From: Paraburkholderia sp. PREW-6R
Lineage (GTDB): Bacteria > Pseudomonadota > Gammaproteobacteria > Burkholderiales > Burkholderiaceae
Assembly (NCBI RefSeq): GCF_039621805.1
Contig: NZ_CP155074.1
Span: 1,612,001 to 1,676,000, forward strand
Direction of reading: 5' to 3'
DNA: 64,000 bases
Both the position numbers and the translations under genes were made by a program. Under the pieces are notes generated by a model. It saw only the letters and a program-made list of their open reading frames with translations, was not told where the DNA came from and ran no database searches. Shown one piece after another: positions 1 to 64,000 of this stretch (position 1 is its first letter; the number at the start of each line of letters is the position of its first letter).

Positions 1-258
1 CTATCCTCTCATGACGTGGTGTCGAGCGCGCGTTATGACGGTTAACATGCGCTGCGCCGCGCCTCGGCGCGCGGCGATGCAACCGACTCGCAATCCGATT
101 TAGGAGATGCATCGTCACGGCGCGCTGTTACCATGCTGCTCTGTACCGGGATGAATCCATTTAAAAGGGTAACTTCTCTGACTTCGACCGTCGCTTTTTC
201 CCGCACAGCACCTGAGTCGCCGCAACGGAGCCAATCTTCGCTGCGCACGTCCAGTTCC
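1..258. other. Window edge and upstream region of the lipoprotein gene
   Basis: I see no convincing gene here. An open frame continues upstream of the lipoprotein from position 133, but the lipoprotein signal begins only at the ATG at 259, so the earlier part is probably leader sequence. No promoter could be assigned with confidence. Confidence 0.4.
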
Positions 259-825
259 ATGCGCGCTCACCTGACGTACAGCGTACTCAAAGGATGCGGC
301 AGCCTCGCGTTGCCTTTGATGTTGTCCGCCTGCTCATGGTCGTGGTTCGGGCTCAACCATAGTGCGCAACGTGCGGCAGCCCACCCCACAGGCTGGCTCA
401 GCGTCGCTCCCGCCAGCGAATTCGCTTACATGCCGGCGCGCAACGGCCGCGTCTCGCCAAACCGCATCGAAAATACGGCGATGACCGGCATCGTGATGAA
501 GGACGACATCAATGAGTCCGTCCGCAAAGGTGTGGTTGAACGTTTGCAGGTGGCGGGTTTCCATATCAATCAGGGCACCCGGGTACTGACCGGCATCATC
601 GAAAAATTCACCGTGGACGACGCGCGGTCGCCGGCGCTGTGGACGCTGCAAATGCGTTATGTGGTGACCGATGTGGCGACCCGGAAAGTGGTTTTCTCCA
701 CGACGAAAACCCTCAGGCAGAAGTCGCCGAAATTCACCAGTAGTGTTATTGCTATCGAGGATACGGTGAGGCTGAGTGTCGATGCGTTGATTGGGGATCC
801 GGGGTTTGTGAGGGCGGTGAATTGA
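259..825 (+). CDS. Predicted outer-membrane lipoprotein of unknown function
   Basis: The start at 259 is chosen because the first 25 or so residues then form a lipoprotein signal peptide ending in a lipobox (LMLSAC). Cleavage before that Cys would give a lipidated periplasmic protein of about 165 residues. In-frame starts upstream (133) would bury the signal and are less likely. The mature part is a mixed alpha/beta sequence with no family motif I recognise; by length and pattern it could be a YajG-like or other small envelope lipoprotein, but I do not assign it. It is the only sizeable plus-strand gene next to the end of the EPS-1 operon, which converges on it. A possible small membrane ORF follows within about 35 bp. 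Confidence 0.75.
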   Translation: MRAHLTYSVLKGCGSLALPLMLSACSWSWFGLNHSAQRAAAHPTGWLSVAPASEFAYMPARNGRVSPNRIENTAMTGIVMKDDINESVRKGVVERLQVAGFHINQGTRVLTGIIEKFTVDDARSPALWTLQMRYVVTDVATRKVVFSTTKTLRQKSPKFTSSVIAIEDTVRLSVDALIGDPGFVRAVN

Positions 826-859
826 GGGGGCGCGTGCCTGCTTTCTGATGGGGAAAGAC

Positions 860-985
860 ATGCATCGGATCAAACGCTATCTGACGACCGCGGCCGCTTT
901 CGCAGTCGGCGAGGCACTCGTATCTTTCATGTTGCTGGCCGCGCTGCTTTGCAAGCTGACCGCACGGATCGGCAAGTCAAAGTGA
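860..985 (+). CDS. Possible small single-pass membrane protein (41 aa)
   Basis: A short open frame downstream of the lipoprotein encodes a basic N-terminus (MHRIKRY), one hydrophobic segment of about 20 residues, then a basic tail ending KLTARIGKSK, as expected for a small inner-membrane protein. The ATG at 860 has GGGGA about 6 nt upstream; an in-frame ATG at 848 has a poorer context. No family is recognised. The short length makes chance occurrence a real possibility. Confidence 0.35.
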   Translation: MHRIKRYLTTAAAFAVGEALVSFMLLAALLCKLTARIGKSK

Positions 986-1003
986 TCTCACCCGGTTGAA
1001 ACG

Positions 1004-1990
1004 TCATTTCACACTTAATGCCGCTCGCGCCGAACCGAAAGCTGGCTTGGCTGCTCCAGTAGCATCTACCAATCCAAAATTGCGTTCGCGCGAATTCTTC
1101 GCTTGCTGCGAGTCCTGCCATTCGTAGATCGACATCAGCGGTGTTCCGGTTTGCGCGCGTTTTGCCAGAAACGATTTGATCTCGTCGGCTTGGCCCACCG
1201 CGTCTTTCTTCCCGCCCGACGAGACGCCCCACTCGCTAATCACCACCGGCAGTCCATATCTGGAACGCACGTCTGCGGACACGTCCTGAATCTGCCGGCT
1301 GCTCATTCCGTACGCGTGATAAGACACGGCGTCGATGCAGCCGCTCGACGATGCCTGGACGCTTTGCAACAATCTGCCGGATCGCGTATTCATTAATGGC
1401 GCGGATGAAAAGCCGAATCCGATGACCGGCGTTGATGTATGAACCGACTTCAACTTTTCGCACACCGCCTGGATAAAAACCGGAAACGTCGAATCGACGC
1501 TCCCTGTTGGCCAATAAGCAGGTAAATCGGGTTCGTTCCACAATTCGATGGCGAGCAGATTCTTTTGGTAGGTGCCCGTCAGCCTGCTGATCAAATCGAC
1601 CAATTGCGTTGCCGACTCGCGCAACTGCGCAGTTCGTGACTCGTCGTTCTGTGCCGGCTGTACAAGCGATACAGTCGATCGCACTGTTAAAAGAACGGGT
1701 AAGCCTGCGGAGTCGGCCGCGTCGAACGCCGCCGACACGCTGTTGCGATAACTGGCGAGTTGCATCGAATTCATCCACACGCCGAAACGCACGAAGCTGA
1801 AGCCGAACGCTTTGATCCGTCTCGCCATATCCGGCGTAAAGCGCTCGATCTTCACCTGAACACCTACTTTCGGGGATTGATCGATGTTGGAGATCCAGTT
1901 CTTGAACAGTTGCGCATGCGCCCCAGCCGACGCACAGCAGATGCACAGCGCCAGCAGACCGGATCTGAACACACGCTCGATGCCTACCAT
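1004..1990 (-). CDS. Secreted clan GH-A glycoside hydrolase (cellulase-like), last gene of EPS-1
   Basis: A 328-residue protein with an N-terminal signal peptide (hydrophobic residues 9-24, probable cleavage after AHA at 26) followed by one TIM-barrel glycosidase domain. The acid/base motif WNEP places Glu153 after strand 4, and ISEWG places the nucleophile Glu253 after strand 7. That 100-residue spacing fits clan GH-A families such as GH5 and GH39. It starts 21 bp after the polymerase gene stop and ends the EPS-1 operon. EPS clusters often carry such periplasmic glycosidases to trim or release polymer, as PslG does in Pseudomonas, so it probably acts on the EPS-1 product. The substrate cannot be read from sequence. 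A second, unrelated-looking glycosidase sits in EPS-2. Confidence 0.85.
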   Translation of the reverse strand: MVGIERVFRSGLLALCICCASAGAHAQLFKNWISNIDQSPKVGVQVKIERFTPDMARRIKAFGFSFVRFGVWMNSMQLASYRNSVSAAFDAADSAGLPVLLTVRSTVSLVQPAQNDESRTAQLRESATQLVDLISRLTGTYQKNLLAIELWNEPDLPAYWPTGSVDSTFPVFIQAVCEKLKSVHTSTPVIGFGFSSAPLMNTRSGRLLQSVQASSSGCIDAVSYHAYGMSSRQIQDVSADVRSRYGLPVVISEWGVSSGGKKDAVGQADEIKSFLAKRAQTGTPLMSIYEWQDSQQAKNSRERNFGLVDATGAAKPAFGSARAALSVK

Positions 1991-2011
1991 ATCTCCCCCG
2001 CGTCCGCGGTC

Positions 2012-3070
2012 TCAACTCGTTTGAAAATGTCCGGGCCTGCATCCATCGGCCAGACAGCTGACACGCCAGGCGCCTAGAAGTGCGACGCTGGACAAGTGCC
2101 TGATATAACTTCCCAGATCCGGCTCGAATAGCATGGACACCGCTATATGACCGACGACCAGGCTTGCGAGCACGTCCGCTGCTCCGGCTTGACGACAGGC
2201 CGTGCTGGAGCCTCTGCGGTCCAGCACCGAACTAAGCGCGATCCACACGAACACCTGCATCACGAACTCTTTGGGTCCGGGATAAAAGAGAACGGGGACG
2301 TTCAGTTTTAGAATCGCATACACATAGTCTGCGCAGAATGTCGTGAACGAGGTCGGTTCGTACAGGTTGTAAAAACCCGTCCGTGCACCGTAGGGTGAGC
2401 CGGCCACGAGATAGTCGACTGCCATATCGCGAGGGTGCAGCAAGATGGAATACACAATGTCCGGCAGCAGATACAAAGCAACGACAGCGGCGAGTATGGC
2501 AAAGGTCTTGAGCCGTGCCGACATTGCCCAAAAAACCCAGACAGCCGCCGCGATGGCGAGAATCAACGCGAAGTAGATGCGCACTGTGAGCGCATAGCCG
2601 AGATAGAGAACGGCCGCTGCCGCCATTACCCAAAAAAGGCCGCCTTTTCTGGCGACCGTCACCAGAATGATGGACATGAGCACGACCAGTGTGTCCTTGC
2701 TTGCAACGAACAGATTGAAAAACACACAGGGCGCCAGCAATATGACATTCGCTGCGAGACCGCCGGCGCGCCTCGAATACCCGATCATCAATCCGATGAA
2801 CAGGACACCAATACCGATCACCAGAAGATTGGTTCCGACACTGCCGAGTGACGCATAAAACTTTGCTACTGCATCGAACGATGTGTCCTGATACGTGCTC
2901 GACCCACCAATCTGGGACTGGATCTTGTCGGCGTCACGAGACACGAAATCAGGAAGGAATGTCCCCGCTTTCCAATACACCGCGACATACAGCAGTATCG
3001 CGACGCCGGCCGTCAGTCGGACGACGCCCGCGCTAAGCCGCGGCCCCGCATTGATCAGCTTGAAGATCAT
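2012..3070 (-). CDS. wzy: Probable Wzy-type polysaccharide polymerase (multi-pass membrane protein)
   Basis: The protein is almost entirely hydrophobic, with about ten predicted membrane segments and short loops. This matches EpsG/Wzy-type polymerases, which have low sequence conservation. The start at 3070 is chosen because its ATG overlaps the stop of the upstream flippase gene (ATGA), as at several junctions in this operon. A longer open frame reaches 3220 but would overlap the flippase by about 150 bp. Its place directly after Wzx and the lack of another polymerase in the operon support the call. It would join lipid-linked repeat units on the periplasmic face of the inner membrane. The family assignment rests on topology and context rather than on a motif. 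Confidence 0.7.
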   Translation of the reverse strand: MIFKLINAGPRLSAGVVRLTAGVAILLYVAVYWKAGTFLPDFVSRDADKIQSQIGGSSTYQDTSFDAVAKFYASLGSVGTNLLVIGIGVLFIGLMIGYSRRAGGLAANVILLAPCVFFNLFVASKDTLVVLMSIILVTVARKGGLFWVMAAAAVLYLGYALTVRIYFALILAIAAAVWVFWAMSARLKTFAILAAVVALYLLPDIVYSILLHPRDMAVDYLVAGSPYGARTGFYNLYEPTSFTTFCADYVYAILKLNVPVLFYPGPKEFVMQVFVWIALSSVLDRRGSSTACRQAGAADVLASLVVGHIAVSMLFEPDLGSYIRHLSSVALLGAWRVSCLADGCRPGHFQTS

Positions 3071-4353
3071 GGGCAGGCGCCTCGCGCTCGCTGGCGACGC
3101 TCGTCCTGTCTTTCCCGGCAGCGCGTCACGACAAACAGCACGGACGCCACAATCGCCGCACTGACCATCAAATGGGCGAACGCGGCGCCCACTGCACCCA
3201 GGCGCGCGACCGACAGCCATTCCAGCGGCATGCTGAAGATCGCGACTGCGGAGATGACGACGAATACTTGCTTGCCCAGGCGCAGCGCAATGGCAGCGCT
3301 CCAGTAAATATCGGCAATCGACCTGAGCACGAACGAGATGAGCAGCGTGGAAAGCATCAACCGTGTGGCCCCGTCAACCGGCTCATGCGCCATACGAAAG
3401 ATGGGCTGGATGAGCGCCAGTATCGCTGCTGCCGCTAGCACGGTAATGCAGATGCTGGTGCGTGCAGAACTTCGTAGCACCGCCCGAAAATCGGCAGTTG
3501 CAACGCCCAGGGAGCGAACGAGACGGGGCCCTGTCGTCACGACAACGGTCGCATAGGCGATCGTCTGGATCGAATTCGCCACGGACCATGCGAATACATA
3601 ACGACCGAGTTGATCGGCCGTGATGATTCCGCTCGCAATGAACCGCTCTCCGTATTGCAAGCAGGAAAGTACAGTGGTCGCGACGAAGAAGGGCAAACCG
3701 TCGAGCCATACTGTACGAACGCTCGTTACGCTGCCCGCCGCTTTCGCGCGGGCAAATCGCTTCCCCTCATACTCGTGGTTCCAGAGACACCCACACGCTC
3801 CCAATGCCGCGACCACATTGGTCACCCACCATAAAGTCAGTATCGACTCGATGGACCGCACCGCGCCGCTGAGCAGCGCGATGATTGCGACACCAGCCCA
3901 CGCACCTGTCCGGATGAAGAGAAGAAACGAACCCAGGCGCGGCCGGTGCAGGGAGAATACATAAGAGGTCGTCTCGAGGCCGAGGTGTTCAGAAAACGCC
4001 ACGAGCATGATGCCTACCAGGACGCCCCGTGACATTCCCGCAAACACCGGCAGGTCGACGCCAACCCGTATGAGCCAGACAACCGCCGCAATGACAAAAT
4101 AAACAACGCAATAGAGTGACAGCAATCGGCGCGCTTCGTGGATCGCAATCGACGCGTTCTCACCACTCAGTCGTCGATTGATTTCGGTACTAAACCCAAG
4201 GCCCAGCAATTTGGACGACACGACAGACACCGCGACCGCCAGACCATAGTCAGCCACGGCAGCAAACCCGAGCGTGCGCGCGATGACGATCGTCAGCGCG
4301 AACTTTAACGCCAGCGATGCGATCCGAAAGACGAGGCGAAAGAGCAGATGCAT
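3067..4353 (-). CDS. wzx: Wzx-type repeat-unit flippase (MOP superfamily)
   Basis: A 428-residue protein with about twelve hydrophobic segments spread evenly along its length, typical of the polysaccharide transporter branch of the MATE/MOP superfamily. The N-terminus (ALKFALTIVIARTLG) resembles the first helix of Wzx proteins, where the IARxLG motif is common. It would flip undecaprenyl-linked repeat units to the periplasm before polymerisation by the overlapping downstream gene. It starts 12 bp after the pyruvyltransferase stop. The C-terminal tail is Arg-rich and cytoplasmic. EPS-2 encodes its own, clearly different flippase, which suggests that the two repeat units are not interchangeable. 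Confidence 0.85.
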   Translation of the reverse strand: MHLLFRLVFRIASLALKFALTIVIARTLGFAAVADYGLAVAVSVVSSKLLGLGFSTEINRRLSGENASIAIHEARRLLSLYCVVYFVIAAVVWLIRVGVDLPVFAGMSRGVLVGIMLVAFSEHLGLETTSYVFSLHRPRLGSFLLFIRTGAWAGVAIIALLSGAVRSIESILTLWWVTNVVAALGACGCLWNHEYEGKRFARAKAAGSVTSVRTVWLDGLPFFVATTVLSCLQYGERFIASGIITADQLGRYVFAWSVANSIQTIAYATVVVTTGPRLVRSLGVATADFRAVLRSSARTSICITVLAAAAILALIQPIFRMAHEPVDGATRLMLSTLLISFVLRSIADIYWSAAIALRLGKQVFVVISAVAIFSMPLEWLSVARLGAVGAAFAHLMVSAAIVASVLFVVTRCRERQDERRQRARGACP

Positions 4354-4365
4354 AGCGTGCTCGCG

Positions 4366-5523
4366 TCAGCCGCAGTGTGCTGCGCGAAGCGCGTCGACGA
4401 CCCGCTCTCTTCCGCGGCGGATTCGCTCGACCCCGGTCGATGCGTTTTTCCAGAAGTCGGGCACCGCGCCGTCCGCGAGAATGGTCGCCGCTACCTTGTC
4501 CGGGTCGAAGTCGGCCGCATTCGCAACCCAGCCATTCAAACCCAGATCGGCATAGGCGCCGAATCCCTTTCGCTCGTAGCTAAGGTGATAGGACGGCACG
4601 CCGCTTAGCACCGATTCGAGCGCACCATGAAGACGTACCGACACGACGACGTCAGGCCGGTCCGTATTCAGAAGCTGTTTCAGCGGCAAGAGGTCGCCCG
4701 TAATGCCCATGCTTCGGTAGTACGCAAGGTCGTCGTTGCCGCGCCCGGTACTTTGCACTGAAAAGCTGATCCGGCAGGCAGGCCGCAAACGCTCGATCAG
4801 TGCCTGCGTCGACGCCTCGTACCGCTTGCGCTGCTGCACGCCCCAGCTCGGCGCGCGACGCAATACGAAAGCGACATGATTGACAGCGGACGGCGCTGTG
4901 TTCGCGAGTGCCATGATCTGCGTGCTGCGCCGCTCGAAGTCCAGCACGGCAAGATCGGGAGCACGCTGGGTGTTGGTGTTGCCTTCGAGGAAAGACATCG
5001 AGCGGTCGTCGCGAACGAACACCGAAGAAAACGTTCCGAGCATGGCTTTCAGGTGCGAATGCAGCGGTTCGGCCGGCATCGAAGGTCCAATGCTTTGCGG
5101 CAGATAGACCGTGGGCTTGCCCGACAGGCACGCGGCGCGCATCTGCAACAGATGGCCCGCCTCCAGTTTGAGCGCTTCCAGGTAATTGCGCGCACGCAGA
5201 TAACCGCCTCCCACGCCGGCGATCAGATCGGCTGATTTTAAAAGGCGCAACAGTTCGCTCAACCGGCTATTGCTGGCCACCGGCAGCAGCAGACTCGCTG
5301 CCGCCGCAATCCGAGCCACACCGTTTTCGGCAAGAACCGGCGCAGGGTGCAGGTCGCTGTGCTGGGAAAAAGAAGCGGGATCGGCCGCGACGATCGACAC
5401 GCGCGTGTTCTCGCCGAGCGCCTGTTTCAAAAGGCCTATCGACAGGTCGACGAGCAGGCCATCGCCGGAATTTCTGGAACTGTATGCGTGCAGTAGCACT
5501 ACATGCTTGCTGGGCAGTATCAT
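4366..5523 (-). CDS. Polysaccharide pyruvyl transferase family protein
   Basis: A 385-residue soluble protein with the layout of the CsaB/WcaK/ExoV family. The N-terminal SSRNSGDGLL loop (residues 15-24), the PQSIGP motif, the FVRDD motif and the C-terminal SVRLHGAL motif are all present. Such enzymes transfer a pyruvate ketal from phosphoenolpyruvate to a sugar, adding negative charge to the polymer. Its ATG overlaps the GT4 stop (ATGA). With only one ordinary glycosyltransferase in the operon, this is the main visible source of decoration on EPS-1. The acceptor sugar cannot be inferred. Some members of this family have other transferase roles, so the donor is known from the family only. Confidence 0.82.
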   Translation of the reverse strand: MILPSKHVVLLHAYSSRNSGDGLLVDLSIGLLKQALGENTRVSIVAADPASFSQHSDLHPAPVLAENGVARIAAAASLLLPVASNSRLSELLRLLKSADLIAGVGGGYLRARNYLEALKLEAGHLLQMRAACLSGKPTVYLPQSIGPSMPAEPLHSHLKAMLGTFSSVFVRDDRSMSFLEGNTNTQRAPDLAVLDFERRSTQIMALANTAPSAVNHVAFVLRRAPSWGVQQRKRYEASTQALIERLRPACRISFSVQSTGRGNDDLAYYRSMGITGDLLPLKQLLNTDRPDVVVSVRLHGALESVLSGVPSYHLSYERKGFGAYADLGLNGWVANAADFDPDKVAATILADGAVPDFWKNASTGVERIRRGRERVVDALRAAHCG

Positions 5524-6779
5524 TTGCGCTCCCTGATCAAACGCTTGTAGAGATCCACGGTCTGATTGACCATGGAAGAAGTGGAGAAGCGTTCCACTGC
5601 CCGCTCGCAGTTAAGGCTCATTGACTCGCGCATTGACGGGTCTTGCGCAAGCGCACCGATTGCATCCGAAAACGCGGCAACATCATCTGTATTCGGCACA
5701 ACGAATCCCATTCTTTCTGCGCCGATAAGTTCGGCCGCGCCGGACACACGTGTCGAGACAATTGGCACGCGTGCGGCCATCGCCTCGAGAACGACATAGG
5801 GGAAACCTTCGTAGCGGCTTGGAAGCGCGAAAATATCGAATGCCGAAAAGTAGCGGCGCGCTGCCGGGACTGCACCGAGCAAACGAATGTTCGACGGCAC
5901 GCCTTGCGCACAGATACCCGACGCGCCCATGAAATCGCCCGGGCCTATCACCGCAAAGATCACGTCATCCATTCCACGGTCGAGAAGGCTTCGTGCCGCG
6001 CTCGCCAGCCGGTCGACACCCTTCTGGAATTCGAGCCGCCCGACAAAGCCGACAACAACTGCGTTGCTCGGCAAGCCAAGCGCAGCTCTTGCAGCGGCGG
6101 CCGGCATCAACGATGGCGCAGGAACCCCGTTGAAAATGGTCGCTATCCGATCCGCTGGAATGCGAAGCACTTGATGCAAGTGTTCCGCTTCGTCAACCGA
6201 GACGGCGATGATTCGATCGCTACGGAAACGTCCCAGCAACCGCTCGATCAGTCCATAAAACCGACGTTGCGCGCGCGGCAGATAAGGGTTGAGCGTGTAG
6301 ACCGCATGCGGCGTATAAACCTGTTTCCATGGGCCCAAACACAGACGCGCGAGCGCACCGGCCTTCGAGCTGTGACTATGCACAATGTCCGGCATGATCT
6401 CGCGCAGACATCTGAAAAGATGGGCGAAAGCAAGCGTGTCCGACGCGCCGACAGAACGCTGTACCGGTAGACGATGCACCGAATCGCATTGCGCGAGGAC
6501 TGACTCATCAATGATCGTCCCGTCGAAACGGTCGCCGCTCGGAACAACCAGATGAATCTCGATGCCGCCGCGCGCGCGTAATCCACGAATCAGATCCGCG
6601 ATATGGACCGCAACGCCGCCGCCTGCTGCTTCGACGACAAGTGCAACGCGCAGGCGCCGCGCCTTTTGGTTTCTGTTTGTATCGGCGTTCGTGCTGCGCT
6701 CGGGAACAACAGGAAGTGTTCGAGTAGGGACAGGCCGCGATATTTCATCGCGAGGTGTGACAGTATTCGAGCGCATCAT
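5520..6779 (-). CDS. GT4-family glycosyltransferase, the only ordinary GT of EPS-1
   Basis: A two-domain GT-B enzyme of 419 residues. The N-terminal Rossmann domain begins around residue 44 (VALVVEAAGGGV) and contains HSHSSKAG at 134-141. The C-terminal domain carries GRLEFQKG (247-254) and the retaining GT4 EX7E pair at Glu324 and Glu332 within YEGFPYVVLEAM. The first 40 residues are polar and probably disordered. It overlaps Wzc upstream and the pyruvyltransferase downstream by ATGA. The family uses nucleotide-sugar donors at the cytoplasmic membrane face; donor and linkage are unknown. It would extend the lipid-linked sugar laid down by the initiating transferase. Confidence 0.88.
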   Translation of the reverse strand: MMRSNTVTPRDEISRPVPTRTLPVVPERSTNADTNRNQKARRLRVALVVEAAGGGVAVHIADLIRGLRARGGIEIHLVVPSGDRFDGTIIDESVLAQCDSVHRLPVQRSVGASDTLAFAHLFRCLREIMPDIVHSHSSKAGALARLCLGPWKQVYTPHAVYTLNPYLPRAQRRFYGLIERLLGRFRSDRIIAVSVDEAEHLHQVLRIPADRIATIFNGVPAPSLMPAAAARAALGLPSNAVVVGFVGRLEFQKGVDRLASAARSLLDRGMDDVIFAVIGPGDFMGASGICAQGVPSNIRLLGAVPAARRYFSAFDIFALPSRYEGFPYVVLEAMAARVPIVSTRVSGAAELIGAERMGFVVPNTDDVAAFSDAIGALAQDPSMRESMSLNCERAVERFSTSSMVNQTVDLYKRLIRERK

Positions 6780-9061
6780 AACCGCCGGCCAATGCGACTG
6801 ATCAACCTGCGCCAGCGGGATAGCGGTGCAATCCGCGAATCGTCGTAGCTGTATTGCACGTACCGGTAGCCGCCGTTTTTACGGCTGTAAGCCCGCCTTC
6901 CAGACTTCGGATCGACGCCGTTCAGAATGACGCCAGTTACGGCAATGCCGTTATGCGCAAACCGTTTGACAGATTCCGACAGCTCCGAGACCCGCGTGCG
7001 GCCAGCGCGTGCAACCAGCAGCACGGTTGCGCAGTAGTGAGCGAGCACCACTGCGTCGGTTGCCACCAGAACTGGCGGTGAATCGACGAGCACAACGTCG
7101 TAGTCGCGCGCGCACGCTTCGAAAATGCCTTGCACGCGTTCATGGAGGAGGACTTCCGCCGCACTGAAGGGCAGATCACCTGTAGTCACCACATCGAGGT
7201 TCTGAATCACATTGCGGTGAATCACCTCGTTAAGACGAAGCTTGCCGGCGATCACGTCCGTCAGACCGGATTCCCGCTCACGGCGAAAGTTCTGATGCAG
7301 GTAGCCTCGGCGAAGGTCACAATCGATAATCAACACGCGCTTGCCGCTGCTCGCCAGCAGCGCGCCAAAATTCGCCGACACAAATGATTTGCCGACACCG
7401 GGCGTAGGTCCCGAGACCAGGATTACCTTGTTCGCGGCATTCGCCATGGCGAACTGCAGTGCTGTACGCAAGCTCCTGAGACTTTCAACGGCGGGATCAT
7501 GCGGATGACGCTCGACCAGCAAGCGCACGTCTGACGCGTCGCTGTCGTCCGCGTTGACCTGCTGCTGGTGACGCGATAGGGGGATAGTCGCGTACACATT
7601 AAGGCCGGTATGGCTCTCGACCTCCTCCGCCTCGGCCACTCCCGCAAACAGGAAGCTGTGGACGAACGCAAAGCCTGTTCCGAGCAACAGCCCAAGCAAG
7701 GCGCCCGCCGCGATCGTCAACGGACGGTTCGGAAAGGCAACCTGTTCAGGAACGACCGGCGTATCGACCAGCCGAACCGTTCCGGTTTTGCCCGCCTCCA
7801 CCAGCTTCAATTGCTGGACGTTGTTCAGGAGCGCCGTGTAAAGCTCGGTGTCCACCTTCACGTCGAGCATCAGACGAACGGCATCCTGTTGCACGTCAGG
7901 CAAGCGCCGGATCTGTTGATCGAAAGCGCTCTGCTGGCTGCGAAGCGTCGCGATCTGCGAGCCCAGCGCGATCACGTCGGGGTGGGAGTCCGTGAAACGT
8001 GCCGCTAATTCGTCGCGCTTCTGCTGCAGTTCAAGCATTCGGGTTTTGGCATCCGCCGTCTGCTGAAGGGCGATCTTCGCCTCCTCCGTCAGATCGACAG
8101 AACCCTGACGGTTGCGCATCTGCGTATAACGCGCCTCGGCGTTCTCGAGCTGCTCCTTGAGCAGTGGTGTTTGCGTGTCAAGAAACGCAAGGGACTGCGC
8201 CGCGTCGGCGGCCTTGCGGTCGATGTTCTGCTTCACGTAGTAACGACCGACCGCAGCCAGCTGGTCACGAACCGTGATCGGATCGGTTCCCTTGAGACTG
8301 GCGATCAGAATGCCCGACGACTTGATCTTCTCCTGAATGTCCAGGCCATTCTGCATGTCGACGATCGTATCGAGACGCGATCTGCGGGTCAGCTTGAACT
8401 TCGCACCAGGCTCGGCGTTGAACGACTTCACACATAGCGTCAGCGGACCGTATTCGGTCTTGATTTCTTCTACCTGACCTACCCGGCCAATGAAGGCGTC
8501 CGTCAGGTCCCAGCCCGACAGACGATAGCGGCCACCCTCCAGCACGGTCAGCGCGAAATGATCCCCTTCTACACGCTTCGGGACATCGAACAGCGGAATG
8601 TCAGCACTTTCGGGACCCCAAACCCAGCCTCCGATACCGAGAACGCCGGGCCGCCCGATCGAGTCATTAAATCGCGAGATAAGGTCGCCAATCACCGGAA
8701 AGCGACTTGGCCGCACGACGATATAGCTGTGCAGTTGATCGACGACGCTGGTCACGACAAGCCGCGACGCCATGATCTGCTGCTCGGCGGAGGTCGGAGA
8801 GTTGTAGCTGAAAAGCGACGACACATCGCCCAGCAAACTCTGCGCAGCGGCCATACCCGTGCCGTCTTCCACCTGGACCGAGATATCCGCCTCGTAGCGC
8901 GGCGGAAAGAGAAAGGCGAAGGCAGTCGCGAGAACAAGGCAAGTGACGCAGATTTTGAGGATGATCCAGCGATAGTCGACGAGCACGTCGAGTACCGCAA
9001 TCAGATCGATCTCCTCATCATGTTTCAACGCCCCTTTCTCAGGCGGTTGTGACGATTTCAT
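6776..9061 (-). CDS. wzc: Wzc/BceF-like tyrosine autokinase and chain-length regulator
   Basis: A BY-kinase of 761 residues counted from the ATG at 9061; an in-frame TTG at 9076 would add five. Residues 1-55 hold the first membrane helix with a proline-rich end (FLFPPRYEADI), then a long periplasmic Wzz/GNVR domain with coiled coil at roughly 290-400, and a second helix near 448-472. The cytoplasmic kinase has Walker A GPTPGVGKS (551-559), Walker A' VLIIDCDLRRG (576-586) and Walker B VVLVDSPP (656-663). The C-terminal tail carries five Tyr (725, 732, 734, 737, 739), the expected autophosphorylation cluster. It is paired with the Wzb phosphatase immediately upstream. Phosphorylation cycling controls polymer length and export. 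Confidence 0.93.
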   Translation of the reverse strand: MKSSQPPEKGALKHDEEIDLIAVLDVLVDYRWIILKICVTCLVLATAFAFLFPPRYEADISVQVEDGTGMAAAQSLLGDVSSLFSYNSPTSAEQQIMASRLVVTSVVDQLHSYIVVRPSRFPVIGDLISRFNDSIGRPGVLGIGGWVWGPESADIPLFDVPKRVEGDHFALTVLEGGRYRLSGWDLTDAFIGRVGQVEEIKTEYGPLTLCVKSFNAEPGAKFKLTRRSRLDTIVDMQNGLDIQEKIKSSGILIASLKGTDPITVRDQLAAVGRYYVKQNIDRKAADAAQSLAFLDTQTPLLKEQLENAEARYTQMRNRQGSVDLTEEAKIALQQTADAKTRMLELQQKRDELAARFTDSHPDVIALGSQIATLRSQQSAFDQQIRRLPDVQQDAVRLMLDVKVDTELYTALLNNVQQLKLVEAGKTGTVRLVDTPVVPEQVAFPNRPLTIAAGALLGLLLGTGFAFVHSFLFAGVAEAEEVESHTGLNVYATIPLSRHQQQVNADDSDASDVRLLVERHPHDPAVESLRSLRTALQFAMANAANKVILVSGPTPGVGKSFVSANFGALLASSGKRVLIIDCDLRRGYLHQNFRRERESGLTDVIAGKLRLNEVIHRNVIQNLDVVTTGDLPFSAAEVLLHERVQGIFEACARDYDVVLVDSPPVLVATDAVVLAHYCATVLLVARAGRTRVSELSESVKRFAHNGIAVTGVILNGVDPKSGRRAYSRKNGGYRYVQYSYDDSRIAPLSRWRRLISRIGRRL

Positions 9062-9137
9062 TGGAAAGATGGGCAAGTATTTGAGAGGGCTGTAATAAAG
9101 GCAGCGTGCGTGAATCCGTCGCAGTCCTTACGGATAT

Positions 9138-9599
9138 TCATGTCAAGCGGTTGATGCGTTCCGACCATCCCCTTACTCCAGCGTCGATAAGCTCCAGGCT
9201 TCGTTCGAAGGCGGCGCGATCTTTGCGGTACGGGTCCGGTATATCGAATCCCGCACCAATCTTCATCGGTGTGCCGGACCCATGGCCAAGTCGGAATACA
9301 CGCCCGCGCGACAGTGGATAGCCGCGCTCGACATGCTGCTTCTGCCGCTGATCCATCGTCAGCACAAGGTCCGCCGACGCCACCATCCACCCCACGAGTT
9401 GACGGGCGCGATGCGGCCGGATGTCTAGACCGCGCTCACTCATCAGGCTGACAGCCATCGGATCAGCCTCGTATCCGATCAGCGCTGTCAGGCCCGCCGA
9501 GGCCACCGCAGCCGTTTCCAGCGTTTGCTCGAGAAGCGCTGCCGCCATCGGACTGCGGCAGATGTTCCCGGCGCAGACCACCAGAACGCGACAGATCAT
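9138..9599 (-). CDS. wzb: Low-molecular-weight protein tyrosine phosphatase (Wzb/BceD-like)
   Basis: A 153-residue LMW-PTP. The catalytic P-loop CAGNICRS puts the nucleophile Cys9 and the phosphate-binding Arg15 in the CX5R arrangement right at the N-terminus. The general-acid loop is present as DPY at Asp122. Length and layout match Wzb/Etp enzymes. The ATG overlaps the wza stop (ATGA). It should dephosphorylate the Tyr tail of the downstream Wzc. It is the only such phosphatase in the window, so it may also serve the second Wzc in EPS-2. Confidence 0.93.
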   Translation of the reverse strand: MICRVLVVCAGNICRSPMAAALLEQTLETAAVASAGLTALIGYEADPMAVSLMSERGLDIRPHRARQLVGWMVASADLVLTMDQRQKQHVERGYPLSRGRVFRLGHGSGTPMKIGAGFDIPDPYRKDRAAFERSLELIDAGVRGWSERINRLT

Positions 9600-10798
9600 T
9601 TAGCGATAACGCCAGCCGTTAGTCCGGTGTTGATCAGCGGCATCAGCAGGCTCAGCACACGGTTAAAGCGCACGAGGCCACTGCCGTCGACGTACACCAC
9701 GTCTTTAGGCCGCAGATCGAAATCTTTGGCCAGCAGCATGGCTACCGGCGATCGACCGTCGAGATGAAAGACCTGCGGACTTCCGCTTAAAGAGCCTCGT
9801 ATCACGAACATTTGCGCGGCGTCGGCAGTCGACGCGTTCACACTTCCCGCCTGCGCCAATGCATCCGCGAGCGTGATGCGGCCCGTTCGGCGGGGAATGG
9901 CAGAAATCGGCTTGTTGACCTCACCCATCACATACACGTCGTTTTCGTCGCGCGAAACGACGCGCAGCATGTCGTCGGCTTTAAGGTAAAGCCGTGACGG
10001 ACTCACACCGTGAGCGACAAGCTGTGTCAGATTCAAGCGGTGCGACTGACCACCGCGCACCAGAACGAGGTCGCTCTGATCGGCTGTTTCGCTGAAGCCT
10101 CCTGCCCGGGCGATGGCTTCGTACAGCGACATCGGCACGTCATTGACCGCAAATGCGCCGGCATTGTGGACCTCACCGTCGACATACACCTGATGCGCAC
10201 GAAAAGACGCCATGCGCACCGTCACTTGCGGCTTGACAAAATATTTCGCCAGCGCGGCGCTGAGCCGACGTTGTATTTCGTCGGTACGCAGCCCCTCCAC
10301 GTGCAATGTGCCCGCGTACGGAAAGGTCAGGTTGCCATTTTGATCGACGACAAACCCGGCCAGCGGATCGCTCGACCGGCTTGACGACTGGGACTGCGTG
10401 GGACCGATCGCCGCTGCAATTTCAGGGTGATCCCAAACCACGATCTGCAGTACATCACCCACTCCTACCGCGTACGTCTGCGGCGCGCCGGACAGCAACT
10501 GCGCGATTTCGACCTGTTGCTGCGCATCGATCCTCGCGAGGCGGGAGATCAAATTGGCATCGACTTCCGTAATCTCGATATCGGGGGTTCCCGGTGTTGC
10601 GTCGACCTTTTCCGCTTCTGCCGCTACGCCCGCCTGATCGGCTGCGCCGGTCGGGTTCGCATTGCCTCGCGATTTCTGCATACGCGACGTTTCCATCCGC
10701 ATGCCGGGCGCCACTGCACAAGCGCTCGTCAATAGCGTCACCGCCGCGAGTATTGCGCCGAGCCGAAACGCCGGCCCGCTCCTGTTCACCGCTAACAT
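9596..10798 (-). CDS. wza: Wza/BceE-like polysaccharide export lipoprotein
   Basis: An outer-membrane export channel subunit of about 400 residues. The start at 10798 is preferred because AGGTG lies 6 nt upstream; a GTG at 10807 is an alternative. The signal peptide ends in the lipobox LLTSAC with the lipidated Cys at residue 27. A polar linker follows, then the Poly_export domain starting near YAVGVGDVLQIVVWDHPE and later SLBB-type domains (VYVDGEV, VYVMGEV). The C-terminus is hydrophobic, fitting the membrane-spanning helical barrel of Wza. It follows the initiating transferase by about 150 bp and overlaps wzb. It is the only Wza in the window, although two Wzc proteins are present. Confidence 0.93.
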   Translation of the reverse strand: MLAVNRSGPAFRLGAILAAVTLLTSACAVAPGMRMETSRMQKSRGNANPTGAADQAGVAAEAEKVDATPGTPDIEITEVDANLISRLARIDAQQQVEIAQLLSGAPQTYAVGVGDVLQIVVWDHPEIAAAIGPTQSQSSSRSSDPLAGFVVDQNGNLTFPYAGTLHVEGLRTDEIQRRLSAALAKYFVKPQVTVRMASFRAHQVYVDGEVHNAGAFAVNDVPMSLYEAIARAGGFSETADQSDLVLVRGGQSHRLNLTQLVAHGVSPSRLYLKADDMLRVVSRDENDVYVMGEVNKPISAIPRRTGRITLADALAQAGSVNASTADAAQMFVIRGSLSGSPQVFHLDGRSPVAMLLAKDFDLRPKDVVYVDGSGLVRFNRVLSLLMPLINTGLTAGVIAK

Positions 10799-10946
10799 CG
10801 TGTTCACCTATTCAAGCGAGCCCGCCAAAGCGTTGCTCTTGCTGCCTGATCCGAAGCAGATCTTTTTACTGTTTAGCCGGCGCGCGACTGTCTGTTGCGT
10901 GCCCTCTGTTGCGTGATCCGCGCGCCACGTAAGTTGAAAGGACGCG

Positions 10947-12377
10947 TCAATATGCATTTCGATGTAACAATCCATTCGCCACCGTGGAAAGAACAATGCG
11001 CATATCGAACGAGAAGGACCAATTCCTTAAGTAATACAGATCGTATTCGACGCGCTTCTGCATCTTCTCTATACGATCTGTCTCCCCCCGCAACCCATTC
11101 ACCTGCGCCCAGCCCGTAATTCCCGGCTTGATCCGATATCGATGGATATACCCGTCGACGATCGTGCGGTACTGATCGTCGTGTTCCGTGGCGTGCGGCC
11201 TGGGTCCCACCACCGACATCTCCCCTCGCAGCACGTTCAGAAACTGCGGCAATTCATCGAGGCTCGTGCGACGAAGGAAAGCACCGACACGAGTGATCCG
11301 CGGATCGCCGCGTGTGGCCTGTTGAACGACGCCCGGCGTTTCGACGTGCGCACGCATCGTGCGAAATTTGTAGATGCGAAAGACGCGGCCGTCCGCGCCC
11401 TTGCGCCGTTGCGTGAACAGGACCGGCCCTTTCGACGACAGCTTCACCGCCGCAGCGATGGCCGCCAGCAACGGCGACAGCGCCAGCAGAACCACCGCCG
11501 CGAACACCCGGTCGAATATCGCTTTCTGCACGAGTGCATACGGCGTCATGGGCGAAGCCATCAGGTTGATCGCCGGCGCCCCCATCAGATCGACGACATT
11601 GCGGTCGAACATCGCAAGGCTGCGCATGTCGGGAATGAAACGTACATTCACGAGGTCGCCGTTGAATTCGTCGAGCAGGCGCGCTACCGTGCGCTCCTCG
11701 GACATGGGCAGCGCAAGCCATATTTCTTCGATCTGTTCGCGCCGCACCCAGTCGGCGAATTCATTCAATACACCGAACGACTTCAGGCCGCTCACGCTGG
11801 CTGCCCGCGGCGAGCCGTCTTCACGCACGAGCGGATCGAACGTAGCAACCGCACGGAATCCCGCACCCGGTGAACCGGCAATGTTGGCGAGCACCTGATC
11901 CCGATGCGCACCCGAGCCCACGACCGCCACCATGCGCAAATTCTTTCCCGCAAGCCGCATCCTGCCGAGCGCGGCATGTACCAGCAGGCGCGACGCGACG
12001 AGTGCTACCGCGGTGAACAATGTCCAACTGACACACCAGAGGCGCGACACCGATGCGGCTCGATGCAGCAGGAACGTCATTGCAAGTCCACACGCCTGAA
12101 CGACCACCCAGCCGAGCACCACGCGCACGCTCAGCCGCCATTTCGATCGGCCGCGCCACGATTCGTACACGCCCAGCCATGGCAACAACAGAATGGCAAA
12201 CGCCATGTCGAACGCGACGAGCGCGACTTCGAGAACCGATTGCGCGGGATCGTGCTGGCAAACAATCGACGCCAGCGCCGCGCCCAGTGCGATCAGAATC
12301 GCGTCGAACAGACGTGCCAGCGCGCTCTCCATGTCCGCCAGATTGCGGCCGGCAGTTTGCCTCATTACCGTGTGCAT
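10947..12377 (-). CDS. Initiating polyprenyl-phosphate sugar phosphotransferase (BceB/WcaJ-like), EPS-1
   Basis: A 476-residue polyprenyl glycosylphosphotransferase, first gene of EPS-1. The N-terminal half has four to five membrane helices and a soluble CoA-binding-like domain (VAVVGSGAH near 151). The C-terminal catalytic domain (about 285-476) has YKFRTM, the catalytic Asp-Glu pair in TSLDELPQF (Asp374, Glu375), VGPRP (390-394) and [12 protein letters not shown]. The family moves a hexose-1-phosphate, usually glucose, from a UDP-sugar to undecaprenyl phosphate. AGGTG lies 6 nt before the chosen ATG; an in-frame ATG at 12365 is possible. A paralogue at 39570-40946 starts EPS-2. Confidence 0.92.
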
Positions 12378-12917
12378 ACCTCGTCACCTGCCACTTCGCG
12401 CCACGTCGCCGACGTTGCAACAGACTTCCATTGCAGCAACCCATGCGTGGCATTGCCGCCGACTATCCGTCTTCGCAATGCCGCTGCGCGTCACCTTTTA
12501 AAGAGATCCAATTGTGACCTTGGCGGCATCGCTCAGACATAAGACGTTTCCCAATGCACTCCTGTATTTGCGGGGTAAATTTGGGCAGGTCTCCAATGCT
12601 GTCCAAATGATCGCGGGCTATTCTTGACAGAACCCGTCTCGTAGATAAGGCGTCGTGTGCTTTCGCTGTCTTAATCCGGTTAAGACATAAATCCAGGATT
12701 GGATTGAACGTCATGCCACGATTAGCGGGCGGGGGCTCAGTTCACCCCTGCGCAAGCGATGAAGTTTCGCGGGCAGTGTTCACCTGGCACTCCGCCTGCC
12801 AGAGCAAAGAGATGCGGAGTGCGTTCGCGAGCAAGCGTTGCACGTTGCCCGGCGCGCGGCGCGCGGCGCCCGGCGCGACGTGCGGGATATCCCGTCCGTA
12901 CGCGCCGCGCATTTCGC
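12378..12917. promoter_or_regulatory. Non-coding gap: probable EPS-1 promoter region and adhesin 3' region
   Basis: About 540 bp lie between the EPS-1 first gene and the end of the adhesin gene, both on the minus strand. The EPS-1 promoter should be here. I searched the minus strand for a -24/-12 sigma-54 pattern and found only a badly spaced partial match, so no promoter is assigned. The adhesin-proximal end (about 12840-12915) is very GC-rich, with repeated GGCGC runs and a CGGGATATCCCG palindrome. No convincing gene was found. Confidence 0.4.
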
Positions 12918-15900
12918 TTACCACTGATACGCCGCGCCGGCGCCCACCGTCGTCGTGGCCGAGCTGATGCCCGCGCCCAGTTTCACCTTGAGGTTCTGCG
13001 TTACACGGGCCGACACGCCCACCGCGACTGCCTGATAGCCTTTGTACCCGGCGGTGCCGACGCCGATCGCGAGATTCTTGTTCGCATCGACTTCCGGCAC
13101 CATGGTCAGCGCGATAGCCGACGCAGTCCCCGTGTAGGCGCTACGCGCAATGTCACTCATGCCGCCCTGGAATTGCTGCATGTTGACCGCGTCGGTGGCG
13201 GCCTGTCCCGGCGCGACATTAGTGATGCGCCGCTCGCTGCCGGCCGAGCCCACCGATACTGTGTTCGTCACATCGGCGACGGAGTTCTCGCCGATCGCTA
13301 CCGAATTCGGCGCAGACGCGATCGCGCCACCGCCGATCGCCACCGAGCCATTGCCGACCGCCCTCGCAGCATTGCCGCCGCTGTTGACGGCGACATACGG
13401 ATTGCCGCTGTTCTGAACGTTCTGCACGGTTTGCCCGAGGTTGCTGATCTGCTGGTTCGTGTTCCAGAGCTGCGCGCCGGTCACGGCGTCGGTGCTGGTG
13501 GCCGAAATTTCGCCATCCTGAAGATTGGTCAACTGCACCTTCGGCGCATTAGCCGCCGTGCCGCCGAGCGTGACGCGGTCGTGCGCGGAGCTGTCGTACT
13601 GGACTGCATTCGCCACTGCCCCGCTGATATTGCCAACGGTGTTCTGCAGGCCGGCGATGTCGCTGCTGTTCTGCGACACGCGCCCATCCAGATTGGTGAT
13701 CGCACTGCCGACGTTGTTCACGACCGTGCCGCCCACGCTATACGAAGGCGCCGACACGGTTCCATCCGCATTGACCGTCGCGCCGCCGCCGAGCGCCAAC
13801 GCGGTGCTCGCCGACTGAGCGTACAGTTGCGCACCATTGATTGCATCGCCGCTCTTCGCGTTCACCGCGCCGGCGGCGACGCCGGTCACGACACGATTGC
13901 CGGCCGTCCCGGCCATGTTGATGAGGTTGCCGTCCGTCGTCGCGCCGACGCTGATTGTGCGCGAAGCCGGGTCCTGCGTGACGATGCCGACCCCGCCCGT
14001 CTCCATGCTCTGCTTCAACGTATTCAAGCCATCGTCGAGCGAGCCGAGCGCGTCGCCGACCGTGCCTTGCGTGCCGCCCTGCACGTGATACGTGGGCCCG
14101 GTGAGCGAACCGTCCGCGTTGAGCAGCGCGCCGCCGCCCAGGGCGGCCACCATCGGCTTGATCTGCGCGACGTTGACGGCGGACGCGTCCGTGGTGCCGG
14201 CGGTAATGCCGGTGAGCTCACGTGCGCCGCTTGTACCGCTGAAATCGACGCGGGTGCCGTCCATGTCCTTGCCGACCGTGAGAGTGCGCGAGGTCGGGTC
14301 CTGCTGGACGACGCCGATTTCGCCCAGATTGATCTGGTTCGTCAGATTGGTCACATTGCCTTCGACCGTGGTGGTGCGCGCGTCGAGGTTCGTGATGTCC
14401 GTACTGTTCGTGGTGACGCGCTGATCCAGATCCGTGATATTCGTGGTGTTGTCGATCAGCTGCTGGTTGACCTTGCTGATGTTCGTTGTATTGTCCGTCA
14501 CCCGCTGATCGAGGTTCGTGATCGTGGTCGTGTTGTCCGTGACGCGCTGGTCGAGGGTGCTGATGTCCGTCGTATTGTTCGTCACCCGCTCGTCGAGGCT
14601 GTTGATATTCGTCGTGTTATCGGTCACGCGCTGGTCAAGCTTGCTGATGTTGTTCGTATTGGTCGTGACGCGCTGGTCCAGGTTGGTGATGCTGTTGGTG
14701 TTCTGCGTGACCGCCTGGTTGGTCGTGAAAAGTTGCGCGCCATTGACCGCATCCGTACTGGCGGCCGACAGCGTGCCCGCTCGCAGATTGGACACGCGCA
14801 CGGGTGTCGCGGTGTTGCCGAGCGTGACCGAGTCGTGCGCGCTCGAATCGTATTGAACCGAATCGGCGCTCGCCTGGGTGCCGGCATTGGCAGCGACGGC
14901 AAGTGCGGCGCCCACGTCGTTAAAGGTCATGCCGCCGATTTTGTAGGTCGGCTTGATGACCGTCCCGTCGCCAGCCACACCGGCCCCCCCGCCCAGCGCG
15001 CTCACTGCGCTGCTCAACTGCGAAATGTTTGCCGCATCCGTGCCGCGCACGCCTGCCGCGACGTTCGTGACCTGCCGCTGCAGCGAGCTACTGCCGACCG
15101 AAACCGTGTTTGCCACATCCGCGATGGAGCCCGCGCCTAGCGCGACTGCATTGGCGGCTGAAGCAGTGGAGCCAGCGCCGAACGCAACGGACCTGGCGGC
15201 GGCCGTCGGGATATACGCGTCGCTGCCGGCGGCGATGGAATCCACCGCGTTGGTCTGCACTCTCGTGCCGATAGCCAGCGCGTTGACGTTCTGGGCCGCC
15301 GCCAGATAGCCGACGGCCACCGCGTTGTCGGCAAAGCTGTTGGTCGACGCGCCCGCGCCCACTGCGGTGGTGTTCAGTGCCAGCGCGGCGGCCGCCGCTC
15401 CCACGGCCGTGCTATTGGCGCGCGCCGCGCCGGCCGCCGCACCGACCGCAAGCGCCCGGTCTGCGATGGAAGTCGCACCGACGCCCACCGCCAGGGCGTC
15501 CTGGCCGTACATGGCGGTGGTGGTCAAGCCCGGCGTAATGATCGGACTCACCGCAATGTACTGCGTGGCCGATGTGTCGTCCGTCACCGTGGCGGCTTTC
15601 AGCACGGGTGCGGCGGGTTGACTCGCGGTTGCGCTCAGCGCGGGCGCCTTGATCTGGCTCGCGGCGGAGTCGGACGGCTGGGACGAGCCGGTCAGCGCGT
15701 CCGCGTCCCATGTTGCCGGAACATTGATGAGCGGATTGAGCGCCGCGTCCGACGCATTGGCAGTCGACGCGAACGCCACGACGCCCACGAGGCTAGCGCC
15801 GACGGCGACCAGCGCGTCATACACGGAAGCGCCGGACCCGCCGGACGCGCCCCGGCTCCTTGTCAGCTCGGACACGGCGACATACGCGCGCGTGGCTCTA

Positions 15901-15929
15901 TTCCATACGGTTTTATAAGTCTTGTTCAA
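12918..15929 (-). CDS. Trimeric autotransporter adhesin (YadA-like) with TTG start
   Basis: A protein of about 1003 residues. Starting at the TTG at 15929 it begins MNKTYKTVWN, the exact form of the extended signal peptide (ESPR) of large type V proteins; upstream GTG (15932) and TTG (15941) codons would add residues not seen in that family. GGGGGA lies about 5 nt before this TTG. A head rich in AVG and ALG units (about residues 125-285) forms Hep_Hag beta-roll repeats. FNDVG and GAQLF/GAQLW neck motifs alternate with coiled-coil stalk, including seven exact-length 14-residue repeats at 415-512 plus a degenerate eighth. The last 70 or so residues (LAIGVGTAGYKGYQ onward, ending AYQW) form the YadA beta-barrel anchor. 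Such proteins mediate adhesion and autoaggregation. Confidence 0.93.
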   Translation of the reverse strand: MNKTYKTVWNRATRAYVAVSELTRSRGASGGSGASVYDALVAVGASLVGVVAFASTANASDAALNPLINVPATWDADALTGSSQPSDSAASQIKAPALSATASQPAAPVLKAATVTDDTSATQYIAVSPIITPGLTTTAMYGQDALAVGVGATSIADRALAVGAAAGAARANSTAVGAAAAALALNTTAVGAGASTNSFADNAVAVGYLAAAQNVNALAIGTRVQTNAVDSIAAGSDAYIPTAAARSVAFGAGSTASAANAVALGAGSIADVANTVSVGSSSLQRQVTNVAAGVRGTDAANISQLSSAVSALGGGAGVAGDGTVIKPTYKIGGMTFNDVGAALAVAANAGTQASADSVQYDSSAHDSVTLGNTATPVRVSNLRAGTLSAASTDAVNGAQLFTTNQAVTQNTNSITNLDQRVTTNTNNISKLDQRVTDNTTNINSLDERVTNNTTDISTLDQRVTDNTTTITNLDQRVTDNTTNISKVNQQLIDNTTNITDLDQRVTTNSTDITNLDARTTTVEGNVTNLTNQINLGEIGVVQQDPTSRTLTVGKDMDGTRVDFSGTSGARELTGITAGTTDASAVNVAQIKPMVAALGGGALLNADGSLTGPTYHVQGGTQGTVGDALGSLDDGLNTLKQSMETGGVGIVTQDPASRTISVGATTDGNLINMAGTAGNRVVTGVAAGAVNAKSGDAINGAQLYAQSASTALALGGGATVNADGTVSAPSYSVGGTVVNNVGSAITNLDGRVSQNSSDIAGLQNTVGNISGAVANAVQYDSSAHDRVTLGGTAANAPKVQLTNLQDGEISATSTDAVTGAQLWNTNQQISNLGQTVQNVQNSGNPYVAVNSGGNAARAVGNGSVAIGGGAIASAPNSVAIGENSVADVTNTVSVGSAGSERRITNVAPGQAATDAVNMQQFQGGMSDIARSAYTGTASAIALTMVPEVDANKNLAIGVGTAGYKGYQAVAVGVSARVTQNLKVKLGAGISSATTTVGAGAAYQW
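14352..14687 (-). repeat. 42-bp tandem repeats encoding a 14-residue stalk unit
   Basis: Read on the minus strand from 14687, seven consecutive units of exactly 42 bp (to 14394) encode variants of TNLDQRVTDNTTNI. A degenerate eighth unit (TNLDARTTTVEGNV) runs to 14352. Fourteen residues is two heptads, so each unit adds a fixed length of coiled coil to the adhesin stalk. The units differ at several codons, so they are diverged rather than freshly duplicated. Confidence 0.9.
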
Positions 15930-16281
15930 CACATCCCCCAATCTTCTCTATCCAACTTCCTCACCAAGTTTTTCCTACGTCATCCTAAGTATTCGATTCG
16001 AAACCGGAGAAACTTAAGAAGCAGTTCACGCTTTCACTTGGCCCATAAAAGCGAAGCGGACAGTGTGGAGGGATGTGACTAAAACGCGAATACGACTACT
16101 CTTAAAAGCTAAATTTTAGCGTCGATTAGCTAAACGGCAGATTGGCTTTAGGACGAAATGCAACAGATGTCTTAGGCTCGACAAAAGCTTTTCAAGGCAA
16201 AGCAGGCTGCGTGCTTACGCGTTCGCACTCCACACTTTCGACCTTTGAGAAAACGACCGAAAGGGCTCAAGCGGAACCGGC
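15930..16281. promoter_or_regulatory. AT-rich leader and promoter region of the adhesin gene
   Basis: About 350 bp separate the histidine kinase stop from the adhesin start. The stretch from about 15990 to 16145 is clearly richer in A and T than the surrounding genes. It contains a 13-bp palindrome (GCTAAATTTTAGC, 16108-16120) and, a few bases on, TTAGCTAA. A regulator-bound promoter for the adhesin is the likely content; no -35/-10 pair is assigned. Confidence 0.45.
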
Positions 16282-17502
16282 TCAGCGCTCGCCCACCTGC
16301 AAGCACACCGGAAACGTAATTTCAAAAATCGTCCCCTCGCCTTCCTGCGAGTCGAAACGAATGTCCCCGTCCAGGACGCGGCACAGTTCCTTGACGATCG
16401 CCAGACCCAGGCCCGCGCCGGGGATGTCGTCATCGGCGGCGCGCTCGAATTCCTTGAACACGCGCTCACGGTCGGATGCGCCGATACCCACGCCGGTGTC
16501 GGACACGCGCAGGCGCCAGTGGCTGCTGTCCGCAGCCGCCATCGTCAGGACGATCTCGCCGGCGCGCGTGTATTTCGACGCGTTGGTCAGCAGATTCAGC
16601 GCAACCTGCTTGAGCTTGAGCCGACTGGAAATGATCGAATCGAGCGCGTCGTCAAAGGACGCTTCGAGACGCAACCCTTTTGCCTCGATCACCGGTTGGC
16701 ACGAAATGACCAGTTCGTCGAAAAGTTCGCGCAGCGAGAAGCGCTCCAGCGTCAGCGGACTGGTGTCGCCGAGCACGATCGAGTACTCGACCAGTTCGTC
16801 CACCAGTGTCTTCATGTCGCTCGCCTGACGGTTCGCCAGCGCGAGCGCGGTGTCGATCTTCTCGGGTGCGCGGCTCATCAGCTGAAGCGCCATCGAAAAA
16901 ACATTGAGGAAGTTGCGCAGATCGTGTACCACGCGTCGCGTGATCCGCATGCGCGATTCGTAGAGCTCGCTGACAAGTTGTTGATTGTGTGTAAGTTCCT
17001 TATTCACGCTTTCGAGCCGCGCGGTGGAATCCTCGATCGTGCGATCCCTTTCGCTGACGACTTCGCGAATCGAGGTCAACGTGACAAAACTCACACATTC
17101 GTCGATGAAGTGGCGCGCCCGCTCCTCGTGGCGCCGAGTAAACGATGGCTTCATTTCGCTGAATTCGACGATCGCGCCGGTCAGCATCTGGCGAAACAGG
17201 TCGAGTTCACGAACCAGTTCGTCGATCCGGTAGCCCTGCTGCCAGCGCAGCTTGCCGTGCTGACGCGCATCGCGCTCGATGGCGGTTTCGCACTGGTCGA
17301 GATCCTGCTGCTCCAGCACGATACAGATCTCTTCGAGAATATTGGGAATGTGGTCGGCCAGTTGCTCGTAGGTCAGGCGGTCGGCCTCGCTCAGTTCGGT
17401 GTCGTGAAACACCGCCTTCATCCAGCGCTCCGTCAGATCGACCCGGTGCAGCCGCAAATGCGCAGCAAAAGTGGACAACGGGAGTGCGGGCGAGTCTGTC
17501 AT
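16282..17502 (-). CDS. Soluble sensor histidine kinase with RsbRD-like N-terminal domain
   Basis: A 406-residue protein without membrane segments. Residues about 12-150 resemble the N-terminal helical domain of RsbRD/RsbR-type proteins (LTERWMKAVF near the start), then a coiled linker (150-185). The kinase core follows: H-box VVHDLRNFL with His193, N-box LLTNASKY (Asn307), G1 DTGVGI (335-340) and G2 GAGLGLAIV (362-370). There is no receiver domain. The start at 17502 is chosen because the frame upstream codes for a low-complexity Arg-rich stretch. No response regulator is adjacent. The stressosome-type module lies about 3 kb away on the same strand, which makes crosstalk plausible but unproven. 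Confidence 0.85.
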   Translation of the reverse strand: MTDSPALPLSTFAAHLRLHRVDLTERWMKAVFHDTELSEADRLTYEQLADHIPNILEEICIVLEQQDLDQCETAIERDARQHGKLRWQQGYRIDELVRELDLFRQMLTGAIVEFSEMKPSFTRRHEERARHFIDECVSFVTLTSIREVVSERDRTIEDSTARLESVNKELTHNQQLVSELYESRMRITRRVVHDLRNFLNVFSMALQLMSRAPEKIDTALALANRQASDMKTLVDELVEYSIVLGDTSPLTLERFSLRELFDELVISCQPVIEAKGLRLEASFDDALDSIISSRLKLKQVALNLLTNASKYTRAGEIVLTMAAADSSHWRLRVSDTGVGIGASDRERVFKEFERAADDDIPGAGLGLAIVKELCRVLDGDIRFDSQEGEGTIFEITFPVCLQVGER

Positions 17503-17768
17503 GTAGGGTGGCCTGTCGCCGCCTGATGGCAGCAGTGGGTGATCGCGGGCACCCCGCGCGTCCTGGCGCGAGGGTTCCGTGACTCTTCCACGCCATGCTC
17601 GACACGTCCGCGCGGACCGCCGACCGCGACCAGCAGGCAGGGCGAGCGCGTCACGCAGCGCTACGCGCCTCCAGTATGCGCGAATTACAAGACAAAAATT
17701 AACCAGGGTAACGACGTGTATGCACCCGGTGCACGCCCGGCGCCCCGCGCCGCCCTGGCGTACACCGC

Positions 17769-18194
17769 TCAGGTCTTCTCGAACAGCACGTCCTGCGCAC
17801 CTTCCCACAGCACCTTGACGCCGAGCTCGCGCAGCTTCTCCTTGCCCTCGACAATCGTCAGGAAGTGGTTGCCGGCAAGTTGCCCCAGCTTGCTCGCGAA
17901 ACAGCAGGCGCCGTACGCCAGAATGATTTCCGTCTCGCTGTAGCCGCCGGGATAGAACAGGATGTCGCCGACCGACGGATGACTCGTATGATTTTCGAAG
18001 CCGACGGCCGCGCCGTCATTTTCCAGCTTGAAGTCGCCGAGCGGCACCCAGCAGCCCTCGCCGCTCCAGCGCACGTGGATGATCTTCTGTCGGTACGGCA
18101 GCAGCTTCAGGAACGCCGCGACGGTTTGCGGTGCGTCCGGGTGGGTTTCGGCGATAAACGTGTGGCCACAGGAGGTGATTCGGAGTCGGGTCAT
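17769..18194 (-). CDS. DUF3830 family protein (cyclophilin-like fold)
   Basis: A 141-residue protein that I recognise as DUF3830, a small beta-rich family with a cyclophilin-like fold. Features include the N-terminal MTRLRITSCGHTF, the central GDILFYPGG loop and a SETEIILAYG strand near the C-terminal half. The start at 18194 gives the usual family length; an in-frame start at 18239 adds a poorly conserved leader. No signal peptide is present, so it is probably cytoplasmic. Its biochemical role is not known, and the neighbouring kinase and ABC genes give no clear clue. Confidence 0.75.
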   Translation of the reverse strand: MTRLRITSCGHTFIAETHPDAPQTVAAFLKLLPYRQKIIHVRWSGEGCWVPLGDFKLENDGAAVGFENHTSHPSVGDILFYPGGYSETEIILAYGACCFASKLGQLAGNHFLTIVEGKEKLRELGVKVLWEGAQDVLFEKT

Positions 18195-18687
18195 TGCGGA
18201 TATCCGTTGCAGGAAAGTGGAGTCGGGTCGGTCGGTCAAACGCCGGCTGGGCCGGGCCGGCGGCGCAACATTCTGTCGTCCGGTGCAATGCCTGGACAGA
18301 TACAGTTGACGGTCAGGCGGTCAGTCCAGTTGCCCTGTCGTGCCTGCGTGGCGTCTCCTGGCTGCTTCCAATGCGCCTGCGGGTAAAAAGCCGCCCACAT
18401 GGCGAGATTAAACCGGCGTGCCAGCCTGAAGCGTCTGCGCCACGAATATTCGTAGTTTGCAAGCTGCGCAATGAGAAGCACACTGCGAAAGTTGCGTGCG
18501 CGGCCGGCACTTTCGCGTTGCGCGGGCGGCGCCGCTTGCGGCCATTGTTGAACGTGTGCAACCGCGTGCAGTGTGTCAACGTTGCGCAGGCCCATGAGTC
18601 GTAGCGGGGTACCCGGTAAACCCATTAAACCAGGCGTTCGCCTCGCAGCTGCGCTCGAAACGCATGTCTGTCCGCCGCACGGTCCCG
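18195..18687. other. Non-coding gap with an inverted repeat
   Basis: About 490 bp between the ABC permease stop and the DUF3830 start. An inverted repeat GCGAAAGT ... ACTTTCGC lies at about 18485-18518 with a 16-nt GC-rich loop. It could be a transcript end for the ABC operon or a leader element for the DUF3830 gene, but it lacks a clear T tract. No gene is supported. Confidence 0.35.
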
Positions 18688-19449
18688 TTAGCTCTTGAGC
18701 CGGTATCCTGTCTTGAAGATCCACGCGACGATCAGCAGAAACACGGCGAGAAACAGCGCAGTCATGCCGAGACTGACCTTGACGTCCACGTCGGCGAGAC
18801 CATAGAAGCTCCAGCGAAACCCGCTGACCAGATAGACGATCGGATTGAACAGCGTAATGACCTTCCAGAATGGCGGCAGCATATTCACTGCATAGAAGCT
18901 GCCGCCGAGAAAGGTCAACGGCGTAATGATCAGGAGCGGCACCAGTTGCAGCTTCTCAAAGCTGTCCGCCCAGATGCCGATGATGAACCCGAGCAGGCTG
19001 AACGTGACCGCCGTCAGAACAAGGAACAGGATCATCCAGAACGGGTGCTGGATTTGCAACGGCACGAACAGACCGGCCGTCGCGAGAATGATCAGCCCGA
19101 GAAGAATGGACTTGGTGGCGGCCGCGCCCACATAGCTCACCACGATCTCCAGATACGACACCGGCGCGGACAGCAACTCGTAGATCGTGCCCGTAAAGCG
19201 CGGAAAATAAATGCCGAACGACGCATTCGAGATGCTTTGCGAGAGCAGCGACAGCATGATCAGGCCCGGCACGATGAACGCACCGTAACTGATGCCGTCC
19301 ACTTCCTTGATACGCGAGCCAATTGCCGCGCCGAACACGACGAAGTAAAGCGAAGTGGAAATGACCGGCGCAATGATGCTTTGCATCAGCGTGCGCCATG
19401 TACGTGCCATTTCGAACTTGTAGATCGCACGAATTGCATAAATATTCAT
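18688..19449 (-). CDS. ABC-2 type transporter permease (YadH-like)
   Basis: A 253-residue membrane protein with six hydrophobic segments and the ABC2_membrane layout, close in length to E. coli YadH and NodJ. Family landmarks include [16 protein letters not shown] in the first helices, [14 protein letters not shown] in the coupling-helix region and [10 protein letters not shown] in the fifth segment. GAGGTG lies 4 nt before the ATG, which overlaps the stop of the ATPase gene (ATGA), so the two are translationally coupled. Together they form an exporter of unknown substrate. Confidence 0.9.
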
Positions 19450-20372
19450 TGGTCACCTCGGAGCAGGCTGACGAAAATATCCTCGAGCGAGCTTTGCGTT
19501 GTATGCAGGTCCTTGAAACGGATGCCGGCGTCGTCGAGCGCCTTGAGCAGCGCGATAATGTCGGTGCGGCCGCCTTCGCCCTCGTAGGTATAGGTCAGTT
19601 CGTTGCCGCCTTTGGCGACGGCCAGCCCGTAGCCCGCGAGCGACTCCGGAAGCGCGGCAAGCGGGCTTTCCAGTTGCAGCGTTAACTGCTTTTTACCGAG
19701 CTTGCGCATCAATTCCGTTTTCTCTTCGACGAGCATGATCTCGCCCGCGTTGATCACGCCGATGCGGTCCGCCATTTGTTCGGCCTCGTCGATGTAATGC
19801 GTGGTGAGAATGATCGTCACGCCGTCCGCCGCCAGCGAGCGCACCAGCCTCCACATATCGCGGCGCAACTCCACGTCCACGCCGGCAGTGGGTTCGTCGA
19901 GAAACAGCACGCGCGGCTCATGCGAAAGCGCCTTCGCGATCAGCACCCGCCGCTTCATGCCGCCCGACAGCGTGATGATCTTGCTATTGCGTTTTTCCCA
20001 TAGCGACAGGTCACGCAATATCTTCTCGATGTACGCCGGGTCTTTCGGCTTGCCGAACAGTCCTCGACTGAACGACACGGTCGCCCAAACGGTTTCGAAT
20101 GAGTCGGTGGTGAGTTCCTGCGGCACGAGACCGATCAGCGAGCGCGCACCGCGATAGTCGGCGGCGATGTCGCGGCCGTCCACCATGACGCTGCCTTCGC
20201 TCGCATTGACAATGCCGCAGATGATGCTGATGAGCGTGGTCTTGCCCGCGCCGTTCGGCCCGAGCAACGCAAAAATCTCCCCGCGGTCGATCGCCAGATT
20301 GATGTTCTTGAGTGCATGAAAACCCGTGGCATAAGTTTTCGACAGGTTCGTGACCGAGACGATTGGCGGCAT
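19446..20372 (-). CDS. ABC transporter ATP-binding protein (YadG-like)
   Basis: A 308-residue ATPase, the same length as E. coli YadG and similar along most of its sequence. It has Walker [10 protein letters not shown], a Q-loop in GLVPQE, the signature LSGGMKRR, Walker [13 protein letters not shown] and the H-loop TTHYIDEAE. The C-terminal extension (from about 215) is the regulatory region typical of this subfamily. The start at 20372 excludes an upstream in-frame Arg-rich stretch reaching 20441. Its partner permease overlaps by 4 bp. Export of a lipid, drug or polysaccharide is possible; the sequence does not tell which. Confidence 0.92.
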
Positions 20373-20700
20373 GGATTCGACGATGGCAAAACCGATATCT
20401 GATTGGAAAGGAGCGGCGCGAGCGCGCCGCCGCACCCGCAATGTAATGGAAAGCGAGAAAGCGTGCAGCGCAACCGCGAATTGCCCTTGTCAATCCGCGG
20501 GCTTATGAAGATCCGTGAGGGCACGCGCGGCGTGACGCATCGCACCAGGATGGCAGCGGGAACGCCGTCAACAGGCGTGCCGGCAATAGCGGCTGCTCCG
20601 TTGCACTGCAAAATAGTTCGGTTTCCCTGGCGTTTTATGGCGGGTCGTACGGAGACCGGCAGCAAATCGCGCAGCACGCAGGGGCATGCTGCTTCGGCGT
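20373..20700. other. Gap between stressosome module and ABC operon, with GC hairpin
   Basis: About 330 bp. A perfect hairpin GCGGCGC-GAGC-GCGCCGC lies at 20413-20430, about 40 bp upstream of the ABC ATPase start. It has no T tract in either direction, so an intrinsic terminator is doubtful; it may be a leader element of the ABC mRNA. No gene is supported. Confidence 0.4.
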
Positions 20701-22620
20701 TTAACGCTGAAAAGCCGGGAACCGCGCCGCGATCACCTGTTGTATTTCTTCGGAGGCCACCGGCTTCACGAGGTGATGATCGAAGCCCGCTTCGCGTGAG
20801 CGCTCGCGGTCGCTTGCCTGGCCATAACCTGTCACCGCGATCAGCAAAGCGCCAGCCGTGGACTCCCGCTTGCGCATTTCGCGGGCTAGCTCGAAGCCGT
20901 CCATGCCGGGCAGCCCGAGATCGAGCAGAACGATTTCGGGCTCGAACTGCGCGGCAAGCTCGAGAGCGCTCGTCGCTTCATGCGCCACGCGCACGTCGTA
21001 GCCGTCGGCCTCAAGTACGAGCGACATGGCCATCGCGGCGTCCGTGCTGTCGTCCACGAGCAGCAGGCGCAGCGCGGAAACCGCGTTGTGCCCGGCCGTC
21101 ACTGGCGCGCTCGCCACTGGCTCGCCCGGATGCGCGAGCCGTGTGAGCGGCAGACGCACGACGAATTCACTGCCCTGCGCCGGACCCGCGGAATAGGCTT
21201 CAATCTCGCCACCGTGCAACCGCACCAGCGTGCGAGCGAGCGGCAGCCCGATGCCGAGGCCGCCGTCGGAACGTTCGAGCGAACTCTCCGACTGCACGAA
21301 CAGATCGAAGATATGCGGGATGCTCTCGGCGGCAATGCCGACGCCGTTATCGCGCACACTGATCTGCACATCGTCCTGCTGCTGCCCGACCCGAATCACG
21401 ATCTCGCCGCCTTGCGGCGTGTACTTCGCGGCATTCGACAAAACGTTGCCCAACACCTGCGCGATCCGCACGCCGTCGCCGACGACGTACAGCGGTTCTT
21501 CCGGTAACTCGGTCTTCAGCGTATGGCCCTTCTTGCTGAGCGTGGGCTGCGCGGTCTCGATGGCCGCCTCGACCGCCGCAGCGAGTTCGACGATTTCCTG
21601 GCGCAACGTGATCTTGCCCTGCGTGATACGCGCGACGTCCAGCAGATCGTCGACGAGCCGGCTAAGATGCTTGACCTGACGTCCGATAACTGCACGCATC
21701 GCTTCAAAGCTATCCTGTGAAGGCGAACGGCTCGGGTCGAGCAGTTCGACCGCGTTGCGAATCGGCGCGAGCGGATTGCGCAACTCATGCGCGAGCATCG
21801 CGAGAAACTCGTCCTTGCGCCGGTCCGCGTCGCGCAGCACCATCTCCGTCGCCTTGCGCTCGGAGATGTCATTGACGATGCCGGCCAGCCGATAGATCTG
21901 CCCACGCGCGTCGCGTACCGGAAATGCGCGCTCCACGGCCCAGCGTGTTTCTCCGTTCGGCCGCACGATCCGATATTCGATCTCGTACGGTACGCCCTCG
22001 GCAAGCGCGCGGTACGCGTCGGCCGCCACGGCTTCGTACTGCGCATCGATATGCCCGCACCAGTGCCGCGGCCCCGGAACCGGCGCCTCGGCTTCATCGC
22101 CCCACAGCCGGCTGTATGCCGGGCTCACGTACAACAGTTGCGATGTGGCGGGATCGAGCATCCAGAACACGTCGTCGATGTTCTCGGCCATCTGGCGAAA
22201 GCGCTCTTCGCTTTCGCGCAATGCGCCTTCTGCGCGGCGCACGCGCAGCAGCGCGCGCACCTGTGCAATCAATTCGGCCGGCTCGATCGGCTCGGTGAGG
22301 TAACTGTCCGCGCCACCGTCGAGACCGCGGACGCGATCCGTGCTGTCCACCGCTCGCGCGGAGGTGTGCAACACCAGCGCGCCGGAAGTTTCAGGGGCGG
22401 CCTTGATGCGGCGGCAAACTTCGAAACCGTCGAGATCGGGAAGGTTGACGTCGAGCAGAACCAGGTCGGGCTGCGAGATGCGTGCGCACTCGATCGCGTC
22501 GGTGCCGTTGCCGGCTTCAATCACCACAAAGCCCGCACGCGACAGAATGCGCGTCTTTGCATAACGCGCGCCTTCGTTGTCGTCGACGTTCAGAATGAGA
22601 TTTGCAGTCGCGTCGCTCAT
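20701..22620 (-). CDS. Hybrid two-component protein REC-PAS-HisKA-HATPase-REC
   Basis: A 639-residue soluble protein. A receiver domain (about 8-125) has phospho-acceptor Asp57, but its usual Lys is Glu110 in LTEPIEP. A PAS/PAC domain spans about 135-258. The kinase has His278 in LAHELRNPLAPIRN, N-box Asn395, G1 DNGVGIA (424-430) and G2 GGLGIGLPLA. A second receiver (about 517-635) has Asp567 and Lys619 in VKP. It is the last gene of the stressosome-type module, 127 bp after the neighbouring kinase. It lacks a DNA-binding or GGDEF output, so it probably relays phosphate to another protein. Confidence 0.9.
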   Translation of the reverse strand: MSDATANLILNVDDNEGARYAKTRILSRAGFVVIEAGNGTDAIECARISQPDLVLLDVNLPDLDGFEVCRRIKAAPETSGALVLHTSARAVDSTDRVRGLDGGADSYLTEPIEPAELIAQVRALLRVRRAEGALRESEERFRQMAENIDDVFWMLDPATSQLLYVSPAYSRLWGDEAEAPVPGPRHWCGHIDAQYEAVAADAYRALAEGVPYEIEYRIVRPNGETRWAVERAFPVRDARGQIYRLAGIVNDISERKATEMVLRDADRRKDEFLAMLAHELRNPLAPIRNAVELLDPSRSPSQDSFEAMRAVIGRQVKHLSRLVDDLLDVARITQGKITLRQEIVELAAAVEAAIETAQPTLSKKGHTLKTELPEEPLYVVGDGVRIAQVLGNVLSNAAKYTPQGGEIVIRVGQQQDDVQISVRDNGVGIAAESIPHIFDLFVQSESSLERSDGGLGIGLPLARTLVRLHGGEIEAYSAGPAQGSEFVVRLPLTRLAHPGEPVASAPVTAGHNAVSALRLLLVDDSTDAAMAMSLVLEADGYDVRVAHEATSALELAAQFEPEIVLLDLGLPGMDGFELAREMRKRESTAGALLIAVTGYGQASDRERSREAGFDHHLVKPVASEEIQQVIAARFPAFQR

Positions 22621-22747
22621 GAAAAATCGTGTCCGTGTGTACTTCAGTAAATGCCATGCACCGCTTTCAGCAACGAAAGCAGTTGAGTGCCCAAAACGGG
22701 CTCAATCGAATCCGAGGAACAGGCGCCTGTGTGCGCGGCGATCGCTG

Positions 22748-24241
22748 TCATACGTTGCCCGTGTTGCTGGCACCGGTTGCGGACTCGCCCTCCGTGCCGG
22801 CGAGATTGCGCGCGTTGCCCGACGTGCCGGCCATATCGCGAGCCGGTGCGCCCGCAATGCGCTCGACGTCGGGCACGTGCGGCAGATAGGCGGGAATGGT
22901 CGCCGTGAACGTGGAACCCTTGCCGAGTTCGCTTTCGAGTCCGAGCGTGCCGCCCAGCAGCTTGCACAACTGGCTACACAACGGCAATCCGAGTCCAGTG
23001 CCTTTTACCTGGGTCTGCAGACGATTGGCCACCTGCTCGAACTCCTCGAACACGATCTGCTGATGTTCAGGCGCAATACCGATGCCGGTGTCGATCACGG
23101 CAAAGGTCAGGCGCTTTTCGGCAGGCTCATAGCGCGCGCGCACGCGCACCTCGCCCTGCTCAGTGAACTTGAGTGCATTGGATATGAAATTGCGCAGGAT
23201 CTGCGAGACTTTGCCTTCGTCGGTATAGACCGGCGGAATGTCGTCGCACGCTTCGAACACGAGGTCGACGCCGCTTGCGGGCAGGAGCGGACGCAGCATG
23301 CCGCGCAACGCCGAAAAGAGATTCGCGACCTCGAATTCCGCGGGCCGCAAATCAACCTTGCCGGCCTCGATCTTCGCGATGTCGAGCAGATCGTCGACCG
23401 TCTCGGAAAGCTCCTCTGCGGCCTTGCGGATAAAGCGCACCTGCTTTGCCTGCTCGTCGGTCAGATCGCCGTCCACGCGGTCGATCAGCAGCTTAGAGAG
23501 CGCACGGATCGAATACAGCGGCGAACGGAATTCGTGCGACATGTTCGACAGAAACCGCGACTTTGCCTCATCCGCTCGACGCAGATGCACGGCCCGTTCG
23601 TCGAGTTCGGCATAGAGCGCGACCACGCCGCGATTCGTGTCCTCGAGCTCGCGCGTGAGCCGCATCAACTCTTCCTGACGCTCCTGCAGATGCGCGAGCG
23701 CCATCACCAGTTCGCGGTTCTGCCGCTGCAATTCCTCGAAGGGCGTCTGCGCGTTGACGGCTACCGCTTTCGGCCGCACCGCCGCGACCACACCCGAAGC
23801 CGCAACGCGCGGCGCCTTTTCGGGCAGACGTTTGGTCAACGTGAGCACGGCGCCGCCGGGCGCATCTTCGAACGAGCACGCGTCCATCAGGCGCTGCGCC
23901 GCGAGAATGCCCATTGGACCCGGCGCGCCGGGCACGTCTGCCGCGCTGTTTGCGCGCTCGGCATGGGCGGCCGCACCGGTGATCTTCTCGAGGCCCGTGG
24001 AAGGCGAGACAAAACGGATCATCAGGCTCTGCGGGCGGCCGGTCTCGTCGAGCAGGAACTCGGCGCGGCCCACACGCGTGGCGCTGAGCATCATGCGCGC
24101 GACTTCGAGCGCCGAAGTCGCGATGCGCGTCTGGTCCTGCGCGGCAAAACCGATCGCTTCGCTGACCTCGCGCGCGCGCCGCCGTGTGGCGACCACCGCG
24201 AGTTCGCTGTCGATCTGAAGAACGTGAAGAATTTCGGCCAT
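22748..24241 (-). CDS. Histidine kinase with degenerate RsbT/RsbW-like N-terminus and coiled coil
   Basis: A 497-residue soluble kinase. The first 140 or so residues resemble an anti-sigma-type ATPase fold (TSALEVARMML in place of an N-box) but lack clear ATP-binding Gly loops. A coiled coil runs from about 165 to 230. The kinase core then has His236 in MSHEFRSPL, N-box Asn355, G1 DTGIGIA (384-390) and G2 GTGLGLPLC (414-422). The tail after 455 is Ala/Gly-rich and low in complexity. Its ATG overlaps the stop of the phosphatase gene by one base (TGATG), showing tight coupling. In the module it is the likely receiver of the RsbT signal, turning stressosome release into a phosphorelay; that role is inferred. 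Confidence 0.87.
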   Translation of the reverse strand: MAEILHVLQIDSELAVVATRRRAREVSEAIGFAAQDQTRIATSALEVARMMLSATRVGRAEFLLDETGRPQSLMIRFVSPSTGLEKITGAAAHAERANSAADVPGAPGPMGILAAQRLMDACSFEDAPGGAVLTLTKRLPEKAPRVAASGVVAAVRPKAVAVNAQTPFEELQRQNRELVMALAHLQERQEELMRLTRELEDTNRGVVALYAELDERAVHLRRADEAKSRFLSNMSHEFRSPLYSIRALSKLLIDRVDGDLTDEQAKQVRFIRKAAEELSETVDDLLDIAKIEAGKVDLRPAEFEVANLFSALRGMLRPLLPASGVDLVFEACDDIPPVYTDEGKVSQILRNFISNALKFTEQGEVRVRARYEPAEKRLTFAVIDTGIGIAPEHQQIVFEEFEQVANRLQTQVKGTGLGLPLCSQLCKLLGGTLGLESELGKGSTFTATIPAYLPHVPDVERIAGAPARDMAGTSGNARNLAGTEGESATGASNTGNV

Positions 24242-25353
24242 CAGCGCCGCTCCGCGTCGCGAGCACGCGCAACGAACACGGTGATGTCATCGCGCCCGCG
24301 CGCGAAGTCTCGATACAGCGTGGCAGCGATTAATGACGGGTGGCGCAGCGCAAGTCCAGGGTAACGGCTCAAGTCCCAGCGCGTGGCGAGCCCGTCCGAA
24401 TGCAGAATCAGCAAAGCGTCGGCGGGCCATTCGACCTCAAATGCCTGCGCCTTGTGCATCTGATGACCGACGATCCCCGCATGCGAGACCAGATGTTTAT
24501 GCGACACCGGACTCCATACGCTCGCGGCAATGTTGCCGATGCCGCAGAAACGCGCGACTGCGCGCGCAGCGTGTTCCGTGGCGAGCGGAATGCGCGCGAC
24601 GCCGACTGCGGCGCCGCGCGTGCCGCGCAGTGCGTCGTGCGAAGCGGTGACAATCTGTTCGACCGTGGACGGCCCGAGCCGGCCAAACGCGTCGGTTGCG
24701 GCGACCGCCGCCGTGTTTGCCAGCGGGCCATGGCCGAGGCCGTCGGCAACCATCACCAGGAAGCCGTCGTCTTCATAGCAGCACGACCACGCGTCGCCGC
24801 ACACGAACTCGCCTTGCAGCGGCAGATTGATCGCGCCGAATTCGATTGTCCCGCTCGCGCGGGCAGTCGAGCCGGCGTCGCCAGTCGTCGAAAATGGCGC
24901 CGCGCCATGACCCCACACCACCGCGCGCAACGCGGTGCCAAGGCCCGGCGCACTCCAGACGTCGAGTTCGTCGGCGAGCCGCTGGATCGCGCCGAGGCCA
25001 TTGCCCGAACTGCCGGCCGTCGTATAGCCGTCGACAAATGATGCATGCAGATCGGCAATGCCCGGACCGCTGTCGATCGCGAGTAATTCGATCCCTTCCC
25101 GTGCAACTCTTTCCACGCCGGGCGGCACGACCTCGCGCAACGAACGTACGAGCAGTTCGCCGCGCTGTGCGTATTTGAGCTGATTAGTCGCGCACTCGGT
25201 GACGATGATGGCGAGCCGCCCGCTCACGGTCTCGTCGAAACCCAGGCTGACTGACAGATCGCCGATGCCGCGTCGCGCGAACGACACCTGGCTTGGATCG
25301 CCGATTTCAAAACGTTGCTGGGTCGAAGTTGACCCTTTCAGAACGGCTTCCAT
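24241..25353 (-). CDS. Fusion of RsbT-like ATPase domain and SpoIIE/RsbX-type PP2C phosphatase
   Basis: A 370-residue two-domain protein. Residues about 12-148 form a GHKL ATPase with ECATNQ (53-58), DSGPGIAD (94-101) and a GNGLGAIQRL loop. Residues about 168-365 form a SpoIIE-type PP2C phosphatase with candidate metal ligands Asp187 (CGDAW), Asp204 (ADGLGHG), Asp320 (HSDGLA) and Asp356 (RDDITVF). In Bacillus the separate RsbX phosphatase resets phosphorylated RsbR and RsbS; here that activity is fused to a kinase-like fold. It starts 16 bp inside rsbT, so the two are coupled. Confidence 0.9.
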   Translation of the reverse strand: MEAVLKGSTSTQQRFEIGDPSQVSFARRGIGDLSVSLGFDETVSGRLAIIVTECATNQLKYAQRGELLVRSLREVVPPGVERVAREGIELLAIDSGPGIADLHASFVDGYTTAGSSGNGLGAIQRLADELDVWSAPGLGTALRAVVWGHGAAPFSTTGDAGSTARASGTIEFGAINLPLQGEFVCGDAWSCCYEDDGFLVMVADGLGHGPLANTAAVAATDAFGRLGPSTVEQIVTASHDALRGTRGAAVGVARIPLATEHAARAVARFCGIGNIAASVWSPVSHKHLVSHAGIVGHQMHKAQAFEVEWPADALLILHSDGLATRWDLSRYPGLALRHPSLIAATLYRDFARGRDDITVFVARARDAERR

Positions 25354-25778
25354 TTGGTGATTGATATATGTGTGCCCTCACCTGGCGCCGAGCGGATCTC
25401 GAACTCGTCGCACAGCCGTTTTGCGCCGCCCAAACCGAGGCCGAGACCGTTGCCGCTGGTGTAACCGTCGGTGAGCGCTTTGTTGATGTCAGCAATTCCC
25501 GGGCCGTTGTCGATGAATTCGAGCCGCAGACCGGTGCGCCCGTTGCGACGCAAGGTGAAGCAGTGGGCGTCGCCGCCCCCACCGTATATCAATGTATTGC
25601 GGGCCAGTTCGCTCGCCGCAGTGACGAACTTGGTCTGGTCGATCAGTGACAGGCCGAGCGCGACCGCCTTTTCGCGGACCCAACGGCGTAATCGCACGAT
25701 CTGCTCATCCGAGCGGATCGGCAACACTTCATCCGATGTATGGTCTTCGGCGCCAGCCTGGGAATAATGACTCGTCAT
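25338..25778 (-). CDS. rsbT: RsbT-type switch serine/threonine kinase
   Basis: A 146-residue GHKL kinase matching RsbT. The N-box is ASELARNT (55-62), the ATP-lid Asp motif is DNGPGIAD (90-97), and GNGLGLGLGG (109-118) forms the Gly loop. In stressosomes RsbT phosphorylates RsbS and RsbR, then leaves to activate its next partner. The ATG at 25778 gives the usual family length. A TTG at 25826 that overlaps the rsbS stop is an alternative start that would fit translational coupling. No RsbU is adjacent, so the downstream phosphatase fusion or kinase is the likely partner. Confidence 0.92.
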   Translation of the reverse strand: MTSHYSQAGAEDHTSDEVLPIRSDEQIVRLRRWVREKAVALGLSLIDQTKFVTAASELARNTLIYGGGGDAHCFTLRRNGRTGLRLEFIDNGPGIADINKALTDGYTSGNGLGLGLGGAKRLCDEFEIRSAPGEGTHISITKWKPF

Positions 25779-25822
25779 GGAAGATTGAGGCGCGCTGTTG
25801 GATGACTGGCCGGCAAGCGGGC

Positions 25823-26182
25823 TCAAAATTCGGCCGAGCCAGTCAGCAACGCCATGCCCTTCTCGACGTTGAGCGCAGTGCGCACGCCGGGCAATGCGAG
25901 TCCGAGTTCGACTAGCGTGATCGCCACGGACGGCTGCATGCCGACTACGACCGTTTCCGCGTCGAGCACGCGAGCCATGGCGGCCGTGTCGCCGATCATC
26001 CGGCCGATAAAAGAGTCCACCACGTCGAGTGAAGAAATATCGATCAGCACGCCTTTGGCGCGGTCTTTGACGATGCGGCTCGTCAGATCGTCCTGCAGGG
26101 TCATGGCCAGACGGTCATGCATGTCGACCTGAATGGTCACGAGCAGAAACCTGCCCATCCGCAGAATTGGAATGCGTTCCAT
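25823..26182 (-). CDS. rsbS: RsbS-type STAS-domain antagonist, stressosome core
   Basis: A 119-residue single STAS domain, the standard length for RsbS. It opens with PILRMGRFLLVTIQ and has the phosphorylation loop SLDVVDSFIG, where Ser57 corresponds to the Ser phosphorylated by RsbT in Bacillus. RsbS forms the core of the stressosome with RsbR and holds RsbT inactive. It lies 31 bp after the rsbR stop. The conserved Ser and neighbouring residues are intact, so a working phospho-switch is expected. Confidence 0.93.
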   Translation of the reverse strand: MERIPILRMGRFLLVTIQVDMHDRLAMTLQDDLTSRIVKDRAKGVLIDISSLDVVDSFIGRMIGDTAAMARVLDAETVVVGMQPSVAITLVELGLALPGVRTALNVEKGMALLTGSAEF

Positions 26183-26213
26183 TGCCGGGTCCAGTCAGTG
26201 TGGGCGGACCGGC

Positions 26214-27131
26214 TCAATTGCCGGCGAGCGAATTGGCCTGCGATGCGCCACCTGCGCCTTGCGCGTCGCCGCGCAGCGCGCCGCCGAGCACGGGCTTGCC
26301 GGTGCGCTGCAGCGCAATGACGAACGCGTCTGCGAGGGTCGCCTTGGTAATGACGTTCGACAGATTGACGCCGAGGTGGACGATGGTCTGCGCGATCTGC
26401 GGACGGATGCCGCTGATGATGCAGTCCGCGCCCATCAGCCGCGCCGCTGCGACGGTTTTAAGCAAATGCTGGGCGACGAGCGTGTCGACCGTCGGCACAC
26501 CGGTAATGTCGATAATCGCAATCGCCGCGCCCGTTTCTACAATTTTCTGCAGAAGACTTTCCATCACGACCTGCGTGCGCGCCGAATCAAGCGTGCCGAT
26601 CAACGGCAGTGCAAGAATGCCCTCCCACAACTGGACGACCGGCGTGGACAATTCGAGCAATTCCTGCTGCTGGCGCACGATGACCTGTTCGCGGCTCGTC
26701 TGGTAAACCTCGGTGGTGTACAGACCCATCGCGTCGAACAACGTGCTGACGGTCCATGTCAGTTCGGCGAGGCGCGCGGAATCGTCTTCCAGCTCGGCGC
26801 GCAAACGGGTGAACAGCGGCCCTTTGAACGAGAACACGAACGTCGCCGTTTCAACCGGAGAGAAGCCCTGGCGCGCCCGCTGCGTGGTGACTTCCGCGAG
26901 AAAGCCGCGCACTTCGTCCCACGTCGACGTTTGAAAATCCACACGGTCCGACGCATTGAGCGCCGCGCAGGAAAGCGACACGAACTGCACGAACTGGTTG
27001 CGCAATTGCGCCTCGGTAACGCCGCCGCGACGGGACGCAATGGCATATTGCTGGGCGACCCAATCGCCGAGCAATTCGCTTTGCCGTTCGTTGAAGAGTT
27101 GGGCGAGACGCGTTCCGCCGAGCGTTTCCAT
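26214..27131 (-). CDS. rsbR: RsbR-type STAS co-antagonist, stressosome sensor subunit
   Basis: A 305-residue protein. An all-helical N-terminal sensor region (about 1-150) of the RsbR type joins, through a linker helix, a STAS domain at about 163-280. The loop ITGVPTVDTLVAQH holds the conserved Thr217, and Thr180 in LIGTLDSAR matches the second RsbT target site of Bacillus RsbR. A low-complexity Gly/Ala tail follows. AGGAAAA lies just before the ATG at 27131, supporting this start over an in-frame one at 27179. It is the first gene of the six-gene module. Only one RsbR paralogue is present in this window. Confidence 0.9.
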   Translation of the reverse strand: METLGGTRLAQLFNERQSELLGDWVAQQYAIASRRGGVTEAQLRNQFVQFVSLSCAALNASDRVDFQTSTWDEVRGFLAEVTTQRARQGFSPVETATFVFSFKGPLFTRLRAELEDDSARLAELTWTVSTLFDAMGLYTTEVYQTSREQVIVRQQQELLELSTPVVQLWEGILALPLIGTLDSARTQVVMESLLQKIVETGAAIAIIDITGVPTVDTLVAQHLLKTVAAARLMGADCIISGIRPQIAQTIVHLGVNLSNVITKATLADAFVIALQRTGKPVLGGALRGDAQGAGGASQANSLAGN

Positions 27132-27749
27132 ACGTTTTCCTGGTGGTTTGATCAGGGTCCGTGCATTAAGCCGGTCCATTGCTTTTAATGTGTGACGGCT
27201 GTCGCCGCCATTCAGGCGCCTTGGACTCTAGCATGCGGGCGAGTCCCGCCACAATCGGGCAACCCTCTTTTGCTCCCGCCGACGCGCGCGGAAAAGGGGT
27301 CATCAGTCCAATCGGCCGCTTTTACCTTAATGAATCGAAATTCTGCCAGTTGGGTAAGTATTGCCTTTCGTGCCGTAAGCAATGAGTTTGTCGGGCGCAT
27401 GGACGCTCCTCACCCTGAGGCTCTCGGCGACGACTGCGACGGGCCCGGCTTGAGGTCCTGTTGCGCCAATATTTCGGATTACTTCGCATGTTTGCCCCTG
27501 CGCAAACGTTGCCATGCAGTCGTTCAGCGTTGGCGGGAACGCGCCATGCTCGACAGGAGACATGCTGCCTGGCAGTGCCGCGCTGCTACGTTTCCCGAAC
27601 GCAATCTGCGCAAGCGATGCTTCCCGGGCTGTCTCGCGGCTGTGACTCAAGACCCACAAGGTCGTGGAATACCGCTTGCGGCGAGTTGGTCATGCGGGCA
27701 CGAGCGCTTGCGTGACGTCGATCATCAACCGAATCGAAGGAGAGGAAAC
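27132..27749. promoter_or_regulatory. Divergent intergenic region: stressosome module and Gly-rich protein
   Basis: About 620 bp between divergent genes. It should hold the promoters of the rsbR operon (leftward) and of the Gly-rich secreted protein (rightward). No gene is supported. A short palindrome CTGCCTGGCAG is at 27564-27574; nothing else stands out and no -35/-10 pair is assigned. Confidence 0.4.
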
Positions 27750-28169
27750 ATGAAACACCTTACCAGAACGATTTTTGCGTCAGCGTTAGTGATGGCGCTT
27801 TCGGGCGGTGTGTACGCCCAGGCAGGCGGTGGTGCTGGAGGCGGCGGTGGCGCTGGCGGTGGCGCTGGCGGCGGTGCTGGCTCCGGCGGTAACGGCGTGG
27901 GCGCGGGCGGCGGCGCGACGGGCGGCGCAGGCGGCATGGCAACGCCGGGCGCTGGCACGGGCAGCATGAAGAGCCCGGGCAGTTCCGGCTATGGCTCGCC
28001 GGGATCGACCGCCACTGGCGGCGGCATGGGCACCGGTACGGGCGCGACGCCTAACAGCCCGTCTATGAACGGCACGAGTAGTGGTATGAGCAACGGTATG
28101 AACAACGGCACCCGCAGCGGAACCGGCATCAACGGTGGCGCGAACGGGACGATGCAGAACGGGCAGTGA
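27750..28169 (+). CDS. Secreted glycine-rich low-complexity protein
   Basis: A 139-residue protein with a clear signal peptide (MKHLTRTIFASALVMALSGG, cleavage near VYA-Q at 23-24). The rest is almost only Gly, Ala, Ser, Thr, Asn and Met, with GGGAGGG blocks first and later SNGMNNGT-like segments. The start is firm: AAGGAGAGG lies 5 nt upstream. The composition predicts a disordered exported protein. No enzyme motif is present and I recognise no family. It is transcribed away from rsbR and has its own terminator. Confidence 0.8.
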   Translation: MKHLTRTIFASALVMALSGGVYAQAGGGAGGGGGAGGGAGGGAGSGGNGVGAGGGATGGAGGMATPGAGTGSMKSPGSSGYGSPGSTATGGGMGTGTGATPNSPSMNGTSSGMSNGMNNGTRSGTGINGGANGTMQNGQ

Positions 28170-28232
28170 AACGGCTACCGTAGTCCAGTTCCAATGCAGT
28201 GCAGGCGGTCTGATCGAGGCCGGCTAGCAACG

Positions 28233-28266
28233 GCGGCGACGACTCTTGATGGGCGTCGCCGCTTTT
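28233..28266 (+). terminator. Intrinsic terminator after the Gly-rich gene
   Basis: A perfect 9-bp stem GCGGCGACG / CGTCGCCGC (28233-28241 and 28254-28262) with a 12-nt loop is followed directly by TTTT. It lies about 65 bp after the stop codon. Confidence 0.8.
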
Positions 28267-28333
28267 CCGTACCCGGCATTCGCCGCTGCTTCAACCGATA
28301 CCGGCCGTCTTGCAAGTTCTTCCTCCGAACACA

Positions 28334-30028
28334 TCACGGTTCTGCGCAAACAAAACTGCTTGCCTGATTAACATTGCCTTTGCCGCTATAACGCGGAAAC
28401 ATGGGGTACCGGCAGAGCGGTCGCGAGCGACCATTGGTCGCCGGCGAAATATCGGTAGCCGTCAGCGTTTCAGGCGATGCTCCGCGCGTCACCCAGTTGT
28501 CGAGCACGTCCAGCAAGTCCACTGACGGGATGAACACGCCGCTGCCGTGCTGAAATCCAGGCACCATATAAAGCCGCATGAAGCCGTTGACCTGTTGCAC
28601 GCCAAAACGATCAATCAACGACTGGTAATAAGCGATCGTCTGATTCGGGCTGATGACTTCGTCAGCAAGTCCTTGCAGCGTAATGAGCTTGCCGCCCTTT
28701 GCGATGAAGCGCGAGAGGTCCGGATTCATCGAACCGATCGTCTGCGAAAGCCCGATGAGTTGCGCGCGATAAATGCCCGGATGTTCCGGGTCGAAACGGA
28801 ATGAATCGAAGTTCGCGTCGCGCGTCACGAAGTACCGGATATAGCCGTCGCCTTGCGAAAACAGATAACCGTTGGCGAAGAACGTTGGCAGCGTCGGCCG
28901 TTCCGGCTGATGCGCAAGGCCGAGCAGGCCGGTGAGATGGGTGCCCTGAAAAACGTTGTAGCCGCGATAGCCGGTGACGTCCCACGCAAGTCGGTACGGC
29001 AACGTCAGGCCATTGCGCATCAACATGAGCGTGGCGAGTTGCGTGTCCGACAGGCATTGGTCGTGTGACGGCACGCGACCCTCGCAGCGCAACGAGTCGA
29101 TGATCTCCGGTTCATGATCGCGACACGCTTCGACGTCGCTGATAATGCCGTCCGCTGCACCGTCGAGACGGTCGCATACGGCGAGCGTCCGTTGATACAC
29201 GCGTTCGAGTAACAGAGGGGGAATGTAGCCGCCCGGCGTCGCGTATTCCGCCTGCCCGATCTTTACGCCGATCAGACGAACGCCAGAAAAATTGAGTGCA
29301 GGAGAATTGGCGATGACGCCGTCGTAGTCATCCGGGTAACGTTGCATGACGGTGTAGCCTTCGCGCCCGCCCGTCGAACCGCCGGCGAAATACATCCGCT
29401 GCGGCGGCCTTCCATACGCGCGCGCAATCAACGCAAGCACCACGTCATGTGTTTTCTTCAGATGCGCGTAACCAAAGTTGGTGACGGCATCGTCGACGAG
29501 ACCGAACACCGCAACCGACGAATCCCCTACATGCCCGGAGTCGTCGCCGAAAGTCGCATAGCCTTGCGCAAGCGGCGCGCGATTCGGCGAGAAAGGCATA
29601 ACGCCCGTGCCGCTCACCACGACGCCGTTGTAGCCACCGCCGCCGATCTGCAAAGCGCGCCCGTTCCAGCGGCGCGGCAGATTCAGGTCGAAGCGGATAT
29701 CCGGCGTGGTGGTCTTGAGTGCCTTGATACGCCCGGTTATACGGCAGTATTCGCCCCCTTGCTGATTGCCTGGCGCGGTAGCGCCCACCATGGCCGCGCT
29801 GTCGATCACCGCACCGGCAGTAGGCAAAGCAATGAGTTCTGCGGGCAGCACCGCGCCCGCAAATTCGGCGCAGCGCAATGCCAAAGGAGGCTCTTTCGGC
29901 GCGGCTGTTGCCGACTGAACGTGCAGCAGCAGAAGCATGCCCACGCATGCAAGCGTTGCGCCGCATCCCGCCTTTACCGTATCGCGCGCGTTCTGTGGAG
30001 AACGGCGCCAGCGCCAGCGCGCCTTCAT
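28334..30028 (-). CDS. Tannase/feruloyl esterase family hydrolase, secreted
   Basis: A 564-residue alpha/beta hydrolase of the tannase/feruloyl esterase family. An N-terminal signal peptide of about 42 residues (hydrophobic ACVGMLLLLHVQSATA) is followed by the large domain. The nucleophile Ser is in GGSTGGREG, and likely acid and base residues lie in GLADEVISP and VPGFQHGSG near the C-terminus. Multiple Cys suggest disulphides, as in this family. The ATG at 30028 overlaps the stop of the upstream OpgC-like gene (ATGA), so acyltransferase and esterase are co-translated. Family substrates are galloyl or feruloyl esters; here an acyl group on a surface glucan is a fair alternative. Confidence 0.87.
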   Translation of the reverse strand: MKARWRWRRSPQNARDTVKAGCGATLACVGMLLLLHVQSATAAPKEPPLALRCAEFAGAVLPAELIALPTAGAVIDSAAMVGATAPGNQQGGEYCRITGRIKALKTTTPDIRFDLNLPRRWNGRALQIGGGGYNGVVVSGTGVMPFSPNRAPLAQGYATFGDDSGHVGDSSVAVFGLVDDAVTNFGYAHLKKTHDVVLALIARAYGRPPQRMYFAGGSTGGREGYTVMQRYPDDYDGVIANSPALNFSGVRLIGVKIGQAEYATPGGYIPPLLLERVYQRTLAVCDRLDGAADGIISDVEACRDHEPEIIDSLRCEGRVPSHDQCLSDTQLATLMLMRNGLTLPYRLAWDVTGYRGYNVFQGTHLTGLLGLAHQPERPTLPTFFANGYLFSQGDGYIRYFVTRDANFDSFRFDPEHPGIYRAQLIGLSQTIGSMNPDLSRFIAKGGKLITLQGLADEVISPNQTIAYYQSLIDRFGVQQVNGFMRLYMVPGFQHGSGVFIPSVDLLDVLDNWVTRGASPETLTATDISPATNGRSRPLCRYPMFPRYSGKGNVNQASSFVCAEP

Positions 30029-31131
30029 CCGTAACCCGCACCATTCGCAGTGGTGCTCGACTGCTGCCCTTTCCAGCCGCTCCAACCGCGAGCGATCATC
30101 AGCAATGCGCCGATCGCGACCAGATCGCCAGCCAGTCCAATCAGCACGCCGCGAAAGCCATGAAACATATGCGGCGTGGCGGTATCCACAATCAGCGACA
30201 CGAGCGTTCCGGTGACGAAGCACACGAGCCCCGTGCGTCCGACCGTTACCACGGCCGGCAGCCGCCGCGCAAGCCACGCAATGCTCCCCATGCGAACGAA
30301 TTGCGCGGCGACCCAGGCAATGACAATAAAATTGATCACGCGATCCACTGAAAGATTCTGTTTAAGCGCGCCGGGCAATGGTTGCGTCAGCACGAAAAGC
30401 TTGACGATAGCAAACGCCAGCACCGCAACGACCGCCAGACGCGTCAGCCATTGTGCAATGCGGCCGCTGTGGAAGTGTTCGCTGATCGGCTGAACGCGGC
30501 ACAGTACACCGAGCACGAACATCAACTGCCATGCAAACGGATTAAAAGCCCAGTCGGACATATCGTCAATGCTGAAGAGTGCAGCCAACGGTCGGGCAAA
30601 CGCCCAGATCAGCACACTCAGGCCGAGCGCCGTGAGCGACGAGCGGCGCGCGAGCGGCACGACGAACGGCACGCACAGTGCAAACATCACATACATAGGC
30701 AATACGCTGGACAGGTAAGGTTGGCGCCGCAACACCGCAATATCGAACGCCTGTCGCAGCGGCTGCACTGCGAACGGCGGCCACCCCGTCAACTCCATCA
30801 TCGGGCGGTTCAGATTCAGATAGGCCAACACTGCGCCGGAGACCAGCGTCAAGACGGCCGTCAGTAAATAAGCGCGATAGATTTCCCAGCAACGCTTTAC
30901 AAAGCGCATCTTCGCCGCGCCTTCACCTCGGCCGGCAAGAACCGCGGTATATGCAGCCGCACTCGCATAACCACCGAGAAAGACGAATACCTCCGCTGAG
31001 TCGCACATTGCATAAGCATGCAACATGAGATGCGACAGCGTGCTGCCCGGTATATGGTCCAGCACGATGACAATCAGCACGACGCCGCGGAAAAAATCCA
31101 CTTCGATCGAGCGTCCGCGACGGGTTTCCAT
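30025..31131 (-). CDS. OpgC-family membrane acyltransferase
   Basis: A 368-residue protein with about ten membrane helices that matches the OpgC family (succinylation of osmoregulated periplasmic glucans). Family landmarks are IEVDFFRGVVLIVIVLDHI at the N-terminus and SAEVFVFLGGYASA near residue 50; the latter loop is highly conserved in OpgC-like proteins. No glucan synthesis genes (opgG/opgH) are nearby, so the acceptor could be another glycan. It is the first gene of a two-gene operon with the tannase-family esterase. Confidence 0.87.
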   Translation of the reverse strand: METRRGRSIEVDFFRGVVLIVIVLDHIPGSTLSHLMLHAYAMCDSAEVFVFLGGYASAAAYTAVLAGRGEGAAKMRFVKRCWEIYRAYLLTAVLTLVSGAVLAYLNLNRPMMELTGWPPFAVQPLRQAFDIAVLRRQPYLSSVLPMYVMFALCVPFVVPLARRSSLTALGLSVLIWAFARPLAALFSIDDMSDWAFNPFAWQLMFVLGVLCRVQPISEHFHSGRIAQWLTRLAVVAVLAFAIVKLFVLTQPLPGALKQNLSVDRVINFIVIAWVAAQFVRMGSIAWLARRLPAVVTVGRTGLVCFVTGTLVSLIVDTATPHMFHGFRGVLIGLAGDLVAIGALLMIARGWSGWKGQQSSTTANGAGYG

Positions 31132-31553
31132 TCAGGTTCTCGCAAGAGAGCACGCCAATACAGCGCGCCAGATAAGGGCGGCTCTACCGCACCGTTTTTC
31201 GTAGGAACACCAAGAGAATAAATCGTTCCGAGCCGGCCTGCTCGCGCCTGCCCGATGTGATAACAAGCAGCCGCCGATTATCGGAATAGAAAGGGCTGTC
31301 TGAAATGAGACCGTTAGGCGAAGGTAATACTGACTCGTGGCGTGTTCGTTGCGCACATGGTTCTGCGGCAATCAGTAATGCGGGCAATGGGAATCTGCAA
31401 TAGTTCCTAATTTGTGCCGAGTTCCGTAAAATGCGATTTCTGCGACACCGCACAGCAACAGACGGCATTGAGGGTACGGCTTTAAGCACACTCATAGCAC
31501 CGTGGAACGCCTATTGCTGCATTGACGACGTTATCCATCAACCGGAGGTCGTC
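31132..31553. promoter_or_regulatory. Divergent intergenic region
   Basis: About 420 bp between the divergent OpgC-like gene and the small acidic protein gene. Both promoters should lie here. I see no gene and no clear operator; sequence around 31370-31440 is AT-rich. Confidence 0.35.
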
Positions 31554-31802
31554 ATGGCAAACGTGGCTAATCCCGCGAGTGAACCCGAGCGTCAACCGGA
31601 AGAAGACCCCGGTAGCCGGCCCACCAAGGTTTCCAAGCCAATCGGCGACGCCATTCCGACTCCCGTCGAGCCAGGCCTCGATCAGCCGTTGCCGAAGAAA
31701 GGCGAAGCGCTCCCGACTGACACTGGCGCGGAGGATGCCGCCTTGGGTGATACTGAAACGCCGCCCGGCGTGCCGCCGCCCGGTGAGTCCGACTTTGCGT
31801 AA
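31554..31802 (+). CDS. Small acidic, proline-rich disordered protein (82 aa)
   Basis: An 82-residue protein rich in Pro, Glu, Asp and Gly with no hydrophobic core, predicted to be disordered. The start at 31554 is chosen because GGAGG lies 6 nt upstream; the frame stays open to 31431 without a better site. No signal peptide, membrane segment or known motif is seen. A strong hairpin follows the stop, supporting a separate short transcript. Its function is unknown. Confidence 0.6.
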   Translation: MANVANPASEPERQPEEDPGSRPTKVSKPIGDAIPTPVEPGLDQPLPKKGEALPTDTGAEDAALGDTETPPGVPPPGESDFA

Positions 31803-31812
31803 GCTTCGCGCC

Positions 31813-31844
31813 CGGATGACGCGTTCCCACGTGCGCGTCATCCG
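31813..31844 (+). terminator. Probable terminator hairpin after the small acidic gene
   Basis: A perfect 11-bp stem CGGATGACGCG / CGCGTCATCCG (31813-31823 and 31834-31844) with a 10-nt loop begins 11 bp after the stop. It lacks a strong T tract. It lies between convergent genes and could serve both. Confidence 0.6.
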
Positions 31845-31935
31845 CCAATAAAGAACGGCTGCGTTCCTCGCCACGGGGCAAGCAGAGCCCGCATGGCAAA
31901 GAAGCAGCCACTTTCCCGATAGCGCGCGATGCGGC

Positions 31936-33840
31936 TTAGGCCGCTGCGGGCTCATGCACGATCTTGAGCGTGCTCTTATGTTCCTTGATTAGCTGGTAGA
32001 CCGTTTCGCCGGGCACAGTCTCCTGGTCGAGCAATTCATCTGCGATTGCTCGCAAGACCGGTTCATACGCGTGCAGCAGTCCATAGCACAGACCATTCAG
32101 TTCCTTGAGCAGAATGTTGGCCTGCTCGATTGCGCTCTTCATCTGCAGACCGGCATATTGCGACGGCAATGCGGCCAGACTGAACAGATTGCCTTCACTG
32201 TTAAAGCCAAACTTGGACACCATATCGAGGCTGATCCGCGAAGCCTCCTGCAAATCCGACGCCGCGCCGCTCGATGCTTCGGAGAACGTGAGAATTTCGG
32301 CGTTACGTCCACCGAGCAGAACCTGTATCTCATTGCGAATTTCGGTTTCGCGGTACAGGTGCTTGTCTTGCGCTTTCGTGATCAACGCGACGCCCAACGC
32401 ACCGCCGCGCGGCAAGATGGTTACTTCTTCGAGGACGCCGGTGCCAAGCAAGGCAGCAATCAGGCCGTGCCCAGCCTCGTGTACTGCAATGCGGGTGCGC
32501 TCGTCTTCGGTCAGTGCACGCTCAGCACCACTCACGTCGCCAATTCGTGCAATCTTGATCGCTTCCATGAAATGCTTCGAGGCGATCTCGGTGTCCCCCG
32601 CTTTGCGCGCAACGAGTCCCGCCTGGTTGACCACCATCGCCAACGTTGCCGGAGAAAGACCGGTAGTGAGGCGCGCAAGCTGGTCGTAGTCGATATCGGC
32701 GGATTTCGATTTAAGCTTCTCCGCATAGAAGCGGAAGATTTGAGCGCGGTCCTCGCGATCGGGCAGGCGAACCTGTACCGTACGATCGAAACGGCCAGGG
32801 CGGCGCAATGCTTCGTCTATGTTGTCGGGGTGATTGGTCGCAGCGACAATGATCACCCCTTCGTTCGACGCAAAGCCGTCCATCTCCGCCAGCAACTGGT
32901 TGATGATCCGGTTACTTTCGGCTTCCACCGGACCGCCGCCCGTATCGGTACGTTTTGCGAGGCCGTCAGCTTCGTCGATAAAGATCACGGTGGGCGCATT
33001 TTTGCGCGCCAGTTCGAACAGATGCTTAACCTTCTGTATGCCGACCCCGTAATATTTCGCACTGAAATAGCTGCCGGTGATCGAAATGAAACTTGCGCCG
33101 CATTCGCCCGCCAGCGCTTGGGCAAGACGCGTTTTACCGACGCCCGGGCCACCCACCATCAGAATGCCGCACGGTGCGCGCACCCCCATCGACGTAAATT
33201 GTTTCGGATCGGACAGATAGCCGCGAATGTCGGCGAGCGCCGCTTTCGCCTCGCCGGCGCCGATTACGTCGTCGAAACGCAGCACGGGGGACTTGTCGAG
33301 CAGCTTCGCGCCACCGCGCATTTCGCGGCGCATGAACCACACCATGCCGCCTACCAGAAATAGTGGCAGCAGGACGCTGATCGCATCGCGCACCTGATCG
33401 AAGATCGGCAGCCAACGTGCTCCGCCAGTGCGAATGTCCGCATCGGGCAGCCAGACGAGCTGATACGAAGCGTCCGCATCGGACTTCGGCTCACCGAGCA
33501 GAAGCGCATGGGAGAACGTGGCGTTATGGTCCGTGACGAAGTACTTCGCACCGTCGCGCATCGACACCAGGATCGCGCCCGGACTCACGCCGATTGCGGC
33601 CACCTTTGCGTCGTGAATGTCACGCAGCATTTGCGAAGCATCCTGCTCTTCATGCGTCCATGCACTCGGATCGTGGCGCATCTGGCTGGCGACGCCGGTC
33701 AAAGCGGGCGCAGGGCGCGCTGTGCGCTGCTGATAAATCCACAGGCTTAAAACCATGACCAGTGCAATGAGCGGCACACCGACTGCAATGACGAGTTTGC
33801 GCACGCGTCGTTTCCCAAGCGAATTCTTTCCCGGCTTCAT
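31936..33840 (-). CDS. Divergent FtsH-like AAA+ membrane metalloprotease
   Basis: A 634-residue protein with the full FtsH layout: TM1 (14-36), a periplasmic segment, TM2 (153-171), AAA+ domain with Walker A GGPGVGKT (230-237) and Walker B VIFIDEAD (285-292), a second region of homology ending RRPGRFDR, then an M41 peptidase with HEAGH (454-458) and third ligand Asp529. The pore loop differs: KYYGVG replaces the usual MFVGVG, giving Tyr263-Tyr264-Gly265. The N-terminal periplasmic part is longer than in housekeeping FtsH. It stands alone, without the rlmE or folP neighbours of standard ftsH, so it is probably an accessory paralogue. Confidence 0.9.
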   Translation of the reverse strand: MKPGKNSLGKRRVRKLVIAVGVPLIALVMVLSLWIYQQRTARPAPALTGVASQMRHDPSAWTHEEQDASQMLRDIHDAKVAAIGVSPGAILVSMRDGAKYFVTDHNATFSHALLLGEPKSDADASYQLVWLPDADIRTGGARWLPIFDQVRDAISVLLPLFLVGGMVWFMRREMRGGAKLLDKSPVLRFDDVIGAGEAKAALADIRGYLSDPKQFTSMGVRAPCGILMVGGPGVGKTRLAQALAGECGASFISITGSYFSAKYYGVGIQKVKHLFELARKNAPTVIFIDEADGLAKRTDTGGGPVEAESNRIINQLLAEMDGFASNEGVIIVAATNHPDNIDEALRRPGRFDRTVQVRLPDREDRAQIFRFYAEKLKSKSADIDYDQLARLTTGLSPATLAMVVNQAGLVARKAGDTEIASKHFMEAIKIARIGDVSGAERALTEDERTRIAVHEAGHGLIAALLGTGVLEEVTILPRGGALGVALITKAQDKHLYRETEIRNEIQVLLGGRNAEILTFSEASSGAASDLQEASRISLDMVSKFGFNSEGNLFSLAALPSQYAGLQMKSAIEQANILLKELNGLCYGLLHAYEPVLRAIADELLDQETVPGETVYQLIKEHKSTLKIVHEPAAA

Positions 33841-34528
33841 GAGTCACTTCCAAAAACGGGCCCAGGACGAGCCCTGATGCTTGTCAAAATCAAAACGAGT
33901 AGAGATTGGCCGGGATTCAGACGACACTGTAAGTGCAAAGAAAGATGACACCAGCGCACATTCTTTTCGCACCCATAGCCCGACCAACTGGCGTTGAGTA
34001 TGCGACGCGTTGTGACTTTCCAAATCGCAGAAAAAGCCTGTTTCCACCGCCTATCCGGCGCTTAGCCCGGCCGGAATTCAGGGAACGAGCTGCGTACTAC
34101 GCGTGTTGCAATGCGGCTCAGCGAACAGTCTACCAGCCAAAAAATTGCTGCGTATTGTGTGTAGACATAATTAATCGCGCCCCGATTAAATCCGGTCATA
34201 ATTGCTTCAATCAGACTTAATCGCATGCGAGTGAAAGCTTCCACCGCAATCACAGAAAAAGCATTTACTCCCGAAATGCCGTTGCGGATGCAACTGCGCT
34301 GCACTCGGCATGAATGACTGTGCTTGCGAAACGAATGCGCGCGCACTGCGGCGGCTGAGTCAAACCGTGTTGCTCAAACTGAATGAAAGCGGGGAACAGG
34401 CCGTTACATCACTTCGCCTCGTGGAGATGGCGAGGCCGCGTGATCGCTGGCAGGGGTGCCCGCTGCTAAACTTCAAGTCCTTTCAACCGGCGAAGCCACC
34501 GCGCTTTGCATGAATTACGCCCTTCGCC
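33841..34528. promoter_or_regulatory. Non-coding gap with AT-rich segment
   Basis: About 690 bp between the divergent FtsH-like gene and the ABC ATPase gene. The part from about 34130 to 34265 is AT-rich relative to its surroundings and includes a TCGCATGCGA palindrome (34221-34230). Promoters for both genes are expected. Short open frames here have no plausible ribosome site or composition, and none is called. Confidence 0.4.
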
Positions 34529-35152
34529 ATGCTTCGATTCGAAAACCTGACCAAAGCCTATAGCGAACGTGTCATTTTTCAGGGGCTTCATTTCGCATCG
34601 ACGGCGGGCTGCATTGCGCTTGACGACGAATCCGGCAGCGGCAAGTCCACGTTGCTTCGCCTGCTGGCAGGCGCGATTGAACCCGACACTGGCGAAGTCT
34701 GGATTGGCGGCCACTCGCTGCATACTGACCCGCTTGCAGCGAGGTCATTGCTCAGCTATGTGCCCGAAGACTGCATGACTTATCCGGACCAGACGGGCCG
34801 CGACTATCTGCAGGAAGTGGCGTCGGCCAGAAAAAACACGCAGGTCAGCCACGCGCTCGATCTGGCCGAACGCTTCGACCTTATGCCGCATCTGGACAAA
34901 CGTTTCGAGCAGATGTCCTATGGAACACGTAAAAAGGTTTTCCTTACCGCGGCGGTGCTCGGCGAGACCCGGGTTCTGATTGCCGACGAACCGGCTGGCG
35001 GACTCGACGCGTCTGCACGCGCCGCACTGGTGGACCTTTTCAACGCGCTGGCCGTCACACACACCGTTTTCTTTTGCAGCTATGACGAAGCTTTCACGCA
35101 AGCATGCGGTGCAAAGCGCGTGAAACTCGCCGGGCTTGCCGCGCGGGATTAG
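34529..35152 (+). CDS. Orphan ABC-type ATPase with degenerate motifs
   Basis: A 207-residue ATPase with the order of an ABC domain: Walker A ESGSGKST (34-41, preceded by DD instead of GPN), Q-loop-like YVPED, a signature reduced to MSYGTRKK, and Walker B VLIADEPAGGLD. The switch His is missing: the position reads CSYDEA. No permease is encoded nearby. It may pair with a distant permease, or be a non-transport ABC protein. Its stop overlaps that of the convergent dehydrogenase gene by 3 bp. Confidence 0.8.
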   Translation: MLRFENLTKAYSERVIFQGLHFASTAGCIALDDESGSGKSTLLRLLAGAIEPDTGEVWIGGHSLHTDPLAARSLLSYVPEDCMTYPDQTGRDYLQEVASARKNTQVSHALDLAERFDLMPHLDKRFEQMSYGTRKKVFLTAAVLGETRVLIADEPAGGLDASARAALVDLFNALAVTHTVFFCSYDEAFTQACGAKRVKLAGLAARD

Positions 35153-36156
35153 AACGTCACGCAGATCTTGCCGAAGTGTGCGCCCGATTCCTCGTGCGTA
35201 AATGCAGCGCCGAGTTGCGCCAGTTCGAACGTGCTGTCGATCACGGGCTTGATGCCCGTTGTTTCCAGCGCACGGATCATGTCGCGCTGTTCCTGACGGC
35301 TGCCGACGATCAGCCCTTGTAACTGCTGCTGCCTCGCCATCAACGCCGCGGTCGGCACAGGGCCCGCGCGGCCGGTCAACACGCCAATCAGTGAGATGTG
35401 GCCGCCGATCCGGCATGCCGTAATGGATTGCGGCAAGGTGCCGGGGCCGCCCACCTCGATGACGTGATCCACACCGCGCCCGTCCGTCAGCGCACGAACT
35501 TCCTTGCCCCACTCAGGATTTTCGCGGTAGTTGATCGTATGCGCCGCACCCAATGCACGCAGTTTCTCGAGCTTGGTTGCAGACGAAGAGGTAGCGATCA
35601 CCGCAGCGCCCATGGCCCGCGCAAACTGTAACGCGAAGATCGACACGCCGCCCGTGCCGAGTACAAGTATCGTATCGCCCGCCTTCAGGCGACCATCCAC
35701 CACCAGCGCACGCCACGCGGTCAGTCCCGCTGTGGTCAGCGTCGCAGCCTCTGCGTGACTGTAGCCGCGCGGCGCATGCGTGAAATAGTGGCTCGGCAGG
35801 ACAACAACCTCGCGGGCGTAACCGTCCACGCCATCACCCGGCGTGGTGGTGAAGTCCCCGATTTCGGGCGGCCCGTTCTCCCAGAACGGGAAGAAGCATG
35901 ACACGACATGGTCGCCCGGACTGAATTCGGACACACCTGCGCCGACCGACTCGACGACGCCCGCGCCATCTGCCATTGGAATCCGCCCTGCCTGCGCGGG
36001 CAAGTTGCCGCTCACCACGCCGAAGTCGTGAAAATTGAGTGAATTTGCGTGTATGCGAACGCGAATCTGACTTGCCTGCGGCTCGCCGGGATCAGCGATA
36101 TCGACAACCTGAAGATTCGCCACGGTGGCAGGCGAACCGATCTTGACGGCTTTCAT
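35149..36156 (-). CDS. NAD(P)-dependent medium-chain alcohol dehydrogenase/quinone oxidoreductase
   Basis: A 335-residue MDR-family enzyme. The GroES-like N-terminal domain has DGAGVVESVGAGV and GDHVVS. The Rossmann domain begins around residue 160 with VLGTGGVSIFALQFA, the usual nucleotide loop. The Cys and His ligands of catalytic zinc in classical ADHs are not present in their usual places (ADGAGVV has no GHE motif), so it is closer to zinc-independent quinone oxidoreductases. AAGGAG precedes the ATG. It is a single gene, convergent with the ABC ATPase. The substrate is unknown. Confidence 0.88.
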   Translation of the reverse strand: MKAVKIGSPATVANLQVVDIADPGEPQASQIRVRIHANSLNFHDFGVVSGNLPAQAGRIPMADGAGVVESVGAGVSEFSPGDHVVSCFFPFWENGPPEIGDFTTTPGDGVDGYAREVVVLPSHYFTHAPRGYSHAEAATLTTAGLTAWRALVVDGRLKAGDTILVLGTGGVSIFALQFARAMGAAVIATSSSATKLEKLRALGAAHTINYRENPEWGKEVRALTDGRGVDHVIEVGGPGTLPQSITACRIGGHISLIGVLTGRAGPVPTAALMARQQQLQGLIVGSRQEQRDMIRALETTGIKPVIDSTFELAQLGAAFTHEESGAHFGKICVTF

Positions 36157-36366
36157 CTTCTCGCTCCTTGACGAACACGGTTATGACCTCGCGCCTTTGA
36201 GGGCGCTAGTGAGTTGCGCTAATCATTTGCGCGTGTTCGGATAGTGTAGATTGGGTGACGTAGGGACGTGGCTAACGGCGCGTGCGTCACCCTGCATTCA
36301 TGCATGCAGAGGCCAAACGCCGAGCGACGTTGTGCAGGCCGTTCGCTTGTGTGTAGAGTAAGGTGC

Positions 36367-36681
36367 TTATTTGACGGTCTGAATGACTTCAAACCCTTCG
36401 AACTCTGGATGTCCGAGATACAGCACGCGGTTTTCATTGCCCGCATTGCGGTGCGCGGCGCGAAATGCTTCGGATCGGGTCCACGCCTCGAACGCCGCGT
36501 AGTTATTCCAGATGGTGTGGCTGGAATACAGCACGTGGTCTTCCTTCTGCGGCCCCTTGAGCAGATGAAACTCTACGAAGCCAGGTACTTCCTTCAGGTG
36601 AGTGTCGCGAGTCGTCCAAAGCGTTTCGAATGCGGCTTCGGAGCCGGGCGTGACCTTGAAACGGTTCATGGCGATGTACAT
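36367..36681 (-). CDS. IsdG/HmoB-like antibiotic-biosynthesis monooxygenase domain protein
   Basis: A 104-residue ferredoxin-like (ABM domain) protein. NRFKVTPGSEAAFETLW at the N-terminus, then GFVEFHLLKG and the SHTIWNNYAAFEAW segment are typical of IsdG-like heme-degrading monooxygenases. The motif near AFRAAHR supplies a candidate heme-ligand His. Such proteins cleave heme to release iron, but some ABM proteins act on other small molecules. It is divergent from the DUF305 gene. No iron-uptake genes are adjacent. Confidence 0.8.
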   Translation of the reverse strand: MYIAMNRFKVTPGSEAAFETLWTTRDTHLKEVPGFVEFHLLKGPQKEDHVLYSSHTIWNNYAAFEAWTRSEAFRAAHRNAGNENRVLYLGHPEFEGFEVIQTVK

Positions 36682-36965
36682 GCTGACGGCCTAATTGCAG
36701 GAGCGATGCAAAACGACGGACTGTGCAGAGCGCTGCGTCCACGGCTGTCCGTCGCACGGTTTGCCATTATAGGCCTGCAAAAGCGTCGGCACCCTTGACC
36801 TTCCCACCGCGGGAAGGTCCAAAGTGCTTCCTCGAAGCGGCACAGGGTGCGACCCACCGCCGCGACACTGACAGCGGCGCCTGTCGCGTTCTGACACGTC
36901 GATTCAGAACAACGCATCCCGCCGGAAAACGAAGCCTGGAACAGTCCCGTCTACGGAAAACTTAT

Positions 36966-37391
36966 ATGAACAAACTTCGCGCTCATCGTGCCTTGTACGC
37001 CCTTTGCCTATCCGGCAGCATTGCGCTGACAGTCGCGGCGTCTGCCGTTCACGCTCAACAGCATTCGTCGATGTCCGGCATGGACATGTCACACTCCGCA
37101 GGCAATGCCACCGCAGATGATGGCAACGACAACCGTTCCACCGCGGCATTCAAGGGCGCCGACGACAAAATGATGAAGGACATGAGCGCGCCAGCGTACA
37201 CCGGCGACGCTGACAGGGATTTTGTCGCTCATATGATTCCACACCACCAGGGCGCAATTGAAATGGCACAGGTCGAGCTGAAGTACGGCAAGGACCCCGA
37301 TTTGAAGCGCCTTGCCAGGAACATCGTCAAGGCGCAGCACGACGAGATCGCCTTCATGCAGCGCTGGGAAGCGAAACACCGCGCGAAATAA
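36966..37391 (+). CDS. DUF305 (CopM-like) periplasmic protein
   Basis: A 141-residue protein with a signal peptide (about 1-30, ending VHA) and a Met/His-rich segment (HSSMSGMDMSHS) like those that bind copper. The DUF305 domain follows, with the signature FVAHMIPHHQGAIEMA and later KAQHDEIAFM, a ferritin-like helical fold. Members are linked to metal, often copper, handling, which is family knowledge. It stands alone and is divergent from the IsdG-like gene; no copper operon genes are visible here. Confidence 0.9.
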   Translation: MNKLRAHRALYALCLSGSIALTVAASAVHAQQHSSMSGMDMSHSAGNATADDGNDNRSTAAFKGADDKMMKDMSAPAYTGDADRDFVAHMIPHHQGAIEMAQVELKYGKDPDLKRLARNIVKAQHDEIAFMQRWEAKHRAK

Positions 37392-37429
37392 CACTAGAAA
37401 AGGTCCGAAAAGAACTGATCCCGCTTCGT

Positions 37430-37451
37430 CCACCTGTGTGCATGCAGGTGG
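37430..37451 (+). terminator. Possible terminator after the DUF305 gene
   Basis: A 7-bp stem CCACCTG / CAGGTGG (37430-37436 and 37445-37451) with an 8-nt loop lies about 40 bp after the stop. The following AATACTTTA is only weakly T-rich, so the call is tentative. Confidence 0.4.
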
Positions 37452-37686
37452 AATACTTTAGTCTTACTTAAATCTGCATCGGAAACTTGATCGTTTCCCA
37501 TAACGGTGACAGCATCAGCACGCGAAGCCATTGGCTTAGAGCCCATTTGCGCGCTAACCAATATTCGAGCTATACGTCATCGCACTGCACAATGTTCAGC
37601 ATCACCGATTCATAGAGATGTCTCATCGCTCGCCGCAGACTCGTCCAGCAGGATTCGCCGGACAAGGCTGGAAGCAAGGGATCACC

Positions 37687-38382
37687 ATGAGTGAAATGGA
37701 CCGCTGGATCGAGCATCGAACGAGAATGAAGAGCGCTGGCAAGATGCTCATCATCGGCGCGTTGGTGGTCGAAGTGGCATTGGGCACGTACTTTGTGATC
37801 GAACGAGAAAGAGACGACTCGAACGCAGCAAACTCCGAGACAGCCAGGGACGAAGCATTGACACCAGCTGCGCAGGTGCCGCGAGCACCGGTCACGTCGC
37901 AGAGTAGCGCTGACGTTTTAAATGGGCATCGGACAGAAAGCGTCGCCCCACCGCCGATCTTGCCGGCAGCCAAACCGTCTTCAGCGAACGACATAAGCGT
38001 GAAGGCGGTGCCGCAGCCCACCGCCACAGCTAGAACAGTACAAGAACCGGCCGCGCAGATTGCGCAACCGAACAAATCGAAGCGGCGGCAGCAGGCCGGT
38101 TTAAAGACACAGCATCAAAAGACAAAGCCGGATCGCAAACACCACGTTGTTGCGGGATCCAAGCAGAAGCGCTCAAAGGCTGCGCCGTCGCTGGATCAGC
38201 AGGGGCGCAATCCGGTGGCGTCGGCGATGACCGATCAACTCGTCAAGCAGTCCACCACTGTGCCTCAAGCAGGCGCACGGTACCCTGCGCACGACGCGGG
38301 TGCTAGTACAACAGGCGGCCAATCCGCACGACCTTCCGCAGGTTATGGTGCCGAGCCGCCGACATTGCGCGGCAGGAAATAG
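37687..38382 (+). CDS. Membrane-anchored basic, proline-rich protein of unknown function
   Basis: A 231-residue protein. About 18 cytoplasmic residues precede one hydrophobic helix (about 19-38, MLIIGALVVEVALGTYFVI). The remaining 190 residues are Pro, Ala, Gln, Lys and Ser-rich, with a strongly basic stretch (KSKRRQQAG, KPDRKHHVV) and no predicted fold. The start at 37687 places the helix correctly; the frame is open to 37618. The layout resembles inner-membrane proteins that reach through the periplasm toward peptidoglycan, but no binding domain is present. Function unknown. Confidence 0.6.
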   Translation: MSEMDRWIEHRTRMKSAGKMLIIGALVVEVALGTYFVIERERDDSNAANSETARDEALTPAAQVPRAPVTSQSSADVLNGHRTESVAPPPILPAAKPSSANDISVKAVPQPTATARTVQEPAAQIAQPNKSKRRQQAGLKTQHQKTKPDRKHHVVAGSKQKRSKAAPSLDQQGRNPVASAMTDQLVKQSTTVPQAGARYPAHDAGASTTGGQSARPSAGYGAEPPTLRGRK

Positions 38383-38446
38383 AAGTGTTTGCGCGTGCCT
38401 GTCTTTACGGCCAGCGCGCTACCCGTGCTGTTCTGGTTGCGTTTTT

Positions 38447-39505
38447 CTAACGAGCCGGATTCAACCGTTCCCATTTCAGATCGGCAAAACACGGACCCTG
38501 TGTTGCCTCACTGAACTTGACGTCATTGTGTCCGCCGTTCCACTCCAGCACCGCCACGTTCCCATTCACATCCACCGCAAAATCCCAGCCGACGCAGCGC
38601 GCGAATGGGACCTTTCGGTGCAGTTCGAGCGCCTTCTGAATACACGCTTTGAACGATGGCACGATGGTGCCCGCAAACGGAACGTGTGAATCGGGATGTT
38701 CGGTGACCGCGATCCAGTCGTTCAGGTAGCCTTCGTGGCCGAGTTGCCCGGTGGTGAGATCGACCGCCACGCAGACATCGCCAGCTGCCCTGACATGGGT
38801 GTCGTTCGCGCGGCCTAAACGGAGAAAGCATGCGCGAAGAGAAATAACGCCCGCGTCGTCCACTGCCGTGGTGACACGCAAAGTGGCAACCGATTTCGGT
38901 GCGAAGGCTGCAAGGGTCGGGTGTTGATCGACGAACCGTTGCATCACACCGTTGCCAAGCGATCGAATGGCTTCGATATCGAAGCTTTCGCGGTCGTACA
39001 CGAAAATGCCGATGCCCTGCGCCGAGCCATCGAGTTTGAAGACGATTCTATCGGAGTCGCGAAACATGACGTCGCGGACCTTTTCGGGAGGCACCGCAAC
39101 ATTGTCGTGGCTGAAAAATAGCCCGTTCGCGAAGTAGCCGACATCCGGGAACCCTTCACTGCCGAAGATGAGCCGGGACACCGTCTTCATGCTGGAAAGC
39201 GTTCCGTAGCCGCCTTTCAGGTTCGGCACTACGACGCTGCCGTAGTAGTTGTCCGGAATCCAGCCTTCTTTGAACGTTCCGCAAAACGCCGTATAGACGC
39301 GAAGCCACGGCGCGTAATGAACGCTGCCGAAGACCTCGCGCGCATACGAATCCGCCAGCTTCAGATTTCGTGGGTCGATGCGCCCAGATTTGCCTTCCAG
39401 CATCTGGAGGGCACGTCTCGCCTGAACGCGGTGAAATCGGTGAAACTTGTATCGGGCTGCTCTTTTGGCAGCCCTACGTACTACATCTTCAACGTCAATT
39501 CGCAT
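38447..39505 (-). CDS. Sugar-transfer-associated ATP-grasp protein
   Basis: A 352-residue ATP-grasp enzyme of the ATPgrasp_ST type that occurs in polysaccharide loci. The central nucleotide-binding loop is IVFKLDGSAQGIGIFVY, and the metal-binding strand near the C-terminus is VLEWNGGHNDVKF, supplying the Glu and Asn ligands. ATP-grasp enzymes join a carboxylate to an amine or thiol through an acyl phosphate, so this protein may add an amino acid or other acid to a sugar. It follows the EPS-2 initiating transferase by 64 bp on the same strand, last in that unit. Exact substrate unknown. Confidence 0.82.
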   Translation of the reverse strand: MRIDVEDVVRRAAKRAARYKFHRFHRVQARRALQMLEGKSGRIDPRNLKLADSYAREVFGSVHYAPWLRVYTAFCGTFKEGWIPDNYYGSVVVPNLKGGYGTLSSMKTVSRLIFGSEGFPDVGYFANGLFFSHDNVAVPPEKVRDVMFRDSDRIVFKLDGSAQGIGIFVYDRESFDIEAIRSLGNGVMQRFVDQHPTLAAFAPKSVATLRVTTAVDDAGVISLRACFLRLGRANDTHVRAAGDVCVAVDLTTGQLGHEGYLNDWIAVTEHPDSHVPFAGTIVPSFKACIQKALELHRKVPFARCVGWDFAVDVNGNVAVLEWNGGHNDVKFSEATQGPCFADLKWERLNPAR

Positions 39506-39569
39506 TCGCTAGCTTCCAGACGGATTGCCGTCATCTTTCCGGCAGTGGCCGCAACGGCCTATCAACAGA

Positions 39570-40946
39570 TCAATAGGCATTGGCGTGATGCATGCCTTTG
39601 AAGATTGTCGCCAGAATGATCTTCACGTCAAGTGCAAATGACCAGTTTTTCAGGTAGTACAAATCGTGCTCGACTCGGCCTTCCATCTTCTCGATGCGAT
39701 CGGTCTCGCCTCGAAAGCCATTGATTTGCGCCCATCCGGTGATACCCGGCTTGATACGGTAACGATGGATGTAACCCGAAACGATGTTTTGATAAAGATC
39801 GTCGTGTTCAAGCGCATGGGGACGGGGTCCTACAACCGACATATCGCCGCGCAGCACATTGAAAAACTGCGGCAGCTCGTCAAGACTCGTGCGGCGCAGG
39901 AATGCGCCCACACGCGTAATGCGCCGGTCACCCTTGGTAGCCTGTTCGAGCACGCCATGCTTCTGCTCGTGCAGGCGCATCGTACGGAATTTGTAGATCG
40001 TGAACACGCGTCCGTCCGCACCCTTGCGACGCTGCTTGAAGAACACGGGGCCGGGGGAGCTAGCCTTGACCGCCAGCGCGCAACCAATCAGTAGCGGCGC
40101 CACGGCGATCAGAGCCATCAGAGCAAACACGCGGTCGAACAGCTCTTTCTTCAGCATTGCGTTGGGCGGCAATGGTGACGCAGCAAGATTGATCGTCGGC
40201 ACGCCGAGCACGTCGGTGACGCTGCCTTCAAAGAGCGCCAACGCGCGCACGTCAGGCATGAAACGGATGTTGATCAGATCATTGCGGAACTCATTCACCA
40301 GCTGGAGGATGGTGCGCTCTTCGGAAAGCGGAAGTGCGAGCCAAACTTCGCCGATCTGCTGTTCACGAACATAGTTGACGAACGCAGCATGTTCGTTGAA
40401 AGCCGGAACAGGGACCGCGACTGCCTTATCGGAACGCAGGTTGTATAACGCCTTGGCGCGAAAACCCGCTGCGGGCGACTTCTCCATTTTGCGGACGATT
40501 TCGTCACAATGTTCTCCGCATGCTGCAATCGCCACCTGCTGAAGATTCAGCCCCACGTGACGTACACCGCCCAGCAGCGTATGCGTGAGCATCCGGCCCG
40601 CGATCATGGCCGCGCCCGAGATGCCGGTCCAGTAGACGAACCACAGCCGCGACACGAAATCGATGCGATGTAACGTGAACATGATGGCCATCGCGCAGCC
40701 CTGCACGATGAGCCAGCCAAGCGCCACTTGCCCGACAAGTACACGCTTTGGGCGGCCTCGCCAGGATTGATAGACGCCCAAAGCGGGGAACACGGCAAGA
40801 GAGAACGCCGCCGCGAAAGCCACGAACGCCCAATAAAAACTTCGTTGCGAGAGGTCGTCGAAGCGGATCTGGGAGGCGACGAATGCCCCCAACATGATCA
40901 TTGCCACGTCGAACAACCTCGCCATCAGGCCGGTAATTACTCTCAT
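39570..40946 (-). CDS. Second initiating polyprenyl-phosphate sugar phosphotransferase, EPS-2
   Basis: A 458-residue paralogue of the EPS-1 initiating enzyme, similar along its whole length and most closely in the C-terminal domain. It has YKFRTM, the catalytic pair in [14 protein letters not shown], and [16 protein letters not shown]-terminal membrane helices and a nucleotide-fold middle domain are also shared. AAGGGGTG is upstream of the ATG. It lies 87 bp after manC and before the ATP-grasp gene. Two intact copies suggest that each EPS has its own initiation step, probably with glucose-1-phosphate in both. Confidence 0.92.
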
Positions 40947-41032
40947 TTTTCACACCCCTTGAGCCTGCTGCTGTGCACCCTGCTGTGTACCCCGTCGTAC
41001 GCCTGTTTCGCCCGCTCGACTGTTAGAGCCTG

Positions 41033-42547
41033 TCAACCGCAGCGACCATATTTGTCGTCGTACCTGACGATGTCGTCCTCGCCAAGATAAGCGCCCGACT
41101 GCACCTCGATCATCTGAAGCGGCACACAGCCCGGATTTTCGAGCCGGTGCTTGATTCCGATCGGGATATAGGTCGACTCGTTCTCGCTCAACAGGAACTG
41201 CTCATCGCCCCGCGTGACGAGGGCCGTTCCGCTCACGACGATCCAGTGCTCTGCGCGATGGTGATGCATCTGCAACGACAGTCGCGCGCCGGGGCTGACG
41301 ACAATGCGCTTCACCTGAAAGCGGTCGCCGTGATCGATGGAATCGTAAAAGCCCCACGGGCGGCGAACCTTTCTATGCGACTCCGCCTCAGGCGATTTTT
41401 CGCGCTTGATGCGTGACACGAGACCCTTGATTTCCTGCACGTGCGAACGGTCCGCAACGAGTACCGCGTCATCGGTTTCGACGACCACGATATCGGTCGT
41501 ACCGACACAGGCCACGAGTCTGCCGCCCTGCGAGCGTGCATAGGTCGACGTAGCGCCTTCGAACAGCACCCGGCCGTTCGCGGCATTGCCGAACTCGTCC
41601 TTTTCCATTGCCTGCCATACGGCATCCCACGAGCCGAGATCCGACCAGCCTGCCTCCAGCGGCACGACGACGCCAGAAAAGGGCACGTCCGGCTTGCCGA
41701 GGTGTTCCATTACCGCATAGTCGATCGAATCGGAGGGCGAGCGGGCGAACTCCATCGCGGCAGGAATGACGCAACCGTCGACCGTCTTGAGATTCTCGTA
41801 CGCGCCGACGCAAGCGGCGTAGATGTCCGGCTGCAATAACTCGATGACAGAGAGCCACACAGAAGCGCGCACGACGAACATGCCGCTATTCCACCAGTAA
41901 TTGCCTGACTCGACGTATTGGGCCGCCAGCTCAGCGGCAGGCTTTTCGACGAAGCGATCGATGCGATGCACGCCGTCCTGCAGCGGATCGCCGAGACGGA
42001 TGTAGCCAAAGCCCGTGTCCGCACGCGTGGGCGGGACACCGAGTGTGACGATATCGCCGGCTTGCGCATAGCGCGCCGCGGTATCGATAGCGTGATGAAG
42101 CGCAGGAAGATCCGCAATGGCGTGATCTGCCGGCATCGTCACCAGGATTGCATCCTGGCCTTGCGCGGTCGCATTCAGCGCCGCTAGCGTCAAAGCAGGC
42201 GCGGTATCACGGCGCGTCGGCTCGACCACGATACGTGCGCTCACTCCGCTTTGACAGGCCTGCTCATAAGTCGTGAAATAGTGCTCGGCACCGCAAACGA
42301 TCACGGGCTCCGGCGCGACATTCCATCCGCCGTCGAAACCCGCCATGCGCGCGACCGTGGCTTGCAGCAGGCTCTGGTCGCCAACCACATCGATCAGCTG
42401 TTTTGGAAACTGTTCACGCGAAACGGGCCACAGCCGCGTTCCTGACCCACCGGCAAGAATCACCTGAACAAGCCGCAACCGATTTTCAATCGCCTCATCG
42501 ACAGCCGCGACTTCCGTTTCGCTCAGATCCACCATTACGTTGCCCAC
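41033..42547 (-). CDS. manC: Bifunctional mannose-1-phosphate guanylyltransferase/mannose-6-phosphate isomerase
   Basis: A 504-residue type II PMI/GMP enzyme like AlgA and BceA. The N-terminal nucleotidyltransferase has GGSGTRLWPVSREQFPKQ (about 34-51) and FVEKP. The C-terminal cupin isomerase has the HHHRAEHW metal motif and a KRIVVSPGARLSLQMHHHR lead-in. The GTG at 42547 is chosen because GAGGAG lies 6 nt upstream; an ATG at 42535 is too far from it. It makes GDP-mannose from fructose-6-phosphate via mannose-6-phosphate, with the phosphomannomutase encoded elsewhere. This implies mannose, or a sugar derived from GDP-mannose, in EPS-2. Confidence 0.94.
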   Translation of the reverse strand: MGNVMVDLSETEVAAVDEAIENRLRLVQVILAGGSGTRLWPVSREQFPKQLIDVVGDQSLLQATVARMAGFDGGWNVAPEPVIVCGAEHYFTTYEQACQSGVSARIVVEPTRRDTAPALTLAALNATAQGQDAILVTMPADHAIADLPALHHAIDTAARYAQAGDIVTLGVPPTRADTGFGYIRLGDPLQDGVHRIDRFVEKPAAELAAQYVESGNYWWNSGMFVVRASVWLSVIELLQPDIYAACVGAYENLKTVDGCVIPAAMEFARSPSDSIDYAVMEHLGKPDVPFSGVVVPLEAGWSDLGSWDAVWQAMEKDEFGNAANGRVLFEGATSTYARSQGGRLVACVGTTDIVVVETDDAVLVADRSHVQEIKGLVSRIKREKSPEAESHRKVRRPWGFYDSIDHGDRFQVKRIVVSPGARLSLQMHHHRAEHWIVVSGTALVTRGDEQFLLSENESTYIPIGIKHRLENPGCVPLQMIEVQSGAYLGEDDIVRYDDKYGRCG

Positions 42548-43246
42548 TTGAAGCTCCTCTCGATTGAAGCGGCGATTACTTCTTGCGCCAGGAGTCCGTC
42601 AATGCTTCGTCATGACAGCGCTTGCGGAACGACTGCCATCAACGCCGGTCATACGGCGTCGGCTGCGGCAATGTGATTAATTCAATGCGTCTCGGCCGAC
42701 AAGCAACATCGGTCACGCTGAACACACGCTGAAGCATGTATTCATTCGACCCGCACATTGAAGAGGTTGTGTGCACGCCGCAGCCGTTTCCGGCCTCGGT
42801 GAAAAAACAGACGCTCGCCACGGCCTTGCATGCCGATCGATTCGCACCACGCTGACCATCACAGTGGTCAATTTCACTTCCACGAAATGCGTAGAAGGTA
42901 AAGTGAAGAATCGAAGTCGCTGCAACGGCAATGAACACTAAGCGGCGAGCAGTTGAGTGAATGATAGACAGGTTACGCTGCAGCACAGCATGACTGGCGC
43001 GAAGCGCTGATGTTTTGGCTCTGTGCGTGGTGCATCGTTCTGGTTAAACCCAGAATACGCGCCGCGCAATCTGCTGTAGGCGCGCCCGCTTTGAAAACAA
43101 TGAGCAGCCGTGTTACCTTCGTGGTGGACGTGTCGCGATATCCTGAACGGTAGGACTCCGACAATGTCGTCATCGGCTTAAGCCCTCCCCGCGCGCATCA
43201 GATCGCTCTCCACCGACCCTGCATTGTTCGCATCACCGGACTCGCC
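42548..43246. promoter_or_regulatory. Divergent EPS-2 promoter region (manC / wzy)
   Basis: About 700 bp between the divergent manC and wzy units, with no supported gene. A spaced inverted repeat TGACCA-N6-TGGTCA lies at 42853-42870, roughly in the middle, and TTCACTT ... AAGTGAA follows at 42873-42907. These could be operators for a regulator of both units. No promoter hexamers are assigned. Confidence 0.45.
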
Positions 43247-44494
43247 ATGGCTTATATATCGCTAATTGCGCTTTTTTTGACGGTTACCAATCTCGTCCCC
43301 GTGAGTGCTGCGGGCTTTCTACCGATTCTCCTTTGTGCCTGGAGATTTTTCGGCAGAAGCTACCCGTCGTTCATCACGCCTTTGACATGCTTCACGCTTT
43401 TCGCGATCGTCTCGACGCTTCTGTATGACCCACAGTCATTCACTGAATTCGAGTTTTACCGGCGCGACGGCAATTTTTTTATTTCCTATGCGCCTATCTT
43501 TGCAGGCTGCCTGTATGTGCATCGCTGGAATCTGAGCAAGGTGTTCCGCACGTTCTTTGTATTCGCGGTGGTCATCAACATTCCGCTTTACGCATACTAC
43601 CTCGCGCAGAACCACCTGCTGAGTATCTTTTCCCATCCGGACGATACCTTCGGTAGCTATTTCATCGCGCGCAACGCAGCGGGTGGCTTCCTCGCGATGC
43701 TCTTCTGTCTCGGCGTGGCCTGCTATCTGGAAAGAAAGAGCAAGTGGCTGCTTGCGCTTATCTTCATCAACTTCCTGATGCTGTTTTCCACCTACAGCCG
43801 CGGGTCGTTGCTCGGCGCGCTTGCGGTGCTGCCGTATCTTTATTTCGGCCGCAAACGCTGGATACTGGGCACGCTGATCGCCGGCCTCGTGGCAGGCTCT
43901 CTTGCCATGGCGTTTTACCATACGCACCCTAACGTCGATTACATGGGCTTCAGCTTTACTATCCATAATGCAGACGCCAAAGTGGCCAACCTCGACATCC
44001 GAGCCGACTGGCTCTGGCCGCGCGCGCTCGCTTATTTCAGCCAGAGCCCGATTGTCGGCATGGGCTTCGGTTCTTTCGACGACCATATCGGCACAGTCGC
44101 TTCTTACTTCCATCTGCTCGCCATTCCCTCGGACATCACGATTGAGCACAGTGATTCGCACGCTCACAACTCCTATCTGAATATCCTTGCTGAACTTGGC
44201 GCTGTTGGACTGGCTCTCATGCTTGCCTTCTACTGGAAGCTGATCGCCTGGAGCCAGCGCGGCGCCGCCTTTGCGGCGTTGAACCACGGAGGCCGGAACT
44301 TTGCAGCGTTCCGGTTTATCGAACTCGGCTCGGTGTGTCTGCTTGTCATGGCCGCGACCGAACATCGTCTGGTTTCGCCCTCCAATGTTCTGATTCTTTC
44401 CCTCGTCGTGTCGCTGGCGCTCGCGGCCAGACCGCTCCGCGCCACTGCCGAAGTACCGCGTCCGCTCGAAACAGGGCCGCGGCTAGGCTACTAG
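43247..44494 (+). CDS. wzy: O-antigen ligase/Wzy-type polymerase, EPS-2
   Basis: A 415-residue membrane protein with about eleven helices and the Wzy_C/O-antigen ligase layout. The large periplasmic loop ends with SHAHNSYLNILAELGAVGL, the conserved HNxYLxxLxExG-like motif of this family, and STYSRGSLLG in an earlier helix pair is also typical. It differs from the EPS-1 polymerase. It would polymerise the EPS-2 repeat unit in the periplasm. It is the first gene of a two-gene plus-strand unit within a mostly minus-strand locus. Ligase and polymerase cannot be told apart by sequence; the EPS context favours polymerase. Confidence 0.85.
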   Translation: MAYISLIALFLTVTNLVPVSAAGFLPILLCAWRFFGRSYPSFITPLTCFTLFAIVSTLLYDPQSFTEFEFYRRDGNFFISYAPIFAGCLYVHRWNLSKVFRTFFVFAVVINIPLYAYYLAQNHLLSIFSHPDDTFGSYFIARNAAGGFLAMLFCLGVACYLERKSKWLLALIFINFLMLFSTYSRGSLLGALAVLPYLYFGRKRWILGTLIAGLVAGSLAMAFYHTHPNVDYMGFSFTIHNADAKVANLDIRADWLWPRALAYFSQSPIVGMGFGSFDDHIGTVASYFHLLAIPSDITIEHSDSHAHNSYLNILAELGAVGLALMLAFYWKLIAWSQRGAAFAALNHGGRNFAAFRFIELGSVCLLVMAATEHRLVSPSNVLILSLVVSLALAARPLRATAEVPRPLETGPRLGY

Positions 44495-44590
44495 TCTCAT
44501 TCGTGCGATTGCGCATCACGTCCGGTCGTCTAGCTCACGACCGGACGTGAGCGGCTGTCCGCCGATTTCAAATCGAGGAATACCACGCAT

Positions 44591-45226
44591 ATGTGGACCA
44601 TTTTCACCAGCATTGGCGACGCCGCCATTACAGTGCCTGTAGCAGCGGTTTGTGCGGGCTGGCTCGCTCTGGTCAGCCCGCGACTCGCGTGCCAATGGAT
44701 CGCTACCCTCGGCGCAGGAATGGCGCTGGTAGGCGTGACAAAAGTCTTGTATGCCGGATGGGGATTGTCGATGGGGGCAATGGATTTCCGCGTAATCAGC
44801 GGTCATACCATGCTATCCACGTCGGTCTGGATGGTGGCGTTTGCCCTTCAGCTCAAGTGGTGGCGCCTGCCGCCCGCCTATGGCGTGCTGGCGGGCCTCG
44901 CCATTGGCTTTCTGACGGGAATATCCCGCGTCATGGACCACTCGCACTCGTTATCCGAAGTGCTTGCCGGATGGATCATCGGCATCATCGTGGCCGCCGT
45001 GTTCCTGCGCGTCGCGCTCAACACGGACTTCGCGCGGCCCCGGCCTGTGTGGTCGGCAGCCAGTTTAATTGTGGTCTCAACGCTGGCCTATGGGCACACC
45101 GCACCGATTCAATATCTGATCGATGTGCACTCCCCGGCCATTCACCGCCACGTGCCTTCTATCAGCGCACTGTTAGGGCATATCGGCTTTCGCGCGCAGG
45201 CTCAGGAGGCCGCCGCGACGAAGTGA
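44591..45226 (+). CDS. PAP2-family membrane phosphatase, EPS-2
   Basis: A 211-residue protein with five to six helices and PAP2 motifs in order: a degenerate first motif, SGHT (the PSGH element) and SRVMDHSHSLSEVLAG (the third motif, with the last Asp replaced by Glu). The first motif lacks the usual Arg-Pro. Family members remove phosphate from lipid pyrophosphates, and recycling of undecaprenyl pyrophosphate released by polymerisation would suit its place after wzy. Its 3' end overlaps the convergent GT4 gene by 25 bp. Confidence 0.8.
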   Translation: MWTIFTSIGDAAITVPVAAVCAGWLALVSPRLACQWIATLGAGMALVGVTKVLYAGWGLSMGAMDFRVISGHTMLSTSVWMVAFALQLKWWRLPPAYGVLAGLAIGFLTGISRVMDHSHSLSEVLAGWIIGIIVAAVFLRVALNTDFARPRPVWSAASLIVVSTLAYGHTAPIQYLIDVHSPAIHRHVPSISALLGHIGFRAQAQEAAATK

Positions 45227-46395
45227 TGCTGCTCTTCCTGCTCCGTTTCAAGGCTGACCGGATAGGGGAGGAAATGCTCGACGCCGCGGTACGGCAGACT
45301 GGCATCGATAAACTTCGTCAGTTGAGACTTGAAGTTCTCGGTCGAGAAGCGCTCGGCGTTCTTCCGGCAGTGCTGGGGATCGAACAGGCCTTCGTTTCGC
45401 TCGAACCGCCTGACAGCCGACAGTAGCGAATCCACTGTTTGCTCGCCAAAAAACACGCCCGTCGGCTGCTCCTGCGGCAGGCCGACCACGGATTCCAGCG
45501 CGCCGCCTCTGCCGAATGCAATCACCGGCGTTCCGCATGCTTGCGCTTCCACGACCGAAATACCGAAGTCCTCTTCGGCGGCGAATACGAAAGCACGTGC
45601 TCTGCGCAGATGGTCGATGAGAACGTCCGACGGCTGATGGCCGAGAATCTTGACGTTCGGACCTGCAACGGACTGAATGCGCTTCATCTCGGGACCGTCG
45701 CCGATCACCACCAGGCGGCGCTCCGGCGTCTGCGAAAACGCCTGCACGATCAGATCAATGCGTTTGTACGGCACCATGCGTGATGCCGTGACGTAGAAAT
45801 CGTCCTTGTCCTCGCACACCGACATGCTCTTCAGATCGACCGGCGGATAAATGACCGTCGCGTCACGCTGATAGGCCTTCTTGATCCGACGCGCGATGAA
45901 GTGCGAATTGGCAAGAAGATGGTCCACACCATTCGCCGAGCGCGAATCCCAACCACGAATGTAATGGAGCAGAACCCGCGCCATTGCCGACTTGATGCCG
46001 GACGCGAGGTTCGACTCGCGCAGATATTGATGCTGCAGATCCCACGCGTAACGGATCGGCGAGTGCACGTAGCTCACGTGCACCTGGTTGGGCCCGGTCA
46101 ACACCCCTTTCGCCACCGCGTGCGAACTCGAAATGACGAGGTCATAGGCGGAGAGATCGAGCTGTTCGATCGCGAGCGGCATTAACGGCAGGTACGAACG
46201 GTAACGTTTCTTCGCAAACGGCATGCGCTGGATGAACGAAGTATTAACGGACTTGCCTTTCACGCAATCGCGGTCTTCCAGAAAATCGACAATGGAAAAG
46301 AGGTCGGCTTTCGGGAAGCATTCAATGATGTTCTTCAGCACTTTTTCCGCACCGCCTGACACCACCAACCAATCGTGAACAATAGCGACTTTCAC
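45202..46395 (-). CDS. GT4-family glycosyltransferase, EPS-2 (probable mannosyltransferase)
   Basis: A 397-residue GT-B enzyme. It opens VKVAIVHDWLVVSGGAEKV, has YVHSPIRYAW in the N-terminal domain, then SRMVPYKRIDLIV and the EX7E pair in EEDFGISVVEA. This resembles WbaZ-type mannosyltransferases, and the GDP-mannose enzyme in the same locus agrees, but the donor is inferred. The GTG at 46395 is chosen because GGGAGG lies 5 nt upstream; the frame is open to 46443. It is the last gene of the six-gene unit and overlaps the PAP2 gene tail to tail. Confidence 0.87.
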   Translation of the reverse strand: MKVAIVHDWLVVSGGAEKVLKNIIECFPKADLFSIVDFLEDRDCVKGKSVNTSFIQRMPFAKKRYRSYLPLMPLAIEQLDLSAYDLVISSSHAVAKGVLTGPNQVHVSYVHSPIRYAWDLQHQYLRESNLASGIKSAMARVLLHYIRGWDSRSANGVDHLLANSHFIARRIKKAYQRDATVIYPPVDLKSMSVCEDKDDFYVTASRMVPYKRIDLIVQAFSQTPERRLVVIGDGPEMKRIQSVAGPNVKILGHQPSDVLIDHLRRARAFVFAAEEDFGISVVEAQACGTPVIAFGRGGALESVVGLPQEQPTGVFFGEQTVDSLLSAVRRFERNEGLFDPQHCRKNAERFSTENFKSQLTKFIDASLPYRGVEHFLPYPVSLETEQEEQHHFVAAAS

Positions 46396-46459
46396 TTCGA
46401 CCTCCCTGTAAGAATGCAACCGTGCGTTTGACAAGCAGCGCACCCACCTTCAATAACGA

Positions 46460-47776
46460 TCAATCGTCTTTCGCGGCGCCTGGCTGTATGCGACCGCCCC
46501 ATGCCAGTCGCACCATGCCCATCGCACGCTCCGCGCCCGGCAGCAAATGAATCAACTCGAGCCGGACCATCACGCTCATCAGCGCGAGCGATAACGTCGC
46601 TTCGCCGATCACGCGGGCCGACGCCATGCCCAACGCGCCGTAACGCGGTGCAAGATAGAGCGCGGCCGCGACATTCATCACACCTGAGATCGCGCCCGCA
46701 ACGGCAAGCAACTTGTCTTTCTTGCGCGGCACGAACACGTAAAAAGCGGCAAATTCGTTGAACGCTGCAAACGGGAACATCCAGGCAAACACCTGAAGAA
46801 CATGCGCACTCGGACCAAACGCGGGCCCTAGAATCAGCGGAAGAACGAAAGGCGAAAGCGCGAGCGCGCCGCAAAACGCCAGCAATCCATAGCCCAGCAC
46901 GAGCATCGCGCCGCGTCGCGTCGTGGCATGCGCGCCTTCCTTGTCGCCTTGCGCGAGTTGCCGCGAAATCGTGGGAATGAACACCTGTGCGGCCGGCCCG
47001 AGCAGGCTCAGCCCGATCGTTGCAAAACGTTCGGCTGCGCCGAAATATCCCACCTGCGCCGGCGTAGACAATAACGTCAACAGGTAGGTCGACGAAGCGG
47101 TCAACACGACCGATCCGGACGAATAACAGAAGAGCATCGTCGAGCTTCTCACGAGCGGAATGATGCCCGTGGTCCTGAGGCGCGGCAGCCCAAGCTGGAA
47201 TGTCGTGAGGCCATACGAAATCAGTGATGACGCAATGCCGGCTACCAGCAGACTTGCCAGCACCCACACAGAATCGGCCGGCCCTCGCACGAGGGTCAGC
47301 ACGAGCACGAGGCTCAGCGCGAAGCCGAACACTTCGATCATGATCGGCGTGCGGAACCGCTGCCGCCCCTGGAACAACCAGCCCAGATTCAGTGCGGACA
47401 CCACGCCGAGTGCAGTCGCGAGCAAACCGATCAGCGGCTTTTCCGACAGCACGGGAGAGCACATGGTGGCGACGAAGCCGATGCAGCCACCGAGCACCCC
47501 GAGCGCGAGACGCGCGCTGGTGTGCAACGAGTAGATCTCATTGCATTCGCGGTCTGATTCAGCCTTCGCGACTTCCCGCATGCCGACGAACGTGAACCCG
47601 TAGCTCGCCAGCATCCAGATCACATTCATCAACGACATCGCCGCCAGTACGCGGCCGTACTCCGCGACACCCAGTATGCGGCCGTAGAACGGCACGACGA
47701 TGATGAGGTACACGTACCTCATCAGATACCCGCCGTACACGAATGCGATTACGCTGGCGTTTTTCTTTCGATCCAT
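46460..47776 (-). CDS. wzx: Wzx-type repeat-unit flippase, EPS-2
   Basis: A 438-residue protein with about twelve helices and MOP-superfamily features. VPFYGRILGVAEYGRV near residues 29-44 is the conserved first-loop motif of Wzx proteins, and FGAAERF with TISRQLAQGD lies in the middle loops. It is clearly distinct from the EPS-1 flippase. AAGGAGGA sits 4 nt before the ATG. It lies between GT2 and the terminal GT4 and should flip the EPS-2 lipid-linked unit. Confidence 0.9.
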   Translation of the reverse strand: MDRKKNASVIAFVYGGYLMRYVYLIIVVPFYGRILGVAEYGRVLAAMSLMNVIWMLASYGFTFVGMREVAKAESDRECNEIYSLHTSARLALGVLGGCIGFVATMCSPVLSEKPLIGLLATALGVVSALNLGWLFQGRQRFRTPIMIEVFGFALSLVLVLTLVRGPADSVWVLASLLVAGIASSLISYGLTTFQLGLPRLRTTGIIPLVRSSTMLFCYSSGSVVLTASSTYLLTLLSTPAQVGYFGAAERFATIGLSLLGPAAQVFIPTISRQLAQGDKEGAHATTRRGAMLVLGYGLLAFCGALALSPFVLPLILGPAFGPSAHVLQVFAWMFPFAAFNEFAAFYVFVPRKKDKLLAVAGAISGVMNVAAALYLAPRYGALGMASARVIGEATLSLALMSVMVRLELIHLLPGAERAMGMVRLAWGGRIQPGAAKDD

Positions 47777-47816
47777 CCCGTCCTCCTTGAGATCGGTCCG
47801 ATTAGCGTTCCGACCA

Positions 47817-48827
47817 TCAACGCCCAGCCACGCGACGGCGGGCCAACGGGTTGGTGATGTAACTTACGACGAAATCTGAAAAAGGCGTGTAAGGGACGAG
47901 GCAAAGGCTGGATAGCACGAGCGTGCCGAGTTTCTTCTTCATACTCCAGAAGGGATTCGCAAGGATCGTATGGAAATAGGTATGTGAATCGCGCAGCATC
48001 CAGCGCCAGCGTGTCGAGAGCGGCGCGCGATATACGCTCGAGCAGAACAGCGCCTTCTCATGCGAGAAGTCATGGAAATTGGACGGAAGTTGCAGCTGCA
48101 ATCGCGAACGCGCGATCTCACGAAGAATCGCCCAGCGCATCCCGAATGCTTTCGGTGCTTTGCTCAGCTGCTCGGAGTTGGCGAACGCGACGCTCGAATC
48201 GATCGCATGGTGCACGCGATAGCCGCCCAGCGAGCGTGAAATGGACGCCACGGTGCCAACCAGCGCCACGCCGTAGATCGCGTAAAAATCCGCGCCGTAG
48301 CGGTTGATCGAGGACTCCGGAACGGGGAACACCCGCTTGAGTGCACTCACGCGATACGCGTTGCCCGAAGCGGGCGGCGACGGGTACAGCCAGCCGCCCA
48401 TCAGCAGCCTGCCGCAATTGGGTAGCGGTTCCGTGTTGGGCACATAGGCCCCCGTCGGACTGCCCATTGCGTCGACCACGTCGAGACGGAATTGCACTTT
48501 CGCCCATTCGCCGGAAGAAAAGGCGCGCATGACCTCGGAGACGGCCGACGGATACAGGAAGTCGTCGGAGTCCAGAAAGATCGCATACTCCGTGTCGAGC
48601 ATGTCCACTGCGTAGTTATAGGCCGACACCTGACCGCCATTCGGCTTGAAAATGGCGGTCAAACGCGACCCATAGCTCTCGATGATCTCGCGGGAGCCAT
48701 CGGTCGAACCATCGTCGATCACGACGACACGCGTTCCAGGGTAGTCCTGGTCCAGAGCCGAATCGATCGCCGTCGCGATATAGCGCTCATAGTTGTAATT
48801 ACAGATGACGACAGTGACGTGGTTCAT
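47817..48827 (-). CDS. GT2-family glycosyltransferase, EPS-2
   Basis: A 336-residue GT-A enzyme. The N-terminal domain has VTVVICNYNYERYI, VVIDDGSTDGS (nucleotide binding) and FLDSDDFL, the DXD-type metal site. The C-terminal part has a helical extension and a weakly hydrophobic segment (LGTLVLSSLCLVPYTPFSDFVV) that may attach it to the membrane. It is an inverting glycosyltransferase acting at the cytoplasmic face on the EPS-2 lipid-linked sugar. Donor and acceptor are unknown. It is 126 bp downstream of the glycosidase gene. Confidence 0.9.
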   Translation of the reverse strand: MNHVTVVICNYNYERYIATAIDSALDQDYPGTRVVVIDDGSTDGSREIIESYGSRLTAIFKPNGGQVSAYNYAVDMLDTEYAIFLDSDDFLYPSAVSEVMRAFSSGEWAKVQFRLDVVDAMGSPTGAYVPNTEPLPNCGRLLMGGWLYPSPPASGNAYRVSALKRVFPVPESSINRYGADFYAIYGVALVGTVASISRSLGGYRVHHAIDSSVAFANSEQLSKAPKAFGMRWAILREIARSRLQLQLPSNFHDFSHEKALFCSSVYRAPLSTRWRWMLRDSHTYFHTILANPFWSMKKKLGTLVLSSLCLVPYTPFSDFVVSYITNPLARRRVAGR

Positions 48828-48952
48828 GGTATCTCGACGCTATCTGAAGGGTTGGGCCGGCCGTAGGTGCCCGGCCACTACACTGACTGCGATTAAAGCG
48901 CGGTTGCTATGCACACTGCTTCATTGCAGCGCTCTCTTTCCGTCCAATACGT

Positions 48953-50398
48953 CTACGTCCGTACGACGATGTAAGCAAGATGCCTTGCCGGATCGTTACC
49001 GTGAGCCTGACCGTTGACACGATTCGGAACCTTGAAACGCACACTCAGGTTCTGATTGTTCCAGTCCAGTGCAACGTCCTCACGAGGGCTCATAAAGCCC
49101 GTCAACGCATCCACGAGCATCGCCTGGGCCTTGCGTGACGAAGGCGCCGGCACGCCGGCGGCGCTGACCGTTCTCCAACCCGGTTCGGCATTCACCTGAA
49201 GCACGATGTCGTTATCGGAACGCAACGCACTGCCTGCCGCACCGGGGCCGAACTGCAACGGCGTGGAGAACCTTTCAAGCGATCCAGCAGCCGTCTGGCG
49301 AAGCACGATCAGGCTTTTTCCCGACACGTTGTAAGTTCTTTCCGGCGGCCCGCGATGCGTGAGGCGAAACGATTCGTAGCCGTCCCAGTGGTAGATCATC
49401 GACACATACTTGTCCGCGTCATTCCAGTTCCTGTCCAGCGCCCATACAGCGAAATCGAAGAAGTAGCGCGGCAGATAGTGCGGATCTTTCATGTACTCAT
49501 CGCCTATTTCCGTCTGCCATATGCCGCGCGCTGGGCCATTCTTAACGTACTGCTCGTACAACGGATCGAGCGCTGCAACCGGAAGGTAGTGCGTATCCAG
49601 GTAGTCCACACAATCCAGCATCCGTTGGTTGAACACCGGGCTGCGGTACTCCAGCCATTGCCTGTATGTGTCCAGGCCGCCCTGATCGGGCCAGCCGCCG
49701 TACACCACGTACGCGTGATAGCGGCGAATGATGCGCGCGGCCGGGATATGAATCTTCTCTACGTAGTCCTGCATCGCATGCTGGTAGGGCTGCGAAGCTT
49801 TCTCATCGCTGGCATTGAACCCTGGACCATGCCAGAACGACGCCTGAACCGCACCGCCGGACAGTCTGCCTGCGGCCTCGTTCCAGATCTGGAAATGGCG
49901 AACGTTGTAAGGCGGCGCAGAGTACTTGCGCACCACTGCGTCCACGTATCGCTTCCATGCATCCACGTCTACCGGCGCGGACTTCGAGTCACCGGGCAAG
50001 CTGGCATTCCACGTCGGCGTATAGGCCAGCAACAGCAACGATCCGATACCGTTGCGGTTATTGCTGATCACGATAGGGGCGAGGTCGGCGTCGTAATGCG
50101 TGCCGGTCTTGTTGACGTGCACGCTGTCGGACTGCTTGCTCAACTGTCCGGGACCGACTACATCGCGGCCCCACGTGATGCCCATTTCGTGCCACATTTC
50201 CAGATCACTCGGCGCCAGCGCCCAACCGTTCGCTCCAATCAGTTCGGTAATCCTGCGGCCTCCGGCCCTGGACGCTTGAGGCGCCGGCGCCGAAGCGCTC
50301 GCACCATGCGCGACCTGCACGCCGGCCGCCGCCAGAGCAGTCAGCGTCTGCAACGCACGCCGTCGTTGCGGCTGCTTCAATCCTTCCCGCGTCACCAT
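48953..50398 (-). CDS. Exported glycoside hydrolase (clan GH-A, GH39-like), EPS-2
   Basis: A 481-residue protein. The N-terminus (QPQRRRALQTLTALAAAG) resembles a twin-arginine or Sec signal, with a mature start near residue 35. The barrel has QIWNEAAG as the acid/base Glu site and WQTEIGDEY as the likely nucleophile Glu site. A C-terminal beta domain follows from about 370. It is longer than the EPS-1 glycosidase and has an extra domain. It lies between GT4 and GT2, 3 bp after the GT4 stop. A role in trimming or releasing EPS-2 is likely; linkage specificity is unknown. Confidence 0.83.
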   Translation of the reverse strand: MVTREGLKQPQRRRALQTLTALAAAGVQVAHGASASAPAPQASRAGGRRITELIGANGWALAPSDLEMWHEMGITWGRDVVGPGQLSKQSDSVHVNKTGTHYDADLAPIVISNNRNGIGSLLLLAYTPTWNASLPGDSKSAPVDVDAWKRYVDAVVRKYSAPPYNVRHFQIWNEAAGRLSGGAVQASFWHGPGFNASDEKASQPYQHAMQDYVEKIHIPAARIIRRYHAYVVYGGWPDQGGLDTYRQWLEYRSPVFNQRMLDCVDYLDTHYLPVAALDPLYEQYVKNGPARGIWQTEIGDEYMKDPHYLPRYFFDFAVWALDRNWNDADKYVSMIYHWDGYESFRLTHRGPPERTYNVSGKSLIVLRQTAAGSLERFSTPLQFGPGAAGSALRSDNDIVLQVNAEPGWRTVSAAGVPAPSSRKAQAMLVDALTGFMSPREDVALDWNNQNLSVRFKVPNRVNGQAHGNDPARHLAYIVVRT

Positions 50399-50401
50399 CG
50401 G

Positions 50402-51517
50402 CTAGACCACCGACGCGCCAGGCGCCAGTTCGGTCACGCGGGCCTTCGACCGTCCATACAGAATCTCGAGCAATCTTTGCGCCGAGCGATCCCATCTGAA
50501 TTCGCGCGCTCGTTCGATTCCTTTCGCCCTGTACTGCCGCCGCAATGCGTCGTCGCTCATCATTTGCGTGACCTTTTCCGCGATGTCGGTTGCTGAGGAC
50601 GCATCGCAGTAAAGTGCGGCATCGCCGCACACTTCCGGTATCGAGGTTCGTGACGACGCCACGACTGGACAACCGCAATACATGGCTTCGAGTGGCGGCA
50701 AGCCGAATCCTTCATAAAGCGACGGGAACAGCAGGCAGCCAGCATTCTGATAAAGCGCTTTCAATTCCCCGTCTGTGACGAATCCAGTCCAGATCACCTG
50801 GCTGGATTGCGCGGCTTTCGCAACACGCTCGTTGTTAAACACGCGAGAATTCTTTCCACCCACCACGACGAACTTGATCCCCGAGAGGTGCTGCAGCTGC
50901 GCGATCGCCTCGAGCGCGCGCTCGAGGTTCTTGCGTGGATCGAGACTGCCGACAATCACGCAATAACTGTCTTTTGTCAGTTGCAGACGCGGAATGATTG
51001 CCGGCTCCGCAACGACGCGGTCGAGATGATCGGCCGCCGGCTGGACGACTTGCACGCGCGCCGGATCCACCTTCAGATGCTGGCAGATACGCTGTCTGGA
51101 GTATTCCGACACGGTAAGGATGGTCGGATCCATTCTGGGCAGCATCGAAAAAATAAACTGATACCAGAGCCGAAACTTCTTCGAAAAACCTTGCGGCACA
51201 TCGTACACCGCCATGTCGTGAACCATCACCACCTGGCGGCGCTTGAAGATCGGATGAATGTTGCACAAGCTGACGAGCGTCGTACCACGCGCGGCGTAAG
51301 GAAGCGCGATCTGCTCCCATAGCGTGCCGCTTAACCACGGAACCAGGCGTTGCCGCTTGAGCGAAGCACCGGGTTCCGCGAGATTGCGCGGCACGAAAAT
51401 ATCCAGTTCCTCGCCCGGCGTAGCGTGCGTTTGCATTGCCCTGGTCAGTTCATAGGCAACGCGCTGAACACCTGTCATCGGCTGCGAAGTGAACTTTCCA
51501 TTTATTGCAAAGGCCAT
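50402..51517 (-). CDS. GT4-family glycosyltransferase, EPS-2
   Basis: A 371-residue GT-B enzyme. N-terminal GVQRVAYEL and VHDMAVYDVPQGF, then the C-terminal domain with VGSLDPRKNLE and EX7E in YEGFGLPPLEAM. This is the layout of the mannosyltransferase-like GT4 branch (WbdA/MtfA type), which would fit GDP-mannose use. GGAG lies 5 nt before the ATG. It follows Wzc by about 60 bp and precedes the glycosidase by 3 bp. Donor inferred only. Confidence 0.9.
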   Translation of the reverse strand: MAFAINGKFTSQPMTGVQRVAYELTRAMQTHATPGEELDIFVPRNLAEPGASLKRQRLVPWLSGTLWEQIALPYAARGTTLVSLCNIHPIFKRRQVVMVHDMAVYDVPQGFSKKFRLWYQFIFSMLPRMDPTILTVSEYSRQRICQHLKVDPARVQVVQPAADHLDRVVAEPAIIPRLQLTKDSYCVIVGSLDPRKNLERALEAIAQLQHLSGIKFVVVGGKNSRVFNNERVAKAAQSSQVIWTGFVTDGELKALYQNAGCLLFPSLYEGFGLPPLEAMYCGCPVVASSRTSIPEVCGDAALYCDASSATDIAEKVTQMMSDDALRRQYRAKGIERAREFRWDRSAQRLLEILYGRSKARVTELAPGASVV

Positions 51518-51578
51518 GGTTTCTCCGTCATACGACGTTGCTCAAACTGCGGATCGATACGTGTGCGCTCGACAACTC

Positions 51579-53918
51579 TCAGGCCGTCGCTCCTTCGTCA
51601 CTGTGGTCGCTCGCATAGTTCGTCGGATAACCGTAACTACGCGTGCTGCGCCGTAAAGGAATACCGTTGAATACCGCCCCTGCAATACGGCCTTCCGAAC
51701 GCGCCATCTTCTTGATCGTGTCCTCGATCTCCTGCTCGCTCTGCATGCCCGAACGAAGGACCAGCAGCGAAGCGCCGGCTTCGTGCGCGATGATCGAAGC
51801 ATCGGTGACGGCGAGGAACGGCGGCGTGTCGATGATGACCAGATCGAACTGCGCGGTCAGCCGCTCCAGCACATCCTTGAAGCGCGGCTTCATCAGAAGC
51901 GCTGCCGGATTTTCCGGGCGTGCACCGCACGTCAGGAACGACAGACCCTCGATACCTGTGTGACGCAGTGCGTTGCGCAGCGGCAAATGTTCGGTGAGTA
52001 CTTCCGACAAGCCGCCGCGATTGCTCTGATTAAAGAACGACGCAAGATGGCCACGACGCATGTCGGCATCGATCAGCACGACTCGCGCACCGGTTTCCGC
52101 ATGCAGGATCGCGAGGTTCGCAGCAACAAAGCTCTTACCGGCAGACGACGTCGGGCCCGTCACCATGACGATGTTATTGCGCGAATGCGCCAGATCCCGC
52201 GCCACGGCGGTCCGCACGTCGCGCAGCGCCTCAACGGACGGATCGCTTGGGCAGCACGCAGCGAGCACCTTGTTACCGCCGACGTGCATACCCGTCAGAT
52301 CGATATCCTCCGCGCCGCGCGGCATGCCGATGCCCTGCATGCCCTGTTGCAACGGCAACGAGCTACGCGCACCGACGCCTGGCAAAGTCTTTCTTCCACC
52401 GCTGATCGCTTTACGGTCGAGCAGCAACTGCTTCTGGCTGAACAGAATCTCGCCGAATACCGGCACGCTGAGGCGGCGTTCCACGTATTTCGGATCGGTC
52501 ACGCCGACCATCACGTGACGTCGCATGAACACGAGAAACACGCCAGATACGACGCCAAGGAGCACGCCGCCGGCCAGCACGATAACGGGCCTCGGCTTGA
52601 CGGGCCGATGCGGCCGGATTGCCGGGTCTACGATATGCGCGCCGCCCGTCGTGCTGGCGCGTCGCACTTGCAATTGCTCTGCCTTCTGAACCATGCCGAG
52701 GTAAATGGTTTCGGCGACTTTCTGAGCGCGCACCAGATCCACGCTTTCACGCTCGGACGACGGCATTCCATTGAAGTGGCCGTCGAAATCCGCCTTGGCG
52801 CTTTTCAACTGGTTCAATTGCGTGTCGACGCTCTGGACCCAGCGGCTTGAAGGCGTGTAGCGCTCGAGAAGCTGGGTACGCTGCAATTGCAGCGTAGCGA
52901 TCTGACGATCGATGTCCAGGCCGCCTTGCAAATAGGCTTGAGCTTCCGTAGTCGGCTGCATTGACTGGGACTTGGAGCGAAAGCTTTTCAGTGCCTCTTC
53001 CGACTTGCGCAGATCCGAAAGCAGACGCGGCAATTCGCCGTTGATGAAAGCAAGCGTATTGGTGTCATTCAGTTTGCGGCTTGCGATCGCTGAAGCGAGG
53101 TACTGCTGTGCCAGCGCGTTGGCGACTTCCGCTGCCTTATCCGGGCTTTTGTCCGTGTACTCGATTTCCAGCAGACCGGACTCCTTCACTTTTTCACCAA
53201 CCTTGACCGCGTCGCCAAAGCGCTTGATCGCATCGAGCTCGTTCCAGCGAACGACAGTGAACTCGGTGCCCGGCCGTGCATCCAGTTTCTTGACCAGCAT
53301 GGATACGCCATTGCTCGCCGCGTTCACACCTTCCGTGCCTTTCAGCAGAACCTCGCCGGACGGCGCGCGCAATTCGTAAGCGCCGTTGCCAAGCGCAACC
53401 AGCGTGAGCTTTTCTTCCTCCAGTTCCTTCGGCACGTCGAGCGAGCCAATCTGGACCTCCTCACCGCCCCACGCGAAAGATTTCAATCCGAACCACGCCC
53501 TCGATGGCTCGCCAGGCGTAGCGAATTTCTCTGCAATCGCACCGAGCACCGGGACCGTCCGCGGCGTCACGCTAACGTCGAACCGATACTTTTCGATCAC
53601 GGGTTCAAGAACTGACCGGCTATGCATCACAGCCATTTCCGTTACCGGGGATGGTGCCGGCGGAGGCAGTGCTTCCTCGCGCTCGATTGCAATACCGAGA
53701 GCGTTGGGCTCCGGAGGATCTACGCGCACGAGGGCATCGGCGGAATAGATGGGCGATGCGATGAGCAGATAGCCCACAGCAAAAAGCAGCACGACCGCCG
53801 TGGCAGCGAGAATTTCCCAGATGTGATCTCGCATCAGGGTCAGCATGCCGCCTACGCTGAGTTGACCGCGCTCGACAACCGGAGCGGGGGGAAGCGAATT
53901 CGAAGGGTAGTAGTCCAC
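51579..53918 (-). CDS. wzc: Second Wzc-type tyrosine autokinase, EPS-2
   Basis: A 779-residue BY-kinase. TM1 (34-54), a periplasmic Wzz/GNVR domain with coiled coil (about 290-420), TM2 (445-465), then a cytoplasmic kinase with Walker A GPTSSAGKS (588-596), Walker A' VVLIDADMRRG (613-623) and Walker B VIIDTPP (694-700). The Tyr tail has only three Tyr (762, 764, 768). An insert of about 60 residues (495-555) lies between the Wzz part and the kinase. The start is GTG, with AAGGA 7 nt upstream. No Wza or Wzb is in this unit, so it may work with those of EPS-1. It is first of the six-gene EPS-2 minus-strand operon. Confidence 0.92.
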   Translation of the reverse strand: MDYYPSNSLPPAPVVERGQLSVGGMLTLMRDHIWEILAATAVVLLFAVGYLLIASPIYSADALVRVDPPEPNALGIAIEREEALPPPAPSPVTEMAVMHSRSVLEPVIEKYRFDVSVTPRTVPVLGAIAEKFATPGEPSRAWFGLKSFAWGGEEVQIGSLDVPKELEEEKLTLVALGNGAYELRAPSGEVLLKGTEGVNAASNGVSMLVKKLDARPGTEFTVVRWNELDAIKRFGDAVKVGEKVKESGLLEIEYTDKSPDKAAEVANALAQQYLASAIASRKLNDTNTLAFINGELPRLLSDLRKSEEALKSFRSKSQSMQPTTEAQAYLQGGLDIDRQIATLQLQRTQLLERYTPSSRWVQSVDTQLNQLKSAKADFDGHFNGMPSSERESVDLVRAQKVAETIYLGMVQKAEQLQVRRASTTGGAHIVDPAIRPHRPVKPRPVIVLAGGVLLGVVSGVFLVFMRRHVMVGVTDPKYVERRLSVPVFGEILFSQKQLLLDRKAISGGRKTLPGVGARSSLPLQQGMQGIGMPRGAEDIDLTGMHVGGNKVLAACCPSDPSVEALRDVRTAVARDLAHSRNNIVMVTGPTSSAGKSFVAANLAILHAETGARVVLIDADMRRGHLASFFNQSNRGGLSEVLTEHLPLRNALRHTGIEGLSFLTCGARPENPAALLMKPRFKDVLERLTAQFDLVIIDTPPFLAVTDASIIAHEAGASLLVLRSGMQSEQEIEDTIKKMARSEGRIAGAVFNGIPLRRSTRSYGYPTNYASDHSDEGATA

Positions 53919-55119
53919 TGGTATGTCCTTCCTTGATCTGTGGACGGAGAGCCCCGTACCGTTGGCTCTGACACGTCACCGTTCGCAAACTGAAGCCGCC
54001 CAGGCAGTGCTCTTGCAACATGACTGGCGCAGACGTTCTGGCATTGCTGACTGTGTGACTGAGCAGCGCTCAGCCGTCGAATTCGGACTCGCCTTGATTC
54101 AGCGCGAACCGTGCGCAAACCGCGAATCGGTCGTTTTGTCGCCGGAAGCGGTGCTTCCGCTCAAATTTTCCGTTGTCGTCGAATTCGTCGTAACTACGCA
54201 TTTCAGTCATCCCGATTTATTCGTACTTGAAATCAAACAGCCATAGCGACGCCTTTGTCACGCGGTCTCCAATCGAATAATTGCCTGCCTTTTTGCTGCT
54301 GACAGTGAGAGAGTTACCTTGACTTGCTGCCATCGGCGGCATTCGCCGCGATTCGACCACACCGCGTGGTGGACTGCTGGAGCCCGCTTGGCGATACGGG
54401 CATGGAGGAACGCTCCTCCTCACCCCTGAACCTGTTTGCTGGCGTCTGTCCGCGAAAAGGACCAGTAGTACTTCACCAGCCTTATCAACTGCACCGCGAC
54501 GACCGCTCTTTATCGCGTTTCAATCAGCAATTCTTGATGTATGAAAAAACTGATTCGGAAATTCTTTACTTTCCCGCACCAACACCAAAAGCGGTAATCC
54601 GAAAATTACCGAAGCCAGTTCTGGTGCATGCTGCGGTGAAGCATAGCCCGCCGGAGCCCGATGAGAATGGGGTCGGCATAAATTCGGGTGCTATTGGCCG
54701 ATTACGTGGAGGCCATTACACCAATTGAGGGCATCAAAAAGAAATCGTTGTTGCGATCTGAAATTAATGTAACAGAGTTATACGAAAGCCCATTTGGGCC
54801 GTAACAAAACCGTAGTGTTCATTCATTTCGCACCAAACCGGGGTTTGAAACCGCGACATCGGGCGAAACCCTTACTGCACGCTTCGTTCAGCCCGATCAG
54901 CAAGCAGGGAAACAGTGTTCGAGCGGTAATTTGTGTTCGGTAATAAGTTCTCGTTTTAATCGGCTTACCGACACGCCTTCGACTCAATATGGGTAATAAC
55001 TGCTGAAATCATGACAATTACGCCAAACTATCCGCCATACCCGGCCAGGGTCGCCATCGCCATTTCGGCACGCTAAGCTCAAGTCAGTAGAGTAGCTCAT
55101 CCATATGGATACCTAATCA
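53919..55119. promoter_or_regulatory. Long divergent regulatory region: wzc-2 and AraC/GlxA regulator
   Basis: The longest gap in the window, 1.2 kb, between divergent EPS-2 wzc and the AraC-family gene. From about 54700 to 55110 it is AT-rich. It contains a GGTTTGAAACC palindrome (54842-54852) and two CGGTAAT elements 15 bp apart (54924 and 54939). Open frames such as 54324-54728 lack a ribosome site and any recognisable fold, and are not called. Promoters and operators for EPS-2 are the likely content. Confidence 0.5.
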
Positions 55120-56139
55120 ATGAATCTGACTGACCTCTCTTCAGCGTGTGTTCACAGGTACGAGCATGGACTGACTGTTATGAGACATATTGGACTCCTC
55201 GTTTCTCAGGAATGCTCCATGGCCACCGTTGGTGCGATTGGAGATGCTTTCCGTCTCGCCAACGAATTTGAAAAGACGGCTGGAGAACAGCCACCGTATC
55301 GGCTCACCGTGCTATCGCATGCGGGAGGCCTCATCACCAGTTCTTCGAGCATCTGCATCTGGACGCAGAAGCTCGAGCAACATAATTTGTCTGACTTTCA
55401 TGCTTTTTTCGTGGCTTGCGATGACGCACCGGCTGCGATGGAATCCAATGACCGGCTGTTCGCATGGCTGACCCGCCAAGGCAATCTTGCTCCTTTCGCG
55501 ATTCAGAAGGGCGCGAATCTTGCCATTGCGTGCAAGCATCCGGTGCAGTCAACCGTGCCTATTTATCTGTTCGACGACGGTCTGACAGAAGCGGGCGCGA
55601 ACAGCACGACACCTGCGGACCTTGCACTCGCGCAAATCGAACGCGACCTGAACGCCGAGACGGTGCGAAGGATCGCACGTGTGCTGCAAACCCGATATGT
55701 GGAACACAGCAAACCGGAACTGGACGAAGTCAACGCCATCACGACCACGGAGAAGATTCGCGAGTCGGGTCGCTGGATAAAGGAAAACTACAGCGAAGCC
55801 ATCTCAGTTGCGCAAGCTGCCGAATTCGCCGCGATGAGCAAGCGGAACTTCCAGCGACGCTTCAAGTGCGAATTTGGCATGACACCGCTCGAATATCTTC
55901 TGCGCACGCGTTTTGACGTAGTTTGCACGATGTTGAAGAACACCGATTTGCCTGTCGACAAGATCGCCCGGCGCTGCGGCATGGGTGACGGCAACCGGCT
56001 CGGTCGCCTTTTCAAGGAAAGGTACGGCGTATCGCCAACACAGTATCGCGTGCAGCAGCGCTTCGAGATCGAAGATCGTTTTTCTTCTTTTGAAGACAAT
56101 CTGGAAACCACGGCCGAGGTCTCGCGAGAGGCCCCCTGA
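55120..56139 (+). CDS. AraC-family transcriptional regulator with GlxA-like N-terminal domain
   Basis: A 339-residue regulator. Residues about 22-200 form a DJ-1/PfpI-like (GlxA-type) domain starting RHIGLLVSQECSMATVGAI; the usual nucleophile Cys motif is not seen. Residues about 215-315 form the AraC double helix-turn-helix, with ISVAQAAEFAAMSKRNFQRRFK and DKIARRCGMGDGNRLGRLFK. An ATG at 55180 is an alternative start at the beginning of the conserved domain. It is divergent from the EPS-2 wzc operon and followed by a TupA-like gene, so control of EPS-2 is the natural inference. Confidence 0.87.
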   Translation: MNLTDLSSACVHRYEHGLTVMRHIGLLVSQECSMATVGAIGDAFRLANEFEKTAGEQPPYRLTVLSHAGGLITSSSSICIWTQKLEQHNLSDFHAFFVACDDAPAAMESNDRLFAWLTRQGNLAPFAIQKGANLAIACKHPVQSTVPIYLFDDGLTEAGANSTTPADLALAQIERDLNAETVRRIARVLQTRYVEHSKPELDEVNAITTTEKIRESGRWIKENYSEAISVAQAAEFAAMSKRNFQRRFKCEFGMTPLEYLLRTRFDVVCTMLKNTDLPVDKIARRCGMGDGNRLGRLFKERYGVSPTQYRVQQRFEIEDRFSSFEDNLETTAEVSREAP

Positions 56140-56192
56140 GTATTCCAGGGGCGGCCCAGGAGGCCGCCCTTCAGCAATGGGTTGAGACCACC

Positions 56193-57203
56193 ATGACCAC
56201 AACCAGATCCGTACCCGCCGACGGAGATGTCGGCACGCCCGAAATTCCTGTAAGCGGACCCCAGGTTGCGCTAGTCGACAAGTCAGTAGTGGGCTACGGT
56301 CCCTATCAGCTTCCGAAGCAGTCCGAATCGCTTACCCGACGAATCAAGGATGCGGTCAAATCCGCCCTACCTGATTCCGTTTTCGTGAGTCTACTCCATC
56401 ATAAATACATTGGACGCTATCCGAATCTGATTCGTCCTACCACGTTCAACGAGAAGATTCTTCGACGCAGTCTGCGCCCGGATCCGCGCTACGTCCGCCT
56501 AACGGACAAACTGACGGTGCGAGACTACATCGCCGACAAGATCGGGGAAAAACACTTGATCCCACTGATCGCCGCGCCGCAGGAGTTCACCCGATCCGTG
56601 TTCGACGCGCTGCCGGACTCGTTCGTCATGAAGGCGAACCACGGCAGCAGCTTTGTCAAAGTGGTGAGGGATAAATCGAGAACGACGTTCAACGAATTGA
56701 AACTGCTCGCCGATCAATGGTTATCGACCGATTTCTATACGATCGTTCGTGAGAGGCACTATCGCGAGATCGAGCCACGGATCTTTTTCGAAAAGCTTCT
56801 GTTGGATAAGAGCGGTCAGATTCCGGCGGACTTCAAGATTCACTGTTTTGGCGGACGCCACGGCCGCCCGGTCATGTACCTTCTCGTAATTTCAGACAGA
56901 TTCGGCAGCCATACGCATGGCGATGTGTACGACGTTGACTGGAACCGTCTCGACATTGCAATCGGCTATTACAAGCGCAGTGAGAAACCCGCCCCTCGAC
57001 CCGCCCATCTGAAGAAGGTGTTGGATACCGCCGGCGTGCTTTGCAAGGATTTCGACTATGTTCGCGTCGACCTGTATGCGCCGGATGACGAAATCTACTT
57101 CGGCGAACTGACTTTCACGCCGGGTGCGGGCGTGCTTCCGTTCACGCCGGATAGCATCGATTTCGAGTGGGGCAAACTGCTGAGCGGCACGCACTACTAC
57201 TGA
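56193..57203 (+). CDS. TupA-like ATP-grasp protein
   Basis: A 336-residue ATP-grasp of the TupA type. After a 40-residue polar leader, landmarks are YPNLIRPTTFNEKI, LTDKLTVRDYI, SFVMKANHGSSFVKVV (ATP-binding strand and Gly-rich loop), IPADFKIHCFGG and FGELTFTPGAGVLPF with the metal-binding Glu. TupA joins glutamate units to galacturonate in Bacillus teichuronopeptide; homologues are common in capsule and EPS loci. It lies 53 bp after the AraC gene and likely modifies an EPS-2 sugar. It belongs to a different ATP-grasp subfamily from the one at 38447. Confidence 0.88.
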   Translation: MTTTRSVPADGDVGTPEIPVSGPQVALVDKSVVGYGPYQLPKQSESLTRRIKDAVKSALPDSVFVSLLHHKYIGRYPNLIRPTTFNEKILRRSLRPDPRYVRLTDKLTVRDYIADKIGEKHLIPLIAAPQEFTRSVFDALPDSFVMKANHGSSFVKVVRDKSRTTFNELKLLADQWLSTDFYTIVRERHYREIEPRIFFEKLLLDKSGQIPADFKIHCFGGRHGRPVMYLLVISDRFGSHTHGDVYDVDWNRLDIAIGYYKRSEKPAPRPAHLKKVLDTAGVLCKDFDYVRVDLYAPDDEIYFGELTFTPGAGVLPFTPDSIDFEWGKLLSGTHYY

Positions 57204-57288
57204 TTCTTCAAAGGCCCGGCTCCGTTCGTTTCCCATACGGCGAAATGATGGACTAATCGGACCTACCTTCCCGAATTCAAGCGTCCAG

Positions 57289-57320
57289 AAACGGCCCATA
57301 CATGAATGTACGGGCCGTTT
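57289..57320. terminator. Bidirectional terminator between convergent genes
   Basis: A 9-bp stem AAACGGCCC / GGGCCGTTT (57289-57297 and 57312-57320), with a smaller TACAT/ATGTA stem inside the loop, lies between the TupA-like gene (plus) and the GT-C gene (minus). The A and T runs on each side give both strands a short U tract. Confidence 0.8.
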
Positions 57321-57330
57321 TCGTATGCGC

Positions 57331-58977
57331 TTATTTCTTCATGACCATCAGGTCGTCGAAATTGATCGCACATACGGGTCGCGCCGGCGGCGTATCGATA
57401 GAGATCGGAATGTGATCGTCGCGCAGGTCGAACTCCCAGTTCATCTGCGACCACGTGAGCGCGACCGGTTGCTCGCCACACTTTTCGCGCACCGACGCTA
57501 CTGCTTCCTTATAGTGACTCTGCTTCAGCCACACGTAGCCCGCGACGCTCGCCATTGAAAGAAACGAATTCGCGAATGCGAGGGCGATGATGACGTACAA
57601 CTGCTTGCTGCTGGTCGAAAAGGCAGCGGTGAGCAAGAACGGCACGGTATACAGCATGGGAACATAACGCGCCCACCAGGATTGCGGGTGGATCAGCACG
57701 ATAACGACCGTTGCGAGCAGGTAAATCGCTACGACGTGCGCGCCCTTTCGCTTCCAGAAAAACGGGATGATGCTGACAATCAACATTGCGCCGAAGAACG
57801 GGCCAAACCCCGCGAAGCGTGTGTCTGCTGTATGCAGCGCAATGAATGCGTCCTTCAGATGCTGCACCGACAGAACGAAAGTCGGCTGAGCCATGCTGCA
57901 CGAGCTGCAATTGCTGGGCACGGAGAAATACGACAGAAGCAGACGGTGCAACGGATTGAGGCTCAGGAATTGGGGCGACGCGTGTCCGGTGATGATGTCC
58001 ACCTTTTGCGCACCGAGAAGCGGGTAGAAAATGTGCTTGCCCGCCAGAATGTTCTGCACGTAAGGCGAATAGCCGACAATCACGACTGCCACGAACGACC
58101 ACACAGCCAACTGGCCGATCACGCCTTTGTACTTCCGCAGAAACTCGCGCTTGTCACCGCCAATGAACGCAACGGCGAAAATCACGATAATCGAAAGGCC
58201 GCCAAACACGAGGCCGGTCATCTTCGAGCCGATCAGCAGCACGAGCGCGGCTCCGAGTTGCGCAGCCGAATATGGCATCTTTCGAACCGCGAAAAGCAGA
58301 TTGACCGAAAAGATGGTCCAGCAATAGAAGTGGGCCGAATCCACGTACAGCGTGGTCAATTGCCCGAACGCGACCGGATTGTAGATACAGGCAGCCGCTG
58401 CGAAGAAGGCCGTTCTGGGCGACTGGACGGTCGTGCGGAACAGTTGCATCAGGCAAACCAGCGCCGGAACGCTGAGCAGCAAGGTGAACGCTTTGCCGCT
58501 ATTGAAGTGGCCGGTCAGGAGCCTCGCGGTATAGGCGAAGAATTCGAACGCCTTGGGATAGTGCTCGACCCAGAATATGCCGCCGAGTTGCCGCATGCCG
58601 GGCGACCACGGCTCGCCGCGGTCGAGCATCAGCGCGACGGCGCCGTGATAATTGAGCCCGTCGTAACTGAATTCGCGCAGATAACCATAGGCAAACAACG
58701 ACACTGCTACGAACAGCGTCGCCAACACCGTCGTGCGCCAGCCTGCCCGAAAAAAATACACATAAATGACAAGGGCCGCGATGAACACCAGCCCAAGCAA
58801 GCGTTGCGGCACTGGACTGTAGATATCCAGGTTGTACAGAATGGCGGGATAAAGGGCCGATAGAAAGACGAAAATGACTGCGTAATCGCTAAAGCGAGAC
58901 CAGTTCACACGCTCGGACAGGACGGTAGCCGCGCCTGTCTTAGGTGGGCTGACCGTAGTGGTGGTCGTAGTAGACAT
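57331..58977 (-). CDS. GT-C-type membrane glycosyltransferase (polyprenyl-phosphate sugar user)
   Basis: A 548-residue protein with about eleven to twelve helices and a C-terminal soluble region. The start at 58977 is chosen because AAGG lies 6 nt upstream and the N-terminus is then a short Thr-rich tail (MSTTTTTTVSPPKTG) before the first helix. An acidic first periplasmic loop (REFSYDGLNYHGA) fits the GT-C fold, in which an Asp or Glu is catalytic. GT-C enzymes take sugars from polyprenyl phosphate on the outer face of the membrane. The neighbouring HAD-UbiA, epimerase and EamA-like genes would make and flip such a donor. Exact family not recognised. Confidence 0.75.
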   Translation of the reverse strand: MSTTTTTTVSPPKTGAATVLSERVNWSRFSDYAVIFVFLSALYPAILYNLDIYSPVPQRLLGLVFIAALVIYVYFFRAGWRTTVLATLFVAVSLFAYGYLREFSYDGLNYHGAVALMLDRGEPWSPGMRQLGGIFWVEHYPKAFEFFAYTARLLTGHFNSGKAFTLLLSVPALVCLMQLFRTTVQSPRTAFFAAAACIYNPVAFGQLTTLYVDSAHFYCWTIFSVNLLFAVRKMPYSAAQLGAALVLLIGSKMTGLVFGGLSIIVIFAVAFIGGDKREFLRKYKGVIGQLAVWSFVAVVIVGYSPYVQNILAGKHIFYPLLGAQKVDIITGHASPQFLSLNPLHRLLLSYFSVPSNCSSCSMAQPTFVLSVQHLKDAFIALHTADTRFAGFGPFFGAMLIVSIIPFFWKRKGAHVVAIYLLATVVIVLIHPQSWWARYVPMLYTVPFLLTAAFSTSSKQLYVIIALAFANSFLSMASVAGYVWLKQSHYKEAVASVREKCGEQPVALTWSQMNWEFDLRDDHIPISIDTPPARPVCAINFDDLMVMKK

Positions 58978-59637
58978 GAGTGGCCTTCTCTCCGGTTGGA
59001 AGAAAGATAAAGGTCGTTGCTGCATCCGTTGCGTTGATGGCGATCGCCTCGATCGCTGAGCGAATGCACGTGCTACGAAAGACCCTGAATAATACGAGCG
59101 ACCGAAGCGCATGAACTGCGACTTGCAGTGCCTCAAAGACTTGTCAAGGGTGGCACACTGGCTGGGTGACCAACGGCGTTAGCAGCCGGCCCACAGTCGA
59201 GCGCCGGCGTGAGATGCATGTGCCCCAACATGACACCTTTGATTATGGTTGGATGTGCCGCATTGCACAAGCCGCGCACGCCTGCTGTCCTTTGAGGTGT
59301 CTGACGCCTCGCAAGTGGGCGTCATCTGATCAGGCTGGCACCAACCTTACGCCAGTAAAGCGTTCATCCGCACCTGACGATACGAAAACGACGCAGGCAA
59401 ACATCGTTGCATCGCCCCGGTTCCGCTGCGTTGGCTTTCACCGTTGATATTCCGTCGCCTTTTGGGGAGGCCTTGCAGCGCCTGGCGCGATGATCGTGTG
59501 CTACTTTGTAAATGCTGCGTCGCAGCGCCTTGCGTTCCCGAATGATCGACATTCGGACGCTCCACGCCCTGTCCCATCGCGCCACCCCTTCCGGCGCTTC
59601 TTCTGGGCGAATACTCCGATAACTGCTCGAGGCTCTC
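58978..59637. promoter_or_regulatory. Divergent intergenic region: GT-C gene and HAD-UbiA gene
   Basis: About 660 bp between divergent genes with no supported coding region. An inverted repeat TGACGCC-N9-GGCGTCA lies at 59302-59324, followed by CTGATCAG, a possible operator. Promoters for both genes are expected here. Confidence 0.45.
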
Positions 59638-61059
59638 ATGGCTGCTGCAAGTATCCCGCTTTGTGTCGATCTGGACGGCACACTGACCCACACCGATTTA
59701 TTGATGGAGTCGTTCCTTGTACTGATTAAAAAAAATCCGGTCTATATTTTTTACTGCTTTGCCTGGCTGCTTCGCGGAAAGGGATACCTGAAAGCACAGA
59801 TTGCCGCCCGCGTGGCCATCGACGTTTCGGTGCTTCCGTACAACTCCCGTTTCGTGGACTTCCTGAAGCGGGAGCAGTCGAGCGGACGGGACCTTTATCT
59901 GTGCACGGCCGGCGACCAGCGTTTTGCCGAACAGATTGCTTCGCATTTTGGTTTCTTTACCGGTGTCATGGCGAGCAACGAGTCACGCAATCTCTCCGGC
60001 ACGAACAAGGCAGGCGCGCTGTCGGAACGGTTCGGCGTGCAGGGATTCGACTACTGCGGCAATGCGCGCGCTGACGTGCCGGTATGGAAGCAGGCACGGC
60101 AGGCGATCGTCGTAGGAAGCAAACACATGCAGGCGATGGCGCAAAAGGTCAACAAGACCACCGTGCTGTTCGAGAAAGAGCAGTCGTTCATCCGGCTGAC
60201 GTTAAAGGAAATGCGCGTCTATCAGTGGGTGAAGAACCTGCTTATCTTCGTGCCGCTGCTCGCTTCTCACCGCTTTACCAACATCGACACACTGATTGCA
60301 GGCGGCATTGCGTTCCTTTCGTTCTGCTTCTGCGCATCATCGGTGTATCTGCTCAATGACATGCTGGATCTGGACGCGGACCGCCGGCACAGCCGCAAGC
60401 GCAAGCGTCCATTCGCTTCCGGCGAATTGCCGCTTTCATTTGGCATCGTGCTGATGTTCGTGTTGCTGGTCGGCGCGGCGGGCCTCGCGCTGATGCTGCC
60501 GTCCTATTTCCAGCTCGTGCTGGCGGCCTATGTCGTCACTACGCTCGCTTATTCGTTCCGTCTGAAGCGGGTGATGCTCGTCGATGTGTTCGTGCTCGCA
60601 GCGCTTTACACCACGCGCATCGTAGCGGGCGGCGCAGCTGTAGGCGTCGTTCTCTCCGACTGGCTGATCATGTTCTCGGTAATGATCTTCCTCAGCCTCG
60701 CCATGGTCAAACGCTACACGGAACTCGACAAGATGCAGCGCGATGGCAAGGAGTCCGCCGCGGGCCGCGGCTATGTCACCGAAGACATGAGCATCGTGCG
60801 CTCTTTCGGAACGGCAGCGGGTTATGTCGCGGTGCTCGTGCTTGCGCTTTACATGAACTCGAAAGACGTGGCGGTGCTGTATCAGCATCCGCACCGACTG
60901 TGGGCCCTCTTCTGCCTGCTGCTCTACTGGATCAGCCGGATGTGGATGGTAGCGTTCCGTGGACAGATGAACGATGATCCGATCGTCTTCGCGATCAAGA
61001 ACAGGTCCAGCCTGTTTGTTATTGCGCTCTGTGTGCTGACGGTGCTCGCCGCCATCTAG
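59638..61059 (+). CDS. HAD-UbiA fusion: polyprenyl-phosphate sugar-phosphate transferase candidate
   Basis: A 473-residue fusion. Residues about 7-185 form a HAD-like phosphatase with DLDGT (11-15) and YCGNARADVPVW. In the last motif Asn142 replaces the usual first Asp. Residues about 190-473 form a UbiA prenyltransferase with about nine helices; the Asp-rich motif is NDMLDLDADRRH (240-251), and a second acidic motif (YTELDKMQRDG) follows. In mycobacteria the UbiA DPPR synthase moves phosphoribose-phosphate to decaprenyl phosphate and the phosphate is then removed; the fused HAD could do that second step. GAGG lies 5 nt upstream of the ATG. This role is inferred from fold and neighbours. Confidence 0.85.
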   Translation: MAAASIPLCVDLDGTLTHTDLLMESFLVLIKKNPVYIFYCFAWLLRGKGYLKAQIAARVAIDVSVLPYNSRFVDFLKREQSSGRDLYLCTAGDQRFAEQIASHFGFFTGVMASNESRNLSGTNKAGALSERFGVQGFDYCGNARADVPVWKQARQAIVVGSKHMQAMAQKVNKTTVLFEKEQSFIRLTLKEMRVYQWVKNLLIFVPLLASHRFTNIDTLIAGGIAFLSFCFCASSVYLLNDMLDLDADRRHSRKRKRPFASGELPLSFGIVLMFVLLVGAAGLALMLPSYFQLVLAAYVVTTLAYSFRLKRVMLVDVFVLAALYTTRIVAGGAAVGVVLSDWLIMFSVMIFLSLAMVKRYTELDKMQRDGKESAAGRGYVTEDMSIVRSFGTAAGYVAVLVLALYMNSKDVAVLYQHPHRLWALFCLLLYWISRMWMVAFRGQMNDDPIVFAIKNRSSLFVIALCVLTVLAAI

Positions 61060-61088
61060 GCGAGGCGATCAATCAAAGGCAGGCCGCT

Positions 61089-61127
61089 AAAAAAACCGGG
61101 AGCGCTGGAAGGCGCTCCCGGTTTTTT
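61089..61127. terminator. Strong bidirectional terminator
   Basis: A perfect 10-bp stem CCGGGAGCGC / GCGCTCCCGG (61096-61105 and 61112-61121) with a 6-nt loop is flanked by A7 on the left and T6 on the right, so it can terminate both the HAD-UbiA gene (plus) and the epimerase gene (minus). Confidence 0.95.
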
Positions 61128-61155
61128 GCTGCTCTCTTGCACGTTTATCGACACG

Positions 61156-62100
61156 TCATTTCGAGCGGGACAGGTCCGGCCGCACGTCGCTGCTGCGATT
61201 GATGTGAACCGCGATATCTCTTGCGATCCGCGCGTTGGAAAACTGCGGTCGCCAACCGATCGCTAACGACTCGTCGATCGACAGCACGTGCTGAAGCTCG
61301 AGCATTAACAGCTGCTCACGCGCGAGCAGCCGGTAGCCCACGAGCGTCGACAGCCACTTGACGGGCAGCAGCGGAATCGCAACCTTGCGCACATGTTGAA
61401 CGCCCAGCTCGGCCGCAATTTCGTCAATCCACTGGCGAATCGACAGCGGCTCCGGGTCTGCGGCATTGAAGAACCCGCTCGCGCGCGTTTCCGCGACACG
61501 ATAGATCAGGCTTGCCACATCGATCACGTGAACCATATGGATCTTGTGATTTCCGGCGCCTGGGAACGCAACGAAACCGAACTTCGTCATCATGTTCACA
61601 AAGCCCCGGAAGAGCCCTTCTCTCCCTTCGCCGCCAATAATGCACGGGATGATCGTAGCCGCTCCTGGAATCGTGTCGATAAAGACCTGTGCGGCCATCT
61701 TCGAGCGGCTGTAGACGCCTTCGCCGCCCATGCTGCTGCGTATATCGTAGCGGTCCTGCCCGGTTTGCCGGTACATCATGCTCGTGCCGACATGAATGAA
61801 ATGCGCGCCCTGGTTCCGGTAGCGCTCGGCGAGGTTCTTCGCGGCCTCTACGTTATTGCGCTCGAAGAAGGACTTTCTGAAGAACAACGGCACGCCTTTT
61901 GTCACATATTGAACGGCCGCGCAGTTGACCACTACGTCCGCATCCGGCAACGATGCTGTAAATAGCGGATCGGCGAGGTCGCCTGGAATGTCGACCGAAC
62001 CCGTCCTGTCGGTCGTAGTGACGTCATAACCACGCGCCTTGAATTGCTTGACGCACTCGGTACCCAGGAAACCTGCCGCGCCGGTGATCAGTACTCGCAT
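61156..62100 (-). CDS. NAD-dependent epimerase/dehydratase (extended SDR)
   Basis: A 314-residue extended SDR. The nucleotide loop is ITGAAGFLG (4-12), and the catalytic Tyr-Lys pair is in VYSRSKMAAQ (YxxxK). The start at 62100 is chosen because the Rossmann motif then begins at residue 3 and GGAG lies 7 nt upstream. It acts on a sugar, often bound to a nucleotide, but could be a reductase of a lipid-linked sugar like DprE2 given the HAD-UbiA neighbour. It starts 24 bp after the EamA-like gene and converges on the HAD-UbiA gene across a terminator. Confidence 0.85.
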   Translation of the reverse strand: MRVLITGAAGFLGTECVKQFKARGYDVTTTDRTGSVDIPGDLADPLFTASLPDADVVVNCAAVQYVTKGVPLFFRKSFFERNNVEAAKNLAERYRNQGAHFIHVGTSMMYRQTGQDRYDIRSSMGGEGVYSRSKMAAQVFIDTIPGAATIIPCIIGGEGREGLFRGFVNMMTKFGFVAFPGAGNHKIHMVHVIDVASLIYRVAETRASGFFNAADPEPLSIRQWIDEIAAELGVQHVRKVAIPLLPVKWLSTLVGYRLLAREQLLMLELQHVLSIDESLAIGWRPQFSNARIARDIAVHINRSSDVRPDLSRSK

Positions 62101-62123
62101 AATATGACTCCACGTTCGTCGCC

Positions 62124-62495
62124 TTACGATTTGGCGACCAGATAGACACCCACAATAATGACCGCGATACCTATCAATTTCTGCGGCGAGAGAATCTCGC
62201 CGAACAGATACCATGCCGCGATCGCATTCACCACGTAACCGATGGACAACATTGGATACGCCACGCTAACCGGTACTTTAGACAACGCGACGATCCAGAT
62301 CGCGACACTGAATACGTAACACGCGAGCCCTGCCATGATATGCGGCTCGAATCCCACTCTGAAGAGAGTTGAGAACGCTGCCTGGCGACTGAAACTAAGC
62401 GCTCCAAGCGCATTCGTTCCGGCTTTCAGCCATAGTTGCGCCATGGCGTTTAACAGCACACCAATCACGATCAAAACAAAGCTCAGAATGCTCAC
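62124..62495 (-). CDS. Small EamA/SMR-like four-helix transporter, flippase candidate
   Basis: A 123-residue protein with four helices, like ArnE/ArnF and other half-size EamA/SMR proteins that work as dimers. Landmarks are VLLNAMAQLWLKAG in helix 1, PVSVAYPMLSIGYVVNAI in helix 3 and YLFGEILSPQKLIGI leading into helix 4, as in ArnE. The GTG start at 62495 has GGAGG 5 nt upstream. ArnE/F flip undecaprenyl-phosphate aminoarabinose; here the partner lipid-linked sugar would be made by the adjacent genes. A drug-efflux SMR role is less likely from context. Confidence 0.85.
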   Translation of the reverse strand: MSILSFVLIVIGVLLNAMAQLWLKAGTNALGALSFSRQAAFSTLFRVGFEPHIMAGLACYVFSVAIWIVALSKVPVSVAYPMLSIGYVVNAIAAWYLFGEILSPQKLIGIAVIIVGVYLVAKS

Positions 62496-63113
62496 TTATC
62501 CTCCCGAAATGAATACACGAAAAACAGCGGACGGTGTGCCGGCCGCCCTGGCGGCGGGGCGACACACGGGAAACGGCAAGAACGTTTGCTCGCTGACGCA
62601 TGAGCAGCGGCGCAAACGCACGAGGCAGAAAGCGGAGAGGAGTATGTTACCCGGTCAACCGGGTATTGGGCCATAGCTCCCGCTGGTGAAGTATGACCAT
62701 GATACGTGACACAAGTTGAAAAAAAATTGCGCGTGCTTCGATTCAACGCGCGATATTTCGACCGACAATTGACCGGCAGGACGATCGGTCTTTTATACAG
62801 GGTGGCAGCGCTGTTCCGTATTTATTGCCAGCCCGCGAAACGCGTTGCGCGGCGTGTGTCCTTTAAAGGCGGAGTAGCGGCAGATCAGAACCATTCGCCG
62901 AATGACGGGCGGCGGCAAACAGGCTCACGCGGCGCTGCAAACAGAAGCGGTCAACCTGCATGAGAGGGAATCGATAAAGCTCATCGCATGCGTTGTTTTT
63001 ATTTCGCTATGCTATCTAACCGCACGCGATGGATAAGCACTTTCAACCGCGTCGCCTCTTCGCATCGCGAAGAGGCGCAAACAACATTCACATCTCGCAG
63101 CTCGCGGCGCCGC
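62496..63113. promoter_or_regulatory. Intergenic region with perfect 18-bp interrupted palindrome
   Basis: About 620 bp between the EamA-like start and the PrpF stop, without a supported gene. TACCCGGT-CA-ACCGGGTA (62648-62665) is a perfect inverted repeat with 8-bp arms, about 150 bp upstream of the EamA-like GTG. It is a good operator candidate for that operon. Confidence 0.55.
63053..63077 (-). terminator. Hairpin after the PrpF-like gene
   Basis: A perfect 11-bp stem CGCCTCTTCGC / GCGAAGAGGCG (63053-63063 and 63067-63077) with a 3-nt loop lies about 35 bp downstream of the PrpF stop. No T tract follows on the minus strand, so it may stabilise the 3' end or act with Rho. Confidence 0.55.
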
Positions 63114-64000
63114 TCAATCGACAGCCGGCACTCGGACCCAGCCTTCCATCAACACACGCGCGCTGCGACTCATGATCGCTTTCGTCACGACCCACTCGCC
63201 GCCTTCCTCGCGCGCCTCGGCGCCGACGCGCAACGTCCCCGAAGGATGCCCGAAGCGCACTGCTTCACGCTCGCCGCCGCCTGCAGCGAGGTTGACAAGC
63301 GTGCCGGAAATCGCTGCCGCCGTGCCGATCGCGACTGCCGCCGTACCCATCATCGCGTGATGAAGTTTGCCCATCGACATCGCGCGCACCAGCAGGTCCA
63401 CGTCGCTGCGGTTCACCTGCTTGCCGCTCGACGCCACGTAATCCGCGGGCTTCGCGACAAACGCGACCTTCGGCGTATGCTGCCGGGTTGCGATCTCGTC
63501 GAGATGCCTGATCAGGCCCATGCGCAGCGCGCCGTGCGCACGAATCGTCTCGAACCTTGCCAACGCTTTCTCGTCGCTATTGATCGCGTCCTGCAACTCG
63601 GTGCCGGTATAGCCGATCTCTTCGGCATTCACGAAGATCGTGGGAATGCCTGCGTTGATCATCGTTGCCTTGAGCGTGCCGACGCCCGGCACTTCGAGGT
63701 CGTCTATGAGATTGCCGGTCGGGAACATCGAACCGCCCGCGCCCTCTTCTTCCGCAGCCGGATCCATGAACTCCAGTTGCACTTCGGCGGCAGGGAACGT
63801 CACGCCGTCGAGTTCGAAGTCGCCTGTCTCCTGCACCGCGCCATCTGTCATCCGGACACGGCCAATGATCGTCTTGCCGATGTTCGCCTGCCAGATGCGC
63901 ACAGTGGCGACTCCGTCGCGCGGAACACGGCTCGCGTCCACGAGACCCGCGCTGATTGCAAAAGGCCCCACCGCCGCCGACAGATTGCCGCAATTGCCGC
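63114..64000 (-). CDS. prpF: PrpF-family isomerase (5' end beyond the window)
   Basis: The 5' part lies beyond position 64000. The visible 295 or so codons begin GNCGNLSAAVGPFAI, which holds the conserved catalytic Cys of PrpF (2-methylaconitate cis-trans isomerase) and 4-oxalomesaconate tautomerase. A GTG at 63969-63971 lies inside this motif and is not the real start. Later landmarks are DFELDGVTFPAAEVQLEFMDPA and GTLVNLAAGGGERE, with the C-terminal RSARVLMEG strand. The family isomerises unsaturated tricarboxylates. PrpF in the methylcitrate pathway is one option, but some members serve gallate or related catabolism. Neighbours beyond the window would decide. Confidence 0.85.
   Translation of the reverse strand, partial: GNCGNLSAAVGPFAISAGLVDASRVPRDGVATVRIWQANIGKTIIGRVRMTDGAVQETGDFELDGVTFPAAEVQLEFMDPAAEEEGAGGSMFPTGNLIDDLEVPGVGTLKATMINAGIPTIFVNAEEIGYTGTELQDAINSDEKALARFETIRAHGALRMGLIRHLDEIATRQHTPKVAFVAKPADYVASSGKQVNRSDVDLLVRAMSMGKLHHAMMGTAAVAIGTAAAISGTLVNLAAGGGEREAVRFGHPSGTLRVGAEAREEGGEWVVTKAIMSRSARVLMEGWVRVPAVD

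Follow-up and report, generated by a model that had tools for sequence, protein, structure and literature searches.

A stressosome operon of Paraburkholderia sp. PREW-6R with RsbT-type domains on a phosphatase and a histidine kinase

Results

Organization of the locus

The DNA analysed here is a 64 kb stretch (hereafter, the window) of the Paraburkholderia sp. PREW-6R genome, which comprises 7.0 Mb in four contigs. Six ORFs lie on the minus strand of the window in the order rsbR-rsbS-rsbT-X-histidine kinase-hybrid kinase, X being a phosphatase gene. Their features, with the evidence for each, are as follows:

26214..27131, minus strand: rsbR, with an RsbRD_N sensor domain (aa 9-111), a STAS domain (aa 167-269) and predicted phosphosites Ser183 and Thr217 (Pfam, match to a solved chain, alignment)
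25823..26182, minus strand: rsbS, a single STAS domain with predicted phosphosite Ser57 (Pfam, match to solved RsbS, alignment)
25338..25778, minus strand: rsbT, a switch kinase with an intact ATP site (Pfam, profile, alignment)
24241..25353, minus strand: X, whole phosphatase gene (ORF)
24904..25353, minus strand: N-terminal RsbT-like ATPase domain of X (aa 1-150), ATP site intact (Pfam, alignment, tree clade)
24241..24903, minus strand: linker and SpoIIE-type PP2C phosphatase domain of X, with conserved Asp residues (Pfam, alignment)
22748..24241, minus strand: histidine kinase, whole gene (ORF)
23807..24241, minus strand: N-terminal RsbT-like domain of the kinase (aa 1-145), lacking the N-box Asn and the G1 Asp (BLAST, profile, tree, model)
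23540..23749, minus strand: conserved, probably helical linker of the kinase ('ELEDTNRGVVALYAELDERA...'), at a fixed distance from the H-box (motif spacing)
22748..23539, minus strand: HisKA (SHEFRSPL) and HATPase_c of the kinase (Pfam)
20701..22620, minus strand: hybrid kinase, REC1-PAS-HisKA-HATPase-REC2, with Glu replacing the conserved Lys in REC1 and a canonical REC2 (Pfam, alignment)

Gaps of 31 bp and 44 bp separate rsbR from rsbS and rsbS from rsbT, respectively, whereas rsbT and X overlap by 16 bp and X and the kinase gene by 1 bp; the hybrid gene follows after a spacing of 127 bp. Pfam assigned RsbRD_N and STAS to RsbR, STAS to RsbS, HATPase_c to RsbT, HATPase_c_2 and SpoIIE to X, HisKA and HATPase_c to the kinase, and REC-PAS-HisKA-HATPase-REC to the hybrid. 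A sequence-only reading made earlier had listed six same-strand genes in this order, the same two overlaps and a SpoIIE-type phosphatase fused to an RsbT-like ATPase. The ORF coordinates and the Pfam domains agree with all of these points, and the anatomy described here is near certain. That reading had overlooked that the kinase opens with an RsbT-like domain and that the conserved Lys is missing from REC1. Promoter, terminator and Rfam scans of the window gave nothing useful.

Distribution of the operon

A search of 120 genomes of the family at E <= 1e-20 detected X in 27, counting the window's own. Neighbourhoods were taken from 24 of the 26 other genomes, G069 and G088, which gave fragmentary matches, being left out. 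In all 24, rsbR, rsbS, rsbT, an X with both the RsbT-like domain (hereafter, head) and PP2C, and the kinase were present, and the kinase carried its own head in 20. A further 80 named loci were picked by X profile similarity as the best 80 of 460, a selection that favours the same layout, and several of them come from the same genomes as family loci. Among these best 80 of 460, RsbR, RsbS, RsbT, X head, kinase head and kinase were all present in 74. The 74 complete loci span at least six phyla and include Massilia, Janthinobacterium, Bradyrhizobium, Nostoc, Calothrix, Aquisphaera, Nitrospira, Acidobacteria, Gemmatimonadota and a Rokubacterium, and synteny of the kinases with rsbRST extends across phyla. 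Of the six exceptions, three are truncated by the end of a contig (L094, L101, L116), one has rsbRST on the other strand (L081), one has no rsbRST in reach (L064) and one has a headless kinase (L125). Among the 104 loci of the family and named sets, five had a headless kinase, and one of the five, L043, also belongs to the sample described next.

A fairer count than that from X-selected loci comes from genomes selected by RsbS, which was present in 22 of 398 Pseudomonadota genomes, the window's own and that of L043 among them. RsbR, RsbS and RsbT stood in this order in 22/22, and the phosphatase had a fused head in 19/22. It was followed by a headed kinase in 10/22 and by a headless kinase in 8/22. 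In the other four, the phosphatase was followed by a further SpoIIE protein (L147), a different HisKA kinase (L148), a PAS-GGDEF-EAL protein (L149), or an RsbU_N-GGDEF and an RsbU_N-PAS-kinase-REC protein (L152). Since the head was absent from 8 of the 18 loci with this kinase, it is not obligatory for the association. Within the genus, RsbS was detected in 46 of 97 genomes, indicating that the module is patchy there.

The stressosome core

The RsbS of the window matched a solved RsbS at 4.9e-30, and RsbR matched a solved RsbR-type chain of a stressosome at 4.9e-35. Phosphosites had earlier been proposed at Ser57 of RsbS and Thr217 of RsbR; both residues are found at these positions, and in the alignment to the solved chain 9o3o Thr217 falls on Thr209. 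In the aligned loci, some genomes being counted twice, Ser183 and Thr217 of RsbR were each conserved in 103/103, and the position of RsbS Ser57 was Ser in 103/104 and a gap in the remaining one. The second known RsbR phosphosite is Thr175 in Listeria, and residue numbering suggests that Ser183 is its counterpart. In RsbT, the N-box Asn and the G1 Asp were each present in 103/103 loci (from the window, 24 family loci and the best 80 of 460 named loci, some genomes twice). A PDB search with the single RsbT sequence returned no match, and a profile search with RsbT found SpoIIAB. As far as can be told from genes alone, the locus holds what a stressosome needs: an RsbR with sensor, STAS domain and phosphosites, an RsbS with STAS domain and Ser, and an adjoining RsbT with an intact ATP site.

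The phosphatase X

The head of X kept the N-box Asn in 104 and the G1 Asp in 105 of 105 loci, and its phosphatase domain kept the conserved Asp residues in 105/105 (window, 24 family loci and the best 80 of 460 named loci, some genomes twice). Because the host genome gave no SpoIIE-type match besides X, a reset role is likelier than an output role, and we consider X, judging from its sequence, most likely an RsbX-like reset phosphatase rather than an output enzyme.

A tree of 135 RsbT-type domains, built from few columns without an outgroup and rooted at the midpoint, placed the X heads in one group (100/99) and the kinase heads in another (99/96). RsbT requires two changes in this tree, with three RsbT (L147, L148, L152) placed on the side of the X heads. 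Two of these loci, L148 and L152, have a free-standing second RsbT-like gene ahead of a bare PP2C in place of the X head. These free genes branch beside the group of X heads (96/91 and 99/89), which suggests that the X head was probably derived from a free second RsbT. L152 also combines its unfused second RsbT with RsbU_N outputs. Two natural fusions of X to the kinase (P0155 and P0222) were left out as evidence; their phosphatase part is truncated, and they may be frameshifts.

The kinase head is related to RsbT

Residues 1-145 of the kinase are homologous to the RsbT of the window by BLAST, profile comparison and the domain tree. AlphaFold predicted that this head folds well, and the best fold matches of the model were RsbW and SpoIIAB. 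The window head was assigned to no NCBIfam family and gave a sub-threshold, partial match in Pfam; NCBIfam placed the kinase heads of four relatives in the RsbT/RsbW/SpoIIAB switch-kinase subgroup. Taken from sequence and model, the case is strong that the kinase head is homologous to RsbT-type switch kinases and not to the catalytic domains of histidine kinases. The operon encodes three RsbT-type domains, one free, one on the phosphatase and one on the kinase.

Both ATP-site residues checked, the N-box Asn and the G1 Asp, are lacking in the window's kinase head. Among the kinase heads from the window, 24 family loci and the best 80 of 460 named loci (some genomes twice), the Asn was kept in 69/98 and the Asp in 64/98; 64 heads had both residues, 29 (window included) had neither and five had one. 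Besides the window, both were therefore lost in 28 of 97 head-bearing loci. Merging identical sequences left 27 distinct decayed heads, which come from Paraburkholderia/Caballeronia, Massilia-like, a few Gemmatimonadota and other loci and represent few lineages rather than 27 independent events. R20 and R24 were kept in 27/27 of them, being two of only four invariant columns, and R39, E46 and R49 were each kept in 26/27; mean column conservation was 0.52 and mean pairwise identity 0.43. R20 of the kinase head aligns with Arg31 of the window RsbT, and the same RsbT column aligns with R20 of SpoIIAB, a residue that presumably contacts the partners of SpoIIAB. R19, R23 and N24 of RsbT are implicated in RsbU binding (PMC12143880), and the i, i+4 spacing of R19 and R23 suggests that they correspond to the helix-1 arginines seen here. 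Loss of the ATP site with retention of the arginines fits a docking role for the kinase head.

Linker, hybrid kinase and downstream genes

The distance from the ETNRG-type motif of the linker to the H-box was 35 residues in 75 of the 76 loci with both motifs and 34 in the other; the strict pattern used left 27 of 103 loci without one or both motifs. The linker motif is also retained in all five headless kinases noted above for the family and named loci (L040, L043, L044, L046, L125). A C-terminal receiver was not detected in the window kinase. In the hybrid, REC1 kept its acidic pair and phospho-Asp in 95/95 loci and the conserved Lys in 1/95, mostly with Glu instead, whereas REC2 kept this Lys in 80/81. 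These patterns point to REC2 as the probable working receiver and to REC1 as a modified form.

When the positions and sizes of ORFs after the kinases were compared by eye across loci, no recurring gene emerged as a candidate for the final regulator. The only short Hpt protein of the genome (142 aa) is a weak candidate partner; its gene overlaps that of a LuxR-type response regulator. The single RsbRD_N match in the host genome outside RsbR is a histidine kinase at 16282-17658. It was rejected as part of the module, no clear copy lying beside the operon in 16 genus loci and matches of only 23-24% being present in two of them. In the relative G560, the operon lacks the kinase, and a 64% identical kinase with its own hybrid is located 134 kb away on the same contig.

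Search of the genome for a sigma-B route

The SigBFG search of the host genome gave eight matches, all below the cut-off (best 130.6 vs 234.35 bits). Five STAS matches were obtained, namely RsbR, RsbS, two sulfate permeases and a 97-aa STAS_2 protein that adjoins MlaC and ABC-transporter genes. A search with the STAS_2 family added no further protein, and an RsbV-like STAS target was not found in the genome. None of the 27 HATPase_c_2 matches lay in an RsbW-sized frame; outside RsbT and X, all were in frames of at least 337 aa. The match in the 337-aa frame, the only longer frame opened, is a 314-aa HisKA_3 sensor kinase. On these sequence searches, an RsbW in the host genome is unlikely, and so is a sigma-B exit from the stressosome. 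RsbU_N was absent from X and both kinases in Pfam, and the same library detected it in L152.

A sigma-B/RsbW pair elsewhere in the genome that binds these proteins had been named as one finding that would speak against the sequence-only reading; neither a sigma-B nor an RsbW-sized gene was found. Its argument that the output is a phosphorelay, made from the lack of sigma-B, RsbW and RsbV, stands in part. It gains from the genome-wide lack of a detectable sigma-B or RsbV and from the synteny of the kinases with rsbRST, but it took no account of the RsbT-like domain of the kinase or of X being the genome's sole SpoIIE-type match.

Discussion

Stressosome genes next to two-component, cyclic-di-GMP and phosphatase modules have already been described, and the coupling of a stressosome to a phosphorelay as such is already published (PMC9237108, PMC10014275). 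The closest counterpart is the Vibrio vulnificus RSTX module with VvD1-VvD2, in which rsbR-rsbS-rsbT-phosphatase is likewise followed by two-component genes without sigma-B (PMC10014275, PMC9237108). As presented there, however, RSTX has a globin RsbR and a single PP2C domain, whereas the window has an RsbRD_N RsbR and RsbT-like heads on X and the kinase. PMC9237108, which deals with globin-type RsbR, reports RsbU_N in only some downstream proteins and its absence from most of those examined.

The window shares with the Bacillus subtilis RsbRST-RsbU-RsbVW-sigmaB pathway RsbR, RsbS, RsbT, the phosphosites and a phosphatase gene near rsbRST. Unlike in B. subtilis, neither RsbU_N on the output enzymes nor RsbV, sigma-B or an RsbW-sized gene was found in the window's genome, and the output enzymes bear an RsbT-type domain, not the receptor of RsbT. 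Moorella MtG and some kinases of Proteobacteria also carry an N-terminal stressosome-linked module and a linker on the output enzyme, but that module is RsbU_N (PMC12143880), whereas here it is an RsbT homologue. The kinase head resembles the SpoIIAB/RsbW anti-sigma kinases in its predicted fold; unlike them, it forms part of a histidine kinase and, in the genome studied here, has lost the N-box Asn and G1 Asp. In the open literature searched, a scope that the founding review (10.1159/000088837) falls outside, no description of RsbT-type heads on a phosphatase and a kinase was found; the passages met there on RsbT-like domains or homologues dealt with other proteins.

We propose that the six genes form a stressosome phosphorelay operon and that the RsbT relatives on both enzymes dock or switch X, for reset, and the kinase, for output, at the stressosome; we regard this reading as about evenly balanced between right and wrong. 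In unstressed cells, RsbS and RsbR would hold RsbT and, by their RsbT-like heads, X and the kinase. Upon stress, RsbT would phosphorylate RsbS and RsbR, and the heads would be freed or rearranged. The change in the kinase head might travel through the fixed-length linker and switch histidine autophosphorylation, after which phosphate could pass to REC2 of the hybrid or to an HPt protein together with a regulator from another locus. The head of X would bring the phosphatase to the core, where it may strip phosphate from RsbS and RsbR and so reset the system. A bolder form, which we hold as possible but tentative, is that the kinase and X are themselves subunits of the stressosome, with their heads in RsbT sites on RsbS/RsbR, so that the shell directly gates the kinase. 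The kinase head in Paraburkholderia, Caballeronia and Massilia lineages would then be a pseudo-ATPase, a non-catalytic plug that senses how the shell is occupied or phosphorylated and adds no phosphate itself. Speaking against the main proposal are the lack of the head in 8 of 18 kinase loci of the RsbS-selected sample and in five family and named loci, the small number of lineages behind the decayed heads, the 127-bp gap between kinase and hybrid, the kinase-hybrid pair that stands 134 kb from the stressosome genes in one relative, and the failure of any gene after the kinases to recur by position.

The constancy of the linker, also kept in five headless kinases, could also be explained by action in trans, with stress-freed RsbT activating the kinase by binding its linker, as with RsbU, and the head serving as a dimerisation domain or an inhibitory cap. 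PMC12143880 lends this idea a precedent, in that RsbT orders the RsbU linker and the same is predicted for a histidine kinase with RsbU_N. The window kinase has no RsbU_N in Pfam, however, and the Vibrio study obtained no positive interaction between RsbT and the kinase VvD1, its authors suggesting that RsbT may phosphorylate the sensor kinase (PMC9237108). Action in trans also leaves unexplained why the decayed head keeps RsbT-type arginines, and we find it doubtful. An idle head, with coupling by co-expression alone, would account for the ATP site having lost both residues checked, here and in 28 of the 97 other headed loci, and for the absence of the head from several kinases. This is improbable in our view, given that the decayed head of the window is predicted to fold well and that such heads retain R20 and R24 throughout and R39, E46 and R49 in all but one of the 27 sequences each.

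X could also be an RsbU-like phosphatase that acts on some phosphoprotein, the kinase pair forming a parallel branch. Its place directly after rsbT, which is that of rsbU in Bacillus, and its regulatory head would suit such an output enzyme. We nevertheless judge this unlikely: the genome searches turned up no RsbV-like STAS target, the phosphatase at this place is RsbX-related in Gram-negative globin-type modules (PMC9237108), and two sampled genomes have an unfused RsbT-like gene and a PP2C there, followed in one of them by RsbU_N output proteins.

How a stressosome signal reaches two-component kinases without sigma-B is the question on which the operon bears. A cross-phylum operon with RsbT homologues on both the phosphatase and the kinase suggests a concrete, testable route. 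Docking and catalysis come apart in the lineages with a decayed ATP site, which may allow the two roles of the RsbT domain to be tested one by one.

Neighborhood and kinases of the operon

Two features lie 3' of the rsbR-rsbS-rsbT operon in the window, and its last gene carries an unusual receiver:
18688-20372, minus strand: ABC-2 transporter pair, immediately 3' of the operon
16282-17658, minus strand: histidine kinase whose N-terminal sensor is of the RsbRD_N type (Pfam)
20701-22620 (whole gene), minus strand: hybrid kinase, whose first receiver, REC1, lacks the conserved Lys

The transporter pair occupied the same position in three of the seven close genus loci (L155-L161). A whole-genome search for RsbRD_N returned, besides the operon RsbR, only the histidine kinase, of which no clear copy adjoined the operon in any of the 16 genus loci checked. 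In genome G560 (loci L161 and L176), the operon was present without its kinase, and 134 kb separated it from a kinase-hybrid pair on that contig. The conserved Lys of REC1 was found in 1 of 95 loci and the phospho-Asp was retained, indicating that, as judged by sequence, REC1 is consistently a non-canonical receiver across loci.

Fusion of the RsbT-like head to the phosphatase

In P0155 and P0222, X (the SpoIIE-type PP2C phosphatase) and an RsbT-type head lie within one ORF, which in P0222 also includes the kinase. The phosphatase domain is truncated in both, and these joined ORFs may be frameshifts. An unfused second RsbT-like gene followed by a bare PP2C gene was detected in two genomes:
L148, 3012-4419
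L152, 2966-4401
In the domain tree, both second RsbT-like genes branched beside the fused X-head group. This arrangement likely represents a pre-fusion state.
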